NCBI RefSeq assembly: GCF_020166335.1
Contig: NZ_JAIUJR010000006.1
Coordinates: 62,001 to 126,000, forward strand
DNA: 64,000 bases
Reading direction: 5' to 3'
DNA from: Winogradskyella alexanderae
GTDB lineage: Bacteria; Bacteroidota; Bacteroidia; Flavobacteriales; Flavobacteriaceae
The notes beneath the pieces are model-generated. The model made no database searches and was not told the DNA's origin. It was given only the letters and a program-made list of their open reading frames with translations. The position numbers and the translations under genes are program-made. Below are positions 1 to 64,000 of this stretch, piece after piece; positions within the stretch are counted from its first letter, which is position 1, and each line of letters opens with the position of its first letter.

Positions 1-77
1 CTCCCACAACTTTCGAAATTGTGAATGTTCAATATATTATAACAGACTAAATACAATTAATTTTAATTTCTACAGCA

Positions 78-887
78 ATGACAATTCCAAAAATTAAACA
101 TACAGATTCTAACAATTTCTTTTTGCTTTGCGGCCCTTGTGCCATAGAAGGTGAAGATATGGCATTACGTATTGCAGAGAAAGTAGTTTCAATTACTAAT
201 AAGCTTAAGATTCCTTATGTTTTTAAAGGAAGTTTTAAGAAAGCAAACCGCAGTAGAATAGACAGTTTTACGGGAATTGGAGATGAAAAGGCTCTAAGAA
301 TTTTAAGGAAGGTATCAGAGACATTTGACATACCCACCGTTACTGATATTCATGAAGTTTCTGATGCAGCAAAGGCGGCAGAATATGTAGATATTCTTCA
401 AATACCAGCCTTTTTGGTAAGACAAACCGATTTAGTCGTTGCAGCCGCCAAAACAGGTAAGGTGGTAAACCTAAAAAAAGGTCAATTTATGAGCCCCGAA
501 GCAATGAAACATGCCGTAAAAAAAGTGAAAGATTCTGGTAATGAGTTAGCCCTAATAACTGATAGAGGCACTATGTTTGGCTACCAGGATATGGTGGTCG
601 ATTTTAGAGGCATACCAACAATGCGCCAATTTGCGCCAACAGTATTAGATGTGACCCACTCTTTACAGCAACCAAACCAATCTGTAGGCGTAACAGGAGG
701 GCGACCAGAAATGATCGAAACCATTGCACGAGCAGGTGTAGTTAATAATGTCGACGGATTATTCATAGAAACCCATTATGATCCCGCGAATGCCAAAAGC
801 GATGGCGCTAATATGTTACATTTGGAAAATCTCGAGAGTTTACTAACTAATTTAGTTGCGATTAGACAGCTGATTAATTCCTTTTAG
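78..887 (+). CDS. kdsA: 3-deoxy-8-phosphooctulonate synthase (KdsA)
   Basis: Condenses phosphoenolpyruvate with arabinose 5-phosphate to make KDO-8-phosphate for lipopolysaccharide core; cytoplasmic. The 269-residue length is normal for KdsA. The GPCAIEG motif (residues 19-25) and the KGSFKKANRS segment are characteristic. Cys21 in GPCAIE sits where metal-dependent KdsA enzymes (Aquifex type) carry a metal-binding Cys, whereas E. coli has Asn in a GGMN motif. The other expected ligands are visible: His in DVTHS, Glu in FIETHYDP and Asp in AKSDGAN. I infer the metal-dependent class. The 3' end overlaps the convergent DUF1801 gene by 14 bp. Confidence 0.97.
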   Translation: MTIPKIKHTDSNNFFLLCGPCAIEGEDMALRIAEKVVSITNKLKIPYVFKGSFKKANRSRIDSFTGIGDEKALRILRKVSETFDIPTVTDIHEVSDAAKAAEYVDILQIPAFLVRQTDLVVAAAKTGKVVNLKKGQFMSPEAMKHAVKKVKDSGNELALITDRGTMFGYQDMVVDFRGIPTMRQFAPTVLDVTHSLQQPNQSVGVTGGRPEMIETIARAGVVNNVDGLFIETHYDPANAKSDGANMLHLENLESLLTNLVAIRQLINSF

Positions 888-1263
888 ATCGTTTTGGTTT
901 TAAAACCAATTTAAATGGGTTTGTGTTTATAGCAAGCTGTTTTTTAATTACATAAAGGATAACATCATCATTTATATCATCAGGTAATCTATACCTTAAA
1001 GATGTAACTGCCTTACGATTAGCGGTAATAAAGTGCTCTCTATGCTTTGTGAGTCTTTCACCATGCCAAAAGGCCAAATCCACATAATCTTTAGACTTAT
1101 TAAAATAACAAATCGGTAATTCACCGTTATAATAAAATGGGATTCTCCATTTATAATGCAACTCAGGATTCGGAAGAATAGCTTCTACTATAGTTTGAAG
1201 TTGCATCAAAATGGATTTGTATGGCTCTTCTTGTTTTAAAATATACGCTTCTGCAGGATTCAT
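874..1263 (-). CDS. DUF1801 domain protein
   Basis: A 129-residue cytoplasmic protein that resembles the DUF1801/YdhG-like family. Visible family features are the N-terminal helix with PYKSILMQLQTIV, the YKWRIPFYY strand pair, and the segment YVDLAFWHGERL. The tail is very basic (LKPKRSKRN). The biochemical role of the family is not established, so none is assigned. It converges with kdsA (14 bp overlap) and sits 2 bp from the next leftward gene, with which it is probably co-transcribed. Confidence 0.75.
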   Translation of the reverse strand: MNPAEAYILKQEEPYKSILMQLQTIVEAILPNPELHYKWRIPFYYNGELPICYFNKSKDYVDLAFWHGERLTKHREHFITANRKAVTSLRYRLPDDINDDVILYVIKKQLAINTNPFKLVLKPKRSKRN

Positions 1264-1265
1264 TA

Positions 1266-1619
1266 TTAGAAAAGCCTTAATATACCAATGACTAAAAGGG
1301 CAATACCAATAATTGCTTTAAATGGCATTAATTGATAAGACAATTTTCTCAAGTTAGCTTCTAAAGCTGGTACTTTTCCAAAGACATGGGTTAATAGCAA
1401 CATACCACCCACAATACTTATAATACTGTAAATAAAATTACTCCAAAATGTGATTATAGGAAAAACAATCAGTGATCCACCAATAACAGTTTGAAAAGGA
1501 TCAAGTGCATCTGCAATTTTATTAAAGAAATTGCTTTCGCCATCCCATTTGTCTAAAGTTGCAATACCTAATAAAATACCACCTGTTATTTGGGCTATGG
1601 TCAATACTATTCCAATCAT
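1266..1619 (-). CDS. small multipass membrane protein, function unknown
   Basis: A 117-residue, mostly hydrophobic protein with three to four predicted membrane segments (about residues 3-22, 45-62, 63-82 and 98-117). Short polar loops carry DKWDGESNFF and GKVPALEANLRK. There are no catalytic motifs and I do not recognise a named family. It lies directly upstream of the DUF1801 gene with a 2 bp gap, so the two probably form one transcript. Confidence 0.65.
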   Translation of the reverse strand: MIGIVLTIAQITGGILLGIATLDKWDGESNFFNKIADALDPFQTVIGGSLIVFPIITFWSNFIYSIISIVGGMLLLTHVFGKVPALEANLRKLSYQLMPFKAIIGIALLVIGILRLF

Positions 1620-1748
1620 TTTTTTACATTAATTACATAAAAATAAGAAAATACAAATCAAAAAATCCTCTTGCCGGTCAATATATCTCGCGACATGTTC
1701 TTTAATCCACTATATCAAATATTTAGCATTTCATTTTTTATCTAAACT

Positions 1749-2492
1749 TCAATCTTCATCTTTATGTACTCGTGGTAACACCTCTTCAGGGAATGGGAAC
1801 AAAATAGTTGAATTCTTTTCTGCAGCAATATTTGATAGGGTTTGATATAACCGTAATTTAATTGCAGAAGGTGATTTATCAATCTGTTTACCTGCTTCCA
1901 GAAGTTTTCCTGCCGCTTGATCTTCCGCTTCTGCCAGAATAATCCTTGCACGACGCGAGCGCTCTGCTTCAGCCTGATTTGCCATCATACGCTTCATATT
2001 TTCAGGTAACTGAATATCCTTAATCTTAACATCAATTATCTCGATGCCCCATTCTTTGGTTTCAATTTCAACAATGGCTTTGATATTTTTGCCCATTTCT
2101 TCGCGTTTGGATAGGATTGTATCCAACTCAACTTTACCACAGACATCTCTCAAAGCTGCTTGTGACAATTGTGAAATTGCAAACTGGTATTCTTCAACCT
2201 CCAAAACTGCCATCTCTGGATCGACAACCTTAAAGAAGACAACACCATCTATACTGCAGGGTACATTATCTTCGGTCATAACTTCTTGCGAAACAATATT
2301 CACCGTTATGACTCTGATATCTACAACTTGTATGGTCTCAACTAAAGGAATAATCCAGCGAAACCCAGGTTTAAGAGTACCCACATACTTCCCAAACCTA
2401 AACTTTAACGCACGCTTATATTCAAAAATAATTCTGATTCCCGCAAACAGGAAAATAATAACTAATACTGATAATAATAATGGAGGATTCAT
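1749..2492 (-). CDS. SPFH/stomatin-family membrane protein (slipin)
   Basis: A 247-residue stomatin homologue: one N-terminal membrane segment (about residues 5-22), then an SPFH/PHB domain. Typical slipin signatures are FGKYVGTLKPGFRWIIPLVE, VPCSIDGVVFFKV, the AISQLSQAALRDVCGKVELD helix and WGIEIIDVKIKDIQLPENM. An Ala/Glu-rich coiled helix follows (AEAERSRRARIILAEAEDQA). These proteins oligomerise on membranes and organise microdomains; slipins often act with NfeD-type partners, but no NfeD gene is adjacent here. The gene stands alone in its orientation block. Confidence 0.88.
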   Translation of the reverse strand: MNPPLLLSVLVIIFLFAGIRIIFEYKRALKFRFGKYVGTLKPGFRWIIPLVETIQVVDIRVITVNIVSQEVMTEDNVPCSIDGVVFFKVVDPEMAVLEVEEYQFAISQLSQAALRDVCGKVELDTILSKREEMGKNIKAIVEIETKEWGIEIIDVKIKDIQLPENMKRMMANQAEAERSRRARIILAEAEDQAAGKLLEAGKQIDKSPSAIKLRLYQTLSNIAAEKNSTILFPFPEEVLPRVHKDED

Positions 2493-2583
2493 AACACGAC
2501 TTTTAAAGTTAATACTAGCTTATAAGGTCGCTATTATATACCAATTAGAAAATGATATTTGTCAACCCTCAAAAAGAAGTTTA

Positions 2584-3786
2584 CTAAGCCCCATCGACAA
2601 AATCCTGAAGATACTTGAACCTCTCCGTAAGTTTACCATTCTTAGTAATTTGAGCACGCTGAAGAATTCCATTTTCGTCATTATTAAAAAAAGACGGTAG
2701 TACATGATCTAAAAAGGTCTCTCCAAATCCTTCACTCGCATCCTTTGGGAGTTCGCATGGTAGGTTATCCACAGCCATAACAGTAATAGCTCCTTCAGCA
2801 TCAAAAGGTACTTCAGATTCTGAAATTGGATCATAGCCGTAGAATGGATTCTCAATAGTTGAAGATTTAATGGTACTAGCAACAGGACCATCTATATCGC
2901 ATGAAATGTCTGCCACCATATTAATTCTAAAATCCGGATGTTTGGCATCTTCGCGCGTAAATAAATATGGTGCATTATTGCCATAAAAATGACCTGCTAT
3001 GAAAAAGTCCGTCATTTTAGCATAGGGCATAAAATTACTTTCATATCCTGTAGGATCTGCATAAAACTCCAATCGATCTCCTACTTTACCATCTTTTCTT
3101 TTAGCATATTCCATAACATCCACCCTACAATAAACTGGTTCTGTAAATTCAGAAGTTAAATACAGCGCATCACTTACCTCCTTAACACCAACATGATCCA
3201 AAATTTCGGTTGCTCCATTAGCTACTTTACCTGTTCCCGACAATAGTATTTTAATGTTTGGAAGTTTAATAGTTTGCAATTCATCTTTGACCTCTTGCAG
3301 ATCATATAAAGTCTCTACTTTTGGTAGATTAAACAAACCATCTCTTATTCCTAATGCTCTTATACCGTTATATGCACCCACCAATCCAGCATATCGTCCA
3401 AATCCAATTAATCGAAAACCATTTTTATCCACAATAGTTTCATGGTCATAAAGATTAATTTTTTTGTCTAAAATAGCCCTCAACAAATCCCTATTGTAGG
3501 GTTGCTTTTTTATTGTATGTGAAAAGAAAAAGTAGTCCTTATTTGGAATTAAAGCATCTACGGGTACTTCTTTTACACCAATCATAACATCCGCATCAGA
3601 AACATCATCAATCACTTCAAACCCATATTTTTCGTAAATCTCATCCGAAAACACCCGAACATCTGAAGATTCAATAACAAATTGTGCCTCTGGAAATCGT
3701 TTTCTGGCCTCTGATAGGGTCTGAGGTGAAAATACCACACGTCTATCTGGTGGATTTTTACGCTCTTTTATGATGGCAAATTTCAT
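2584..3786 (-). CDS. NAD(P)-dependent oxidoreductase, alanine/saccharopine dehydrogenase-like
   Basis: A 400-residue protein whose N-terminus (MKFAIIKERKNPPDRRVVFSP) matches the alanine dehydrogenase/transhydrogenase N-terminal fold that lysine-ketoglutarate reductases also use. A nucleotide-binding segment with ILLSGTGKVANGA follows in the middle. The substrate cannot be read from sequence; a role in amino-acid metabolism is inferred from the family. I chose the ATG at 3786 because the reading frame further upstream runs through the promoter side of the tmRNA gene and encodes no conserved-looking sequence. Confidence 0.8.
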   Translation of the reverse strand: MKFAIIKERKNPPDRRVVFSPQTLSEARKRFPEAQFVIESSDVRVFSDEIYEKYGFEVIDDVSDADVMIGVKEVPVDALIPNKDYFFFSHTIKKQPYNRDLLRAILDKKINLYDHETIVDKNGFRLIGFGRYAGLVGAYNGIRALGIRDGLFNLPKVETLYDLQEVKDELQTIKLPNIKILLSGTGKVANGATEILDHVGVKEVSDALYLTSEFTEPVYCRVDVMEYAKRKDGKVGDRLEFYADPTGYESNFMPYAKMTDFFIAGHFYGNNAPYLFTREDAKHPDFRINMVADISCDIDGPVASTIKSSTIENPFYGYDPISESEVPFDAEGAITVMAVDNLPCELPKDASEGFGETFLDHVLPSFFNNDENGILQRAQITKNGKLTERFKYLQDFVDGA

Positions 3787-3917
3787 ACTTTGTTGCTTTA
3801 AAACTGACAATATTGTCAGGGAATAGATCTGGAATAATTTTTGCACGAAAATAAATGGATTTAAGAGGTTGCACAACTTTTTTTGTAACTTCGCGGTCCT
3901 TTTTAAGATTATCATTT

Positions 3918-4310
3918 GGGGTCGACTGGTTTTGACAGCGAGATTAATTAAATGGTAAGCACGTCGTGTAATGGTATTGATACACGTAAAAGGCTAGACC
4001 AAACTTTAAACGGCGAGAATAACTACGCTTTAGCTGCGTAATCTGAATTATAGTAAGATTTCTGCTTATTCCTGCTAGGCAGGAAGGCTAAATGTCTCCG
4101 GAAAGCCTTGGTTAGTGGCGTTCTTTTTAGAGGCATCGTAAAAATTGACCAAGATTGGGTAGTGCTTTAATGCCCTTTCAAGATTTAAAAGCTAAGTGTA
4201 AAGTAGGCTGTCTTTAGCTAGCTTAACATCGAAAAAACAAGAAAAGACTAAACGTGTAGAAAGCCTTTTGGTTACTTGTTTGGACGAGAGTTCGATTCTC
4301 TCCGACTCCA
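3918..4310 (+). ncRNA. ssrA: transfer-messenger RNA (tmRNA)
   Basis: Rescues stalled ribosomes and tags nascent proteins for degradation. The 5' GGGGTCG (3918-3924) pairs with CGACTCC (4303-4309), including the G3-U70 wobble read by alanyl-tRNA synthetase, with discriminator A4310. The T arm (GAGAGTTCGATTCTC) lies just before the 3' acceptor strand. The tag frame runs from GGC 4012 to TAA 4041 and encodes GENNYALAA, the form I recall for several Bacteroidota. The CCA end is not encoded (genome reads CAA) and must be added. A possible -7 element TAACTTCG lies at 3886-3893. Confidence 0.96.
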
Positions 4311-4318
4311 CAAATTAG

Positions 4319-4347
4319 AACCCTTGAAATTATTTCAAGGGTTTTTT
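4319..4347 (+). terminator. intrinsic terminator of tmRNA
   Basis: A 9-bp perfect stem (4321-4329 with 4333-4341, CCCTTGAAA/TTTCAAGGG), a 3-nt loop and a run of seven Ts. It begins 9 nt after the tmRNA 3' end. Confidence 0.92.
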
Positions 4348-4403
4348 TAATAAATCATCTGTTACAAATTATCGTAACTTTATTGAGTTTAATTTTTAGG
4401 ACA

Positions 4404-5648
4404 ATGCTGATGCCATTAAAACTTTATTTCCCAACACTTTTGTTATTATTTTACTCAACCTTAATTTTTTCACAGAATGAAAAATTTCAAAATAATCCAG
4501 CAGTATCTGATAGTATTTACTCTGAAATCTTAAAAGAGCAACGCTTATTTTATGTTCAATTTCCAGATAACTACAATACTAATAGCGAGGTAAAATATCC
4601 GGTTGCTTTTATTTTAGATGGGGAGTTCTTGATGCCAACCGTTCACAATTTTCAGGGCTATTACAGTGGCGGATTTACACCAGAAATGATACTTATTGGT
4701 ATTTCTAATCTCAATAATAGAACTCGAGATTTAACTACTTCTAAAATCACTGAAAGTTATGGTATGCCTTACACACGACAGAATGGTGAAGCTGAGAATT
4801 TTGTGAACTTTATGGCTAATGAACTCATTCCATATATTGAGAAGAACTATTCTGTTAGCAGTTTCAGAACCTTGATTGGTCATTCTTATGGTGGTTTATT
4901 CACGGTTTACACTCTAATCCATCATCCTGAATTATTTGCCAATTATGTTGCCATTGACCCTAGTTTGGACTGGGATAAACAAAAGCTCATAAAAGAAGCA
5001 AAAGACGTTCTTTCTTCAAAGAATTACCAAGGGAAATCATTATTTATGTCACTCAATGGCCAGTTGCACTGGCAAAACAAAGAAATAACCATAGATAATG
5101 TCATGGAAGATGATTCTGATGACACACTCTTTCCGCGTTCTAATTTGTCATTTAAAAATACTGTAGAAAAATATCAAGACAATGGTCTAGCACTAGAGTG
5201 GAAATTTTATCCAAACGATCTGCATGGCACTATTCAGTTTCCATCCGTTAGAGATGGATTAATCGCTTTATTTAAATGGTTCCAAATGGAAAACACAGAT
5301 AAAATCAACTCTTTTGAAACCTCAACTGAAGAGTTGAACAGTATAATTAGATATAGAGCGGATAAACTTGAGCAGCATCTCGGCTATGTTGTACCGCCTT
5401 ATCCTGAAGATTTGCTGAATATGTCTGGTTATATGAGTATGGATATGCAAAATATGGAACGTGCAAAACTATATTTTGAAAGTGCTATTGAATTCTATCC
5501 CAAAAGCGCTAATGCCTATGACTCAATGTCAGATTTTTACGAGCAAAATAAGGATATAAAAAATGCATTGAAATATGCTCAGATGGCTTATAAAATAGAA
5601 AGTAGTGATTATTTAAAACAAAAAATTAAAAAATTGAGTACTGATTAA
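4404..5648 (+). CDS. exported alpha/beta-hydrolase (esterase D/Fes-like) with C-terminal repeat tail
   Basis: A secreted or periplasmic 414-residue hydrolase. A signal peptide (KLYFPTLLLLFYSTLIFSQ) is followed by a PF00756-type esterase domain whose nucleophile elbow GHSYGG places Ser161. A probable catalytic His lies in NDLHGT. The C-terminal ~90 residues (AKLYFESAIEFYPKSANAYDSMSDFYEQ and on) form at least one to two TPR-like units. An upstream in-frame TTG exists at 4383, but the ATG at 4404 gives a cleaner signal peptide. The substrate is unknown; enterochelin-like esters or acyl esters are typical for the family. Confidence 0.85.
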   Translation: MLMPLKLYFPTLLLLFYSTLIFSQNEKFQNNPAVSDSIYSEILKEQRLFYVQFPDNYNTNSEVKYPVAFILDGEFLMPTVHNFQGYYSGGFTPEMILIGISNLNNRTRDLTTSKITESYGMPYTRQNGEAENFVNFMANELIPYIEKNYSVSSFRTLIGHSYGGLFTVYTLIHHPELFANYVAIDPSLDWDKQKLIKEAKDVLSSKNYQGKSLFMSLNGQLHWQNKEITIDNVMEDDSDDTLFPRSNLSFKNTVEKYQDNGLALEWKFYPNDLHGTIQFPSVRDGLIALFKWFQMENTDKINSFETSTEELNSIIRYRADKLEQHLGYVVPPYPEDLLNMSGYMSMDMQNMERAKLYFESAIEFYPKSANAYDSMSDFYEQNKDIKNALKYAQMAYKIESSDYLKQKIKKLSTD

Positions 5649-5649
5649 A

Positions 5650-5757
5650 TTAAACTTGGATCAGATGTTCAAATGCTTCAAAAAATACATTAATTTTAAA
5701 CTCATCCATTTCATAATGCTTAATATTTGGATAATGCTGAATAATGTAGTGTACCAA
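5650..5757 (-). pseudogene. possible minus-strand coding relic
   Basis: A 35-codon open frame between the esterase and the EF-hand gene, reading on the minus strand to a TAA at 5652-5650 and ending in FFEAFEHLIQV. There is no ATG (only a TTG at 5757) and a stop codon lies two codons further upstream (5763-5761). The amino-acid composition looks protein-like, but the frame is very short. It could be the tail of a deleted gene or chance. Confidence 0.2.
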
Positions 5758-5799
5758 TAATTAAGTTACTAAACTAACTAAAACCAATCCAATCGAAAC

Positions 5800-6028
5800 A
5801 TGGCAACAAACAATAGGCCAACCAATTTGTTCAAAAATAAATTTGCTTCAATCTTAATCTGTTTTCTAATCAGTAATTCTTTACTATCAGCTCAAGAAGT
5901 TAGTGAAGAGCAAGCCATAATGAGTTTAGCCCTTCGCCAAACTCTACGTGGTAAATAAAGAAAATCACAAAGATGTCCAAAATGTAGTGCGTCTGTTGCT
6001 ACAAGCTAAACCTGAAAATAAAATTTAA
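5800..6028 (+). pseudogene. probable frameshifted small exported protein with ankyrin-like tail
   Basis: The ATG at 5800 opens 52 codons with a basic start, a hydrophobic signal segment (FASILICFLISNSLLSA) and QEVSEEQ after the likely cleavage site; a TAA stops it at 5956. A second frame, offset by one base (5948-6028), continues with HKDVQNVVRLLLQAKPE, which resembles an ankyrin helix pair (compare HxxVVxLLLxxGA). Together they look like a gene broken by a frameshift and internal loss. Alternatively the 52-residue peptide is itself a small exported protein. Confidence 0.4.
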
Positions 6029-6039
6029 GTTTAAGTCTG

Positions 6040-6927
6040 TTATTGCTTTTCGACTTTCTTTAAACGTTGTGTAGCGTAAGTAAGGTTTATTTTCTTAGTA
6101 AATTCTCCTAGCTCAATAGAGCCATCCTCATTGGTGTCTAAACCATAAAACCGCAACTTACTATTAATTGGGCGACCTTGATTATCCGTTTTGCCTTCGT
6201 AGAAATTCTCCATTTCCTCTAACGTAATTTTATAATTTTTATCAAGATCAAGATCGAAGAATAAAGAAATACGTTGATTTACGTAATCATCATCCGTTGA
6301 TTCTGGCTCAGTTGATTCAGTTACCACTGCCGTACCAATTGCTCTTAGTTTTTGTAATCCAAGCTTCATATCTGGTGTAGCCATAATTTCTTCCATGCTA
6401 ACAGCACCATCATCATTAGTATCTAAAGCATAAAACAAGAGCTTTCCATTGATTAACTCGCCCGTAACCATGTCAATTTTACCACTATTAAAACTAATCA
6501 TTTCATTCATTGATACCTTACCATCTTTGTTGGTATCTATTTTTCCAAACTTAACTATAGCTTTCTCTTTTTCATTCAAAGCTTCTTCTTCACTTACTTC
6601 TTCCTGATAGCGTTCGGGAAACTGCCAGCGCTCTCTGTATTCTGTTGCCAATTTAAAATTTGGCCCTTTGATGTATTCATTGAGGGTAATAATACTGTTC
6701 CTATTGGCATCAAAAGCATAAAACAAGCGCTTGGCATCTACAGGTTGACCAAAACTATTAAGTTTGCCTCTATAAAACGTTCGCATTTCACGATTAGTAA
6801 TCACCTCATTGCCATCTGCGTCTATGGTGTTAAATAATTGGGTACGTTGTTCAGTAGTATCTTGGGCCAAGACAATAGACCCAAATAATAAGAATGTAGC
6901 TTTAAGTAGGTTTGTTAAAACTTTCAT
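6040..6927 (-). CDS. exported EF-hand protein with six calcium-binding loops
   Basis: A 295-residue protein with a signal peptide ending near VLAQ (about residue 22). Six 12-residue EF-hand loops start with Asp and end with Glu: residues 36-47, 73-84, 131-142, 169-180, 227-238 and 264-275. They form three tandem modules of about 95 residues. Each module has two loops and a shared linker of the type FYxGKxxxxGxPxxxKxxFYxxD. The best canonical loops are DTNKDGKVSMNE, DTNDDGAVSMEE and DTNEDGSIELGE. I infer a periplasmic or surface calcium-binding role. The ATG at 6927 is preferred over one 11 codons upstream because it starts the signal peptide. Confidence 0.82.
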   Translation of the reverse strand: MKVLTNLLKATFLLFGSIVLAQDTTEQRTQLFNTIDADGNEVITNREMRTFYRGKLNSFGQPVDAKRLFYAFDANRNSIITLNEYIKGPNFKLATEYRERWQFPERYQEEVSEEEALNEKEKAIVKFGKIDTNKDGKVSMNEMISFNSGKIDMVTGELINGKLLFYALDTNDDGAVSMEEIMATPDMKLGLQKLRAIGTAVVTESTEPESTDDDYVNQRISLFFDLDLDKNYKITLEEMENFYEGKTDNQGRPINSKLRFYGLDTNEDGSIELGEFTKKINLTYATQRLKKVEKQ

Positions 6928-7112
6928 CACAATTGACTTATTTGAAATACGAATATACACTTATTTTAATTTTTGAGGGAATTACCCATTTTTAGGACTT
7001 AACATTCATTAATAACTTCTCTTATTCTTTTGTTAAGGCGATCGATATATTTCGTAATCTACTGAATATGTTTATTTTATAATAAGGAAAGTTAAATACT
7101 AAAAAAGCAACT

Positions 7113-7265
7113 ATGAAATTTATTAAAGAAGAAAATGAAAAACGAAGAGATTATATTTTTAAGAAGGACACTTTAACTAAGTCTGTTGCAACATTTGTAA
7201 CTAGCGTACTGATTATGCTTATTACTGTTGTAGCAAGTACTTATGATACTTTAGCACACTTCTAA
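7113..7265 (+). CDS. 50-residue single-pass membrane peptide, unknown
   Basis: The ATG at 7113 opens a frame with a strongly charged N-terminus (KFIKEENEKRRDYIFKK) followed by one hydrophobic segment (VATFVTSVLIMLITVVA) and a short tail. A good intrinsic terminator begins 25 bp after the stop, which supports a real short transcript unit. I do not recognise a family. It is isolated between the divergent EF-hand gene and msrB. Confidence 0.6.
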   Translation: MKFIKEENEKRRDYIFKKDTLTKSVATFVTSVLIMLITVVASTYDTLAHF

Positions 7266-7289
7266 GAAACAAAAATATCAAACATACAT

Positions 7290-7319
7290 AGCCTGGCCTT
7301 TTTAAGGCTAGGCTTTTTT
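7290..7319 (+). terminator. intrinsic terminator after small membrane ORF
   Basis: A ten-base-pair stem (GCCTGGCCTT at 7291-7300 with AAGGCTAGGC at 7304-7313, one G-U), a 3-nt loop and a run of six Ts. Confidence 0.88.
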
Positions 7320-7424
7320 GGTAATAGCATTAACACAATTTTGTAAGTTTTTTAATATTTCTTCGTCTATCTTTAGGTACAAAATTAAGCATATATACTA
7401 ACTAGAAAAGAAAGGAACCAAAGT

Positions 7425-7877
7425 ATGCTAACTTGGAAAAATGTAATCGATTTTTCAGTCAAAGGAAATCCTAAACCAGATAGGAGAGTTGAAAAATCAG
7501 ATGCGGATTGGCGAGCCCAATTAAGCCCAGAACAATACAGAATAACGAGACAAAAAGGTACCGAGCGACCTCATAGTGGTGCACTTTGTAGTATCTATGA
7601 CGATGGCAAATATAATTGTGTTTGCTGTGGTACACCTTTGTTTGACAGTACTATAAAATTTAGTTCAGGTACTGGTTGGCCAAGCTTTACGCAACCCATA
7701 AAAGAAAATGCAATTAAGTACGACAGGGATACATCCTATGGGATGGTTCGTGTTGAAGTGATGTGCAATACATGTGACGCCCACTTAGGGCATGTTTTTC
7801 CCGATGGTCCAGAACCTAGCGGCTTGCGCTATTGTATTAATTCTGAGTCAATGACTTTAGATAAGGAGACTGTGTAA
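7425..7877 (+). CDS. msrB: peptide-methionine (R)-S-oxide reductase
   Basis: Reduces the R epimer of methionine sulfoxide in oxidised proteins. The 150-residue protein carries the SelR fold with two zinc CxxC pairs (CVCC, CNTC), the substrate segment SGTGWPSF, HLGHVFPDGPEP, and catalytic Cys137 in RYCINS. There is no signal peptide, so it is cytoplasmic. A purine-rich stretch (AGAAAGGA) 8-15 nt before the ATG may aid initiation. It overlaps msrA by one base (TAATG). Confidence 0.96.
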   Translation: MLTWKNVIDFSVKGNPKPDRRVEKSDADWRAQLSPEQYRITRQKGTERPHSGALCSIYDDGKYNCVCCGTPLFDSTIKFSSGTGWPSFTQPIKENAIKYDRDTSYGMVRVEVMCNTCDAHLGHVFPDGPEPSGLRYCINSESMTLDKETV

Positions 7878-8422
7878 TGGGTAAAAAAAACGTTCAAATC
7901 GCAACTGTTGGTGGTGGCTGTTTTTGGTGTACAGAAGCAGTTTTCCAAGAGGTAAAGGGAGTTGAAAAAGTAATTTCAGGATATTCTGGTGGTAATGTAC
8001 CAGGTAAACCAACTTACAGAGAAGTTTGCTCTGGATTGACAGGACATGCAGAAGTTATCCAAATTACCTTTGATGCGGCTATTATTAGTTATGAAGATAT
8101 TCTAATTATTTTTATGACTACACATGATCCGACTACACTCAACAGACAAGGTGCAGATCGTGGTACGCAATACCGCTCGGTAATCTTTTATCATGACGAA
8201 GCTCAGAAGGAAATAGCTCATGCGGTTATTCAGGAACTTGGCAAATACTATGAAGATCCTATTGTAACTGAAATAACTGAAGCTGTAACATTTTTTGAGG
8301 CTGAAAGTGAGCATCAAGATTATTACAGAAATAATCAGCAACAAGGGTATTGTAGTTTTGTAATTACACCAAAATTGATGAAGCTTAGAAAACTTCATGC
8401 CGATAAACTAAAAAGTGCATAA
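7877..8422 (+). CDS. msrA: peptide-methionine (S)-S-oxide reductase
   Basis: Reduces the S epimer of methionine sulfoxide and so complements the preceding MsrB. The active-site GGGCFWCTEAVF places catalytic Cys15. GYSGG, GHAEVIQI, YRSVIFYHDE and the C-terminal QQGYCSF (probable recycling Cys) follow the family pattern. The 181 residues are a typical length. The start codon overlaps the msrB stop, so the two are translationally coupled. Confidence 0.96.
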   Translation: MGKKNVQIATVGGGCFWCTEAVFQEVKGVEKVISGYSGGNVPGKPTYREVCSGLTGHAEVIQITFDAAIISYEDILIIFMTTHDPTTLNRQGADRGTQYRSVIFYHDEAQKEIAHAVIQELGKYYEDPIVTEITEAVTFFEAESEHQDYYRNNQQQGYCSFVITPKLMKLRKLHADKLKSA

Positions 8423-8482
8423 TTTTTTACCAAGGTAACCAGCTTGGTTATCTTGGTTTCAATAAAAGAAAGGCTAGGTATA

Positions 8483-8740
8483 ATGTCGCATCCCATAATA
8501 AAATTATTTGGAGCTGAACGTTGTCATAAAACCAAATACTATAAAGAATTCTTAAACAGTCAAAATCTCAATTACGAATTTTTAGATGTAGAAAACAATG
8601 AAGACTATGCCAATGAATTAAGGGAACTTTACCAAAACAAAAGACTTAATTTCCCAACGATTACCATTGGTGAAAAGAAACTTAGAAACCCATCGGATGA
8701 AGATGTATTGAAATGGCTCAAAAAACACGAATCGGATTAG
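8483..8740 (+). CDS. glutaredoxin-like protein with CxxT motif
   Basis: An 85-residue thioredoxin-fold protein. The strand IIKLFGAERCHKTKYY places a monothiol-type C14-H-K-T17 motif, followed by a second strand YEFLDVEN and the cis-Pro region LNFPTITIG. I chose the ATG at 8483 over an upstream TTG because the fold starts there. Its 3' end overlaps the next gene by 28 bp. Its place behind msrBA suggests it may recycle Msr enzymes or repair mixed disulfides (inference). Confidence 0.78.
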   Translation: MSHPIIKLFGAERCHKTKYYKEFLNSQNLNYEFLDVENNEDYANELRELYQNKRLNFPTITIGEKKLRNPSDEDVLKWLKKHESD

Positions 8741-9669
8741 GATTAGCCGCACTTGGCAGACCTGACTATATTAACATAAGGTCTATTGATGTGGATAAAT
8801 CTATTGAAGCCTTTAAATCAAATACTTTAAAAGTATTAGATGATGCCTATAAGTTGGGTGTAAAAGATTTTGATGTAGCACCGTCTTATGGATTTGGTGA
8901 GCAATTCTTACTTGGATGGATAAACTCACGAAATTATAAGGATATTCGCCTTTCCACAAAGTTTGGATATACCTATGTAGCCAATTGGGAAATTGGCTTT
9001 AGTGGAAAACACGAAATAAAAGAGCATTCTTTAGAAAAGCTAAATGAACAATGGGAAGTATCAAAAGCTTTTTTACCTCATCTAAACATCTATCAGATCC
9101 ATTCGGCCACATTAGAAAGTGGTGTACTAACAAATGAAGATGTATTAACACGATTAGATGAACTAAAGCAAAAATATCATTTAAAAATTGGTATTAGTTC
9201 TAGTGGCGCTGAGCAAACAAAAATTATCCATGAAGCTAGGAATTTAGAAATTAATGGGCAAAACCTATTTGATAGTTACCAAGTAACCTTTAATATTTTT
9301 GAACAGTCATCTTATAGTGTATTAAACGAATTAATAAAAGAAGGTAAAACTATTATAATCAAAGAGGCATTGGCAAATGGTCGGATTTTCCGGAATAATC
9401 GGTTTGAAAAGTACAATCCTGTTTATGAATACCTAGAGACATTGTCAAACAAATATCAGGTGAATTCTGATGCCATTGCACTTCGTTTCATAATAGATTA
9501 TCTCGAGCCACCTCTTGTTTTGAGCGGTGCATCAAATTCCGTTCATCTAAAACAGAATTTACGAGCTCTTGACATTAGATTAACTGAATCGGAAATTTCT
9601 AAATTGAAATCATTTTGTGTTTCTTCAGATTATTATTGGCAAGAAAGAAGTAACTTAGAGTGGAACTAA
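8713..9669 (+). CDS. aldo/keto reductase family oxidoreductase
   Basis: A 318-residue TIM-barrel NADPH oxidoreductase. The AKR tetrad is recognisable: Asp in DFDVAPSYG, Tyr in the same motif, Lys in STKFGY and His in YQIHS. The cofactor-loop pattern is ALRFIIDYLEPPLVLSGASN near the C-terminus. The start overlaps the glutaredoxin-like gene by 28 bp in another frame. The substrate is not readable; the oxidative-repair context suggests carbonyl detoxification. Confidence 0.87.
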   Translation: MAQKTRIGLGLAALGRPDYINIRSIDVDKSIEAFKSNTLKVLDDAYKLGVKDFDVAPSYGFGEQFLLGWINSRNYKDIRLSTKFGYTYVANWEIGFSGKHEIKEHSLEKLNEQWEVSKAFLPHLNIYQIHSATLESGVLTNEDVLTRLDELKQKYHLKIGISSSGAEQTKIIHEARNLEINGQNLFDSYQVTFNIFEQSSYSVLNELIKEGKTIIIKEALANGRIFRNNRFEKYNPVYEYLETLSNKYQVNSDAIALRFIIDYLEPPLVLSGASNSVHLKQNLRALDIRLTESEISKLKSFCVSSDYYWQERSNLEWN

Positions 9670-9674
9670 ACTAA

Positions 9675-9917
9675 ATGATACGATTATATATTATAGGTCT
9701 ATTTATTTTGATCATTGCAATTATAGCCAATGGACTTATCATAAAAATAGGTCTTAAATCATGGTACGATTTATTTGCCCTATTAGACAAATTTGGAACA
9801 GGTGCGTTTAAGGAATTATCGATTTTAGATTATGTGTGGTTATTTGTTGGCTATCCTCTAGTCCTAGGATGTGGCTACTGGATAGGTAAAACGCTCCATA
9901 AATTAATATTTAACTAA
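9675..9917 (+). CDS. small membrane protein, unknown
   Basis: An 80-residue protein with two hydrophobic segments (about residues 3-26 and 52-70) around a polar loop KSWYDLFALLDKFGTGAFKEL. It lies 5 bp after the aldo/keto reductase and 11 bp before the nitroreductase, so it is part of this operon. No function is assigned. Confidence 0.7.
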   Translation: MIRLYIIGLFILIIAIIANGLIIKIGLKSWYDLFALLDKFGTGAFKELSILDYVWLFVGYPLVLGCGYWIGKTLHKLIFN

Positions 9918-9928
9918 CTTTATAATAC

Positions 9929-10657
9929 ATGGAAAAAACAGTAACCGAAGCCATAGCCTACAGACGCTCTACACGTGTATATAAGGATGAACCCATTGAT
10001 TCTGAAAAAGTAAAACAATGCCTAGTCAATGCATCGTTAGCACCAACAAGCAGTAATTTACAGTTATGGGAATTTTACCATATTACAAATAAACATAAAC
10101 TCAAAAAATTGGCCGAAGCTTGCTTCAACCAGAGCGCAGCTAAAACAGCTCAGCAACTAGTCGTTATTGTAGCAAGAAAAGATTTGTGGAAAAAACGAGC
10201 TAAAGCAAATATTGATTTTTTGAACAGAGTATATAACAAAGAAGGACTGAGCGAGCGTGATTTAAAACGCAAAAAAATGGCAACTGATTACTATAAAAAA
10301 CTCATTCCGACCATATATTCGGACTTTTTAGGCATACTAGGTTATATTAAATTTTTTATTTTCCAAATAGTGGGCATCTTTAAACCCATTTATAGGCAGA
10401 CACGTCTTAGTGATATGCGAATAGTGGCCCATAAAAGTGCTGGATTGGCTGCGCAGAATTTTATGACTAGTATGGCTGCCATTGGTTATGATACTTGCCC
10501 TATGGAAGGTAGCGATACTTTACGTGTAAAAAAGATTCTCGGCTTGCCACGAGGTGCAGAAATAAATATGGTAATAGGCTGTGGAATTAGGGATGAAAAA
10601 GGAATTTATGGTCCTAGATTTAGAATTCCTTTTGAAGAAGTGTATTTTGAAGTTTAA
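9929..10657 (+). CDS. nitroreductase family protein
   Basis: A 242-residue FMN-dependent oxidoreductase fold. The N-terminal RRSTRVYKDEPI with PTSSNLQLWEF is the family's FMN-binding signature, and GLAAQNFMTSMAAIGYDTCPMEG is the C-terminal half of the site. An insert around residues 95-150 contains a hydrophobic stretch (DFLGILGYIKFFIFQIVGIFK) that could touch the membrane. It ends the msrBA-led operon and overlaps the convergent dsbD gene by 4 bp. Confidence 0.87.
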   Translation: MEKTVTEAIAYRRSTRVYKDEPIDSEKVKQCLVNASLAPTSSNLQLWEFYHITNKHKLKKLAEACFNQSAAKTAQQLVVIVARKDLWKKRAKANIDFLNRVYNKEGLSERDLKRKKMATDYYKKLIPTIYSDFLGILGYIKFFIFQIVGIFKPIYRQTRLSDMRIVAHKSAGLAAQNFMTSMAAIGYDTCPMEGSDTLRVKKILGLPRGAEINMVIGCGIRDEKGIYGPRFRIPFEEVYFEV

Positions 10658-12636
10658 TCTGATTTCTTAAAATTCTCAAGACCCGTTTTTAACCAATCAT
10701 AGTATGCATCGGCATCAGATTCGTAAGCATTTGTAGTATTTAACAACTGCATGTTGTGATCTAATAATACATAATACGGTTGAGAATTATTTTCAAAATT
10801 AATGGTCTGCAATGTCGCCCATTTATCTCCTATTGTTTCAATATCCTTCACGGTACCATTGCTTCTTAAGTATTGAAATTGTTCATCCTCTACCAATTCC
10901 TTTTTGTCATCTACATAAAGTGAAATGATGACATAATTATCTTTCAACATATCATAGACTTCTGTGGTACTCCACACCTGCTCTTCCATTTTTCTACAGT
11001 TAACGCAAGCCCAACCCGTAAAATCTAGCAAGACAGGTTTGTTTTCTGCCTTTGCTTGCGCCAAACCAGCATCCAAATCTTTGTTACAATTAAGGTCCAT
11101 AGGACATTCTGAAGATTTCTCGTAAAGGCTATAAAACATTGGTGGTGGAAAACCACTTAACCATTTTAAATTGGCGTATTCTGAATTGGTCAGTCCAGGG
11201 ATAAGATATATCACGAATGCTATGACTAAAATACCTGTGGCGACTCTACCCTTACCCAATTTCTGAAGTGGACCATCATGCGGAAACTTAATCTTACCAA
11301 ATAGGTAAAGAATTAATCCAACACCTATTAAAATCCATGATCCTATAAATACTTCTCGTTTTAAAAGTCCCCAATGCTCAACCAAATCTGCATTAGATAA
11401 AAATTTTAGTGCTAAAGCCAATTCTATAAAACCAAGAACTACTTTAACTGTATTTAACCAACCTCCAGACTTAGGTAAAGAATTCAGCCATTTAGGAAAC
11501 ATAGCAAATAATGAAAATGGCAAGGCCAAGGCCAACCCAAAACCGCTCATTCCCATAGTTAGTTGCATGGCGCCACCATCTGCAGTTAGAGAACTACCAA
11601 GTAGCGTCCCCAATATTGGACCTGTACAGGAAAAGGATACAATTGCTAAGGTAAGTGCCATAAAAAACACACCTATGATTCCACCTATTTTATTTGCTTT
11701 GCTATCCATTGCAGCACTCCAGGATTGAGGTAAGGTCAGCTCAAAATATCCAAAGAACGAAAATGCAAATACAATGAAAATGATGAAGAATATGATGTTT
11801 AAAGTTACATTAGTAGAAATATTATTTAGGATTCCAGGATCTAATGAGTCTAATACATGAAAAGGTATACTTAACAAGGCATATATAAGAAAAATGAAGA
11901 ATCCATAAAGAATTGAATTAAATAGTCCTTTTTTAGGATCGTTAGCACTTTTTGTGAAAAATGAAACCGTTAACGGGATCATTGGGAATACGCAAGGGGT
12001 AAGTAATGCAATCAGACCACCTAAAAAGCCTAATAAGAAAATAGAAAAATTACTTTTTTCTTTAATAACAGTTTTTTCAAATTTATTCCACCCTTTTATG
12101 TCAAGGTCTAGTGCTTTTGAAAGTTCTTTACTCCTTTCATCTAACTCAACAACTTCCCTAACAATTTCAGTACCATCTAGGGAAATATTGAAGGTAAAGT
12201 CTCCTGGTATGCACTTTGAGTCATCACATGTTTGATACTCTACATAAACATCTATTTGCCTTAAGTCTTGATTAATAGTCGTAATCAGTTGTTCAAAAAC
12301 AGCTGTTTCTTTGAACTTAACCACATCCTCTTCAAAGATATTATCAAAAACGGGAGGCACAGAAGGTTCTGATGTTTTACCTATTAGAGTGTAGTTATTT
12401 TCTTTATTAGTAAAATCAAAAAATGTGGTAGGTGCAAAACTATCTTCTGACTGTTGGTGTTGTGAGTAGATATACCAACCTTTTTCAATATTAGCCTGCA
12501 AAATAACTTTATACTGTGTATCATTTAACTTCTCAATTTTAGATTCCCATTTTACTGGTTCTAAAATTTGGGAGTTAACCTGAAAAGACAGGCCAAATAC
12601 AATAAGTATATACAATAAGATTGATCTAATCTGCAT
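10654..12636 (-). CDS. dsbD: thiol:disulfide interchange protein DsbD-like
   Basis: Transfers electrons from cytoplasmic thioredoxin across the inner membrane to periplasmic thiol proteins. The 660 residues comprise a signal peptide; an N-terminal DsbD-alpha-like domain with a TCDDSKCIPGDF Cys pair; about eight membrane segments, the first with TPCVFPMIP and a later one with SCTGPILGT (the two membrane Cys); and a C-terminal thioredoxin domain with CVNC at 544-547. All three redox pairs are present. The neighbouring rhodanese, redoxin and TlpA-like genes are plausible clients. Confidence 0.93.
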   Translation of the reverse strand: MQIRSILLYILIVFGLSFQVNSQILEPVKWESKIEKLNDTQYKVILQANIEKGWYIYSQHQQSEDSFAPTTFFDFTNKENNYTLIGKTSEPSVPPVFDNIFEEDVVKFKETAVFEQLITTINQDLRQIDVYVEYQTCDDSKCIPGDFTFNISLDGTEIVREVVELDERSKELSKALDLDIKGWNKFEKTVIKEKSNFSIFLLGFLGGLIALLTPCVFPMIPLTVSFFTKSANDPKKGLFNSILYGFFIFLIYALLSIPFHVLDSLDPGILNNISTNVTLNIIFFIIFIVFAFSFFGYFELTLPQSWSAAMDSKANKIGGIIGVFFMALTLAIVSFSCTGPILGTLLGSSLTADGGAMQLTMGMSGFGLALALPFSLFAMFPKWLNSLPKSGGWLNTVKVVLGFIELALALKFLSNADLVEHWGLLKREVFIGSWILIGVGLILYLFGKIKFPHDGPLQKLGKGRVATGILVIAFVIYLIPGLTNSEYANLKWLSGFPPPMFYSLYEKSSECPMDLNCNKDLDAGLAQAKAENKPVLLDFTGWACVNCRKMEEQVWSTTEVYDMLKDNYVIISLYVDDKKELVEDEQFQYLRSNGTVKDIETIGDKWATLQTINFENNSQPYYVLLDHNMQLLNTTNAYESDADAYYDWLKTGLENFKKSD

Positions 12637-12728
12637 AAATGGAACATTTAAAACAAAAATAGTTTTTGTCTGTTGATTTAGTGATATAGGTCGACTAATT
12701 TATAAAAACCTTAAGAAAGGTATTGAAG

Positions 12729-12756
12729 AAAAAAACCAGACAGTTTAGTCCGGTTT
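12729..12756 (-). terminator. intrinsic terminator of the leftward rhodanese gene
   Basis: On the minus strand a 9-bp stem (12756-12748 with 12741-12733, one G-U) is followed by a run of Ts. It starts 4 bp after the stop of the rhodanese lipoprotein gene. Confidence 0.85.
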
Positions 12757-12759
12757 CTA

Positions 12760-13164
12760 TTATGATTTTACTTCCAATTCAAGTTTATCGGAGTGCTTCC
12801 ACCTGGAAAGACCTCCTTCTAAGTCGTAGATTTTTTTAAACCCAGCGTCTTCCATTTTTTTTGCACATTTTGCACTTCTTACACCTCCTTTACAATAGAC
12901 AATAACTGGTTTTTCTTTATCGAGGTTACTAATATCATCATCAAACGTTGGAGAATCAATATCAATGTTTTGAGCATCAACAATATGAAACGCCTCAAAT
13001 TCTTCTTCAGTCCTTACATCAATCAACTGAACATCTTCTTGCTCTAAAATAGACTGCATCTCATCTGCTGTTATCAGTTTTACATTCGAACTATTAGTTT
13101 CCAAGCAACTTGTAGAAACGCTATATAAAGCCAGCACTAAAAACAGGTTAATTACTTTTTTCAT
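12760..13164 (-). CDS. rhodanese-domain lipoprotein
   Basis: A 134-residue exported sulfurtransferase-fold protein. A lipobox-like end of the signal peptide (SVSTSC) places lipidated Cys20. The rhodanese domain has LIDVRTEEEFEAFHI and the active-site loop CKGGVRS with catalytic Cys. It is one of two adjacent rhodaneses; this one is envelope-anchored, the next has no signal. It lies 2 bp after its upstream neighbour and ends in a clear terminator. Confidence 0.87.
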   Translation of the reverse strand: MKKVINLFLVLALYSVSTSCLETNSSNVKLITADEMQSILEQEDVQLIDVRTEEEFEAFHIVDAQNIDIDSPTFDDDISNLDKEKPVIVYCKGGVRSAKCAKKMEDAGFKKIYDLEGGLSRWKHSDKLELEVKS

Positions 13165-13166
13165 AC

Positions 13167-13490
13167 TTAATCTTTAATTTTTTGAATGGTCATATTTCCT
13201 TGCCACTCGCTAATTCCACCTACTAAATTGTAGGCTTTATTAAAACCTAATTGATTCATTATGGCGCAAGCCTGACCACTGCGGCCTCCAGATTTGCAAT
13301 ACACAAAATAGCTCTTGGATTTATCTAGCTTATGTAGCTTATCAATAAATTCTTGCCCTTTATAAATATCAATATGAAGTGCATTTGGAATTATTCCGTT
13401 ATCAACTTCATTTTGTGTTCTAACATCCAAAACAACAGAATTATTGTCTTCCTCAAGTTGTTTTGTCCAATCATGTTGTGATAAATTCAC
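13167..13490 (-). CDS. single-domain rhodanese
   Basis: A 107-residue cytoplasmic rhodanese: VVLDVRTQNEVDNGIIPNALHID and active-site loop CKSGGRSGQA, with the C-terminal LVGGISEW. It is close in length to PspE/GlpE-type proteins. It sits 2 bp upstream of the lipoprotein rhodanese, giving a paired cytoplasmic and envelope set. The physiological sulfur donor is unknown. Confidence 0.87.
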   Translation of the reverse strand: MNLSQHDWTKQLEEDNNSVVLDVRTQNEVDNGIIPNALHIDIYKGQEFIDKLHKLDKSKSYFVYCKSGGRSGQACAIMNQLGFNKAYNLVGGISEWQGNMTIQKIKD

Positions 13491-13542
13491 TCTTTAAAGC
13501 ATTTTTATTGAACAAAATTAACATTTCCTTAGGAAATAGACG

Positions 13543-13580
13543 AAAAAAAATCCGAAGTGTTACAACTTCGGATTATTTTT
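13543..13580. terminator. bidirectional intrinsic terminator
   Basis: An 8-bp perfect stem (TCCGAAGT 13551-13558 with ACTTCGGA 13565-13572) with an A-run before it and a T-run after it. It mainly serves the leftward redoxin gene that stops at 13596. Confidence 0.88.
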
Positions 13581-13595
13581 TTGAATTTTTTCTAA

Positions 13596-14207
13596 TCAGA
13601 CTTTTATTGTGCAACCAATAGCACGAGTTTCTTTTACTTTAATTTCTTTACCATCTAATAAGGCATCAACTGCATCTTCAACATACTTAGTGGTAACAGC
13701 AGTAGCGTCTTTGTAATTATCGTCAATTGCACCTATATATTTTACTTCATTTCCTTTTCGAGTTTTTTCTAATAGATAAACATGTGGTGTTTTAGTAGCC
13801 CCATACTGTGGATATATTTTCTGTCCTTTATCCATTAAATAAGGAAACGTAAATCCTTTTGCCTTAGCTCTAGCCTTCATGGCTTCCATGTTGTCTCCTG
13901 GTTTAACGTCAGTATTATTAGGCATAATGGCAATTACGGGATACCCTTTTGACGCATACTTTCTGTCAAGCGCTACAATCCTGTCTTCATATGCCACAGC
14001 ATATGGACAGGTGTTGCATGTGAAAATAACAATGAACCCTTTAGCATCTTTATAATCAGATAAGGACACCATTTTACCGTCTATATTTTCTAAGCTAAAG
14101 TCGGTTGCCAAATCACCAATTTTGTAACCGTCAGATACTGATTTACCAGTAAAGGCAAACAATGTGGTAACCAATACAAACACTGTAAGAAGTTTCAATC
14201 TTTTCAT
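13596..14207 (-). CDS. exported thioredoxin-fold (redoxin/AhpC-TSA-like) protein
   Basis: A 203-residue protein with an N-terminal signal segment (LLTVFVLVTTLFAFTG) and a redoxin domain. The active site CNTC at residues 64-67, in FTCNTCPYAVAYEDR, is followed by peroxiredoxin-like core strands. It is probably periplasmic and could be a DsbD client (inference from neighbours). The exact activity, peroxidase or thiol oxidoreductase, cannot be decided from sequence. Confidence 0.85.
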   Translation of the reverse strand: MKRLKLLTVFVLVTTLFAFTGKSVSDGYKIGDLATDFSLENIDGKMVSLSDYKDAKGFIVIFTCNTCPYAVAYEDRIVALDRKYASKGYPVIAIMPNNTDVKPGDNMEAMKARAKAKGFTFPYLMDKGQKIYPQYGATKTPHVYLLEKTRKGNEVKYIGAIDDNYKDATAVTTKYVEDAVDALLDGKEIKVKETRAIGCTIKV

Positions 14208-14252
14208 TATTTAAGTTTTTAGGTTTATTAATATTTCAATTCTATACGATAG

Positions 14253-14792
14253 CTATTTTATAAATCGTTGAATTTCTGTTTCTAGTTCTTCCTGTGAAAA
14301 TGATTTTTCAAAAAACAGGCGCTTGTCTTTATTATATATAATTGTTGCTGGAATAGCACCGGACCAATCTTTGTTTATTGCTGGTATCCATCTGTTTTGA
14401 TCTGTATCATCAAGAGCAACCACTTTTGATTTTAAATTGTGCTTAGCTATATAGGGTATTAATTTACTCTCGTAATTCTTCGGAAAATCCAAGCTAACCA
14501 ATAACACCTCTAGCCCATCATCTTCATATTTCTCTTTCACAGCTTCAAAAAAAGGTAATTCCTTAACGCAAGGTGCACACCATGTTGCCCAGAAATTTAC
14601 AACATGTACCTTATTGTCCACTTTATTTATTAGAGGTTCCAATCCATCATAATCATAAATTTCAAGATCTAAAGCACTGTTTTGCTTTTTTGCCTCTAGG
14701 TCTGCAACCTCAGAAATAACTTTTTTTTGCTCTTTCACATTGTCATTACAGCTAAAGCACAGCAGAAGAAATAAGAGAAAAATATGTTTCAT
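14253..14792 (-). CDS. TlpA-like thioredoxin lipoprotein
   Basis: A 179-residue envelope thiol oxidoreductase. The lipobox (LLCFSC) places lipid-modified Cys15. A thioredoxin-like domain follows with FWATWCAPC; the CxxC CAPC is at residues 72-75. GAIPATIIYN supplies the cis-Pro. Such proteins keep periplasmic cysteines reduced, for example for cytochrome c maturation. It is the first gene of the leftward redox group and is divergent from the trp operon. Confidence 0.9.
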   Translation of the reverse strand: MKHIFLLFLLLCFSCNDNVKEQKKVISEVADLEAKKQNSALDLEIYDYDGLEPLINKVDNKVHVVNFWATWCAPCVKELPFFEAVKEKYEDDGLEVLLVSLDFPKNYESKLIPYIAKHNLKSKVVALDDTDQNRWIPAINKDWSGAIPATIIYNKDKRLFFEKSFSQEELETEIQRFIK

Positions 14793-14855
14793 GATTTAAA
14801 GTTATTAATCAAATATCAGGCATCTGAATAATTAACAAAAAATTAATTCAAAAGC

Positions 14856-14886
14856 TTGAAAATAAAAATTTACATTTCTATCTTTG
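14856..14886 (+). promoter_or_regulatory. trp operon promoter (Bacteroidota type)
   Basis: TTG at 14856-14858 and TATCTTTG at 14879-14886, separated by 20 bp, fit the Bacteroidota -33 TTTG / -7 TAnnTTTG pattern. The expected transcript start is about 14889-14893, immediately before the leader peptide ATG. Confidence 0.65.
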
Positions 14887-14893
14887 ACATGAA

Positions 14894-14950
14894 ATGAATT
14901 TTACAAAAACACATATTTGGTGGTGGTCATTAACAAAGCTTTGTTCGTGA
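14894..14950 (+). CDS. trpL: trp leader peptide (TrpL-type)
   Basis: An 18-codon frame from ATG 14894 to TGA 14948-14950 encodes MNFTKTHIWWWSLTKLCS. Three consecutive TGG codons (14918-14926) sit in the middle, upstream of a terminator hairpin and the complete trp operon. In a typical attenuator, ribosomes stalled on Trp codons let an antiterminator form. Here 14933-14942 can pair with about 14981-14990, the left arm of the terminator, with one bulge. The -7 element ends only 7 bp before the ATG, so the message may be almost leaderless. Confidence 0.85.
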   Translation: MNFTKTHIWWWSLTKLCS

Positions 14951-14978
14951 ACTAACACCTTGTATGTATTCAGTATAG

Positions 14979-15011
14979 AAAAAGGCTTGTCATTCACGAC
15001 AAGCCTTTTTC
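14979..15011 (+). terminator. trp attenuator terminator hairpin
   Basis: A stem of at least 11 bp, extending to 13 with flanking A-T pairs (14979-14991 with 14998-15010), a 6-nt loop and a terminal T-run. It lies 28 bp after the leader-peptide stop and 72 bp before trpE. The A-run on the left arm could also stop leftward transcription, but the nearby leftward gene points away from it, so a role in trp attenuation is the better explanation. Confidence 0.85.
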
Positions 15012-15082
15012 ATTGTTCTGAATTAGTTTTAGAATATAATTACACAATTGATAAAAGATACTGAATCAAGTTCAGTTTTAAT

Positions 15083-16483
15083 ATGAAAACATTTAGTCTT
15101 TACACACATTATAAAAAAATCCTTGCAGATACAATAACGCCTGTGAGCATCTATCTTAAGATTAGAGATAAGTTCCCTAACAGTATTTTATTAGAAAGTA
15201 GTGATTACCACGCAAACGACAATAGTTTTTCATATATATGTTGCAATCCCATTGCCTCAATTGAAGTTAGAAATGGTTCAATTTACCAGAATTATCCAGA
15301 CGGAAGTTCAAAAGTAAACCATACAAAAACCGTTAGTGTTGTTGAGGAAATCCAAAAATTTACACAACGCTTTAAGGTTGACTCTAAAGAAAACTTCAAG
15401 TTTATTAATAATGGTATTTTTGGCTACACAGCTTATGACGCAGTAAGATATTTCGAAGATATAAAGATTAAACAAAAACCAAACTCAATTGAAATACCTG
15501 AAATTTATTATGCAGTTTATCAAAATATTATCGCCATAAACCATTTCAAGAACGAAGCCTACATTTTTGCACACTGTTTTGATACCGAAAACAACATCGA
15601 AACACTTCTACAGCTAATACAAACCAGGCAGTATGCCTCTTATAATTTTGACACCAAAGGAAACATCGAATCTAATTTAACAGACGAGGAATATAAGGAA
15701 CACGTAGAACTTGCAAAAAAACATTGTGCTCGTGGTGACGTATTTCAATTGGTATTATCCAAACAATTTTCGCAAAAATTCTGTGGAGATGAATTTAATG
15801 TTTACCGTGCTTTAAGGAGCATAAATCCTTCTCCTTATTTGTTCTATTTTGATTACGGAAATTTCAAAATATTTGGTAGTTCTCCTGAGGCACAACTTAT
15901 TGTAAAGGATAACAAAGCGGAAATACATCCAATAGCAGGAACATTTAAACGAACGGGCAATGATTTAAAAGATGCTGAATTGGCGGAGAAACTCATTAAC
16001 GATGACAAGGAAAACAGCGAACATGTAATGCTTGTAGATCTTGCCAGAAATGACCTTAGCAGACATGGTCACAATGTTAAGGTAGAAACCTACAGAGAAG
16101 TTCAATTCTTCTCCCACGTCATACACTTAGTGAGCAAGGTAACTGGCCAGATGAATAAAGACACAGATACCATTCAAGTAGTTGCAGATACTTTTCCGGC
16201 TGGAACATTAAGTGGTGCACCTAAGCACATGGCCATGCAATTAATTGAAAAATACGAAAAAACGAGCAGAGGATATTATGGTGGTGCCATTGGGTTTATG
16301 GACTTTGAAGGCAATTATAATCATGCCATTATGATTAGGACATTTCTAAGTCAAAACCATCAATTATTTTGGCAAGCTGGTGCAGGATTGGTGGCTAAAT
16401 CAAATCCAGAAAACGAATTACAAGAAGTTTATAATAAGCTCGGTGCACTGACTAAGGCAATCGAACAAGCAAAAGCTATATAA
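15083..16483 (+). CDS. trpE: anthranilate synthase component I
   Basis: Converts chorismate to anthranilate with the TrpG glutaminase subunit; first step of Trp synthesis. The 466-residue protein has the N-terminal LLESS motif associated with tryptophan feedback binding. The chorismate-binding domain has PIAGTFKRTG, DLARNDL, FPAGTLSGAPK and GGAIGF. It is first in the operon after the attenuator. trpG starts after a single-base gap. Confidence 0.96.
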   Translation: MKTFSLYTHYKKILADTITPVSIYLKIRDKFPNSILLESSDYHANDNSFSYICCNPIASIEVRNGSIYQNYPDGSSKVNHTKTVSVVEEIQKFTQRFKVDSKENFKFINNGIFGYTAYDAVRYFEDIKIKQKPNSIEIPEIYYAVYQNIIAINHFKNEAYIFAHCFDTENNIETLLQLIQTRQYASYNFDTKGNIESNLTDEEYKEHVELAKKHCARGDVFQLVLSKQFSQKFCGDEFNVYRALRSINPSPYLFYFDYGNFKIFGSSPEAQLIVKDNKAEIHPIAGTFKRTGNDLKDAELAEKLINDDKENSEHVMLVDLARNDLSRHGHNVKVETYREVQFFSHVIHLVSKVTGQMNKDTDTIQVVADTFPAGTLSGAPKHMAMQLIEKYEKTSRGYYGGAIGFMDFEGNYNHAIMIRTFLSQNHQLFWQAGAGLVAKSNPENELQEVYNKLGALTKAIEQAKAI

Positions 16484-16484
16484 C

Positions 16485-17051
16485 ATGAACAAAATACTGG
16501 TTATAGATAATTACGACAGCTTCACCTATAATCTCGTCCATTATTTGGAGGATTTACATTGTGATGTAACCGTAAAAAGAAATGATAAATTGGCATTAGA
16601 AGAGGTTGAAGACTTCGACAAAATTGTACTGTCTCCTGGACCTGGTATTCCTGATGAAGCTGGACTTTTAAAGGACATCATTGCAAAATACGCACCAACA
16701 AAAAGTATTCTGGGTGTATGTTTAGGCCAACAAGCCATAGCCGAAGTATTCGGAGGATCAATAGACAATTTAAAACAGGTATATCATGGTGTTGCTACAG
16801 ATGTAATACTCTCCGTAGATGACGACCCTTTGTTTAAAAATATGGATAAAACCTTTAAAGTAGGTAGATATCATTCTTGGGTTGTCAGTCCAATTTTACC
16901 AGATAGCCTAGAAGCGACTTCCTATGACGAAAATGGACAAATAATGTCTATAAGACACAAAGAATATGATGTAAAAGGAGTGCAATATCATCCAGAATCA
17001 GTTCTTACTCCTAATGGAAAAAAAATACTTGAAAATTGGATTAAAAGCTAA
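16485..17051 (+). CDS. trpG: anthranilate synthase component II (glutamine amidotransferase)
   Basis: Supplies ammonia from glutamine to TrpE. The 188-residue class I amidotransferase has the oxyanion region LSPGPGIP, catalytic Cys in GVCLGQQAI, and the His-Glu pair in YHPES. It is a stand-alone glutaminase without a fused TrpD domain. Two bases separate it from trpD. Confidence 0.96.
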   Translation: MNKILVIDNYDSFTYNLVHYLEDLHCDVTVKRNDKLALEEVEDFDKIVLSPGPGIPDEAGLLKDIIAKYAPTKSILGVCLGQQAIAEVFGGSIDNLKQVYHGVATDVILSVDDDPLFKNMDKTFKVGRYHSWVVSPILPDSLEATSYDENGQIMSIRHKEYDVKGVQYHPESVLTPNGKKILENWIKS

Positions 17052-17053
17052 CC

Positions 17054-18046
17054 ATGAAAGAAATTTTAAATAGACTTATTAATCAAGAAAGTATAAGTAG
17101 TGAAGAGGCAAAAAATGTCTTGGTGAACATTTCTAGAGGTGTTTATAACCAAAGTCAAATTGCATCCTTTTTAACTATTTATATGATGCGAAGCATCACA
17201 ATCGAAGAGCTAAGGGGATTTAGAGATGCTCTTTTGGAATTGTGCATTCCTGTTGAATTAGATGGCGAAGCAACAATAGACTTGTGCGGTACAGGAGGTG
17301 ATGGTAAGGATACATTTAATATTTCAACATTATCGTCTTTTATTACAGCCGGAGCTGGCGTAAAAGTAACAAAGCATGGCAATTACGGTGTGTCGTCAAC
17401 ATGTGGCTCATCAAATGTCATGGAGAAACTAGGCATAAAATTTACAAACAACATAGACTTTTTAAAGCACAGTATTGATAAGGCAAATATCTGTGTCCTA
17501 CATGCACCTTTGTTTCATCCAGCAATGAAAAATGTAGCTCCAATAAGACGCGAACTTGGTGTTAAGACCTTTTTTAATATGCTTGGACCGATGGTTAATC
17601 CAGCATTTCCCCTTAATCAAATGGTAGGTGTTTTTAATCTTGAACTCTTAAGATTATATGGTTACCTCTATCAAGAAACAAATAAGAATTACGCTATAGT
17701 CCATGCATTAGACGGCTATGACGAAATTTCCCTCACAGGTAAAACCAAAGTAATTACCAATGATTCTGAACTACTATTCAGTCCCAGTGAAATTGGATTA
17801 CAACAAGTTAACCAATACGAAATTTTTGGTGGAAACTCAATTGAAGATGCTGCAAAGCTTTTTGAGAAAATAATTAGTGGCGAAGGTACGAATGCTCAAA
17901 ATGAGGTTGTCCTAGCAAACGCTGGATTAGCCATTGCAACAGCAAATAAAATTTCGCATACAGATGGCATCGAATTAGCGAAAGAGTCCTTATTTAACGG
18001 CAATGCCAAAAATAGTTTAGCAAAACTAATTGAATTGAGCAAATGA
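17054..18046 (+). CDS. trpD: anthranilate phosphoribosyltransferase
   Basis: Transfers phosphoribose from PRPP to anthranilate. The 330-residue protein has the PRPP-binding GTGGDGKDTFNIST motif, KHGNYGVSS, and the family HPAMKNVAPIRRELG segment. It overlaps trpC by 4 bp (ATGA), indicating coupling. Confidence 0.96.
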   Translation: MKEILNRLINQESISSEEAKNVLVNISRGVYNQSQIASFLTIYMMRSITIEELRGFRDALLELCIPVELDGEATIDLCGTGGDGKDTFNISTLSSFITAGAGVKVTKHGNYGVSSTCGSSNVMEKLGIKFTNNIDFLKHSIDKANICVLHAPLFHPAMKNVAPIRRELGVKTFFNMLGPMVNPAFPLNQMVGVFNLELLRLYGYLYQETNKNYAIVHALDGYDEISLTGKTKVITNDSELLFSPSEIGLQQVNQYEIFGGNSIEDAAKLFEKIISGEGTNAQNEVVLANAGLAIATANKISHTDGIELAKESLFNGNAKNSLAKLIELSK

Positions 18047-18828
18047 ACATCTTAGATAAAATAGTATTTGACAAACGTAAGGAGGTGGACTTGCGTAAGA
18101 AGTTAATTCCAGTGAATCAATTAGAGAACTCGGTTTTGTTTGGGAGAAAAACAAATTCTTTGGCTAATGCTTTACGTACAAGTGAAACAGGAATTATTGC
18201 TGAGCATAAGCGCAGATCGCCGTCAAAAGCCGAAATTAACTATAACCTTAACGTACAAGATGTTGCAACAGGATATGAAAAAGCAGGTGTCTCTGGTATG
18301 TCAGTACTAACTGATTCAAAGTATTTTGGAGGTTCCTTGGATGATTTAATTATTACCAGATCTAGCTGTAATTTACCTTTATTAAGAAAAGAATTTATTA
18401 TTGATGAATATCAAATCCTTGAGGCCAAAGCTTATGGTGCAGATGTTATTCTATTGATTGCGGCAATTTTAACGCAAAACGAAATAAAAGCATTATCTGA
18501 GTTTGCTAAACAACTCAAATTAGATGTTTTGTTAGAAGTTCATAATGAAAAAGAGCTACATAAATCAATTATACCGTCGATTGATATGCTAGGTGTTAAT
18601 AACAGAGACTTAAAAACCTTTACTGTTAGTCTTGAAACATCTAAAAATCTAAGCAGTTTAATACCTGACGATTTTGTAAAAGTTTCTGAAAGTGGCATCA
18701 GTTCAACAGAAGCCATTACAGAATTAAAACCCTATGGGTATAAAGGATTTTTAATAGGCGAGAATTTTATGAAAACCGAAGATCCAGGCTTACATGCTTT
18801 GAAATTCATTAATCAATTAACAAAATGA
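18043..18828 (+). CDS. trpC: indole-3-glycerol phosphate synthase
   Basis: Closes the indole ring from CdRP. The 261-residue TIM barrel has EHKRRSPSK near residue 52, LLRKEFIID, DVLLEVHNEKEL, GVNNRDLKTF and SESGIS. It is monofunctional, with TrpF encoded separately by the next gene. It overlaps both neighbours by 4 bp. Confidence 0.95.
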   Translation: MNILDKIVFDKRKEVDLRKKLIPVNQLENSVLFGRKTNSLANALRTSETGIIAEHKRRSPSKAEINYNLNVQDVATGYEKAGVSGMSVLTDSKYFGGSLDDLIITRSSCNLPLLRKEFIIDEYQILEAKAYGADVILLIAAILTQNEIKALSEFAKQLKLDVLLEVHNEKELHKSIIPSIDMLGVNNRDLKTFTVSLETSKNLSSLIPDDFVKVSESGISSTEAITELKPYGYKGFLIGENFMKTEDPGLHALKFINQLTK

Positions 18829-19439
18829 AACTGAAGGTTTGTGGCATGAAATATCTCAATAATATGGATGCAGTCTCTAAATTGCAACCAGATTTAATGG
18901 GCTTTATATACTATAAAAAGTCTTCAAGATATTTTCAAGGAGAACTTCCTAGCCTACCACCATCTATAAAAAAAGTTGGTGTTTTTGTGAATGAGGGAAT
19001 AAAAAAATTAAAAGAAATAATAGCTGAGCAAAATCTAGATATCGTGCAATTGCATGGTGATGAATCTCCAGATTACTGCTCACAAATTAAAGGAGTTGAA
19101 ATAATCAAAGTGTTTTCAATTAAAGACCAATTTGATTTCGATATTCTCAAGCCATACGAAAGTGTGTGTGATTATTATCTTTTTGATACAAAAGGAAAGT
19201 TGCCAGGTGGTAACGGTTACACATTTAATTGGGATCTGTTAAAAGCATATCCGTCTACCAAACCTTTTTTTCTAAGTGGTGGAATCGGATTAGATGAAAT
19301 TGAAAAAATAAATGAATTTAAAGAAAGCCCAGCGTCAAAATATTGTTACGCCTTAGATGTAAACAGCAAGTTTGAAATTAGTCCTGGCGTTAAAAATATT
19401 AATGAATTAGAAAAATTTAAGTATGAGCTACAACATTGA
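18825..19439 (+). CDS. trpF: phosphoribosylanthranilate isomerase
   Basis: Converts PRA to CdRP, the step before TrpC. The 204-residue barrel starts with KLKVCGMK (catalytic Cys), then [22 protein letters not shown] (catalytic Asp) and FLSGGIG. It overlaps trpB by 17 bp in a different frame. Confidence 0.95.
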
Positions 19440-20604
19440 TGAGAAAGGTTACTATGGCGAATTTGGTGGAGCATATATTCCAGAAATGCTCTATCCAAAT
19501 ATTGAAGAATTGAGACAGAATTACATGAAGATTTCTGAAGATCCGTCATTCAAAAAAGAGTTTAATCAATTATTAAAAGACTATGTGGGTAGACCATCAC
19601 CATTGTATTTTGCTAAAAGGTTATCAGAAAAATACAATACCAAGATTTATTTAAAGCGTGAAGATTTAAACCATACTGGTGCACATAAAGTGAACAATAC
19701 TATAGGTCAAATTCTACTTGCCAAAAAACTTGGAAAATCGCGAATCATCGCAGAAACTGGCGCAGGTCAACACGGAGTTGCAACAGCAACCGTTTGTGCA
19801 CTTATGGGTATAGAATGCGTGGTATACATGGGAGAAGTTGATATTGCGAGACAAGCACCTAATGTAGCACGTATGAAGATGTTGGGGGCAAAAGTAGTTC
19901 CGGCTTTATCGGGAAGCAGAACATTAAAGGATGCAACCAATGAAGCCATGCGCGACTGGATTAACAATCCTGTGGATACCCACTATATTGTTGGAAGTGT
20001 AGTTGGCCCACACCCTTATCCTGACATGGTAGCTAGATTTCAAGCCGTAGTTTCTGAGGAAATTAAATGGCAACTCAAGGAAAAAGAAGGTACTGAAAAT
20101 CCGGATTATCTCATTGCATGTGTAGGTGGTGGTAGTAATGCCGCAGGAACTTACTACCACTATTTAGACAACATGGATGTAAAAATAATTGCAGTTGAAG
20201 CGGCAGGAAAAGGCATTGATACTGGTGAAAGTGCTGCAACATCTGTTTTAGGAAAAGAGGGTATCATTCACGGTAGCAAAACACTTTTAATGCAAACAAA
20301 GGATGGTCAGATAACAGAACCTTATTCGATATCTGCTGGCCTAGACTATCCAGGTGTTGGACCGATGCACGCCAATTTATACAAAACAGGACGGGCAGAA
20401 TTTATTGCCATAACAGATGATGAAGCTATGACTGCTGGTTTAGAATTATCGCAACTAGAGGGTATTATTCCAGCTATTGAAACATCACATGCATTCGCTG
20501 TTTTTGAGTACAAAACTTTTAATCCGGAAGACATTATCGTAGTGAATCTTTCAGGTAGAGGCGATAAAGATTTACAGAACTATATTGATTACTTTAAGTT
20601 ATAG
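19423..20604 (+). CDS. trpB: tryptophan synthase beta chain
   Basis: PLP enzyme that joins indole and serine. The 393-residue protein has [12 protein letters not shown] at the start, the PLP lysine in [19 protein letters not shown], the phosphate loop [10 protein letters not shown] and GRGDKD at the C-terminus. It is the TrpB1 type that pairs with TrpA. The start lies 17 bp inside trpF. Confidence 0.97.
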
Positions 20605-20605
20605 G

Positions 20606-21379
20606 ATGAATAGAATACAGAAGAAATTACAAGAAAACAAAAAGTTACTTTCTATATATTTCACAGCAGGTTATCCTAACATTGATGACACAGTGACCAC
20701 AATCCAAAATTTGGAAAATAGTGGCGTAGATATGATAGAAATTGGTCTACCTTTTAGCGATCCATTGGCGGATGGACCTACCATCCAAGCTAGTTCTACG
20801 CAGGCTCTAAAAAACGGAATGACTAGTGAACTTTTATTTAAACAACTAAAAGACATTAGAGACACGGTAAAGATACCGCTGATAATTATGGGCTACTTTA
20901 ACCCTATCCTTCAATTTGGCGTTGAAGCCTTCTGTAAAACCTGTCAAGATATTGGTATTGACGGACTAATTATACCAGACTTGCCAGTAGATGTATATCA
21001 TTCCGAATACAAAAGTATTTTTGAATCCTATGGCTTAATAAATATTTTCCTCATTACGCCTCAAACATCAGATGACCGCATACGGTATATCGATTCTGTT
21101 TCAAATGGTTTTATTTATATGGTGAGCTCGGCAAGTACAACTGGTGCAAAATCTGGCTTTGGCCCTGAACAAGATGCCTATTTTAAACGTATCGCAAAAA
21201 TGGATTTAAAAAACCCACAAATTGTTGGTTTTGGCATTTCAAACTTTAAAACCTTCAAACATGCAACAACCCACGCAAAAGGTGCAATAATCGGTAGCGC
21301 TTTTATAAAACACGTTACTCATAATGGCATTAACACTATAGACCAATTTACAAATTCAATTATTCATGAAACTATTTAA
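20606..21379 (+). CDS. trpA: tryptophan synthase alpha chain
   Basis: Cleaves indole-3-glycerol phosphate and channels indole to TrpB. The 257-residue barrel shows catalytic Glu in MIEIGLPFSDPLADGP and Asp in LIIPDLP, followed by VSSASTTG and GFGISN. I chose the ATG at 20606, one base after the trpB stop, because an upstream alternative lies inside trpB and adds unrelated residues. Confidence 0.96.
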   Translation: MNRIQKKLQENKKLLSIYFTAGYPNIDDTVTTIQNLENSGVDMIEIGLPFSDPLADGPTIQASSTQALKNGMTSELLFKQLKDIRDTVKIPLIIMGYFNPILQFGVEAFCKTCQDIGIDGLIIPDLPVDVYHSEYKSIFESYGLINIFLITPQTSDDRIRYIDSVSNGFIYMVSSASTTGAKSGFGPEQDAYFKRIAKMDLKNPQIVGFGISNFKTFKHATTHAKGAIIGSAFIKHVTHNGINTIDQFTNSIIHETI

Positions 21380-21578
21380 TGATTGGCGCCTTATAATCCT
21401 TCTTTGTCTTACGTTAGGGCTTGCCCCTTTTTTTCCAGAGCCACACCTCCTTGGAAAAATAAGATGGGTTGTTGGCGGCGCAAAGGGTATGCAACCTATG
21501 GATTATTTTGATTTATTGTTACATGGCTTTCCGTTCCTATTGCTTTTTAGGCTTATTGCAATACAGTTTAAAAAGTAA
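21366..21578 (+). CDS. small membrane protein at the trp operon end
   Basis: A 70-residue protein overlapping trpA by 14 bp. There are two hydrophobic segments (about residues 8-24 and 47-65) around a loop with PEPHLLGKIRWVVGGAKGMQ. Similar short proteins occur in other Bacteroidota as far as I recall, but no role is known. The overlap suggests co-translation with trpA. Confidence 0.7.
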   Translation: MKLFNDWRLIILLCLTLGLAPFFPEPHLLGKIRWVVGGAKGMQPMDYFDLLLHGFPFLLLFRLIAIQFKK

Positions 21579-21680
21579 ATAATAAGAACTTCATATTCAA
21601 CTCATATACCGTACACATTCCCTTTTTATTTTGATATATTTGAGACTAAAGTAGTTTGATAAAATAAGCTCTGGGTAAAG

Positions 21681-22559
21681 ATGACTAAACATTTACTTCT
21701 TTTGTTATTCTCATTTAAAGTTGGTCTTATTCTAGGTCAAAGTAAGGTAATTGAAAGCTTAAGTATGGACAGTGAGCTTTTAAAAACATCTGTAAAATAT
21801 TCTGTTTATCTACCAGATGGTTTTGAAAACTCAAACACATCATATCCAATAGTATATTTGCTTAATGGCTTTACAGGTGATGAAACAGATTGGAACAGAC
21901 TTGGTCATGTTAAAGACATTACAGACGAGCTGATAAAGGGCAATAAAATTGACCAAATGGTTATTGTAATGCCAGATGGCGATGACAGATTGTATATGAA
22001 TAAAGATGATGGCTCCTACCCTTTTGAAGATATGTTTATTAAAGAATTGATGCCTTTTGTTGAAAGTAAGTATCGAATAAAAAAAGAAAAAAAGTTCAGG
22101 GGAATTAGCGGCCTATCAATGGGTGGCGCAGGGAGTTTAAGGCTGGCATTGAAATACCACGATTTATTTGGCGCTTGCGCCGCATTTAGTGCAGGTATCA
22201 GTACCGTGGAAGAACTTATTAGTGAAGGGCAGAAAAGTTTTGACAGCTATTTTGGATTAATTTCTCCTTCAGTCATTGGAGCAAAAGGCGAAGAACGGCT
22301 TAATGAAACCATAAAAGATTACAATATTTTCAATATGGTAAAATCCAAAAACATAGAACACCTGAAGTCCGTAAACATTTATTTTGATTGTGGTGACGAT
22401 GATTTTTTAGCAGTTGGTAATGCCACACTTCATATAGAACTAAAAAATCGTGGTATACCGCACGAATATCGCGTCAGAGATGGTGCGCATACTTGGAATT
22501 TCTGGATAAATTCCCTCCCAATTGGCCTTGAATTTATAAGTGACACTATGCGCAATTGA
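21681..22559 (+). CDS. exported esterase (alpha/beta-hydrolase, PF00756 type)
   Basis: A 292-residue hydrolase with a signal peptide (HLLLLLFSFKVGLILG). The nucleophile elbow GLSMGG places Ser146, and a catalytic His probably lies in DGAHTWNFW. It resembles tributyrin esterase/EstA-like and S-formylglutathione hydrolase-like folds. It is not closely similar to the esterase at 4404. A -7-like TATATTTG lies at 21635-21642, 39 bp upstream. It overlaps the YitT gene by 4 bp. Confidence 0.87.
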   Translation: MTKHLLLLLFSFKVGLILGQSKVIESLSMDSELLKTSVKYSVYLPDGFENSNTSYPIVYLLNGFTGDETDWNRLGHVKDITDELIKGNKIDQMVIVMPDGDDRLYMNKDDGSYPFEDMFIKELMPFVESKYRIKKEKKFRGISGLSMGGAGSLRLALKYHDLFGACAAFSAGISTVEELISEGQKSFDSYFGLISPSVIGAKGEERLNETIKDYNIFNMVKSKNIEHLKSVNIYFDCGDDDFLAVGNATLHIELKNRGIPHEYRVRDGAHTWNFWINSLPIGLEFISDTMRN

Positions 22560-23464
22560 CTATTTTTAAGGTATTGAGACATTCAAAAACATACAATCTA
22601 GTAACAGAATACGGGCAAATAGCTCTTGGTGTCATACTTGCGAGTATTGGACTAAAAGCATTTCTATTGCCAAACGGTTTTTTAGACGGTGGTGTAACAG
22701 GGATTGCACTTCTCGTAAGAACCTTTGTAGATATACGGATTTCCTATCTACTAATTCTATTTAGTATTCCTTTTCTTATTCTAGGATTTTATACTGTGTC
22801 TAAAAGAATCGTTATAAAATCCATTGTAAGTATTGTGGCCTTAGCCCTATTTATTCACTTTGAGAATTTTGATACAATAACTGACGATAAGCTTCTTATT
22901 TCAATTTTTGGTGGATTGTTTTTAGGAGCAGGTATCGGAATTGCCATTAGAAATGGCTCCGTGTTGGACGGTTCTGAGATTCTTGGTGTTTATCTTAACG
23001 ATAAATTCGGCATTAGTATTGGCCAGATTATACTAGTTTTCAACATCGTTTTATTCAGTATTACCGCTTGGGTAATTTCTACAGAGGTTGCCCTGTATTC
23101 CATTCTGACTTATATCGTTACTGCAAAAGTTACAGACTTAACCATTGAAGGCTTTGAAGATTTTATCGGAGTTACCATTGTATCTAAAAAGTACGAATTA
23201 ATAGAAGAGGCCATCATGAAGGAGTTGGGTGTTGGAATTACAATTTACAAAGGTACTCGAGGTATTGGTAACTCTGGAAAACAGGTAGACTTTGACATTA
23301 TTCACTCTATCATTAATAGAATTGACATGAAAAAGATGCACCGAATTATCGATGATATTGATGACAAAGCATTTATTATAGAATTTGACGTAAACAACGT
23401 AAAGGGAGGAGTACTAAGACATTATATTAATAAAAAGAAAAACAAAAAGTTACCCAAAAAATAG
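22556..23464 (+). CDS. YitT family membrane protein
   Basis: A 302-residue protein with about five to six membrane segments (YitT/DUF161 part: GQIALGVILASIGLKAFLLPNGFLDGG and on). A soluble C-terminal DUF2179-like domain follows (GVTIVSKKYELIEEAIMKELG, GTRGIGNSGKQVDFDII). The transported ligand is unknown. The start is a TTG overlapping the esterase stop (TTGA); no suitable ATG exists before the first membrane segment. Confidence 0.85.
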   Translation: MTIFKVLRHSKTYNLVTEYGQIALGVILASIGLKAFLLPNGFLDGGVTGIALLVRTFVDIRISYLLILFSIPFLILGFYTVSKRIVIKSIVSIVALALFIHFENFDTITDDKLLISIFGGLFLGAGIGIAIRNGSVLDGSEILGVYLNDKFGISIGQIILVFNIVLFSITAWVISTEVALYSILTYIVTAKVTDLTIEGFEDFIGVTIVSKKYELIEEAIMKELGVGITIYKGTRGIGNSGKQVDFDIIHSIINRIDMKKMHRIIDDIDDKAFIIEFDVNNVKGGVLRHYINKKKNKKLPKK

Positions 23465-23465
23465 A

Positions 23466-24269
23466 TTAATTCCTCGTTGCTTTCCACTCCCTATATTTAG
23501 CAAATGGGTTTGCCGATAAATTTTTAAATCCATGAATGCCATTAGTTGTAATTAAGATGGCAGCACCAATAAATGTTATGATGGTAATTAACTCATTAAT
23601 TCCCTTATTAGCAACACCAATACCAACCAGTGCCCATGCACCAACTAATGCAAATTCGCGCATACTTCGTTTCCACATTACATAAAGGTTTAGTATAACA
23701 GCAATGCATATCATTATTATAGTCCACGTATTGGCTGAGAGGCCAAAACCATCCCATTTTACTTTCACAAGATAACTGGATACATTTGCTATGCTAGCAA
23801 CTGTTACCCAACCTGCATAAATGGCAAACGGCCACCAAACAAAGGCCATAATAGGAAACCGCTCATGGTTGTGCTCCATACCCAGATTAATAATAATACG
23901 GAAAATTGAATAGAGTAATAAGAATATTAAGACACAAGACCAAGCGGTGTACTCATAAATCCATGCAAAAACCCACAATGAATTAAATACGCACGATAGG
24001 ATAAACCAAATGCCTATTTTGTCTACAAAACTATCATCGGTTGCTTTAACCCAAAGACTTCTTCCTTGGTAAACCGCGAAAGCAAAAAGCAGTATATAAA
24101 TTAAACCCCAAATTGCAAAAGTGTATCCTGCTGGAGTAAATACGGATTTATAATTATCCGAAACAGCTCCAATAGTTGTATTATTTATAAAACCTGTATT
24201 TGATAAATAATTGACGAAAATTGTTAATCCCAGAGCCAATCCATTACCAACTTGTAGTGCTTTTTTCAT
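23466..24269 (-). CDS. tryptophan-rich membrane protein, TspO/MBR-like
   Basis: A 267-residue protein with seven or so hydrophobic segments and many Trp residues, often at helix ends. FTPAGYTFAIWGLIYILL resembles the TspO pattern of a Pro/Gly-aromatic-Trp membrane helix. It is longer than classical TspO (about 160 residues), so it belongs to an extended branch or a related fold. Ligands such as porphyrins are possible but unproven. Confidence 0.65.
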   Translation of the reverse strand: MKKALQVGNGLALGLTIFVNYLSNTGFINNTTIGAVSDNYKSVFTPAGYTFAIWGLIYILLFAFAVYQGRSLWVKATDDSFVDKIGIWFILSCVFNSLWVFAWIYEYTAWSCVLIFLLLYSIFRIIINLGMEHNHERFPIMAFVWWPFAIYAGWVTVASIANVSSYLVKVKWDGFGLSANTWTIIMICIAVILNLYVMWKRSMREFALVGAWALVGIGVANKGINELITIITFIGAAILITTNGIHGFKNLSANPFAKYREWKATRN

Positions 24270-24318
24270 ATTGGTTGATTTGTATACAATTTACAAAAAC
24301 CAAATGAAGTTTCATAAA

Positions 24319-24972
24319 TTAAAGGTATTCCCTGTATTGCATTACCCTAAAATCAAAAGTTGAAAAACCAGGATTTTTAGATTTAAGTTGTTTGTAAAGG
24401 GACATGCTACCAATAGCTCTATTTGCAGAACCAGAAGCAGATGTTAAGGACACGGTTTTAATTGTTCGTTCATTGAGTTTAAAATAATGAATTCTAGGAA
24501 TTTTATTTGATACTAACTCTAGTTTTAAGTTATACTCCCTTAGATGTTTCCTAAAGAAGTATTCTGGGCCATTTTTACTATTTCCACCAGTAAACAACAA
24601 AGTATCAATAGTAGAATAGCGCTTCAAATATCCTATTATATCTCTAAGCTTAACGTTTGTAAGTCCCAAGTCCGAAGCATCAATTTTTTTTCGTTCACCG
24701 CTGGCAACAATATCACAAACCCCAATTTTATTATTAATTAAAAAAGCCATCCGCTGATCAATTGCTTCTTGAGAGTTATCGTAGCGTAAATTTAAATTGT
24801 GAATGGCATCTATGTACAACCAAAGAGAATTATAGTGACTACCGTAACAGAAATCAACATCCTTTTCAAGCAATTTTCCTGTTGAAAATCGTGGCGGTGG
24901 CAAGGTGCCAATAATAAGTTTTTCGGTATCTGCGTTTATAAGTGGTGGATACGGATGCTTATGTAAAAACAT
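24319..24972 (-). CDS. uracil-DNA glycosylase-like protein
   Basis: A 217-residue protein with KLIIGTLPPPRFS near residue 20 (a UDG-superfamily GxxP-type motif I), then DFCYGSHYNSLW and LLFTGGNSKNGPEYF. Bacteroidota proteins of this type are annotated as UDG-family, but the canonical uracil-pocket residues cannot be confirmed by eye. It overlaps the yaaA stop by 1 bp, so the two are coupled. Confidence 0.65.
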   Translation of the reverse strand: MFLHKHPYPPLINADTEKLIIGTLPPPRFSTGKLLEKDVDFCYGSHYNSLWLYIDAIHNLNLRYDNSQEAIDQRMAFLINNKIGVCDIVASGERKKIDASDLGLTNVKLRDIIGYLKRYSTIDTLLFTGGNSKNGPEYFFRKHLREYNLKLELVSNKIPRIHYFKLNERTIKTVSLTSASGSANRAIGSMSLYKQLKSKNPGFSTFDFRVMQYREYL

Positions 24973-25730
24973 TATCTGGTAAAGACCAATTCTTTATCAG
25001 TTGAAAGCTCATCACTTAATGCATAGTTGTCATAGTTGAACGCTTTAATATCATCTAAGGTCTCAGCATTAGTATCAATGATATAACGCGACATTAAACC
25101 TCTTGCATATTTAGCAAAGAAACCAATGGTCTTATACTGTCCATTTTTAAATTCTTTAAAACTTATAGTAACAACTGGTACTTTAAGTGCTTTAGTATCT
25201 ATAGCTTTAAAATATTCGTTACTAGCCAAGTTGAGGAATAACTCATTTTCTTCCAGTTCTTCATTAAGTGCGTTCGTTACCTTTTTTCGCCAGAAGTCAT
25301 AAAGATTTTTATTTCTCCCAACTGGCATTTTAGTACCCATTTCCAGTCGGTAAGGCTGTATTAAGTCCAGAGGCTTTAAAATACCATATAAACCTGAAAT
25401 TATCCTAATAGTATCTTGAGCCTTATCTAATTTTGATTTGTCAATAGTATAGGCGTCAAGACCTCTATATACATCACCATTAAAAGCATACATTGCAGGT
25501 CTCGCATTGTTCTGAGTAAAAGGCAAACTCCACTCCTGATTACGCTCATAATTTAATTGGCTTAAATCAGCAGAGATATTCATCAATTTAGATAAACTTT
25601 TAGCTGACTTTTTCTTTAATATTTTATTTAATCGTTCAGCCTCTGTCGCAAAGCAAAATTCGCTCGATTTCACCGTAGGTAATTTACTTTCAAAATCTAA
25701 AGATTTAGCTGGAGATATTACAAGTTTCAT
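24972..25730 (-). CDS. yaaA: peroxide stress protein YaaA
   Basis: A 252-residue YaaA/DUF328 protein. It opens with ISPAKSLDFES, the family hallmark, and continues with PAMYAFNGDVYRGLDA, RIISGLYGILKPLDLIQPYRLEMG and the C-terminal KYARGLMSRYII. YaaA lowers free iron and limits peroxide damage to DNA in E. coli. Coupling to the UDG-like gene suggests a small DNA-protection unit (inference). Confidence 0.93.
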   Translation of the reverse strand: MKLVISPAKSLDFESKLPTVKSSEFCFATEAERLNKILKKKSAKSLSKLMNISADLSQLNYERNQEWSLPFTQNNARPAMYAFNGDVYRGLDAYTIDKSKLDKAQDTIRIISGLYGILKPLDLIQPYRLEMGTKMPVGRNKNLYDFWRKKVTNALNEELEENELFLNLASNEYFKAIDTKALKVPVVTISFKEFKNGQYKTIGFFAKYARGLMSRYIIDTNAETLDDIKAFNYDNYALSDELSTDKELVFTR

Positions 25731-25811
25731 GGATTTTAATTTTATTTATCAAATTTACTAAGTCCTTAAAAAAGAAGAAGAGTCATTCAACAAATATTAA
25801 CAATAGTACTA

Positions 25812-26846
25812 TTAATTATCTTGATGCTTTGCATAAGCTCTCCATTTCTCAACACACAAACGCAAGTCATCAGGAATCTCACTCGTAAAACGCATAAATT
25901 TGCCAGTAGTGGGATGTTCAAAGCCCAAGGTTTTGGCATGCAAAGCTTGTCGTGGTAAGATCTTAAAACAATTCTCTATAAACTGCTTGTATTTTGTAAA
26001 TGTTGTACCCTTTAGTATTCTATCTCCGCCATAGCGTTCATCGTTAAATAAGGTATGGTCAATGTGCTTCATGTGTACCCTTATCTGATGTGTCCGTCCT
26101 GTTTCAAGTTTACAACTTACCAAGGTTACATAGCCAAATCGTTCAATGACCTTATAATGTGTTACCGCAGGTTTACCCTTATATGCCTCATCTCCTTCAA
26201 AGACTGTATTTTGTAGTCTGTTTTTCGGATGTCTGCCAATATTGCCTTCAATGGTCCCTTGATCATCTTCAACATTTCCCCAAACCAAGGCTATATATTC
26301 ACGTTCACTAGTTTTATTAGCAAACTGATCGGATAGATGATTCATAGCGTTCTCAGTCTTTGCAACAACTAAAAGTCCTGTGGTGTCTTTATCAATTCTG
26401 TGAACCAATCCAGGTCTGTTGCTCGAATTGGTTGGAAGATTTTCAAAATGATAGATAAGTCCATTTATTAAAGTGCCAGAATAATTTCCGTGGCCTGGAT
26501 GCACAACCATACCAGCAGGTTTATTAACGACAAGAACATCATCATCTTCATAAACAATATCTATGGGAATATTTTCTGCCACGAGAAGTTGCTCGTGGGT
26601 TGGATGCTCAAATTTTACAGTAATATAATCATTAGGTTTAACCTTGTAGCTCGCTTTTACTTGACTTTCATTTACAAACACAAAACCGTCTTTTACAGCA
26701 GATTGAATTTTACTCCGCGTAACGTTTTCCATAAAATTCATGAGATACTTATCTACTCTCATGGACTGTTGCCCCTTCTCTACTTTAAAAGCGTAATGCT
26801 CATAGAGTTCATCATCTTCGGTATTTAGGTCATTTATAGTTGGCAT
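25812..26846 (-). CDS. rluD: RluA/RluD-family 23S rRNA pseudouridine synthase
   Basis: A 344-residue pseudouridine synthase with an N-terminal S4 domain (RVDKYLMNFMENVTRSKIQ, VNESQVKASYKV) and a catalytic domain. Its motif HRIDKDTTGLLVVAK contains the nucleophilic Asp. RTHQIRVHMKHI follows. RluD modifies helix 69 of 23S rRNA; which RluA-family member this is cannot be proven from sequence. It lies 9 bp after the PASTA gene. Confidence 0.92.
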   Translation of the reverse strand: MPTINDLNTEDDELYEHYAFKVEKGQQSMRVDKYLMNFMENVTRSKIQSAVKDGFVFVNESQVKASYKVKPNDYITVKFEHPTHEQLLVAENIPIDIVYEDDDVLVVNKPAGMVVHPGHGNYSGTLINGLIYHFENLPTNSSNRPGLVHRIDKDTTGLLVVAKTENAMNHLSDQFANKTSEREYIALVWGNVEDDQGTIEGNIGRHPKNRLQNTVFEGDEAYKGKPAVTHYKVIERFGYVTLVSCKLETGRTHQIRVHMKHIDHTLFNDERYGGDRILKGTTFTKYKQFIENCFKILPRQALHAKTLGFEHPTTGKFMRFTSEIPDDLRLCVEKWRAYAKHQDN

Positions 26847-26855
26847 AGATTAAAC

Positions 26856-27404
26856 TTAAAGTTTGCCATTTCCTACAACTAAATCAATAACTGACGTCAG
26901 CGGAAGTAGTGTTCCAGGTTTTAGTGGTTGTCCATTATGGGTCATTGAGATAACACCTTCTCCTATAGCATCCTTATAGGTGATTTCACCAATATTAAAC
27001 TCGAGTGCTTCTAAGGTAGGCTTGGCTTGTCGCAGGGTTCGTTTTAAGATATTTGGTACTTCAACCTTTCTATAACCTGATGGATTAAGAATTAGATATA
27101 TTTTCCTGTCTTCTTTAACCTTTGACCCTGCTACTGGGTTTTGTTCTATTACAGAGTATTTTGGGTAATTAGGATTATAGTTTGCAGAATCCTGAATTTG
27201 CATTACTAGATCATTATCCCTAAGCTCAATTTCAACAGTTTCAACAGATTTGCCTTTTAAGTCTGGTACAACAACAAATTCTCCTTTTTTTGTTGTAATA
27301 TCTATCCACTTTAAGACTAAAAAACTTAGTACTACTATTGCAACAATAGCTAGAGCTAGCTGTTTAAAAAAGACTTTACTGGTTAGAAATTTAACTAAAC
27401 TCAT
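26856..27404 (-). CDS. membrane-anchored PASTA domain protein
   Basis: A 182-residue protein with one N-terminal membrane helix (QLALAIVAIVVLSFLVL, residues 15-31) followed by two to three PASTA units: VVPDLKGKSVETVEIEL, then VEVPNILKRTLRQAKPTLE. PASTA domains bind peptidoglycan fragments or muropeptides. No kinase domain is fused. It is divergent from ddl, a peptidoglycan precursor enzyme, which fits a cell-wall role. Confidence 0.87.
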   Translation of the reverse strand: MSLVKFLTSKVFFKQLALAIVAIVVLSFLVLKWIDITTKKGEFVVVPDLKGKSVETVEIELRDNDLVMQIQDSANYNPNYPKYSVIEQNPVAGSKVKEDRKIYLILNPSGYRKVEVPNILKRTLRQAKPTLEALEFNIGEITYKDAIGEGVISMTHNGQPLKPGTLLPLTSVIDLVVGNGKL

Positions 27405-27530
27405 AGACTAATTGATTATTGACAAATCTAATAAAATATATAACGTCATAAAATAGATATACGTATTGGTATATAATTTGGTTTATTAAAATAAATGATA
27501 CATTTACAACTATAATCTACAGCACATCCA

Positions 27531-28508
27531 ATGAAAAAAAAGATAGCCATAATTATGGGTGGATACTCAAGCGAATATCAGATTTCACTTAAAAGCGGAA
27601 ATGTGGTTTACGAATCTTTAGACACGGAAAAATATGAGCCGTTTAGAGTTCATATTTTCAAGAATAAATGGTGCTATGTTGATGATAATGGCCAGGAATT
27701 TTTAATTAATAAAAATGATTTTTCGGCTAATATAAACGGTCATAAATTAAAGTTTGATTGTGTTTTTAATGCGATTCATGGTTCGCCTGGTGAAGATGGC
27801 TACATGCAGGCTTATTTTGAATTATTGGATATTCCACACACTGGTTGCACTATGTACCAAGCTGCATTGACGTTCAATAAAAGAGATCTTATCTCTACAT
27901 TAAAGCCTTACGGTATTAAAACAGCCCAGAACTATTTCCTAAACTATGGAGACTTTATCAACGAAGATGAGATCATATCAAAAGTTGGCCTGCCTTGTTT
28001 TGTAAAAGCAAATAAAGCTGGAAGTAGTTTTGGAATCACTAAAGTCTACAAAAAAGAAAATTTGAAAGATGCAGTTGAAAAAGCTTTCGAAGAAGATAAC
28101 GAGATCATTATTGAATCTTTTTTAGATGGCACAGAAGTATCAGTGGGCGTAATATCTTACAACAATGAAACCTTAGTCTTACCAATCACAGAAATTGTTT
28201 CTGAGAATGATTTCTTTGATTACCAAGCAAAATATGAAGGCAAATCACAAGAAATAACACCAGCTCGTATTACAAAAGAACAAAAGGAAAAAGTAAGTGC
28301 TGTTGCCAAAAAAATCTATGCCATTTTAAAAATGAAAGGTTTTACTAGAAGTGAGTTTATCTTTCAAGACGGTGAACCCTATTTCCTAGAAATGAATACA
28401 GTGCCAGGATTAACCAAAGAAAGCATTTTACCTCAACAAGCTAATGAAGCTGGAATAACTCTTAAATCGTTATTTAGCAATGCAATAGAGGAAGGATTAC
28501 AGAATTAA
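27531..28508 (+). CDS. ddl: D-alanine--D-alanine ligase
   Basis: Makes the D-Ala-D-Ala dipeptide of peptidoglycan. The 325-residue ATP-grasp protein has IMGGYSSEYQIS at the start, IHGSPGEDG, KANKAGSSFGITKV, ESFLDGTEVSVGV and EMNTVPGLTKESILPQQ for the substrate and metal sites. It stands alone, divergent from the PASTA gene. Confidence 0.96.
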   Translation: MKKKIAIIMGGYSSEYQISLKSGNVVYESLDTEKYEPFRVHIFKNKWCYVDDNGQEFLINKNDFSANINGHKLKFDCVFNAIHGSPGEDGYMQAYFELLDIPHTGCTMYQAALTFNKRDLISTLKPYGIKTAQNYFLNYGDFINEDEIISKVGLPCFVKANKAGSSFGITKVYKKENLKDAVEKAFEEDNEIIIESFLDGTEVSVGVISYNNETLVLPITEIVSENDFFDYQAKYEGKSQEITPARITKEQKEKVSAVAKKIYAILKMKGFTRSEFIFQDGEPYFLEMNTVPGLTKESILPQQANEAGITLKSLFSNAIEEGLQN

Positions 28509-28509
28509 G

Positions 28510-28517
28510 TATCTTTG
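28510..28517 (+). promoter_or_regulatory. candidate -7 element upstream of coaD
   Basis: TATCTTTG matches TAnnTTTG and lies right after the ddl stop, 46 bp before the coaD ATG. I saw no clear -33 TTTG at the right distance. Confidence 0.4.
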
Positions 28518-28563
28518 TTTAATCGAACAACTTCGACATTACTTATAGCAAAAATAATAAAGT

Positions 28564-29031
28564 ATGAAGCGAGCAATTTTTCCAGGATCATTTGATCCAA
28601 TTACTTTAGGCCATTACGACATAATTAAACGAGGTGTGAAGTTGTTTGATGAAGTCATAGTAGCCATTGGGATAAATGCCGATAAAAAATATATGTTTTC
28701 CCTGGAAGAACGCAAAAAGTTTATCCAAGAGGCCTTTAATAGCGAACCAAAAGTCAAAGTCACTACCTACACTGGTCTAACCGTTGATTATTGTAAAGAA
28801 GTTAATGCCAAATTCATATTAAGAGGTTTACGAAATCCCGCAGATTTTGAATTTGAAAAAGCAATTGCTCATACAAATCGAAAACTCTCAAATATTGAAA
28901 CCGTTTTTCTATTGACGGCCTCTAAAACTTCGTATATCGCATCTTCAATAGTACGCGATGTTATTAGAAATAATGGTGACTATTCTTTATTAGTTCCTGA
29001 AAGTGTTAAGGTTTCAAAAGACCAAATCTAA
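28564..29031 (+). CDS. coaD: pantetheine-phosphate adenylyltransferase
   Basis: Penultimate step of coenzyme A synthesis. The 155-residue nucleotidyltransferase begins with IFPGSFDPITLGHYDII (the T/HxGH motif). It then has RGLRNPADFEFE and SKTSYIASSIVRDV, the ATP-binding ISSxxVR loop. Length and motifs match CoaD throughout. Confidence 0.96.
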   Translation: MKRAIFPGSFDPITLGHYDIIKRGVKLFDEVIVAIGINADKKYMFSLEERKKFIQEAFNSEPKVKVTTYTGLTVDYCKEVNAKFILRGLRNPADFEFEKAIAHTNRKLSNIETVFLLTASKTSYIASSIVRDVIRNNGDYSLLVPESVKVSKDQI

Positions 29032-29107
29032 TATATATAAATCGTAGTGGTCTAGCAAAAAGAATTTTGAGTTGATCAAAGAGCAACTAATTAAGAGCTA
29101 TTAGATG

Positions 29108-29257
29108 CTAACCAAAAAAAGCATCATCTACTTTTCGCTTTTGGCATAAAAATAAATGATGCTTTGAAACTTGATTAATAGCACGTAAAAGTAAAACTAA
29201 ATCGTTTTCGTAGGTCGTTTTTTCGATAAAATCCACTTTTCGAATGTTAAAGTGAGC
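29108..29257 (-). other. short open frame in an intergenic gap, possible relic
   Basis: The 246 bp between coaD and the GSCFA gene hold no recognised gene. On the minus strand 49 codons stay open (29257 to 29108), ending in KRKVDDAFFG, with no ATG start. It lies 20 bp downstream of the GSCFA stop on the same strand. It may be a decayed gene end or chance in AT-rich DNA. Confidence 0.15.
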
Positions 29258-29277
29258 CTATTGAAATACTTCGAAAT

Positions 29278-30231
29278 TCAATCAAAAGAAATATGAGGAT
29301 ATTTCTTACGTATTGTATTGATATCCTCTTGTAACTGGTTTAGGAATTTTTTGTGCTCCGCTGATTTTGGATTGAAAGCCTTGTGCCCTAGCTTATTCTG
29401 GATCTTTTGAATTGCATTAAGAATTGTTTTACTTTCATCTGAAATCCAAACGAGTTGAAACTTCTCCCAAATGTAATTGATGGCCAATTGATTAGGATGA
29501 ACCATATCCTCATTATAGAATCTGTAATCCCTTAATTCGTCCATCATTAACTCAAAAGAAGGAAAATAATATACTCTTTGTCTTGGATCAATACAATTGT
29601 GGATTGCATTAATTAAATGGGACTTACTTCGCATATTTTCTACAAATCCATCTTTTAGATGTCTAACTGGTGAAACGGTAAACACCACATTTAAACTTTG
29701 ATTAATTGACTTAAGTTGGGCGATTATTGCCTGTAAACTTTGCGTAATGGCGTCTACTTCCATAATTTCCTTGAGAAATTGTTTTTGCGGTAATTTGTGG
29801 CAATTAGCAACTATTTTATCACTTTCTAGAAACCTATAGACCCAAGACGTACCTAGAGTAATAATGACATGAGTCGCTTCTTTTAAATACGCATTTGTAG
29901 AATTTAATGCTTGATTTAAGGTAATTAACAAGTCTTCCTCTGAGGCTTGATTTAAGCTAGAGTGTGCATCGAGACAAAACCAGAGTTCAGAACGATTTAT
30001 AAATTCGTCCATCTGGTAGTATTCCAAATTAATGGCCCTCGTAATTAAATTTTCAATTGATACAGGATTAAATAATATACCAAATGGATTGACGTAGGTT
30101 TTGAATTTAAGGTATTCAAACTTTTCACCAATATTTTCAGAGAAACAAGAACCTATCATTAAAATATTGGAATTATAATCTATAAGATTATGCTTCTGAG
30201 ATTCTAGTGGTATTATGGTTTGTAATTTCAT
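29278..30231 (-). CDS. GSCFA domain protein
   Basis: A 317-residue cytoplasmic protein with the defining GSCFSENIGEKF motif near residue 27 and YVNPFGILFNPVSI shortly after. It also has VFTVSPVRHLKDGFVENMRSK and a DMVHPNQLAINYIW C-terminal box typical of SGNH/GDSL-like hydrolases. The family is thought to be a carbohydrate- or lipid-active SGNH-fold enzyme; the substrate is unknown. It sits 26 bp downstream of alaS and is probably co-transcribed. Confidence 0.88.
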   Translation of the reverse strand: MKLQTIIPLESQKHNLIDYNSNILMIGSCFSENIGEKFEYLKFKTYVNPFGILFNPVSIENLITRAINLEYYQMDEFINRSELWFCLDAHSSLNQASEEDLLITLNQALNSTNAYLKEATHVIITLGTSWVYRFLESDKIVANCHKLPQKQFLKEIMEVDAITQSLQAIIAQLKSINQSLNVVFTVSPVRHLKDGFVENMRSKSHLINAIHNCIDPRQRVYYFPSFELMMDELRDYRFYNEDMVHPNQLAINYIWEKFQLVWISDESKTILNAIQKIQNKLGHKAFNPKSAEHKKFLNQLQEDINTIRKKYPHISFD

Positions 30232-30257
30232 ACGCTACACTTGTAAAACTGATTGTT

Positions 30258-32870
30258 TTACGTAATGTATTGCTTAGAAGCCTTTAAAGCATCTTCAATG
30301 CCTGCCGGATTTTTGCCACCTGCGGTGGCAAAAAACGATTGTCCTCCACCGCCACCTTTAATATACTTACCAAGTTCTCTAACTATGTTGCCAGCGTTAA
30401 GATTTTTATCCGCTACTAATTCCTTAGAAATATAGCATGTTAAAATAGCCTTATCATTATTTTCTGCGCCAAAAATTAAAAACAAATTATTATGTTCTGC
30501 ACCCAATTCAAAACAAAGATCTTTTATTCCCTTGGCATCTAAATCTACCTTTTTTGCTAAAAACTGGATATCATTTATTATATCAAATTCGTTCGAAATT
30601 TCTCCCTTAAGATTTTTTGTTTTGTCCTTTAACAGTATCTCTATTTGTTTTTTTAATGATGCATTTTCATCCTGCAAAGATTGCACGGCTTTGGCTGGTT
30701 CAACAGGTGTTTTCAGAATCTGCTTTACAGTCTCAAATTGTTTTTCAACGTTTTCAAAATATTTACCTACCGCAACATTTGTAATGGCTTCAATCCTTCT
30801 AATTCCAGCTGCGATAGCACTTTCGGATTTTATCTTGAAATACCAAATATCACCTGTCTGTTTTACATGTGTACCACCACAAAGCTCCATAGATTGACCA
30901 AACCTTATAGCTCTTACATTATCACCATATTTTTCGCCAAACAGTGCAATGGCTCCTTCTTCTAAAGCTTTTTGCATAGGTATGTTGCGCTGTTCTTCTA
31001 AAGGCAAATTTTCTCTTATTCTCGCATTCACAAAGTCTTCAATCTCTTGTAACTGACCTCCATTGACTTTAGAAAAATGTGAAAAATCAAATCTTAAATA
31101 ATTTGGTTTTACTAAGGATCCTTTTTGCTCTACATGTGTGCCAAGTATGGTTCGTAATGCTTGATGTAATAAATGCGTTGCTGTATGGTTGCTAGCTGAG
31201 AGCCTCCTGTGATCCTCATTTACAACGGCTGTAAATGTACCATCTATATGTGTGGGTAATTGATTTGAATAATGAATTATGACATTGTTTTCCTTTTTTG
31301 TATCAGTAATGTGAACAACATCACCATTCTTAGCCTCAATAGAGCCTATATCTCCCACCTGGCCACCACCTTCAGGATAAAATGGTGTTCTATTAAAAAC
31401 GAGCTGATATTGGTCACCTTCCTTTTTTGAAAAGACCTTTCTGTACCTAGTTAATTTAACATCTGCAACTAGTGTATCATATCCTATAAACTCTTCTGTG
31501 TTGTCCTCACTCAAAACAATCCAATCTGAAGTTTCAGTTGCAGAGGCACTTCTTGAGCGCTCTTTCTGCTTTTTCATTTCCTGATCAAAGCCAATTTCGT
31601 CCACCTCATAGCCCTTTTCTCGTGCTATTAATTGTGTTAGATCCAGTGGAAAACCATAAGTGTCATAGAGCTCAAAAGCGCGACTGCCATCAATAGTTTT
31701 TGTGCTTGTATTTTCAATGACTTTATCTAGTAGCAATAAACCTTGGTCTAAGGTTCTTAAGAAAGAATGTTCTTCCTCTTTTATCACATTTTCAATAAGT
31801 CTTTCTTGAGAATTTATTTCAGGAAAAGCTTCTCCCATTTGTTTATTAAGCGTTTCAGCCAATTTGTAAATAAATGGTTCCTTTTGATTTAAGAACGTAA
31901 ACCCATATCGAATAGCACGTCTTAAAATTCTGCGAATCACATAACCAGCGCCAGTATTGCTTGGCAATTGACCATCTGCAATTGAAAATGCAACAGCTCT
32001 AACATGATCTGCAATTACACGAATTGCCACATCAGACTTTGAATCCTTACCGTACTTACTATTTGTTATGGTTTCAATTTCTTTAATAATGGGTGTGAAA
32101 ACATCAGTATCATAGTTAGATTGTACCCCTTGTAGCACCATACAAAGGCGTTCAAATCCCATACCTGTGTCAATGTGCTTGTTAGGAAGCGTATCTAAAG
32201 TTCCGTTCGCTTTACGATTGTATTGTATAAAAACCAAGTTCCATATCTCTACAACTTGAGGATGGTCTTTATTAACCAATTCTTTACCATCAATTTTAGC
32301 CTTTTCCTCATCAGAACGTATATCTACGTGGATTTCGCTACATGGGCCACAAGGTCCTTGATCACCCATTTCCCAGAAATTATCTTTTTTGTTGCCCTTA
32401 AGTATCCTGTCTTTATCAATATATTGCTCCCATATGTCATATGCTTCGGTATCCATACCTAATCCATCTTCATCACTACCTTCAAAAACTGTGACATACA
32501 GTATATTCTTATCAATACCATAAACTTCCGTTAATAATTCCCAAGCCCATGCAATCGCCTCTTTTTTGAAATAATCTCCAAAACTCCAATTTCCAAGCAT
32601 CTCAAAAAGTGTGTGATGATAAGTATCATAACCAACCTCTTCCAGATCATTATGCTTGCCAGAAACTCTAAGACATTTTTGGGTATCAGCAATTCTATTT
32701 TTCTTGGGATTTGCGTTACCTAAAAAATACTCTTTAAAAGGTGCCATTCCAGAATTCACGAACATCAAGGTTGGATCATCTTTTAAAACCATTGGAGCCG
32801 ATGGTACAATGAGATGGTTCTTGCTTTCAAAGAAGTTTAAAAATTTAGCACGAATATCTTGAGACTTCAT
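30258..32870 (-). CDS. alaS: alanine--tRNA ligase
   Basis: Charges tRNA-Ala and also the tmRNA found at 3918. The 870-residue protein shows the class II core ([25 protein letters not shown]-like [20 protein letters not shown]). The editing domain has [12 protein letters not shown] and the distal Cys-His of the zinc site (CGGTHV). The C-terminal C-Ala domain ends with [16 protein letters not shown] chose the second of two close ATGs (32870) because [14 protein letters not shown] is the usual flavobacterial start. Confidence 0.97.
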
Positions 32871-32936
32871 ACGCAACTAATTAGAGCTTGATTTTATTTA
32901 AATTCTCACAATTGCAAAACAATTTTTATCTTTGAA

Positions 32937-32944
32937 CGTTACGC
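32937..32944 (+). promoter_or_regulatory. candidate -7 element upstream of the M23 peptidase gene
   Basis: TATCTTTG matches TAnnTTTG, 57 bp before the ATG at 33002, in the alaS/M23 divergent gap. A TTG at 32922-32924 is closer than the usual -33 spacing. Confidence 0.42.
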
Positions 32945-33001
32945 TAATAAAATTGTATTACAACATGTAGTACTAGCAGCAAAAATAGTATAATTTGCAA
33001 A

Positions 33002-33973
33002 ATGGGTAAGGTAAAATATTATTATGATTCGGAAACCCTTTCTTACCGTAAAATAAAACGTAAGAAACGAACGACCTTTAAGTATGTTATGCTGTTTTTA
33101 ACTGCTGCGGGTTTATTCGGATTTTTATCATTCTTTATTATTAGTCAGTACGTTGAATCACCTAAGGAACGGGAACTTACTAGAGAGTTACAGAATATGG
33201 AGCTCCAATACCAATTGCTAAATAAACGAATGGATGACGCCATTGCTGCTCTAGAGAATGTCGAAGAGCGCGACAATGCCATATACAGACTTTATTTTGA
33301 AGCTAATCCAATACCCGAAGAACAGAGGCGCGCTGGTTTTGGAGGTATTAATAGATACAAGAAATACCAAGGCTATGACAATTCCCAACTCATCGCAGAA
33401 ACCAATAAACGCTTAGACATACTCGAAAAGGCAATTGTTGTACAATCCAAATCGCTTGATGAGATTGCCAAACTCGCAGAAGACAAAGAAAAGTTTTTAG
33501 AATCTATACCTGCTATACAACCTGTAAATAATGTTAGTCTTACCAGAGTTGCTTCTGGCTATGGATTTAGAACAGATCCCTTTACAAAAGTTAGAAAATT
33601 CCATTTTGGTATGGATTTCACGGCGCCACGAGGCACACCCGTTTATGCAACGGGAAATGGTATAGTAAAACGGGCAGATAACAGCGCTACAGGGTATGGA
33701 AAACATATTCGCATTGATCACGGTTACGGTTACATGTCACTTTATGCACATTTGTATAAATACAATGTACGTGTAAACCAAAGAGTAAAACGTGGAGATC
33801 TTATTGGATTTGTTGGCAGCACTGGTAGGTCGGAAGCACCTCACCTACACTACGAAGTCTTCAAAGATGGCAATCGTATAAATCCAATTAATTTCTATTA
33901 TGGGAACTTATCTGCAGAAGAATTTGACAAATTACTGGAGAAAGCTTCTTTAGAAAACCAATCACTAGATTAA
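33002..33973 (+). CDS. M23 (LytM) family metallopeptidase, membrane-anchored
   Basis: A 323-residue murein endopeptidase. A basic N-terminus and one membrane helix (VMLFLTAAGLFGFLSFFII, about residues 29-48) are followed by a coiled-coil stretch (about 57-90) and a C-terminal LytM domain. Zinc ligands are present: HFGMD (His and Asp) and HLHYE (His), plus YAHL. It should therefore be catalytically active, not a degenerate activator. It lies 1 bp before the MerR gene. Confidence 0.92.
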   Translation: MGKVKYYYDSETLSYRKIKRKKRTTFKYVMLFLTAAGLFGFLSFFIISQYVESPKERELTRELQNMELQYQLLNKRMDDAIAALENVEERDNAIYRLYFEANPIPEEQRRAGFGGINRYKKYQGYDNSQLIAETNKRLDILEKAIVVQSKSLDEIAKLAEDKEKFLESIPAIQPVNNVSLTRVASGYGFRTDPFTKVRKFHFGMDFTAPRGTPVYATGNGIVKRADNSATGYGKHIRIDHGYGYMSLYAHLYKYNVRVNQRVKRGDLIGFVGSTGRSEAPHLHYEVFKDGNRINPINFYYGNLSAEEFDKLLEKASLENQSLD

Positions 33974-33974
33974 A

Positions 33975-34304
33975 ATGCATATAGAACTACCTGAAAAACG
34001 TTATTATGGTATTGGCGAAGTCGCTAAGGCATTTAAGGTAAATGCATCTTTAATTCGGTTCTGGGAAAAGGAGTTTGATATTCTGAAACCAAAGAAAAAT
34101 GCCAAGGGAAATCGAAAGTTTACGCCAGAAGATATCAAAAATTTAAAGTTCATTTATCACTTGGTTAAAGAGCGTGGCTTTACTTTAGAGGGAGCTAAAA
34201 TTCACCTAAAGGAAGGCCGAAAGCAAGCTTTAAATAATTATGAAATCATTGAGAAATTAGAAGGCATAAAAGCACAACTAAATAAAATTAAATCACAACT
34301 ATAA
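33975..34304 (+). CDS. MerR-family transcriptional regulator
   Basis: A 109-residue protein with an N-terminal MerR helix-turn-helix (RYYGIGEVAKAFKVNASLIRFWEKE) and a short following helix, but no long effector domain. The local gene order (M23 peptidase, MerR, LemA, TPM, TPM) is tight, suggesting it is co-expressed with envelope genes. The effector is unknown. Confidence 0.88.
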   Translation: MHIELPEKRYYGIGEVAKAFKVNASLIRFWEKEFDILKPKKNAKGNRKFTPEDIKNLKFIYHLVKERGFTLEGAKIHLKEGRKQALNNYEIIEKLEGIKAQLNKIKSQL

Positions 34305-34314
34305 ATTTATCAAT

Positions 34315-34902
34315 ATGAAAAAATGGATAATACCACTAATACTACTAGCAGTGGTAATATTTTGGGGAATCGGTGTAAATAATAACGCAGTAGAAATGGA
34401 CGAGAACGTTGGCCAGGCATGGGCAGATGTTGAGAGCAGTTACCAAAGGAGAAACGATTTAATTGGAAATCTGGTAAAAACGGTACAAGGTGCTGCCGAT
34501 TTTGAAAAAAGTACCTTAACCGATGTCATTGAAGCAAGAGCAAAGGCTACATCTATTAATATTGATCCAACGAATATTACACCTGAAAAACTGGCTGAAT
34601 TCAACAAGGCGCAAGGTGGTTTGTCTGGTGCTTTAAAGAGTCTTTTGGTCACTGTTGAAAGGTATCCTGACTTAAAAGCAAATCAAAATTTCCTCGAACT
34701 TCAAAGTCAATTAGAAGGCACCGAGAATAGAATCGATGTTGCAAGGTCTCGTTTTAATGAAGCTGTTAAACCATATAATAGCTACATAAGAGCATTTCCT
34801 CGCAGCCTCATTGCCAATATTGCAGGATTTGATAAAAAGGCCTATTTCGAAGCTGAAGATGGAGCTGAAAAACCTGTAGATGTTGAGTTTGACTTTAATT
34901 AA
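34315..34902 (+). CDS. lemA: LemA family protein
   Basis: A 195-residue protein with one N-terminal membrane segment (IIPLILLAVVIFWGIGVN) and a long helical LemA domain: NAVEMDENVGQAWADVESSYQRRNDLIGNLV, YPDLKANQNFLELQ, EGTENRIDVARSRFNEAV. LemA proteins often pair with TPM-domain proteins, as here. Their molecular function is not settled. Confidence 0.93.
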   Translation: MKKWIIPLILLAVVIFWGIGVNNNAVEMDENVGQAWADVESSYQRRNDLIGNLVKTVQGAADFEKSTLTDVIEARAKATSINIDPTNITPEKLAEFNKAQGGLSGALKSLLVTVERYPDLKANQNFLELQSQLEGTENRIDVARSRFNEAVKPYNSYIRAFPRSLIANIAGFDKKAYFEAEDGAEKPVDVEFDFN

Positions 34903-34911
34903 TTACTTATT

Positions 34912-35349
34912 ATGTCACATCTGGAAGATTTCCTAACCTCTGATGAAGAATCGGAAATCGTTGATGCTATACGAATTGCTGAGCGTACTACCTCTGGCGA
35001 AATCAGGGTTCATATAGAACAGAATTACAATGGAGATATTTATAATCATGCACTCGAAGTATTTCATTATTTAAAGATGGATAATACCCTTGAGCGCAAC
35101 GGTGTTTTAATATATGTAGCGGTAGATAACAAAACATTTGTTATTTGTGGCGATAAAGGTATCAATGACAAAGTAGGCACTGACTTTTGGAATTCTACAC
35201 GAGACAAAATTCAAAAGCACTTTAAAAATGGCTATTTTAAAAAAGGCTTAATAAGTGGTATTAAGGAAGCCGGAGACGTATTATCTGCTTATTTTCCATG
35301 GGACCACGGTGATAAAAACGAATTGGACAATACTATTTCTAAAGGCTGA
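34912..35349 (+). CDS. TPM domain protein (cytoplasmic)
   Basis: A 145-residue TPM-fold protein without signal peptide: FLTSDEESEIVDAIRIAERTTSGEIRVHI, GVLIYVAVDNKTFVICGDKGIND, GYFKKGLISGIKEAGDVL. It overlaps the next TPM gene by one base, so the two are coupled. In such proteins the TPM domain has been linked to phosphatase-like or membrane-protein quality roles, not proven for this branch. Confidence 0.87.
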   Translation: MSHLEDFLTSDEESEIVDAIRIAERTTSGEIRVHIEQNYNGDIYNHALEVFHYLKMDNTLERNGVLIYVAVDNKTFVICGDKGINDKVGTDFWNSTRDKIQKHFKNGYFKKGLISGIKEAGDVLSAYFPWDHGDKNELDNTISKG

Positions 35350-36152
35350 TGAGTGGATATAAAAACATTGTTGTTAAAATTACATTTGTAATATTACTTA
35401 TATCAGTACTAAAGGTCAATGCACAGTTCAAAATTCCACCAAAACCAGATTTCCAAACTAGCGTTTATGATTACATCAATTTATTAAGTCCAGCTGAGAA
35501 GAATAATTTAGAGCAGAATTTAGTTCGATATTCTGATACAACTTCTACACAAATTGTAGTTGCAATTATTAGCTCAACCGAGGGTGAATACATTAATTTT
35601 CTTGGTGCACAATGGGGTGAAGCATGGGGAATTGGCCAAGAAAAAGAAGATAATGGCGTACTACTACTATTAGCAAAGGACGATCGAAAAATTGGCATTA
35701 ACACCGGTAGAGGTGTTGAACACCTTTTAACCGATGCAATGAGCAAACGGATTATCGATAGAGATATCATACCTTATTTTCGGCAGAACGACTATTATGG
35801 TGGCCTAAGCAGAGGCACAAAGGCAATTTTTGAAGTTCTTAATGGTGAGTATAAGGGAACCAGACAAAGCAATTCATCTGACTTTCCAGTAGGCTTACTC
35901 ATCATTATGATTTTACTTTTCATAATTCTAATAATAGCCATATCTAGAAATCGAGGAGGTGGAAATCGTGGAACCCGGTCTGATAGTAGAAGTTTACTAG
36001 AAGCCATTATACTGAGCAATATGGGGCGTGGAAGTTATTCTAGTCGTTCTTCATCAGGAGGTTTTGGTGGCTTTGGCGGCAGTTCTGGTGGCTTTGGTGG
36101 TGGTTTTGGTGGCGGAAGCTTTGGAGGTGGTGGCGCCTCTGGAGGTTGGTAG
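35349..36152 (+). CDS. TPM domain protein with Gly/Ser-rich tail (YgcG-like)
   Basis: A 267-residue exported protein: signal peptide (VVKITFVILLISVLKVNAQ), TPM domain (VYDYINLLSPAEKNNLEQNL, EDNGVLLLLAKDDRKIGINTGRGVEHLLTD), one membrane helix (VGLLIIMILLFIILIIAIS), then a tail made almost only of Gly, Ser and Phe. The start overlaps the preceding TPM stop. A cytoplasmic/exported TPM pair next to LemA is a recurrent arrangement. Confidence 0.9.
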   Translation: MSGYKNIVVKITFVILLISVLKVNAQFKIPPKPDFQTSVYDYINLLSPAEKNNLEQNLVRYSDTTSTQIVVAIISSTEGEYINFLGAQWGEAWGIGQEKEDNGVLLLLAKDDRKIGINTGRGVEHLLTDAMSKRIIDRDIIPYFRQNDYYGGLSRGTKAIFEVLNGEYKGTRQSNSSDFPVGLLIIMILLFIILIIAISRNRGGGNRGTRSDSRSLLEAIILSNMGRGSYSSRSSSGGFGGFGGSSGGFGGGFGGGSFGGGGASGGW

Positions 36153-36172
36153 AATCTACAAAAGAACCTGTA

Positions 36173-37477
36173 CTATTTTTTTCGCATGTAAACACTTACA
36201 GGAACTCCTGTAAAATTGAAATATTCTCTCAATTTATTTTCCAAAAAACGCTTATATGGTTCTTTAACATACTGTGGCAAATTACAGAAAAACGCAAACT
36301 GAGGTTGTGGCGTTGGCAACTGCATTATATATTTAATCTTTACGTATTTTCCTTTATATGCTGGTGGTGGATATTTTTCGATAACAGGTAAAAGTGTATC
36401 ATTTAACACACTCGTTTTTATGCGCTTGCTTCTATTTTTATATACCTCGACTGCAGTTTCAATAGCCTTATAGATTCGTTGTTTATTCAATACAGATATA
36501 AAAACAATTGGTACATCTGTGAATGGCTCTATTTGCTTTTTGATATATTTTTCAAAGTCTTTAGCAGTTTTATTATCCTTTTCAACCAAATCCCATTTGT
36601 TAACTAGGATAACTATTCCCTTACGATTACGCTCGGCGAGCCAAAATATATTTTGTACTTGACCATCAAATCCTCGAGTAGCGTCTAAAACTAAAAGACA
36701 AACATCCGAATGTTCAATGGCCCTAATACTGCGCATTACAGAATAAAACTCTAAATCTTCTTTTACTTTAGATTTTTTTCGTATTCCCGCTGTATCAACT
36801 AGGCTAAACTCAAAACCAAATCGATTATACTTAGTATCTATTGAGTCTCTTGTGGTTCCAGCAATATCTGTAACAATATAGCGCTCCTCCCCTATTAAGG
36901 CGTTTATAAAAGACGATTTCCCAGCATTAGGCCTACCAACAACTGCAAATCTTGGTAGTACCTCTACTTCCTCTTCCTCTTTTTCAGGAAGTGCCTCAAC
37001 AATAGCATCTAATAAATCGCCGGTACCACTACCATTTATACTAGCTATTGTGTAATAATCGCCTAGTCCTAACGCGTAAAATTCAACTGCATCCTCTGCC
37101 CTTTTATTATTGTCAACCTTGTTCACAACAAGGAAAACAGGTTTATCTACCTTGCGCAATAAATTGGCCACATCTTCATCCATACCAGTGACGCCAGATT
37201 CTACGTCTACCATAAATATGATAGCATCAGCTTCATCAATAGCCAACTCAACCTGCTTATCTATTTCGGCTTCAAAGATATCATCACTTCCAACAACATA
37301 GCCACCTGTATCAATAATCGAAAACTCTCTGCCATTCCAATCTGTTTTGCCGTAATGACGATCTCTCGTAACACCACTCACAGCATCTACAATGGCTTCT
37401 CTTCGCTGTATCAAACGATTAAATAAGGTCGATTTACCGACATTAGGCCTTCCAACTATAGCAACTATATTTCCCAT
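36173..37477 (-). CDS. der: ribosome biogenesis GTPase Der (EngA)
   Basis: Needed for 50S subunit maturation. The 434-residue protein has two G domains: GRPNVGKST with DTGGY, NKVD; and GRPNAGKSS with DTAGI, NKWD. A C-terminal KH-like domain ends at [10 protein letters not shown]. The double-G architecture is diagnostic. It converges with the TPM gene. Confidence 0.97.
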
Positions 37478-37493
37478 TTTACTATTTATGGCG

Positions 37494-37501
37494 CAAAGGT
37501 A
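37494..37501 (-). promoter_or_regulatory. candidate -7 element of der
   Basis: On the minus strand TACCTTTG matches TAnnTTTG and lies 16 bp before the der ATG, which implies a very short 5' leader. Confidence 0.42.
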
Positions 37502-37569
37502 GTATTAAATCTTAGATATTATTTAAAAGAAAATATGTAAATTAGAAATGCTAACTATTGGCGGCTAGT

Positions 37570-38091
37570 ATGGAATTATCTAATGAAATTGTATTAAGAC
37601 CACGGTTTAAATTTAATGTTGAAGAAAATAACAACTCTCTTTTGGATTTGTTTGAAACCAAGGGAAAATCCCAATCTGATTTTGTTGTAACTCGCGTAGA
37701 TGATCATGTATTTATTAGATTTCCTAAAGCAAAACAACATTTTTGGTCACCTCAACTTCATCTGGAAATTAATGAAGATTATGACCAGAAAAGCCTAAGT
37801 ACCATATATGGTTTATTCGGCCCAAATCCTACGGTTTGGACTATGTTCATGTTTTTCCATTTTGTAGTGGCAGGATTTTTTATTGGCTTCGCTATTTGGG
37901 CCTATGTCAATTGGTCTCTAGATAACAGCTATGCCGTACAACTCTTTGTTACCTTGTTTATGATAGTAATTTGGTTTGCTCTTTACTTAAGCGGCAGAAT
38001 GGGTAAGAGAGCCGGTTTGGATCAAATGCACGAGCTTCATCATTTCATGCGAGACACATTGAGAAGTCAGAACCTTCACTCAGTAAACTAA
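37570..38091 (+). CDS. two-helix membrane protein between der and era, unknown
   Basis: A 173-residue protein with a soluble N-terminal part of about 95 residues (ending near LFGPNPTVW) and two membrane helices (MFMFFHFVVAGFFIGFAIW; LFVTLFMIVIWFALYL). A conserved-looking tail DQMHELHHFMRDTL follows. I chose the ATG at 37570; a TTG four codons earlier is an alternative. It sits between two ribosome-assembly GTPases, but a link is only inferred. Confidence 0.68.
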   Translation: MELSNEIVLRPRFKFNVEENNNSLLDLFETKGKSQSDFVVTRVDDHVFIRFPKAKQHFWSPQLHLEINEDYDQKSLSTIYGLFGPNPTVWTMFMFFHFVVAGFFIGFAIWAYVNWSLDNSYAVQLFVTLFMIVIWFALYLSGRMGKRAGLDQMHELHHFMRDTLRSQNLHSVN

Positions 38092-38970
38092 TTATTGATT
38101 GTAACCAAAACGTTTCAATTGGTTTTGATTACTTCGCCAGTTCTTATTTACTTTGACATAAAGCTCTAAATGAACCTGTTTGCCAAAAAACTTTTCAAGG
38201 TCCTTTCTTGCCTCAACTCCCACACGCTTTAACGCCGATCCTTTGTGACCAATAATTATACCTTTTTGTGTTTCGCGCTCCACCATGATTACAGAACGTA
38301 TCCTAATAATATTTTCTTCTTCAAAAAACTCTTCGGTATCTACTTCTACAGCATAAGGGATTTCTTTTTTATAATACAGTAATATTTTTTCCCGAATTGC
38401 CTCATTGACAAAGAAGCGTTCAGGTTTATCGGTTAATTGGTCTTTGGGATAAAAGGGAGGTGATTCTGGTAAGAGTTCTACTATTCGCTCAAATACATTT
38501 TTTATGTTAAAACCATTTAACGCCGAAATGGGGTAGAATTCTGCATTGGGCACTTTATTTTGCCAAAATTCTGCCTGCTCTTCAAGTAGCTCTTGATTAG
38601 CAGTATCAATTTTATTGAGAAGTAATAAAACAGGAATTTTGGATTTTGTTATCCTTTCAAAAAATGCCTCGTCTTTTAGGGACTTTTCACCAATTTCAAT
38701 CATGTAAATCAGCACATCTGCATCTTCAAATGCCGACTTCACAAAATACATCATAGACTCTTGAAGCTCATAGGCAGGTTTAATTATACCAGGTGTATCA
38801 CTTAATACAACTTGAAAATCATCACCATTTACAATTCCTAAAATACGATGACGCGTTGTTTGGGCCTTAGATGTTATAATAGATAATTTCTCACCCATAA
38901 AGGCATTCATCAAAGTTGATTTGCCCACATTGGGATTACCTATAATATTTACGAAACCTGCTTTGTGCAT
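38092..38970 (-). CDS. era: GTPase Era
   Basis: Assists 16S rRNA processing and 30S assembly. The 292-residue protein has a G domain (GNPNVGKST, DTPGI, NKID) and a C-terminal type II KH domain containing GIIIGHKGSALKRVGVEARKD. It directly abuts the end of the opposing membrane-protein gene (stop codons adjacent). Confidence 0.97.
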   Translation of the reverse strand: MHKAGFVNIIGNPNVGKSTLMNAFMGEKLSIITSKAQTTRHRILGIVNGDDFQVVLSDTPGIIKPAYELQESMMYFVKSAFEDADVLIYMIEIGEKSLKDEAFFERITKSKIPVLLLLNKIDTANQELLEEQAEFWQNKVPNAEFYPISALNGFNIKNVFERIVELLPESPPFYPKDQLTDKPERFFVNEAIREKILLYYKKEIPYAVEVDTEEFFEEENIIRIRSVIMVERETQKGIIIGHKGSALKRVGVEARKDLEKFFGKQVHLELYVKVNKNWRSNQNQLKRFGYNQ

Positions 38971-38985
38971 CTAAAATAATTTGTG

Positions 38986-38993
38986 CAAAGTTA
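38986..38993 (-). promoter_or_regulatory. candidate -7 element of era
   Basis: On the minus strand TAACTTTG matches TAnnTTTG, 15 bp before the era ATG; this again implies a very short leader. Confidence 0.42.
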
Positions 38994-39110
38994 CAATCTT
39001 TAAAGTCATTATTTGTCCAGAAAAGAAAGGAAGTGTTTCGGTATGACAAAAATCATCCTTTTCGATGCATTATATATCTACATTTGACGAATTCCAATTA
39101 TAAAATAATT

Positions 39111-40778
39111 ATGACTGATTTACAGATAGCCAAAAAAGTTACACTGAAACCTATAACCGAAATTGCAGAAAAATTTGGAATTGATCCAGAAAAAATTGAA
39201 ATGTATGGCAGAGACAAAGCCAAAATACCCTTAAGCTATATCAACAGAAATAAGGCTAAAAAAAGTAATCTAATTTTGGTGTCTGCAATTTCTCCAACGC
39301 CAGCGGGGGAAGGCAAGACAACAATGTCAATTGGATTAACGGAGGCATTAAATAGACTACATAAAAAAACCACAGTGGTTTTACGAGAACCATCTTTGGG
39401 CCCAGTATTTGGCATAAAAGGTGGTGCAACTGGAGGTGGCTATTCTCAAGTGCTTCCATTAGAGGATATAAACTTACATTTCACTGGCGATTTTTCGGCT
39501 ATTGAAAAAGCTCATAATTTGTTATCTGCTGTAATTGACAATAACGTACAAAGCAAAACCCAATCTCTAGGTTTAGACCCACGGACAATAACTTGGAAGC
39601 GTGTCCTAGACATGAATGACAGAGCATTAAGACGCATTATTGTTGGATTAGGTGGCACCTCATTTGGAATACCGAGAGAAACAGGATTTGATATTACTGC
39701 TGCTTCCGAAATTATGGCAATACTTTGTATATCGAAGGATTTAGTTGATTTAAAAAAACGCCTTGGAGAAATCTTTATTGGTTACACCTACACCAAAAAA
39801 CCCATTTTTGCCAAAGATCTTAAAGTTGCAGGTGCTATGGCAGCACTCTTAAAACATGCTATAAAACCTAATTTAGTTCAAACTATGGAAGGTAATCCTG
39901 CAATAATTCACGGTGGTCCTTTTGCCAATATTGCACAAGGAACAAACTCGGTCATTGGTACACTAATGGGAATGACGCATTCTGAATATACAGTAACCGA
40001 GGCTGGATTTGGATTTGATCTGGGTGCAGAAAAATTCTTTGATATTAAATGCCAAAGTGCAAACATATCACCAAAAGCCGTTGTTCTAACAACTACCATA
40101 AGAGCCTTAAAATATCATGGTGGTGCAGATTTAAACAATCTGGAAAAACCCAATTTAGAAGCGTTAAGACAAGGTCTTCCAAATCTAGAAAAGCATTTGG
40201 AAAACATAAAAAAATTCAATGTTACACCCATAATAGCAATCAACAAATTTAAGTCTGACACTAAAGAAGAAATACAATTAATAAAAGACTTGGCCAAAAT
40301 TAAAAACATTCGCATTGCAGTTGCGGATGTTTGGGCAAAAGGTGGCGCTGGTGCATTAAAACTGGCAAAACATGTTATTGAAGTTGCAGAGAAATGTAAC
40401 ACAAAGTTTAAGCCACTTTACAAATGGAATATGTCTATTGAATCCAAAATTGAAAACATTGCAAAAGAAATTTATGGTGCAGAACACGTTGATTACAATT
40501 CTGTTGCAAAGCGACAATTAAGGGAGATAAAAACGCTCGGATTGGATAAACTGCCTATTTGTGTCGCAAAAACTCAAAAATCATTATCGGACAACCCAAA
40601 ACTTTTAGGCAGACCGAAAGACTTTATAATTACAGTTAGAGAAATTGAAATTGCCGCTGGTGCTGGTTTTTTAATTCCAATTACCGGTAATATAATGCGT
40701 ATGCCTGGTTTACCAGCAATACCTGCATCAGAGGGTATTGACATTAGTAATAATGGCGAAATAAGCGGTCTGTTTTAA
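39111..40778 (+). CDS. fhs: formate--tetrahydrofolate ligase
   Basis: Makes 10-formyl-THF from formate, THF and ATP. The 555 residues are a typical length. The P-loop TPAGEGKTTMSIGL is at about residues 65-78. VLREPSLGPVFGIKGGATGGG and NIMRMPGLPAIPASEGID are hallmark segments. I used the ATG at 39111; an upstream in-frame ATG adds 26 residues unlike the family. Confidence 0.96.
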   Translation: MTDLQIAKKVTLKPITEIAEKFGIDPEKIEMYGRDKAKIPLSYINRNKAKKSNLILVSAISPTPAGEGKTTMSIGLTEALNRLHKKTTVVLREPSLGPVFGIKGGATGGGYSQVLPLEDINLHFTGDFSAIEKAHNLLSAVIDNNVQSKTQSLGLDPRTITWKRVLDMNDRALRRIIVGLGGTSFGIPRETGFDITAASEIMAILCISKDLVDLKKRLGEIFIGYTYTKKPIFAKDLKVAGAMAALLKHAIKPNLVQTMEGNPAIIHGGPFANIAQGTNSVIGTLMGMTHSEYTVTEAGFGFDLGAEKFFDIKCQSANISPKAVVLTTTIRALKYHGGADLNNLEKPNLEALRQGLPNLEKHLENIKKFNVTPIIAINKFKSDTKEEIQLIKDLAKIKNIRIAVADVWAKGGAGALKLAKHVIEVAEKCNTKFKPLYKWNMSIESKIENIAKEIYGAEHVDYNSVAKRQLREIKTLGLDKLPICVAKTQKSLSDNPKLLGRPKDFIITVREIEIAAGAGFLIPITGNIMRMPGLPAIPASEGIDISNNGEISGLF

Positions 40779-41237
40779 TTAGGATCTTGGCTTGTTCAAT
40801 TGCCTATCATACATCACAATACTGCCAGCAACGGAGACATTTAGACTTAACTCAGAGTTAAATTTTACAAGAAAGTGGCTTTTTTCTTTAGCTTGTTTGG
40901 ACAGCCCATGGTCTTCGGCACCTAATAAATAGACACAACGCCTTGGGTGATTAAAAGTTTCTAAGTCTTCTGCATTATCCGTCAATTCTACACCCACTAT
41001 TCGAGCTCCTTTGGGAAGATTGCTAAAAAAGTCATCGAAGGTTTCATAATGATAATAAGGCATGGATTTTACCGCATTATGTGTATCACTTGCTTGCTTG
41101 GAATACCTATTCCCAATTGTGAAAATAAAGCTTGCTCCAAGATTTTGTGCAGAACGCCAAAGTACTCCTAAATTTTCGGGTGTCTTTCCGTTTTGAATAC
41201 CAATTCCAAAAAATTCATTTGAAAAATTATCATTCAT
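40779..41237 (-). CDS. TrmH/SpoU-family RNA methyltransferase
   Basis: A 152-residue SPOUT methyltransferase with motif 1 NLGVLWRSAQNLGASFIF, motif 2 VYLLGAEDHGLS and motif 3 LSLNVSVAGSIVMYDR forming the trefoil knot for SAM. It lacks an N-terminal substrate-binding domain. The RNA target is unknown; short TrmL-like enzymes modify tRNA wobble ribose. The start at 41237 is preferred because the upstream extension has no family features. Its stop abuts the fhs stop. Confidence 0.85.
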   Translation of the reverse strand: MNDNFSNEFFGIGIQNGKTPENLGVLWRSAQNLGASFIFTIGNRYSKQASDTHNAVKSMPYYHYETFDDFFSNLPKGARIVGVELTDNAEDLETFNHPRRCVYLLGAEDHGLSKQAKEKSHFLVKFNSELSLNVSVAGSIVMYDRQLNKPRS

Positions 41238-41338
41238 AAAAACAAAAATACTACTATCTGACAAAATGAAACTCTTAGTTAGAATGGCATTTTTTTTGAT
41301 ATAGAATGTGCAGTTTGTATAACTTAAAATTGTATCCA

Positions 41339-41869
41339 ATGAAAAAAGTAGTATTCTTTTTAATTGCAACAATTTTTGTGACAAGTTGCAATACCCAAGA
41401 TAAGAAGTCGGCTAATAATCGGGCGACTAATAAAGAAGCAGTTACTGATAGCATAAAACGACCCAAAGAAAGCTGGAAGGTTAATAAGGAAGTAGATGAA
41501 GATGGAAATATAATTAGATACGATTCCATTTACTCCTGGTCGTCGTCTGGCCCAATTAAAGGTTTAGAAAACGACAGCATTTTTGATAAAATGCAAGCGA
41601 TGATGCACAAACGATTTTCAATGCTCCAACCATCGATATCAGGTTTTGCAAAACATGACTCCATCATGAAACAATTTTTCGATGATGATTTTTTTAGTGA
41701 CGACTTTTTTTCAAATAGTCTGGATCCGAACTTTCCAAGCATGGACGATATGATAAAACGAATGGAAGCCATGAGACAGCAATTCTTTGATGATCGTAAT
41801 AGATATATTATACCACCAGAGACGAAAAAAAAAGAGAAACCAGAATCTATTAAAAAGAAGCAGGTTTAA
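41339..41869 (+). CDS. acidic lipoprotein, unknown function
   Basis: A 176-residue protein with a lipobox ending IFVTSC (lipidated Cys17) and no known catalytic domain. The middle is rich in Asp, Phe and Met (FFDDDFFSDDFFSN; MDDMIKRMEAMRQQFFDD), and the C-terminus is very basic (KKKEKPESIKKKQ). It is expressed divergently from the SpoU methyltransferase and ends in a strong terminator. Confidence 0.75.
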   Translation: MKKVVFFLIATIFVTSCNTQDKKSANNRATNKEAVTDSIKRPKESWKVNKEVDEDGNIIRYDSIYSWSSSGPIKGLENDSIFDKMQAMMHKRFSMLQPSISGFAKHDSIMKQFFDDDFFSDDFFSNSLDPNFPSMDDMIKRMEAMRQQFFDDRNRYIIPPETKKKEKPESIKKKQV

Positions 41870-41902
41870 AAAAGCTCCTCTTAAACTAGGAGCTTTTTTT
41901 TT
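41868..41902 (+). terminator. intrinsic terminator after the lipoprotein gene
   Basis: A 9-bp stem (AAAGCTCCT 41871-41879 with AGGAGCTTT 41888-41896), an 8-nt loop and a run of nine Ts. Confidence 0.92.
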
Positions 41903-42054
41903 GCTAAATAGAAAGCTTATCACTTTTGAAAATCCAAATTCACGATTGTATTCCAACGTAAAAATCTTAATATTAAATTCATTTCAAAATTGACTAAAAG
42001 CCTTATATTCGTTAATAAACACTACTGAATTTAATAAGCAAATCAAGCAACAAA

Positions 42055-44769
42055 ATGACTAAAGACGCGCTTCAAAAAAAAGGGCAAGAAAAAATAAAAA
42101 CGGATTTCAATTATCTAATAGCCTTATTTAAGGAGATGTTGGTGTCCGTTGGCGAAAAAGATTTAGCCAAAAGTCTTCCGTTTGGACATGATCCAGGAGC
42201 CAAAATGGATAATGTATCTAATGAACGATTTACCCAAGCTGTTGGTATTTGTTTTGAGTTACTTAATCTTGCTGAAGAAAACGCGGCTGCGCAATTTCGG
42301 CGCAAAACCGAAACGCTTTTTGGGTTAGAATCCATTAGAGGTTCATGGGGAGAAACCCTAAGTCAATGGAAAACAAAGGGCATTAGTGAAAAGGAAATAC
42401 TTAAAAAACTTAAGTCCGTAGTAGTTACTCCTGTACTCACTGCTCATCCAACTGAGGCAAAACGTTTAACTGTATTAGAGATTCATCGTGAACTCTATTT
42501 ATTATTAGTAAAAAGAGAAAATCCTATCTGGACGCCTGCAGAGCAAAATATCTTAAAAAAAGATATCCTGGGAATCATGGAACGTTGGTGGCGTACAGGT
42601 GAAATTTATCTACAAAAACCACGGCTTGAAGATGAACGTAGCAACTTAATGCATTATTTTCAGAATGTTTATCCCAAAGCATTGTCTTTAGTAGATGAAC
42701 GACTACAAAATGCTTGGGAATCTGTTGGTTTTTCTGCCGACTCATTAGAAAACCCAGAGGATTTTCCGCTGATCACTTTTGGAAGCTGGGTTGGTGGTGA
42801 TCGTGATGGACATCCTTTTGTTACTCCAGAATTTACAGCTAGTACATTATTAATGCATCGCCAAGCTGCATTAAATATGATTCAATCTCACTTAAAAGAA
42901 TTGGGTTCAGAACTCAGCATTTCTAGTTACCGAAACGAAATACCAAAATCCTTTTTAAACCATATATCTGAGATTGCTACTCGTTTTGGCATTAAAAGTC
43001 AAAATGCTATTGAACGTAATTCCTCTGAACCGTTAAGACAATATGTAAATCTTCTTTTACTACGTTTAGACAACACCATGTCTGATAATTTTTCATTAGG
43101 TGAACAAGGGTATTTCAAATCAGCAAACGATTTGTCCTTAGAACTCAAACTATTAAGACAAGTACTTTTGGATATAAATGCTAAGCGATTGGCTCAAGAA
43201 TACCTTTTTCCACTTGAACGACTGGTTCAGTGTTTTGGATTTCATCTCGCCAAGTTAGATATTAGAAACAATAGCGCATATCATGAGGTAGCCATAAGTC
43301 AGATTTTAAAAGCTTCAGGTCGTGAAAACTTTGATTATCAAAATTGGAATGAGAACAAACGTCTTGCTTTTTTAAATGAAGAATTAAAAAGTAACAGACC
43401 CTTTCTCGTGGCAGGAACGTCATGTGGTACAGAAGCAGATAATGTTCTTGGTTACTTACGTGAAGTTAAGTTGTATATAGATAAATACGGGAATGAAGGT
43501 ATTGGCTCAATAATAGTTAGTATGACAAGAACTTTGAGCGACCTCTTACTTGTTTTTATTCTCTTGCGAGAAGTAGGACTTAAAGATGTGAAATTACCAG
43601 TTGTTCCATTATTAGAAACCATTGATGATCTTATTGCTGGACCTGAAATACTTACAGCTTTTCTAAACCATCCAGTTATTGAGAAACAACGCGAAGGGTC
43701 TGAAGAATTTATACAAGAAGTCATGTTGGGTTATAGTGACAGCAATAAAGACGGCGGAATTTTAACTAGTCGTTGGAATATCTATAAAGCGGAAGAAAAT
43801 TTAACTAAAGTAGCTGACAAATTTGGGGTGAAACTTCGCTTTTTCCATGGCAGAGGTGGTACAATAAGTCGTGGTGGCGGTAAAATACACCGATTTTTAG
43901 ATAGTATGCCACCTGGTGCGATGAGTGGTCATATTAAAATGACAATTCAGGGTGAGACAATAGCAAATCAATTTGCAAACCTTATCACAGCAACTTACAA
44001 TTTAGAAATGTTTGTAGCTGGAACCGCGAGACAGGCAATGATAAAACGTGAATCAGAAAGGGATGAACAACTCTATAATATGATGGATAATTTGGTTGTT
44101 TTAGCAAGACAGACCTATAGAAAGTTACTTGACCATCCAAATTTTATAGCATTTTACTCAAAAGCAACTCCAATAGACGTTTTGGAACAGAGTAAAATAG
44201 GTTCTAGACCTGCTCGGCGCACTGGAAAACGGTCCTTAGAAGATTTAAGGTCAATTCCATGGGTTTTCAGCTGGAACCAATCACGTTTTAATATTAGTGG
44301 TTGGTTTGGATTAGGCACAGCATTAGGCAAATACAAAGAACAACATCCAGAGGATTATAAGCGTATGCGACAGTTGTCTAATGATTGGTACTTCCTAAAA
44401 TATGCTTTGATTCAGATAGAATCTAATCTAATGGATTCAGATAAGGCAGTAATGAACCGTTTTGGTGCATTATTTGATGCCGTGGAAGCCAGAAAAGAAC
44501 TTCTTAATTTAATATCTGAAGATTACGATTCCTCTTTGGCTAGTATTGAAGAAATACTTGAAGGCAGCAGAACAAAACGAAGAATTACCAAACTTGACAA
44601 TATTAATCTACGAACAGAAGCACTAAATAGCTTGCATAATATACAAATAGCACACCTCGAAAAATGGCGAAAAATAAGGGAGACTAATCCAAAAGAGAGC
44701 GAGGTCTATCTATTGCAATTGTTGCTTCTAGTCAATGCCATTTCCGGTGGTCTAAAAGGAACAGGTTAA
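42055..44769 (+). CDS. ppc: phosphoenolpyruvate carboxylase
   Basis: Anaplerotic carboxylation of PEP to oxaloacetate. The 904-residue protein has catalytic His131 in VLTAHPTEAKR, FGSWVGGDRDGHP, FHLAKLDIRNNS, GYSDSNKDGGILTSRW and FHGRGGTISRGGG. There is a C-terminal NAISGGLKGTG end. All catalytic blocks appear intact. It stands alone with a terminator after it; the island begins right behind that terminator. Confidence 0.96.
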   Translation: MTKDALQKKGQEKIKTDFNYLIALFKEMLVSVGEKDLAKSLPFGHDPGAKMDNVSNERFTQAVGICFELLNLAEENAAAQFRRKTETLFGLESIRGSWGETLSQWKTKGISEKEILKKLKSVVVTPVLTAHPTEAKRLTVLEIHRELYLLLVKRENPIWTPAEQNILKKDILGIMERWWRTGEIYLQKPRLEDERSNLMHYFQNVYPKALSLVDERLQNAWESVGFSADSLENPEDFPLITFGSWVGGDRDGHPFVTPEFTASTLLMHRQAALNMIQSHLKELGSELSISSYRNEIPKSFLNHISEIATRFGIKSQNAIERNSSEPLRQYVNLLLLRLDNTMSDNFSLGEQGYFKSANDLSLELKLLRQVLLDINAKRLAQEYLFPLERLVQCFGFHLAKLDIRNNSAYHEVAISQILKASGRENFDYQNWNENKRLAFLNEELKSNRPFLVAGTSCGTEADNVLGYLREVKLYIDKYGNEGIGSIIVSMTRTLSDLLLVFILLREVGLKDVKLPVVPLLETIDDLIAGPEILTAFLNHPVIEKQREGSEEFIQEVMLGYSDSNKDGGILTSRWNIYKAEENLTKVADKFGVKLRFFHGRGGTISRGGGKIHRFLDSMPPGAMSGHIKMTIQGETIANQFANLITATYNLEMFVAGTARQAMIKRESERDEQLYNMMDNLVVLARQTYRKLLDHPNFIAFYSKATPIDVLEQSKIGSRPARRTGKRSLEDLRSIPWVFSWNQSRFNISGWFGLGTALGKYKEQHPEDYKRMRQLSNDWYFLKYALIQIESNLMDSDKAVMNRFGALFDAVEARKELLNLISEDYDSSLASIEEILEGSRTKRRITKLDNINLRTEALNSLHNIQIAHLEKWRKIRETNPKESEVYLLQLLLLVNAISGGLKGTG

Positions 44770-44818
44770 AATTTTCGTGTGTTTAAAATTCAGAAGTAGA
44801 TTGAATTTAAAATAAAAA

Positions 44819-44846
44819 CTCCTAGAAAAATCTAGGAGCTTTTTTT
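44819..44846 (+). terminator. intrinsic terminator of ppc
   Basis: An 8-bp stem (CTCCTAGA 44819-44826 with TCTAGGAG 44831-44838), a 4-nt A loop and a run of Ts. Its T-run merges into the left direct repeat. Confidence 0.9.
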
Positions 44847-44920
44847 GTAGAGCGTGCAGAAAAAATATCGAACCTTTTAATACAAGAAATCAATAAAATT
44901 AATCAGTTGAATAAACTTTA
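44845..44920 (+). repeat. direct repeat, left copy (candidate attL)
   Basis: Matches 56835-56910 in the same orientation at 71 of 76 positions; similarity fades after 44920. It starts TTGTAGAGCG and includes TATCGAACC. It lies immediately after the ppc terminator and forms the left border of the metal-resistance gene block. Between this repeat and the first island gene, 44921-45117 holds only AT-rich sequence without a visible gene. Confidence 0.85.
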
Positions 44921-45121
44921 ATAAAGGTCATCATTAAATTTCGTATACAGAAAATAACGTACTTTTATTTGTAAGCACTCATCTGTTAACGCTACATATT
45001 CCGGACATTGAATATCAACATATTCATATAAATTTCTTTCTAATATATTTCAATCCTTACATGAATCTACCTCACTTTTCATGAAATAATTAGCGATTCT
45101 TATTTCATTACATAAAATGAA

Positions 45122-45147
45122 AAAGAGCCTTCCGAAAAAGACTCTTT
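45122..45147 (-). terminator. terminator of the leftward island operon
   Basis: On the minus strand an 8-bp stem (45147-45140 with 45129-45122, one G-U) is followed by a short T-run. It starts 10 bp after the stop of the last island gene. Confidence 0.75.
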
Positions 45148-45157
45148 AATTATTAGC

Positions 45158-45598
45158 TTAATGGTCGTGATTTGAATGGTTATCACTTTTTTCTTCACCA
45201 GATTGATTCATCATCATTTCGTGGTCGTATTTACAACACCCTGGTAAACCATCATATGCTTCTTCATCACCTGCTACTTTTTCGGTATCATATCCTGAAG
45301 CTGCGATTGCTTTATGGATTGCCATTGCATCGGTTTTTGTATCATCAAAAGACACATCAATCTTCTTTTTATCGACATCCCAATTAGCACTTGCAACACC
45401 TTCAACACCGTTAGCTGCTTTTTCGATAGTGTTTTTACACATTCCGCAATTTCCTCTTACACCAAAAGACAGGTCTGTCATTGCCATATCTTTTGACATT
45501 TCAGTAGTTGTGGTTTCTGTTTCTTTTTTGGTTTCGTTTTTACAACTTGTTAAACCTAATGCTGCTATTACAGCTACACTTAAAATTACTTTCTTCAT
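45158..45598 (-). CDS. HMA-domain lipoprotein with His-rich tail (copper-binding)
   Basis: A 146-residue envelope protein. The lipobox ALGLTSC places lipidated Cys19. A heavy-metal-associated domain with GNCGMCKNTIE (CxxC) follows; the tail has two more Cys (PGCCKYDHE) and many His/Met (MMMNQ, NHSNHDH). These are soft-metal ligands, so I infer periplasmic copper capture and delivery to the neighbouring efflux pump. It is the last gene of the island operon. Confidence 0.87.
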   Translation of the reverse strand: MKKVILSVAVIAALGLTSCKNETKKETETTTTEMSKDMAMTDLSFGVRGNCGMCKNTIEKAANGVEGVASANWDVDKKKIDVSFDDTKTDAMAIHKAIAASGYDTEKVAGDEEAYDGLPGCCKYDHEMMMNQSGEEKSDNHSNHDH

Positions 45599-45630
45599 TG
45601 TTTAAAATTTAATTGTTATTACTTGATTTA

Positions 45631-47409
45631 TTATTCTATTACTTGTTTTACTTCACCACAGGTTAGCATTGCTTCGCCAAAGTATGGATTGATTACTTTT
45701 TCTTCTTTACTCAACCAATATGCACCATTGTTGTTATCTGCCATTGGACAAAATTCCACATAGACCTTTTCATTGACACCAAATAGTTGTACAGCATTGA
45801 TTAGATGTGATGATAAATGTTTAAAATGGTCTCTTTGTGATTTTATATCGGATGTTTCAGAAATTGAGGTTGCAGAAGATTTTATTTCGCCTTCTAATGA
45901 CATCCAATGGTTATGCGCCTTATTATCTGACAACAATTTCATATCTACTTTGTTCAATTCATTTAATAAAGTTTTTGTGCTTGTTGAAGTACTTTTTGAA
46001 TCTTCTTTTACTAAAGCATCTTTTAAATTGATATACGCATTGAAAACAGCTTTTAACTGCTCTTGAAATTTCGCTGATACTTCCAAACGCTCATTCATAT
46101 TAGTGTGGTCACTTTCTTTGTTAGATGCATTGTTATCCATACCTAAATGACCTTCGTGTCCAGTCATTACTTTACCACCATCTTTATTCATCATAGACTT
46201 TTTCCCTTGTAATTGTGCTGCTGCATCAACCGTAAATGTACCATTAGTCACTATTTCATTTCCAACAAATAAACCTTCTACAACTTCATATTCATTACCA
46301 ATTTGATTGCCTAATTTAATTTCACGCATTTCAAAAATAGGTTGGTCTGGATTTGTTTTAAGGTACACCACAGAACGTTCACCTGTCCATAACACAGAAG
46401 ATGAAGGAATTGTCAATAGGTCGTCATTATTAGCTGTACTGCCTTCAATATTTGCGGTTACAAACATTCCTGGTTTAAATACATCGTCCTTATTGCTTAA
46501 AACAACACGTAAGGTTACAGTTCTTGTTTTCGTGTTTAAAACTGGGTCAATGAAATCTACTTTACCTTTAAACTCTTTATTAGGATAAGCATTGGTTGTT
46601 ATCATCACTTCCTGTCCTTTTTTAAAGCGGTCAATCTGATTTTCATACACATCAAAGTTACCCCAAACCGTGTTTAGATTAGCAATTTTAAGTAAGGGTT
46701 GTCCTTGTTTAATGTAATCGCCTTGCTCTACCAATTTTTCTGTAACAGTACCCGAAACGGTTGCATAAACAGGAAAGTTTTCTTTTACTTTTCCTGTTTC
46801 TTCAATCTGATTGATTTGATTTTCAGAGAGCTTCCATAATTTCAATTTATTACGGACTGCTTTGTATAAAGCAGGTTGTGATTCTTTTAAAGATGCTGCT
46901 GTAATTAATTCTTGTTGTGCTGCATAGAGTTCTGGCGAATAAATGGTTGCCAATAATTGACCTTTACGAACTTCTTCGCCTGTAAAACTCACATTCAAAC
47001 GTTCAATTCTTCCAGCGAAATAACTTACCTGTACTGCATTTGCTTCTTCGTTTTCAGCAATTTTACCAGATAATTTGATAGTATTGCCTTCAACATTGCC
47101 TTTACCAACAATAGATGTTTTAATATTAGCTAAAGCCATAGCATTTTCGGTCAATTTGAATTGGTCTGCTAATAAACCATCACTTCCACCATCAGCAGGA
47201 ATTAAATCCATACCACAAATAGGACAATCGCCTGATTCTGGTTGCATAATTTGTGGATGCATAGAACACGTCCATAGTTGATTAGTTTCTGCAACCGCAT
47301 CGTGATTATGTTCTGTATCTTTTTTTGATGAACCACCAAAAAGCAACCAACCCAATAACACACCTACTACGAGTATGCCAATATATATGACTATTTTATT
47401 ATTTTTCAT
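45631..47409 (-). CDS. cusB: RND efflux periplasmic adaptor, CusB-like, with heavy-metal-binding domain
   Basis: Links the inner-membrane RND pump to the outer-membrane channel. The 592 residues hold an N-terminal membrane anchor (IVIYIGILVVGVLLGWLLF), a heavy-metal-binding module with CSMHPQI and CPICGMDL, and an adaptor core (KLSGKIAENEEANAVQV; ATVSGTVTEKLVEQGDYIKQG; VFKPGMFVTANIEG). An extra C-terminal DUF3347-like domain follows (about residues 440-592). It overlaps the DUF305 gene by 11 bp. Confidence 0.9.
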   Translation of the reverse strand: MKNNKIVIYIGILVVGVLLGWLLFGGSSKKDTEHNHDAVAETNQLWTCSMHPQIMQPESGDCPICGMDLIPADGGSDGLLADQFKLTENAMALANIKTSIVGKGNVEGNTIKLSGKIAENEEANAVQVSYFAGRIERLNVSFTGEEVRKGQLLATIYSPELYAAQQELITAASLKESQPALYKAVRNKLKLWKLSENQINQIEETGKVKENFPVYATVSGTVTEKLVEQGDYIKQGQPLLKIANLNTVWGNFDVYENQIDRFKKGQEVMITTNAYPNKEFKGKVDFIDPVLNTKTRTVTLRVVLSNKDDVFKPGMFVTANIEGSTANNDDLLTIPSSSVLWTGERSVVYLKTNPDQPIFEMREIKLGNQIGNEYEVVEGLFVGNEIVTNGTFTVDAAAQLQGKKSMMNKDGGKVMTGHEGHLGMDNNASNKESDHTNMNERLEVSAKFQEQLKAVFNAYINLKDALVKEDSKSTSTSTKTLLNELNKVDMKLLSDNKAHNHWMSLEGEIKSSATSISETSDIKSQRDHFKHLSSHLINAVQLFGVNEKVYVEFCPMADNNNGAYWLSKEEKVINPYFGEAMLTCGEVKQVIE

Positions 47410-47881
47410 TCTCTAATCGTTTTATCATTGCTTTCATTTCTTCTATTTCTTTACGTTGTGCTTTTATAATGTCTTCTGCTAATTTCTTAACTTCTGGGTC
47501 TTGAATATCTGCTCTTTCACTTGTTAAAATAGCGATAGAATGGTGTGGTATCATTGCTTTCATCCAAAGGACATCACCAATAATTGGTGCTTGTGTTCTT
47601 ACCAACCCTAATGCACCTACAAACAGAATAAAACTACCTGCGAGTATGGCGATATTCTTCTTTTTATCATTATACATTTTTCGCATAAAAAACCACATTA
47701 TTACTGCCATTGTTGAAATTCCTAAACACGTCATATAGAATCGTGTTAAACTAAACCATACGTGGTCTATGGAATAGGTGTTTAAATACATTGTGATGTA
47801 CATTGCTACAAATGAGCAAGCCAACATTATAAAGAAGGTTTTGTAATTTCCTTTGTTTGAGTGTTCTTTTGAATTTTCCAT
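47399..47881 (-). CDS. membrane DUF305 protein
   Basis: A 160-residue protein with about three membrane helices, followed by a DUF305-type segment: MKAMIPHHSIAILTSERADI and VKKLAEDIIKAQRKEIEEMK. The HH and Met pattern resembles DUF305 proteins often found beside copper systems, where they may bind metal. The classical domain is usually soluble; here the helices anchor it. The function is inferred from context only. Confidence 0.8.
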   Translation of the reverse strand: MENSKEHSNKGNYKTFFIMLACSFVAMYITMYLNTYSIDHVWFSLTRFYMTCLGISTMAVIMWFFMRKMYNDKKKNIAILAGSFILFVGALGLVRTQAPIIGDVLWMKAMIPHHSIAILTSERADIQDPEVKKLAEDIIKAQRKEIEEMKAMIKRLENEK

Positions 47882-47907
47882 ATTTTTTGATTTTATAGTT
47901 AAACTTT

Positions 47908-48699
47908 TTACTTACTTAATTTTAATATCCTGAATGCACCTTGTATCACCAATCCAAATACAATGATTCCTATAATTAAATCTGGAATACCAGAATGCAG
48001 CCAATTGACTAAAACGCCTGCTGTAATTACGCCAAGATTTATTATAATATCATTAGAGGTAAAAATCATACTGGCACGCATATGTGCTTCTTGACTTTTA
48101 GATTTTTGTAAGAGGTACAAGCAAATGCCATTTGCAATCAAAGCAAATACTGAAACGATAATCATTGTTGAAAATACAGGTAGCGATTCATAGCCTAAAA
48201 ACCGACGTATTACCTCAACGATTCCGATAATTGCAAGTGTTATCTGAAAATAGCCTGCATATTTTGCAATACGTTTCTTTTTTAAAACTGTACCACCAAC
48301 CGCTATTAAACTCAATCCATAAACAAATGAATCTGCCAACATATCTAAACTATCAGCAACTAATCCCATAGATTTTGAAATAATACCTGTACTCATTTCA
48401 ATAATAAAAAATGCAAAATTGATGATTAGAACTGTCCACAACAGTTTGGATTGACTCCTTGTAGATTCAGTAATAATTGTGGCTGTATCTTCTGAACTGA
48501 TTAAACTTTCATTTAATTTTAATTCATTTAAGGCATTACCAATTTCATTTACATTTGAATTATGATATAGTGTTAAGATTCTTTCTTCTAAATTAAAATC
48601 AAGTTGTTTGATACCATCTATATCAGATAGCTTCATCTTAATTAGATTTTCTTCAGAAGGACAATCCATTTTTGATATTTTGAAAACTGTTTTCTGCAT
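47908..48699 (-). CDS. cation diffusion facilitator transporter with degenerate HMA-like N-terminus
   Basis: A 263-residue protein. The N-terminal ~70 residues have an HMA-like fold with KISKMDCPSEENLIKMKL, keeping only one Cys of the usual CxxC. The rest is a CDF-type membrane domain with about six helices; SLDMLADSFVYGLSLIAVG carries the Asp residues expected for the metal site. There is no long C-terminal cytoplasmic domain. Probably exports a divalent cation (Zn, Co or Cd). Confidence 0.83.
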   Translation of the reverse strand: MQKTVFKISKMDCPSEENLIKMKLSDIDGIKQLDFNLEERILTLYHNSNVNEIGNALNELKLNESLISSEDTATIITESTRSQSKLLWTVLIINFAFFIIEMSTGIISKSMGLVADSLDMLADSFVYGLSLIAVGGTVLKKKRIAKYAGYFQITLAIIGIVEVIRRFLGYESLPVFSTMIIVSVFALIANGICLYLLQKSKSQEAHMRASMIFTSNDIIINLGVITAGVLVNWLHSGIPDLIIGIIVFGLVIQGAFRILKLSK

Positions 48700-48703
48700 A
48701 TAA

Positions 48704-51205
48704 TTAAATGTTTTTTGTTCTTAATCGTAATGCGTTACCTATTACCGAAACAGAGCTAAAACTCATTGCTAAAGCTGCTATCATTGGCGAGAGTAGTATT
48801 CCGAAGAATGGAAACAACACACCTGCTGCAATAGGTACACCTAAAGTGTTGTAGATAAGTGCAAAAAATAGGTTTTGCTTAATGTTCTTCATTACAGCAT
48901 TACTTAAATTTTTTGCTTTTACAATACCGTGTAAATCGCCTTTTACTAAAGTTATCATAGCACTTTCTATCGCTACATCTGTTCCTGTTCCCATTGCAAT
49001 ACCTACATCACTTTTTGCCAATGCTGGTGCATCATTAATTCCATCACCTGCCATAGCAACTACTTTTCCGTTTTTTTGTAATTTCTCAACTTCTTTGAGT
49101 TTGTCCTCTGGTAACATACTGGCTTTAAAATCTGCCAGATTCAATTCTGATGCTACTGCTTGTGCTGTATCGTGATTATCGCCTGTAAGCATTATCACAT
49201 CAATGCCTTTATCTTGAAGTGCTTTAATGGCTTTAGCACTTGTTTCTTTTATCTTATCTCCTATAACTACATACCCAACAACGGTTTCATCTATTGACAA
49301 ATAAGAAACTGTTTTGCCTTGTTTTTGGTAAGATTTAGCTTCGTCTATCATTTTAGAAGTAATGTCCGCTTTAGCATATTCCATCATTTTAGGATTACCT
49401 AATGCTACTTTTTTATCTTTTATGGTCGCTTCAACACCTTTTCCTGTGACTGCACTAAAATCTTCGGACTTTAAAATTTCTGCGTTGTGTTCTGTGCCAT
49501 ATTTAACTGTCGCTTCTGCCAAAGGATGTTCGCTATTGGTATTTAATGACACGATGTACTGTAACACTTCTTTTTCGCTTAAAGCATCATTAAAAGCACC
49601 AACGGTTTCAACTGTTGGTTTTCCTTCGGTAATTGTTCCTGTCTTGTCAACGATAAGCGTATTTACCTTATCCATTTTTTCAAGAGCTTCAGCATTTTTA
49701 ATCAATACACCATTTTGAGCACCTTTACCCACACCAACCATTACAGACATTGGCGTTGCCAAACCTAAAGCACAAGGACACGCAATGATTAGTACTGCAA
49801 TTGCATTGACAAACGCATACACATAAACTGGTTCTGGTCCCCAAATAGACCATACAATAAATGTGATAATAGAAATAAGAACTACAACTGGCACAAAATA
49901 GCCTGAAACTTTATCTGCTAAATTTTGAATAGGTGCACGACTTCTGCTGGCATCATTAACCATATGAATGATTTGTGATAAAAGCGTGTCACTTCCTACT
50001 TTTTCAGCTTTCATTAAAAAGGTTTTATTCCCATTAATTGTTCCGCTACTTACTTTATCTTCTTGAGATTTGTTTACAGGAATAGGTTCTCCTGTAATCA
50101 TAGATTCGTCAATGGTTGTTTCACCTTCGATTATCACACCATCAACAGGAATTTTATCGCCTGGTTTTACTTTGAGAATATCGTTGAGTTCTATCTCGTC
50201 AATGCTGACTTCAATTTCTTCACCATCTACTATTTTTATGGCTTTATTAGGTGCTAACTTTAATAACTCTTTTACTGCCGAATTGGTTTTACTATGCGCA
50301 CGAGCTTCTAACAATTGACCTAAAAGCACCAATGTTAGAATTACCGTTGCTGCTTCAAAATAGACGTGAACTGCGCCTAATTCAGTTTTAAATTGTTCAG
50401 GAAATACATCTGGAAACAACATCCCAAATACACTAAATAACCAAGCCACACCTGCACCAATTCCAATGAGTGTAAACATATTGAGATTCCACGTTTTTAT
50501 GCTTCTATAAGCACGCTCAAAGAACATCCACGTAGCGTAAAAGACAACTGGAATGGATAATGCAAATTGAATCCAGTTCCAATTTTTCTGTTCCATTATA
50601 TCATACAATGGATTGTTATTAAGCATTTCGCTCATAGCAATTAAGAAAATGGGTAATGTGAATACAGATGCTATCCAAAATTTCTTTAATAGCTTCTTAT
50701 ATGTTTTTTCTTCTGCTGAACTATCTGCTTCCATTGGCACTAAATCCATCCCACAAATAGGACACGAACCTGCTTCGTCTTTGACAATTTCTGGATGCAT
50801 AGGACACGTCCATTGTTCCTTTGAAGTTGCTGATAGATTTTGTTCTTCCACCAAATCCATTCCGCAAACAGGACAATCGCCTGGTTCATCATAAGTTTTA
50901 TCGCCTTCGCAATGCATAGGACAATAAAATGTGCCTGTACCTTTTCCTTTGGGTTGCTCTTTCTTTTTATCATTTGAATGTTGATGCTGTTCACCTTGTT
51001 TATGAATACTGTATCTATCACCATCCTTTTTTAAGGCTTCTTGAAACTTTTCTATAGGAATATGCGATTCCATTTCGATGATAGCTTCTGCCTTATCTAA
51101 ATCGACTGTTGCTTTTAAAACACTTTCTATTTTAGAGAGCGTTTCTTCAACGTGACTGCGACAACCGTTGCAGGTCATTCCGTGTATGTGATATGTGTGT
51201 GTCAT
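48704..51205 (-). CDS. copA: copper-translocating P-type ATPase (CopA-like)
   Basis: Pumps Cu(I) or Ag(I) out of the cytoplasm using ATP. The 833-residue protein has an HMA domain with CNGC at residues 12-15 and a His-rich linker. Two heavy-metal-binding modules follow (CPMHCEGDK...CPVCGMDL; CPMHPEIV...CPICGMDL). The membrane domain has CPC at 476-478, the phosphorylated Asp520 is in VDKTGT, SEHPLAEA supplies the P1B HP motif, and GDGINDAPAL is present. Tandem modules of this type are common in Bacteroidota CopA as far as I recall. Confidence 0.95.
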   Translation of the reverse strand: MTHTYHIHGMTCNGCRSHVEETLSKIESVLKATVDLDKAEAIIEMESHIPIEKFQEALKKDGDRYSIHKQGEQHQHSNDKKKEQPKGKGTGTFYCPMHCEGDKTYDEPGDCPVCGMDLVEEQNLSATSKEQWTCPMHPEIVKDEAGSCPICGMDLVPMEADSSAEEKTYKKLLKKFWIASVFTLPIFLIAMSEMLNNNPLYDIMEQKNWNWIQFALSIPVVFYATWMFFERAYRSIKTWNLNMFTLIGIGAGVAWLFSVFGMLFPDVFPEQFKTELGAVHVYFEAATVILTLVLLGQLLEARAHSKTNSAVKELLKLAPNKAIKIVDGEEIEVSIDEIELNDILKVKPGDKIPVDGVIIEGETTIDESMITGEPIPVNKSQEDKVSSGTINGNKTFLMKAEKVGSDTLLSQIIHMVNDASRSRAPIQNLADKVSGYFVPVVVLISIITFIVWSIWGPEPVYVYAFVNAIAVLIIACPCALGLATPMSVMVGVGKGAQNGVLIKNAEALEKMDKVNTLIVDKTGTITEGKPTVETVGAFNDALSEKEVLQYIVSLNTNSEHPLAEATVKYGTEHNAEILKSEDFSAVTGKGVEATIKDKKVALGNPKMMEYAKADITSKMIDEAKSYQKQGKTVSYLSIDETVVGYVVIGDKIKETSAKAIKALQDKGIDVIMLTGDNHDTAQAVASELNLADFKASMLPEDKLKEVEKLQKNGKVVAMAGDGINDAPALAKSDVGIAMGTGTDVAIESAMITLVKGDLHGIVKAKNLSNAVMKNIKQNLFFALIYNTLGVPIAAGVLFPFFGILLSPMIAALAMSFSSVSVIGNALRLRTKNI

Positions 51206-51209
51206 TGTT

Positions 51210-52445
51210 TTACTGAATTAAATAATTAATGATTGTACTTTGCGCATAGTAGGTCTTCACAGATTCTATTTGGTTCATTTGAAACTTTAGCTGCAACTCT
51301 TGAATATCCAAAACATCATTAAAATCAATCGTTCCTGTTTCATAGCTTTTGATTAAAATGTCTTCTGCATCTTTGGCTTGCTGTAGGTTTTTGGTTTGGG
51401 TAGCATAACTTATTCTTGCAGAAATGCGTTCGTTATTCGCTTTGTCTAAAAGCGTTTCCAATGCATTTAAACGTTCCTGTTTTTGAGCAGTAATTTCCTG
51501 CTGTTGCAAATCATTTTGTTTGGTTTGGGATTTATATTTCTTATTGAAAATTGGGATAGATACCGAAACCATTGGCATTACAATATCCTTTCCGTTATCG
51601 CTGAAATCCATATTTGGTCTTTCAGCAACATTGATATAATCTAATCCAAAACCAATCATTGGACTGCTTTCTTTTTGATTCAATAATTCTGATTGCTCTA
51701 TGGATTGATAGAGTTTATCATATTTAAGTAATTCAGGATGTAATGCTAAATTTTCAGAAGTAATATCAAAGTCTTCAGAAGGTATCATTAAACTATCTAC
51801 CACATTCACGGTAACATCATTATCTCTATTCAATAGATTATTGAAGTTAGTTTGTTCTGCCAAAAACTGTTGTTGCAATACATCTTTTAATTGTTGCATT
51901 TCGTTTTGACGCATTTGCAATCGCAACACATCTACTGCGGATGCTTTACCAACCTCAACAGAAGTTAATGCCAACGTCTCATAAGTTTCTAATAGTTTGA
52001 TGTTTTCAGTTAAAACCTCTTGCTTTGCTTTGTTGGCGTATAGATTATAATAGGATTGTGATACCGAAGCCATTAGTTTTCGCTTTGCGATAACGATGTC
52101 CTCGTATTTAGCATCTGCTAATGAACTCACATAATTTTCTCTCGATGTAATGGTTCCAAACCACGGTAACATTTGTTTAGCAGAGACCTTAAAGCGTTGT
52201 GCACCTGTTCGTGTTTCTGGCTCACTCACAAAATAACCAACACCAAATTCGGTATTAGGAATGGTGTTGACCTCGTTTACCTTTTCGGAAGCTCTTTTGT
52301 ATTGTAACTCAAACTTTTGAATTTCTGGATTGTTTGTTAAGGCTTCATCGATAAGTATTTCTAATTGTTGAGCGTTCGCAAAAAGACTCAAGAAACAAGA
52401 GCCAAGAGCCAAGACGATTTTTATTTGTATTGATTTATATTTCAT
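51210..52445 (-). CDS. TolC-family outer-membrane efflux protein (CusC-like)
   Basis: A 411-residue protein with a signal peptide (KIVLALGSCFLSLFANAQ) and the long helices of the TolC fold, including NPEIQKFELQYKRASEKV and the repeated half with LLKYDKLYQSIEQSELLNQKE. It overlaps the RND gene stop by 4 bp (ATGA), so RND pump and channel are translated together. Confidence 0.9.
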   Translation of the reverse strand: MKYKSIQIKIVLALGSCFLSLFANAQQLEILIDEALTNNPEIQKFELQYKRASEKVNEVNTIPNTEFGVGYFVSEPETRTGAQRFKVSAKQMLPWFGTITSRENYVSSLADAKYEDIVIAKRKLMASVSQSYYNLYANKAKQEVLTENIKLLETYETLALTSVEVGKASAVDVLRLQMRQNEMQQLKDVLQQQFLAEQTNFNNLLNRDNDVTVNVVDSLMIPSEDFDITSENLALHPELLKYDKLYQSIEQSELLNQKESSPMIGFGLDYINVAERPNMDFSDNGKDIVMPMVSVSIPIFNKKYKSQTKQNDLQQQEITAQKQERLNALETLLDKANNERISARISYATQTKNLQQAKDAEDILIKSYETGTIDFNDVLDIQELQLKFQMNQIESVKTYYAQSTIINYLIQ

Positions 52446-55400
52446 TTTGATGTTCTTTTAAGTTGAACTTCTGCTTTCCAGCTATACAATACTGGTACAA
52501 CAAACAAAGTGATTAAGGCTATAAGCATTCCACCAAAACTTGGTATTGCCATAGGTATCATTATATCGCTTCCTCGACCTGTAGAGGTTAATACTGGTAA
52601 TAATGCTAATATGGTTGTAGCTGTTGTCATTAAACACGGTCTGATACGTTTTTCACCTGCTTCAACAACGGATGCTCTAATTTCCTTTTTATTATCTGGT
52701 GTATTTCTATCGAATGTTTGGGTTAAATAAGTTGCCATTACTACACCATCATCTGTTGCAATACCGAAGAGCGCAATAAATCCAACCCAAACTGCTACAC
52801 TTAAATTGATTGGGTGCATCTGGAATAAATCGCGTAGGTTTTCACCAAAGAAATTAAAGTTTAAAAACCAACCTTGACCATAGAGCCAAATCATTATAAA
52901 ACCACCTGCAAACGCTACTGCGATACCTGTGAATACCATTAAGGACGTACCAACCGAACGGAACTGGAAATACAGAATTAAGAAAATGATTGCCAATGCT
53001 AACGGTACAACAACCGACAAGGTTTTTTCTGCTCTTAATTGATTTTCATACGTTCCTGTAAATGCATAGTTGATTCCTTTTGGTACAATTAACTCACCAG
53101 AATCTATCTTTTCTTGAATCAATGCTTGTGCATTTTCAACAACGCTTACTTCTGCAAAGCCATCTAATTTATCAAACAAGACATAACCTACCAAAAAGGT
53201 GTCTTCACTTTTAATTACTTGCGGACCTTGTTCGTATCTTATAGTTGCCAATTCGCTTAATGGCACAGGACTTCCTTTTTCTACTGGCACATAAATCTGT
53301 TGTAAATCGGTTGGGTTTGCTCTTAATTCTCTTGGGTATCGTACTCGAACACCATAGCGTTCTCGACCTTCAACCGTTTGGGTTAAGACCATACCACCAA
53401 CTGCAACTTTAAGTACATCTTGTACATCTTGTATTGAAATACCATAACGTACAATTTTTTCTCTATCAATATCAATTAACAAATAGGGTTTCCCTACGAT
53501 ACGGTCTGCAAAAACAGCTTCTTTTTTAACACCTTCAGCTTCCTTGATGATGTTTTCTAATTGCACACCAAACGCTTCAATCTGCTTTAAGTCTTGACCT
53601 TTTACTTTAATTCCCATAGGTGCTCTCATTCCTGTTTGAAGCATTACCAATCGGGTTTCAATAGGTTGTAGCTTTGGTGCAGAGGTTACGCCTGGCAATT
53701 TGGTAACTTTTACAATTTCATTCCAAATATCGTCCGGTGACTGTATTTCTGGTCGCCAATTACGGTAGAACTCGCCATCATCGTCTGGAATGAGTTGTTC
53801 TTTTGCTTTAAGAGATTGCCACGCTTCACGCTGTTCCGCTCGCAATGACATTCCGTTTTTTAACACATATTCACCATCATCATTGACTTTATAGCGTTGG
53901 CGTACTCCGTTTTCATTCAGCATATACTCTGGTTTGTACTGAATGATATTTTCATACATTGAAAGTGGTGCTGGGTCTAACGCTGATTCTGTTCTACCTG
54001 CTTTACCAACTACGGTTTCAATCTCTGGAATACTGGCTACTGCCATATCCAATTGCTGTAAAACACGTTTGTTTTCTTCTACGCCAGAATGAGGCATCGA
54101 AGTTGGCATTAGTAGAAATGAGCCTTCATTTAATGAGGGCATAAACTCTTTACCTGTGTTTTTCATAATGAAAAAACCTGCAATCACAATTGCTGTTGGG
54201 ACAGACAAAAAGAGTAACTTATTATCTAAACACCACCTTAAAATGCGTGTGTAATATTTGATGAATAATGAGAAAACACCTAATAAACCAAAGCAAATAA
54301 CACTCACAAAAATGAGATTCCAAAAAATGCTTTTATCAACGCCTAATGGTCTCCAATATTCGGCTAACAAGAATACAATAGCTGATACCGAAATAATGAT
54401 ATTGATAATATTAGCTTGCTTGTCTGTTATCTTACTTTGAAGATTGAGAAATGCTGTAATCCCAAACGCTATCAAAATCAATCCTAACCAATATCCATAG
54501 ACTATGGCTACGATTCCCAATGCTATTAAAACACCATTTAAAACATATTTAAAAGTGTTTTTGATGTTTTTCTTTCTGAATAAAAATGCAGCAAACGGTG
54601 GAATTAAAAACAACGCTACGATTATAGAAGCTGTTAGTGCAAAAGTTTTTGTGAAGGCTAATGGTCTGAATAGTTTTCCTTCCGCTCCAATCATTGTAAA
54701 TACAGGAATGAAACTGATAATAGTTGTCATAACTGCGGTTACGATTGCGCCAGACACTTCAGCTGTTGCTTTATAAACTACCGTATTAATGGGTTGAGTT
54801 CCATCATCTTCATCTAAATGCCGAATGATGTTTTCTGATAGTATAACACCAACATCGACCATTGTTCCGATAGCAATTGCAATACCAGATAATGCGACAA
54901 TATTAGCATCGACGCCAAAGAGTTTCATCGCAATAAATACCATTAAGACTGCAACTGGTAATAATCCTGAAATCAAGACAGAAGCTCGAAGATTAAACAC
55001 CATAATGATTATAACCAAAATGGTAATCAATATTTCAAGAGTTAAGGCTTCATTGAGTGTACCTAAAGTTTCTTGTATCAATTCTGTTCTGTCATAAAAA
55101 GGCACTATGGTTACTTGTGAGATTCTACCATCCGCTAATACTTTCGAAGGTAAACCTGCGCTTAACTCGTTAATTTTCTCATTTACATTATTGATGACTT
55201 CCATTGGGTTTGCGCCATAACGAGCCACCACAACAGCACCAACAATCTCTGCGCCTTCTTTATCTAATAATCCACGTCTTGTTGCAGGACCTAATGAAAC
55301 TTTACCAATATCTTTTATCCTAATTGAAGTATAATCTTCTGAAGTGACTACTGCATTTTCGATGTCTGAAATGGATTTTACATACCCCAAACCACGAACT

Positions 55401-56143
55401 AAATATTCGGCTTGGTTAATTTCCAAAGTTTGTGCGCCAATATCCTTATTACTTTCCTTAACTGCTTTTACAACGTGATGTAATCCAATATTATACTGAC
55501 GCATTAGTTCTGGATTCACGTCCACTTGATATTCTTGAACATAACCACCAATAGAAGCGACCTCTGAAACACCACTTGCAGAGGACAACGCATACTTTAC
55601 ATAGTAATCCTGAATACTGCGTAACTCTTGCAAATCCCAACCACCAGTTACATTTCCGTTTTCGTCACGACCTTCTAAAGTGTACCAAAATATTTGTCCT
55701 AATCCTGTGGCATCGGGACCCAATGCAGGATTAACACCTTCGGGTAATAAACCACTTGGTAAGGAATTAAGTTTTTCGAGAATACGACTTCTACTCCAGT
55801 AAAATTCGATGTCTTCTTCAAAAATGATATAGATACTTGAAAAGCCGAACATAGAAGAACTACGAATGGTTTTTACTCCCGGAATACCGAGTAAAGATGT
55901 TGTAAGTGGATAGGTGATTTGGTCTTCTATATCTTGTGGTGAGCGACCATCCCATTTAGTAAAAACGATTTGTTGGTTTTCACCTATATCTGGAATGGCA
56001 TCTATAGCAACTGGATTACTTGGTAAGAAACCTGTATCCCAATTAAAAGGTGCATTAACCGTTCCCCATCCTACAAAAAGGACTAGTAGCAGAACTGCAA
56101 CGAGTTTATTTTCTATTAAAAATTTGATGCTTTTATTGAGCAT
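52442..56143 (-). CDS. cusA: heavy-metal RND efflux pump (CusA/CzcA family), enlarged
   Basis: Proton-driven inner-membrane pump for Cu/Ag or divalent metals. HME-RND signatures include AIPDIGENQQIVFTKW, DGRSPQDIEDQITYPL, the TM4 segment AIGTMVDVGVILSENI with its Asp, and LFGIATDDGVVMATYL. At 1233 residues it is about 190 longer than classical CusA. Much of the excess is a hydrophobic stretch after TM6 (about residues 525-640) with three to four extra membrane segments, plus a shorter insert near residue 1110. Metal specificity is not readable. Confidence 0.94.
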   Translation of the reverse strand: MLNKSIKFLIENKLVAVLLLVLFVGWGTVNAPFNWDTGFLPSNPVAIDAIPDIGENQQIVFTKWDGRSPQDIEDQITYPLTTSLLGIPGVKTIRSSSMFGFSSIYIIFEEDIEFYWSRSRILEKLNSLPSGLLPEGVNPALGPDATGLGQIFWYTLEGRDENGNVTGGWDLQELRSIQDYYVKYALSSASGVSEVASIGGYVQEYQVDVNPELMRQYNIGLHHVVKAVKESNKDIGAQTLEINQAEYLVRGLGYVKSISDIENAVVTSEDYTSIRIKDIGKVSLGPATRRGLLDKEGAEIVGAVVVARYGANPMEVINNVNEKINELSAGLPSKVLADGRISQVTIVPFYDRTELIQETLGTLNEALTLEILITILVIIIMVFNLRASVLISGLLPVAVLMVFIAMKLFGVDANIVALSGIAIAIGTMVDVGVILSENIIRHLDEDDGTQPINTVVYKATAEVSGAIVTAVMTTIISFIPVFTMIGAEGKLFRPLAFTKTFALTASIIVALFLIPPFAAFLFRKKNIKNTFKYVLNGVLIALGIVAIVYGYWLGLILIAFGITAFLNLQSKITDKQANIINIIISVSAIVFLLAEYWRPLGVDKSIFWNLIFVSVICFGLLGVFSLFIKYYTRILRWCLDNKLLFLSVPTAIVIAGFFIMKNTGKEFMPSLNEGSFLLMPTSMPHSGVEENKRVLQQLDMAVASIPEIETVVGKAGRTESALDPAPLSMYENIIQYKPEYMLNENGVRQRYKVNDDGEYVLKNGMSLRAEQREAWQSLKAKEQLIPDDDGEFYRNWRPEIQSPDDIWNEIVKVTKLPGVTSAPKLQPIETRLVMLQTGMRAPMGIKVKGQDLKQIEAFGVQLENIIKEAEGVKKEAVFADRIVGKPYLLIDIDREKIVRYGISIQDVQDVLKVAVGGMVLTQTVEGRERYGVRVRYPRELRANPTDLQQIYVPVEKGSPVPLSELATIRYEQGPQVIKSEDTFLVGYVLFDKLDGFAEVSVVENAQALIQEKIDSGELIVPKGINYAFTGTYENQLRAEKTLSVVVPLALAIIFLILYFQFRSVGTSLMVFTGIAVAFAGGFIMIWLYGQGWFLNFNFFGENLRDLFQMHPINLSVAVWVGFIALFGIATDDGVVMATYLTQTFDRNTPDNKKEIRASVVEAGEKRIRPCLMTTATTILALLPVLTSTGRGSDIMIPMAIPSFGGMLIALITLFVVPVLYSWKAEVQLKRTSK

Positions 56144-56251
56144 TGGCTTTGATTATTAAACAGTTAGACGTTGGCGCTAGGAAAACACCGAATACAGCAA
56201 ATTATCCTTACGACATAAAGCCATAGGATAAAACAGTCTATTGTTTAAAAA

Positions 56252-56665
56252 TCAAATTAAATAAGTCTCGTCAATCTTGTAGAGCTGCCTTATGACGAGT
56301 GGCGGTTTGTATTCTTCGTAAGAAGATACATTATTGTCTAAACCTTCAAAAAGGTTGATATATGTGTAAACAAATGAAGCAATGAATACTTGTTGCTCAA
56401 ATGAGATTTTGTCAACTTGCAATTGTAATTCGTCTTGACCTTCAATTGCTAATTGTTCATCATCACAACAATTTTTCTTGTTAATAGAACATCCTTCGGT
56501 TGAAGGCTTTTCCATTTCCATTCCGCACCCTTTGGCCTTATGAAAAATAGCTGTTTCTACTAACGTATCTCCGCAATAATGCATATTCACAGTAAATGAC
56601 ATTGTAGAGAATAACACTACAAAAGCCATTACTAAAGACATTATTTTATGGAAAAATTGCTTCAT
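56252..56665 (-). CDS. HYC_CC_PP family small exported protein
   Basis: A 137-residue protein with a signal-like N-terminus (MSLVMAFVVLFSTMSFTV). The family's defining motifs are HYCG (in NMHYCGDTLV), CC (in KKNCCDDEQ) and a Pro-Pro near the end (EYKPPLVI). Extra Cys and Met residues (KGCGMEMEK, GCSINKK) suggest metal or redox sensitivity. The first gene of the leftward metal operon, it is a recurrent neighbour of copper efflux genes in Bacteroidota; its function is not established. Confidence 0.83.
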   Translation of the reverse strand: MKQFFHKIMSLVMAFVVLFSTMSFTVNMHYCGDTLVETAIFHKAKGCGMEMEKPSTEGCSINKKNCCDDEQLAIEGQDELQLQVDKISFEQQVFIASFVYTYINLFEGLDNNVSSYEEYKPPLVIRQLYKIDETYLI

Positions 56666-56797
56666 ATAGGTTACTAAGTTACGAAATTTTGAAATGATAA
56701 CCTTTAATTAACAACAGTTTAAGTATTCCTCAAAAGCATTTATAGGTAAAAAACACCAATTTAATTAAAAAATCATCATTTTATTGTATTCAAAGAC

Positions 56798-56830
56798 AAA
56801 AAAACCTCCAACTGAAAAAGGTTGAAGGTT
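56798..56830 (-). terminator. terminator-like hairpin on the minus strand without an obvious gene
   Basis: The stem is 10 bp with one mismatch (56830-56821 with 56812-56803), the loop is 8 nt, and a seven-T run follows when read leftward. No leftward gene lies to its right before the TetR operon. It sits 4 bp left of the right direct repeat. Confidence 0.6.
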
Positions 56831-56834
56831 CGAC

Positions 56835-56910
56835 TTGTAGAGCGTACAGAAAAAATATCGAACCTTTTAATACTAGAAATCAATAAATTTAATCAGTTAA
56901 ATGAACTTTA
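56835..56910 (+). repeat. direct repeat, right copy (candidate attR)
   Basis: Same orientation as 44845-44920, 71 of 76 positions identical. It lies between the orphan hairpin and a small rightward ORF that begins in its last ten bases. It marks the right border of the metal island. The rest of the 660-bp gap 56666-57324 holds the island promoter region, this hairpin and repeat, the small ORF and the TetR promoter. Confidence 0.85.
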
Positions 56911-57062
56911 AACAAAAGATATCATTGACTTTTAGACACAAAAGGAACTTTTTATTTTTTATAGGCTTTCTAATATTTACCATTCTTCTTTTTATGAATA
57001 AACTCATTTTCGACTCAGTTAGAATTGATGAATTTATTGACAATTCATTTATGCTTCTTTAA
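56901..57062 (+). CDS. possible 53-residue single-pass membrane protein starting in the repeat
   Basis: The ATG at 56901 opens a frame with a basic start (FKQKISLTFRHKR), a hydrophobic helix (FLFFIGFLIFTILLFM) and a short tail, ending at TAA 57060. The matching start in the left repeat is ATA, and that frame stops after eight codons. The architecture is that of a small inner-membrane peptide, but AT-rich DNA often produces such frames by chance. Confidence 0.35.
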   Translation: MNFKQKISLTFRHKRNFLFFIGFLIFTILLFMNKLIFDSVRIDEFIDNSFMLL

Positions 57063-57263
57063 CTTTTTTAAAATATTCCAAACCTTAATTCTTATAAATA
57101 TAAATTCGATATAATTTCTCAAATAAAGACTACCTATTAATATGAATAAGATTCAATACTAATACCTCTATTTCATTTGTTTATACTAAACACCATTATT
57201 TCTTGTAGTTGCATATTACCACATTTTTGTAAATCATTGGTATATTTTTAAAAACTCAAACAA

Positions 57264-57308
57264 TTGTTATTAAATATTTTTTAGTAATTTTGTTAACCAT
57301 ATGGTTAA
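57264..57308 (+). promoter_or_regulatory. promoter and TetR-type operator of the export operon
   Basis: TTG at 57264-57266 and TAATTTTG at 57285-57292 are separated by 18 bp and match the Bacteroidota promoter pattern. The perfect 16-bp palindrome TTAACCATATGGTTAA (57293-57308) begins one base after the -7 element, covering the transcript start. A further GGTTAA half-site follows at 57316-57321. This position suits repression by the TetR protein encoded 17 bp downstream. Confidence 0.7.
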
Positions 57309-57324
57309 ACTAAAAGGTTAATTT

Positions 57325-57936
57325 ATGACAAAACATAAAGACAATAAAACAGAAGAACAAATATTAAAAGCAGCACAAAAAGTATTTCAAGCTAAAGGAA
57401 TGGATGGTGCACGAATGCAAGAAATTGCAGATAAAGCAAGCATCAACAAGGCAATGTTACATTATTATTACAGAAGTAAGCAACTCTTGTTCGAGGCTGT
57501 ATTTAAAAAAGCTTTCGCTTTATTAGCACCTCAACTAAACGCCATTCTTAATGATGATTCTTCATTAGAGAATAAAATCAAAAACTTCACTTACAACTAT
57601 ATTAGTTTTATAATAAAGCATCCTTATTTACCAAACTTCGTTATTCAGGAGCTTAATAGAAATCCAAACTTCATCGAAAAAATAAAGATGAATGTTACCT
57701 TTCCAAACATTGATAAATTTAAGCTACAAGTACAAAATGAAGTTAATGCTGGTAACATAAATCCTATAAGTGCGGAACAGTTGCTTATAAATATCCTAGC
57801 CTTAAATATTTTCCCTTTTGTTGCTTCACCTTTGATTAAAGCGTTTACGAATGTCGATGACAAAACATTCAAAACATTGTTGGAAGCTCGAAAAAAAGAA
57901 GTATCAGATTTCATCATTAATGCCATAAAAAAATAA
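57325..57936 (+). CDS. TetR/AcrR-family transcriptional regulator
   Basis: A 203-residue repressor-type protein with an N-terminal helix-turn-helix: EEQILKAAQKVFQAKGMDGARMQEIADKASINKAMLHYYYRSKQLLFEAVF. An all-helical C-terminal ligand domain follows. It is the first gene of an export operon, comparable in position to E. coli CecR (YbiH) ahead of ybhGFSR. A palindrome over its own promoter suggests autoregulation. The inducer is unknown. Confidence 0.92.
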   Translation: MTKHKDNKTEEQILKAAQKVFQAKGMDGARMQEIADKASINKAMLHYYYRSKQLLFEAVFKKAFALLAPQLNAILNDDSSLENKIKNFTYNYISFIIKHPYLPNFVIQELNRNPNFIEKIKMNVTFPNIDKFKLQVQNEVNAGNINPISAEQLLINILALNIFPFVASPLIKAFTNVDDKTFKTLLEARKKEVSDFIINAIKK

Positions 57937-57940
57937 ACCT

Positions 57941-59200
57941 ATGAAAACTATATATCTATTAGGACTATTCTTTTTAACAACGATTTTTGGTTACAGCCAA
58001 AGCAATATCAGTTTGAATGAATGTTATGAAAGTTTGAAAACAAATTACCCTCTTGCTAAACAACGTGCCATCCTAGAGCAACAAAAGGAGGTTGAGCTTT
58101 CGGCTATAAAAGCGAAGACATTACCACAGCTTAATCTTAATGCCCAGGCGACCTATCAGAGTGATGTTACTGAGGTTCCAGTACCCAGTATAGATATTGA
58201 ATCTCTGAACAACGATCAATACCGTGCCACACTCACAGCTAATCAGCTGATTTTCAACGGAGGAAAAATTAAAGCATCGCAAGGTTTACAAAATATAATT
58301 TCTAACAGAAAACAACAAGAGGTCGAAGTCAATCTGTACCAATTAAAACAACGTGTTAATCAACTGTATTTTTCAATTCTTCTGATTGATGACCAAACTA
58401 AATTGTTGAATGTAAGAGAACAACAATTGAATAGTAAATTAAAGGAAGTGAAATCCGGAATAGAAAATGGTGTATTATTACCTACATCAGATAAAGTCAT
58501 TGAAGCTGAATTGTTGAAAATTTTACAGCAAACGAAAGAAGCGACCAACAATAAGTCAAAGTTGATTGCATCGTTATCTTCATTAATAGGAGTTTCTATT
58601 CCTATTGAAACAGAATTTCATAAACCTTTGCTCTCAATAGTTGAAAGTTCAGATTTGAACAGACCGGAATTAGGCTTGTTCAACTTGCAGAAACAAGAGA
58701 TAGGACAACAACAAAATATACTATCCAAATCATTGGTTCCCGAACTTAAAGGATTTGCAACTGGTGGTTATGGTAATCCAGGATTGAATATGTTGGAAAA
58801 TGAGTTTACATCTTACTACATGGTTGGTTTAAATCTAAACTGGAACGTGTTCGACTGGAATGCTAATAAGAAACAGCTGCAAGCATTGGATTATTCAAAA
58901 GAATTGATTAGCAATCAAGAAGAAGTTTTTAGACTGAACATCAACACCGCTTTAAATGAACAACAAAAAGAAATTGAAACTCTTGAAAGCACTATTAATA
59001 TTGACCAGCAGCTAATTTCTTTGCAACAAGAAGTAGTTAATACTTCCGCATCTCAATTGAAGAATGGTGTTATCACGACCTCTGAATACATTACAGAACT
59101 TACCAAACTTTACGAAACTGAAAATTTTTTCAATCAACATAGAACCCAATTGGAATTAGCCAAAGCCAATTACAATACCCTTAAAGGCGATATTAAATAG
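57941..59200 (+). CDS. TolC-family outer-membrane channel
   Basis: A 419-residue protein with a signal peptide (IYLLGLFFLTTIFGYSQ) and the two-repeat helical TolC fold (LNECYESLKTNYPLAKQRAI; NVFDWNANKKQLQALDYSKELI). It lies 4 bp after tetR and 7 bp before the HlyD gene. It provides the outer-membrane exit for the ABC system encoded downstream. It is distinct in sequence from the TolC protein at 51210. Confidence 0.92.
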   Translation: MKTIYLLGLFFLTTIFGYSQSNISLNECYESLKTNYPLAKQRAILEQQKEVELSAIKAKTLPQLNLNAQATYQSDVTEVPVPSIDIESLNNDQYRATLTANQLIFNGGKIKASQGLQNIISNRKQQEVEVNLYQLKQRVNQLYFSILLIDDQTKLLNVREQQLNSKLKEVKSGIENGVLLPTSDKVIEAELLKILQQTKEATNNKSKLIASLSSLIGVSIPIETEFHKPLLSIVESSDLNRPELGLFNLQKQEIGQQQNILSKSLVPELKGFATGGYGNPGLNMLENEFTSYYMVGLNLNWNVFDWNANKKQLQALDYSKELISNQEEVFRLNINTALNEQQKEIETLESTINIDQQLISLQQEVVNTSASQLKNGVITTSEYITELTKLYETENFFNQHRTQLELAKANYNTLKGDIK

Positions 59201-59207
59201 AAAAACG

Positions 59208-60110
59208 ATGAAAAACATAAAGACAATACTAATTACACTAACTGCTATAACTGTATTAATAGCCTGTAGCAATAACGGAGATAAAGCAGATGGCTATGGA
59301 AATTTTGAAGCTACAGAAATAACTGTATCTGCTGAAAACACTGGCAAACTAATGACCTTTACTATTGATGAAGGCTCTGTTATAGAATACAATGAACTTA
59401 TTGGTCATATAGATACGATTCCTCTTCACTTAAAAAAAGAGCAACTTTTCGTACAAAAAGATGTGATTAAAGCAAAGTCCAAAGGTGTTTTGTCTCAGAT
59501 AAATGTATTACAAGCCAAATTAAAGACCGCCAACACCAATAAAACAAGAATTGAAAATTTAATTAAAGACAATGCTGGAACACAAAAGCAGTTGGATGAT
59601 ATTGACGGTGAAATAGCAGTTTTAAAAAACAGTATTCGCAGTGTTGAAATTCAGAACGCACCAGTGGTAAACGAACTTAAAAACATAGATGTACAGCTTC
59701 AACAAGTCAATGACCAAATAACAAAGAGTAGAATACAAAATCCAATAAATGGCACTGTATTGTCAAAATACGTTGAACCCGGTGAAATTGTATCCTTTGG
59801 AAAACCACTCTATAAAATTGCTGATTTATCGACTATGGAACTACGGGTTTATGTCAGCGAAACCCAATTGGCCAAATTAAAGATAGGTGAAGCCGTAACC
59901 GTCAAAATCGATGACCAAGATGCAATGAAAACGTATGACGGCAAAATTAGCTGGATAGCTTCGGAAGCGGAGTTTACCCCTAAAATCATTCAAACCAAAG
60001 AAGAACGAGTTGCCCTGGTCTATGCGGTGAAAGTGCAGGTAAAAAACGATGGCAGTTTAAAAATTGGAATGCCAGCTGAAATGTGGTTAAACACAGAATC
60101 AAATCAATAA
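59208..60110 (+). CDS. HlyD/YbhG-type membrane fusion lipoprotein
   Basis: A 300-residue periplasmic adaptor. The lipobox LIACS places lipidated Cys20. A split biotinyl-lipoyl domain (AENTGKLMTFTIDEGSVIEYNELIG; IQNPINGTVLSKYVEPGEIV) brackets a long coiled-coil hairpin (about residues 85-175). A beta-barrel domain with TQLAKLKIGEAVTVKID follows. It resembles E. coli YbhG and connects the ABC permeases to the TolC channel. Confidence 0.9.
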   Translation: MKNIKTILITLTAITVLIACSNNGDKADGYGNFEATEITVSAENTGKLMTFTIDEGSVIEYNELIGHIDTIPLHLKKEQLFVQKDVIKAKSKGVLSQINVLQAKLKTANTNKTRIENLIKDNAGTQKQLDDIDGEIAVLKNSIRSVEIQNAPVVNELKNIDVQLQQVNDQITKSRIQNPINGTVLSKYVEPGEIVSFGKPLYKIADLSTMELRVYVSETQLAKLKIGEAVTVKIDDQDAMKTYDGKISWIASEAEFTPKIIQTKEERVALVYAVKVQVKNDGSLKIGMPAEMWLNTESNQ

Positions 60111-60127
60111 ATATTAAACTTGAAATT

Positions 60128-60607
60128 ATGAATAAAACAATAATCGCACTCATTGTAGTATCACTACTTTTTACAGGTTGTAAAGACCAACCCAAAGAAA
60201 GTAATGCAACAAAGAAAAATGAAACAGAACACACAGAACAGCATGCTGAAAGCAACGCAGTTGGTAATGACTGGATGCAAGAAATAAAAATGAATAATGG
60301 GGCTAAATGGACTGCGAATCCTGAAACAAATGAAGGTGTAGTTAGAATGCAATCCGTTTTAACAACAAGTAACCCAAAAGAATTGAATGATTATCACACC
60401 ATCGTCAATGCACTTAACAAAGAGAAAAACTATGTCATTAAAGAGTGTACTATGAAAGGGCCTTCACACGATAATTTACACGTATGGCTGCTTCCGTTAA
60501 TAGAAAAAATTGATGCTTTAAAAGAAGCTAACACCTTGGCTGAAGCACAACATATTTATAAGAGCATTGAGCAAAACGTAAATGCTTATGACGATTATTT
60601 TGAATAA
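60128..60607 (+). CDS. lipoprotein of the export operon, unknown
   Basis: A 159-residue protein. The lipobox LLFTGC places lipidated Cys18, and a His/Glu-rich linker (ETEHTEQHAES) follows. A helical domain with DWMQEIKMNNGAKWTANPET and TSNPKELNDYHTIVNAL then carries CTMKGPSHDNLHVWLLPLIEK, whose Cys, Met and His could bind metal. I do not recognise a named family. It has no counterpart in the E. coli ybh operon. It lies 2 bp before the ATPase gene, so it is likely functional in the system. Confidence 0.72.
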   Translation: MNKTIIALIVVSLLFTGCKDQPKESNATKKNETEHTEQHAESNAVGNDWMQEIKMNNGAKWTANPETNEGVVRMQSVLTTSNPKELNDYHTIVNALNKEKNYVIKECTMKGPSHDNLHVWLLPLIEKIDALKEANTLAEAQHIYKSIEQNVNAYDDYFE

Positions 60608-60609
60608 TT

Positions 60610-61512
60610 ATGGGCATCACAATATCCAACATATCAAAATCTTATGGTGAAATAAACGCATTATCAGATATTTCTTTTGATGTAAAACCTGGTGAGCTTT
60701 TTGGACTAATAGGTCCCGATGGTGCAGGAAAAACCACCTTGTTCCGAATACTTACCACGCTGTTGATAGCAGATAATGGGCAAGCTACCGTAGCAGGTTA
60801 TGATGTGCTTAACGATTATAAATCCATTAGAAATAGTGTTGGGTATATGCCTGGGCGTTTTTCACTTTATCAAGATTTGACCGTAGAGGAAAATTTGAAT
60901 TTTTTCGCTACAATTTTTGGTACGACCATAGAAGAGAACTATGATTTGGTAAAAGACATCTATGTACAAATAGAACCTTTTAAAAATCGTAGAGCAGGCA
61001 AACTATCAGGTGGTATGAAACAAAAGCTTGCCTTAAGCTGTGCGTTGATACACAAGCCGAAAGTCCTTTTTCTGGATGAGCCTACTACTGGAGTGGACCC
61101 CGTATCGAGAAAGGAATTTTGGGAAATGCTCAAACGGTTACAGAAAAAAGGAATAACCATTTTAGTATCAACACCGTATATGGATGAAGCTGCCTTATGT
61201 GATCGCATCGCATTAATTCAAAATGGTAACATCCTTGAAATAGATACGCCAAACGCAATTGTTAGCCACTTTCCAAAACCGTTATACAACATCAGTGCCC
61301 ACAATATGTACAACCTCATTGAGAGTTTAACTAATTACGAGCACACCTACAGTATTTTTCCTTTTGGGGAGTTCGTACACTATACCGACAAGCGTGACCC
61401 TATAGATAAGGCAAGTTTGAAAACCTATCTGGAATTTCAAGGTCTTACAGATATTAAAATTGAAAAAACCCAACCTACCATAGAGGACACTTTTATGGAA
61501 TTAGCCAAATGA
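60610..61512 (+). CDS. ABC transporter ATPase, N-terminal-half YbhF-like
   Basis: A 300-residue ATPase of the ABC-2 class. Walker A GPDGAGKTT is at 35-43, signature LSGGMKQ at 132-138, and Walker B VLFLDEPTTGVDP follows. The H-loop His is replaced by Pro189 (STPYMDEA). A C-terminal extension of about 70 residues follows. It overlaps the second ATPase gene by 4 bp, so the two are coupled and likely heterodimerise; E. coli YbhF fuses two such domains. Confidence 0.92.
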   Translation: MGITISNISKSYGEINALSDISFDVKPGELFGLIGPDGAGKTTLFRILTTLLIADNGQATVAGYDVLNDYKSIRNSVGYMPGRFSLYQDLTVEENLNFFATIFGTTIEENYDLVKDIYVQIEPFKNRRAGKLSGGMKQKLALSCALIHKPKVLFLDEPTTGVDPVSRKEFWEMLKRLQKKGITILVSTPYMDEAALCDRIALIQNGNILEIDTPNAIVSHFPKPLYNISAHNMYNLIESLTNYEHTYSIFPFGEFVHYTDKRDPIDKASLKTYLEFQGLTDIKIEKTQPTIEDTFMELAK

Positions 61513-62240
61513 TGAAAGATAATAACGTTATACAAGTAGAAAATCTATCCAAGTTATTTGGAGACTTTGCAGCGGTAAACCAAATAAGTTTTCAGGTAAA
61601 GGCAGGGGAAATATTTGGCTTTTTGGGAGCAAATGGTGCTGGTAAAACCACAGCGATGAAAATGCTCATCGGGATTTCTTCCCCTACTTCGGGGAAGGCG
61701 ACGGTTGCCGGTTTTGATGTTTATAAGGAAACTGAATCTATCAAAAAAAATATTGGGTATATGAGTCAAAAATTTGCCTTGTATGATGACTTGACAGTAA
61801 AAGAGAACATCACATTTTTTGGTGGTATTTACGGATTGTCCAAAAAACAAATAGACCAAAAACGATGCGAACTGGTTGAGGAATTGGGGCTTCAAGAAGT
61901 TACGAAGAGTCTTGTGGCTTCACTGCCCTTGGGCTGGAAACAGAAGTTAGCGTTTTCAGTTTCTCTATTGCACGAGCCTAAAATCGTTTTTTTAGATGAG
62001 CCTACTGGTGGTGTAGACCCTATTACCAGACGTCAATTTTGGGAAATGATTTATAAAGCTGCCCATAATGGGACTACCATTTTTGTAACTACACATTATA
62101 TGGACGAAGCAGAATATTGCGACCGTGTTTCCATAATGGTGAATGGGAAAATTGAAGCTTTGGACACCCCAAAAAAGCTAAAAGAGCATTATAAAACAGA
62201 CACAATGAACGATGTGTTTTTAAAACTCGCCAGAGGATGA
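61509..62240 (+). CDS. ABC transporter ATPase, C-terminal-half YbhF-like
   Basis: A 243-residue ATPase. Walker A GANGAGKTT is at 40-48, Walker B IVFLDEPTGGVDP is intact, and the H-loop His196 (TTHYMDEA) is present. The signature is degenerate: LPLGWKQ at 139-145 instead of LSGGxxQ. This is complementary to the neighbouring ATPase, which has a good signature but lacks the H-loop His. The start could be either of two consecutive ATGs. It overlaps the permease gene by 4 bp. Confidence 0.93.
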   Translation: MMKDNNVIQVENLSKLFGDFAAVNQISFQVKAGEIFGFLGANGAGKTTAMKMLIGISSPTSGKATVAGFDVYKETESIKKNIGYMSQKFALYDDLTVKENITFFGGIYGLSKKQIDQKRCELVEELGLQEVTKSLVASLPLGWKQKLAFSVSLLHEPKIVFLDEPTGGVDPITRRQFWEMIYKAAHNGTTIFVTTHYMDEAEYCDRVSIMVNGKIEALDTPKKLKEHYKTDTMNDVFLKLARG

Positions 62241-63343
62241 AACGATTTGTAGGTTTTGTAAGAAAAGAGTTTTATCACATATTCCGTGATAAACGTTCCC
62301 TATTTATATTATTCGGAATGCCCATAGCCCAAATATTGTTGTTTGGTTTCGCCATTACCAATGAAATTAACAACGTGGATATAGGCATTTTAGACCAGGC
62401 CAATGATGTTACTTCCAAAGAAATCATCAATAAAATATCTGCTTCAAAGCATTTCAGTATTGTAGATATCATACATCAGGAGTCATCCATAGAATCCATA
62501 TTCAAAAAAGGCAAAGTAAAAGCGGTACTTCAATTTGAAAACAACTTTGGAAATAATCTCATTAAAGAAAAACAGGCAAATGTACAAGTACTTACCGATG
62601 CTACAGACCCTAATATGGCCAGTACCATAAGTAATTACATTTCGTCAATACTTAAAAAGTATCAACAAGAATTAAACGAAAATATTTCTATTGATTACCA
62701 GATTATGCCGCAAAGCAGGATGGTTTATAATGCCGAATTGAAAAGTGTTTATATGTTTGTTCCAGGGATTATGACTGTTATTCTGATGTTGGTTTCAGCA
62801 ATGATGACTTCTATTTCAATCACCCGTGAAAAAGAACAAGGTACAATGGAAATTTTATTGGTTTCCCCTTTAAAACCATTTCAGGTAATTATAGGTAAAG
62901 TGTTTCCATACATTTTCCTATCTGTTATCAATGCCGTAGTCATCGTCTTGTTGAGCATTTTTGTATTTAATGTGCCTGTTAATGGCAGCTTATTCTTATT
63001 AGGGATTGAAAGTGTCCTGTTTATCATCACATCACTTGCTTTGGGTATTTTAATTTCTACCATATCGGCAACACAGCAAACAGCTATGATGATTTCCCTT
63101 ATGGGCTTAATGTTACCCACCATATTACTATCCGGGTTTATTTTCCCTATTAGCAGTATGCCATTACCGCTTCAGGTTATTAGCAACATCATACCCGCAA
63201 AATGGTTTATAATCATTGTAAAAGGCATAATGTTAAAAGGTATTGGAATTGGTTTTGTTTTAAAGGAAACCTTTATTCTTCTTTTGATGACCTTAGTGTT
63301 CATTGGTGTAAGTGTGAAGAAATATAAAATTAGACTGGAGTAA
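62237..63343 (+). CDS. ABC-2 type permease (YbhS-like)
   Basis: A 368-residue ABC-2 membrane protein: one N-terminal helix (LFILFGMPIAQILLFGFAI), a large periplasmic domain of about 130 residues, then five helices beginning with MFVPGIMTVILMLVSAMMTS and ITREKEQGTMEILLVSPLKP. It resembles E. coli YbhS/YbhR. A second permease follows one base after its stop. Confidence 0.93.
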   Translation: MKRFVGFVRKEFYHIFRDKRSLFILFGMPIAQILLFGFAITNEINNVDIGILDQANDVTSKEIINKISASKHFSIVDIIHQESSIESIFKKGKVKAVLQFENNFGNNLIKEKQANVQVLTDATDPNMASTISNYISSILKKYQQELNENISIDYQIMPQSRMVYNAELKSVYMFVPGIMTVILMLVSAMMTSISITREKEQGTMEILLVSPLKPFQVIIGKVFPYIFLSVINAVVIVLLSIFVFNVPVNGSLFLLGIESVLFIITSLALGILISTISATQQTAMMISLMGLMLPTILLSGFIFPISSMPLPLQVISNIIPAKWFIIIVKGIMLKGIGIGFVLKETFILLLMTLVFIGVSVKKYKIRLE

Positions 63344-63344
63344 G

Positions 63345-64000
63345 ATGAAAATAATACTATACATCATAAAAAAGGAGTTTAAGCAAATCTTTAGAAATAA
63401 AGGAATGCTACCCATCATATTTATTTTACCTGTGCTACAATTGGTCATTTTATCCAATGCGGCTACCTACGAAATAAAAAATATACAATTTGGATATGTC
63501 GATACCGATAACAGTAGCATCTCCAGAGGGTTGATAGAACAATTTGAATCTTCGACTTATTTCAATGTTTCAGAAAAGTTTCCCTCTGAAAAGGAGGCTT
63601 CCCAAGCAATGCAGGAAGGTACGATTGATGCGTATTTAAATATACCTACCCATTTTGAACGGGATTTACAAAAAGACAAAACAAAAGATATAGGCGTATT
63701 TATTGATGCCATTGATGGTTCGGCAGCGGGAGTTATCAATGTTTATATAACCCAAATTATACAGAACTACAACAAAAGTATTGTAGCGGATTTGATACAG
63801 GTTTCAGATGCTGTACAAAAACCGAAAAATATAGATAGCATTCCCCTATTTTGGTACAACCAGACTTTAAACTACAAAACGTTTATGGTGCCTGGGATTT
63901 TGGTTTTGCTTGTAACAATGATTACCCTGTTCTTATCAGGAATGAACATTGTTAGAGAAAAAGAAATTGGTACGCTAGAACAGATAAATGTTACACCCAT
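63345..64000 (+). CDS. ABC-2 type permease (YbhR-like), truncated by the window end
   Basis: The ATG at 63345 opens a frame still open at 64000 (218 residues visible). It starts MKIILYIIKKEFKQIFRNKG, continues with a helix (MLPIIFILPVLQLVILSN), a periplasmic domain and TFMVPGILVLLVTMITLFLSG, then the IVREKEIGTLEQINVTP motif found in ABC-2 permeases. It is the second permease of the heteromeric exporter. Confidence 0.9.
   Translation, partial: MKIILYIIKKEFKQIFRNKGMLPIIFILPVLQLVILSNAATYEIKNIQFGYVDTDNSSISRGLIEQFESSTYFNVSEKFPSEKEASQAMQEGTIDAYLNIPTHFERDLQKDKTKDIGVFIDAIDGSAAGVINVYITQIIQNYNKSIVADLIQVSDAVQKPKNIDSIPLFWYNQTLNYKTFMVPGILVLLVTMITLFLSGMNIVREKEIGTLEQINVTP

Follow-up and report, generated by a model that had tools for sequence, protein, structure and literature searches.

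The trpEGDCFBA operon of Winogradskyella alexanderae is preceded by what we take, with a probability of roughly 0.8, to be a ribosome-mediated transcription attenuator. Its proposed antiterminator pairs UCGUGAA, an element of region 2 that lies across the leader stop codon (14945–14951), with UUCACGA, which consists of the terminator loop and the first bases of the terminator 3′ arm (14993–14999). Positions refer to the window, that is, the whole stretch of 64,000 nucleotides that was analysed, and the parts of the trp leader and operon are on its + strand. The attenuator is a known kind of element, for which there is an existing Rfam family in Bacteroidota.

NCBIfam naming of the seven downstream genes upholds the order trpE, trpG, trpD, trpC, trpF, trpB, trpA (15083–21379) given in the original prediction, with ATG 15083 as the start codon of trpE. 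The Bacteroidota-type promoter (14856–14886) is composed of TTG at 14856–14858 (−33), a 20 nt spacer and TATCTTTG at 14879–14886 (−7). The leader peptide ORF, MNFTKTHIWWWSLTKLCS, is 18 codons long (14894–14950); its ATG at 14894 is 7 nt past the −7 box and its stop codon is the TGA at 14948–14950. The three Trp codons, TGGTGGTGG at 14918–14926, are the predicted site of ribosome stalling and also constitute region 1. Between the leader ORF and trpE is a strong intrinsic terminator (14978–15011), which has a 14 bp stem, a 6 nt loop and a T-run, and which lies 72 nt before trpE. Its hairpin has a predicted energy of −22.1 kcal/mol, compared to −3.5 for shuffled sequences (z = −10.2; none of 200 shuffles equalled it). 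An origin of the terminator as a repeat was rejected, its core occurring once in the genome; TTCACGACAAG, from the stretch with the UUCACGA partner, has a single occurrence. Promoter, leader with its three TGG codons, hairpin with T-run and spacing to trpE had all been pointed out by the original prediction, and all are seen where it had placed them.

The window contains a match to Rfam RF01692 (Bacteroid-trp) at 14872–14991, scoring 51.2 bits against a gathering cut-off of 49; no other match in the genome scores as high. The runner-up (C51, 30.8 bits) was rejected, being under the cut-off and having no Trp-rich short leader before the gene there. RF01692 is a computational motif from a comparative survey published in 2010 (Weinberg et al., PMC2864571). 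Like its members, the match here is upstream of trp genes, as named by NCBIfam and in agreement with the relatives, and it has the conserved Trp-codon leader and the 5′ terminator arm GGCUUGUC. It differs in extent: the Rfam model, at 131 positions, stops at the 5′ arm, and is thus without the loop, the 3′ arm and the pairing of UCGUGAA with its partner. Within the same bacterial family, a match at E ≤ 0.001 was obtained for 141 of 199 genomes, and for 123 of them it is above the cut-off; a sample of the phylum gave a match in 42 of 395. The element is therefore not new in kind. The only Rfam matches in the window are Bacteroid-trp and tmRNA (RF00023, 139.4 bits, 3918–4313), and there is no match to a T-box riboswitch.

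For the comparative analysis, 154 leaders with terminators were extracted, of which 152 are distinct. The short ORF with Trp codons is kept in the relatives: nearly every extracted leader has three Trp codons (WWW, rarely WW), which begin at codon 9 in 130 of 141. Conservation of the leader and terminator, which had been named as one test of the original prediction, is borne out by these figures and by the locus from the same genus (L035), which has both WWW and the terminator.

Of the 150 leaders that have an ATG, 141 carry the promoter consensus TAnnTTTG (PMC7366714) in the 45 nt before it, compared to 3.3% of control windows. Among leaders L001–L163 the distance from this motif to the ATG is bimodal, at 4–12 nt (peak at 5) and 14–23 nt (peak at 17–18). 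The shorter group, to which the 7 nt found here belongs, makes up slightly less than half of the leaders sampled. This suggests that many trp leaders are nearly leaderless, provided that the transcript begins some 4 nt past the box, as we infer from the centre of the box lying near −7. In B. thetaiotaomicron, 5′ UTRs shorter than 10 nt account for only about 3.7% of the total (PMC7366714), and a leaderless trp leader is known from S. meliloti (PMC7298713). We also note a palindrome, CTGAATCAAGTTCAG, at 15061–15075, just 5′ of the trpE ATG. It has nine copies in the genome with at most one mismatch (four of them exact), compared to one for the backward control, and similar palindromes come after the terminator in several relatives.

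Two stretches stand out in the alignment of the leaders: UCGUGA, located on or close to the leader stop codon, and UCACGA, in the terminator loop and 3′ arm. In register, 97.3% of cells in this core are paired, compared to 3–50% when one strand is slid against the other, and the pairing of region 2 with the loop and 3′ arm has an energy of −9.6 kcal/mol against −3.5 for shuffled sequences (152 leaders). UCGUGA persists in leaders that read it as Ser-stop, in those that read it as Phe-Val-Asn and in those that have it past the stop codon. Because it is conserved across different reading frames, the constraint on it acts on the RNA. In the literature library searched, nothing relevant turned up on Bacteroidota trp leaders or loop-directed antiterminators, nor any experimental study of the element; the supplements of the 2010 survey may mention the pair.

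Compensated variants of the pair occur in separate lineages: UCGCAA/UUGCGA (L149), UCGUAA/UUACGA (L057), UCGUAA/UUGCGG (L096), UCGUAA/UUACGG (L124), CCGUAA/UAACGG (L059) and, with a bulge, L101. Using a null in which changes were placed at random on a trpE tree, UCGUGA/UCACGA has more paired cells than expected (p = 0.007), and the same holds for extra pair types (p = 0.026), while double-change cells exceed the null weakly (p = 0.076). The terminator stem, used as a positive control, gave 0.001–0.004 on the same null. When partners were swapped, only 8 of 17 variants did better with their own partner than with either swap. The covariation thus backs the pair in a real but modest way; it is modest because both strands are highly conserved and hardly vary.

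The original prediction had drawn the antiterminator elsewhere, with ACAAAGCUUU (14933–14942) pairing to the terminator 5′ arm (14981–14990). This helix can be drawn, having nine pairs with one bulge, and for the window sequence alone it is briefly favoured (P 0.5–0.7) in an RNA that stops at 14990 and has a ribosome held at the Trp codons. However, it is gone once the RNA reaches 15000 and is missing from L035. Nor do the 152 leaders favour such pairing: region 2 with the 5′ arm gives −4.6 kcal/mol, no better than the −5.3 of shuffled sequences. We therefore reject a region 2 to 5′ arm antiterminator as the general design, and consider the helix as originally drawn, which is neither conserved nor stable, to be very unlikely. 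There are three clear exceptions, L125 and L128/L129, which are members of RF01692 and in which region 2 seems to pair with the 5′ arm; the apparent antiterminators are AAAGUCUU with AAGACUUU and GGCAGCC with GGUUGCC. What stands from the original interpretation is a ribosome-mediated attenuator with a conserved leader and terminator, which would respond to tryptophan; its antiterminator is the part that we replace.

The geometry test of the proposed UCGUGAA/UUCACGA antiterminator assumed a ribosome footprint that reaches 11 nt beyond the A site. On this basis, the UCGUGA element stays exposed whichever of the three Trp codons the ribosome is on, while a terminating ribosome hides it fully in 148 of 152 leaders, even though the reading frame varies or the element follows the stop codon. 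A different role for UCGUGA/UCACGA, as a pseudoknot or tertiary contact serving for example basal readthrough or protection of the terminated leader as a small RNA, has in its favour that the outer terminator stem could still form, judging from the sequence, if the loop alone were captured, and that trans-acting leader RNAs are known in Sinorhizobium (PMC7298713). However, an element that is free under a stalled ribosome and hidden by a terminating one follows the logic expected of an antiterminator, and we regard such a role as improbable.

Constrained folding gave a consistent result. With a ribosome at the third Trp codon the antiterminator pair is predicted in 98% of the 152 leaders, compared to 2% when region 2 is shuffled, and in 1% once the ribosome has moved on to the stop codon. 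In the predicted folds, the antiterminator is thus allowed by a stalled ribosome and excluded by a terminating one, as in an attenuator. If the ribosome is left out, the prediction still gives the pair in 30% of leaders; region 1 pairs with the element instead, with a mean of 4.2 expected pairs. In the predicted stalled fold of the window, 14945–14951 is paired with 14993–14999, and inside this helix ACACCUU (14955–14961) is the predicted partner of the 5′ arm, CCUU pairing with AAGG (14982–14985) and ACA with UGU (14988–14990).

The pair is favoured in these calculations until about seven bases of the 3′ arm are exposed; from eight on, the terminator wins at equilibrium, and the switch would therefore have to be kinetic. 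At the moment of decision, the polymerase still encloses the last bases of the terminator arm. The predicted exposure limit is compatible with kinetic control, rather than proof of it.

From the computed conservation, complementarity, geometry and predicted folds we infer the following sequence of events. When Trp-tRNA is scarce, the ribosome would stall at the Trp codons and cover region 1, leaving UCGUGAA free to capture the loop and first 3′-arm bases of the terminator as they emerge, assisted by pairing of CCUU with AAGG of the 5′ arm. In this kinetic competition the hairpin would be held off while the polymerase crosses the T-run, and trpEGDCFBA would be transcribed. When tryptophan is plentiful, the ribosome would reach the stop codon and hide UCGUGAA, so that the terminator could form and the genes would be off. 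Without translation, region 1 is predicted to pair with region 2, and the terminator would form in most leaders.

The general plan is that of the E. coli trp attenuator, in which the leader carries tandem Trp codons, the hairpins exclude each other and a terminator precedes trpE. The two differ in the antiterminator: in E. coli it uses the 5′ arm of the terminator, whereas here its base would be formed by the loop and first 3′-arm bases, with a smaller 5′-arm helix inside. The same genome has a his leader (G000:C47, L164) that is similar in having a leader peptide, MNQNQLHHHFHLIAQAR, and a terminator before hisG, but there the 5′ arm offers CGUUUGAG as a partner for CUCAAGCG near the stop codon, which is the classical arrangement. 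In this his attenuator, at about 1451–1600 of L164, the terminator before hisG is AACCCGTTTGAGAACATCAAATGGGTT, and CTCAAGCG can pair with CGTTTGAG in the 5′ arm. Sinorhizobium meliloti trpL resembles the present leader in that the trp leader ORF is at or near the 5′ end of the RNA; it belongs to another phylum and has another promoter, and it is for trpL that a leader RNA acting in trans has been demonstrated (PMC7298713).

We also scanned 420 nt upstream of trpE at 62 loci of the class outside the family (L166–L235). A Trp-codon leader together with a terminator was found at 46 of the 62, but in no shuffled sequence (0 of 620) and on no antisense strand. These leaders far outnumber the RF01692 detections in the phylum sample. 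A terminator that is simply the constitutive end of a small RNA, the Trp codons being incidental, is hardly credible given this result and the retention of both features before trpE across the family. Outside the family, the antiterminator involves the 5′ arm and loop in 31 of 49 leaders (p ≤ 0.05) and the loop and 3′ arm in 12 of 49, and its geometry seems to slide between lineages. We see even odds for a wider proposal, namely that a kinetic attenuator catching the loop and 3′ arm, often with a near-leaderless leader, is family-wide, and that related families catch the 5′ arm by a sliding of the same geometry.

On sequence comparison and modelling, this is a known kind of element whose antiterminator probably lies elsewhere than originally predicted. 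An Rfam motif known only from computation thereby becomes a switch that can be tested base by base, and the pairing of UCGUGAA with the loop would explain why the terminator loop UCAC is near-invariant and why the leader stop codon lies where it does. The analysis also indicates that attenuation at Trp codons is widespread in the class, far outside the reach of RF01692 detection.
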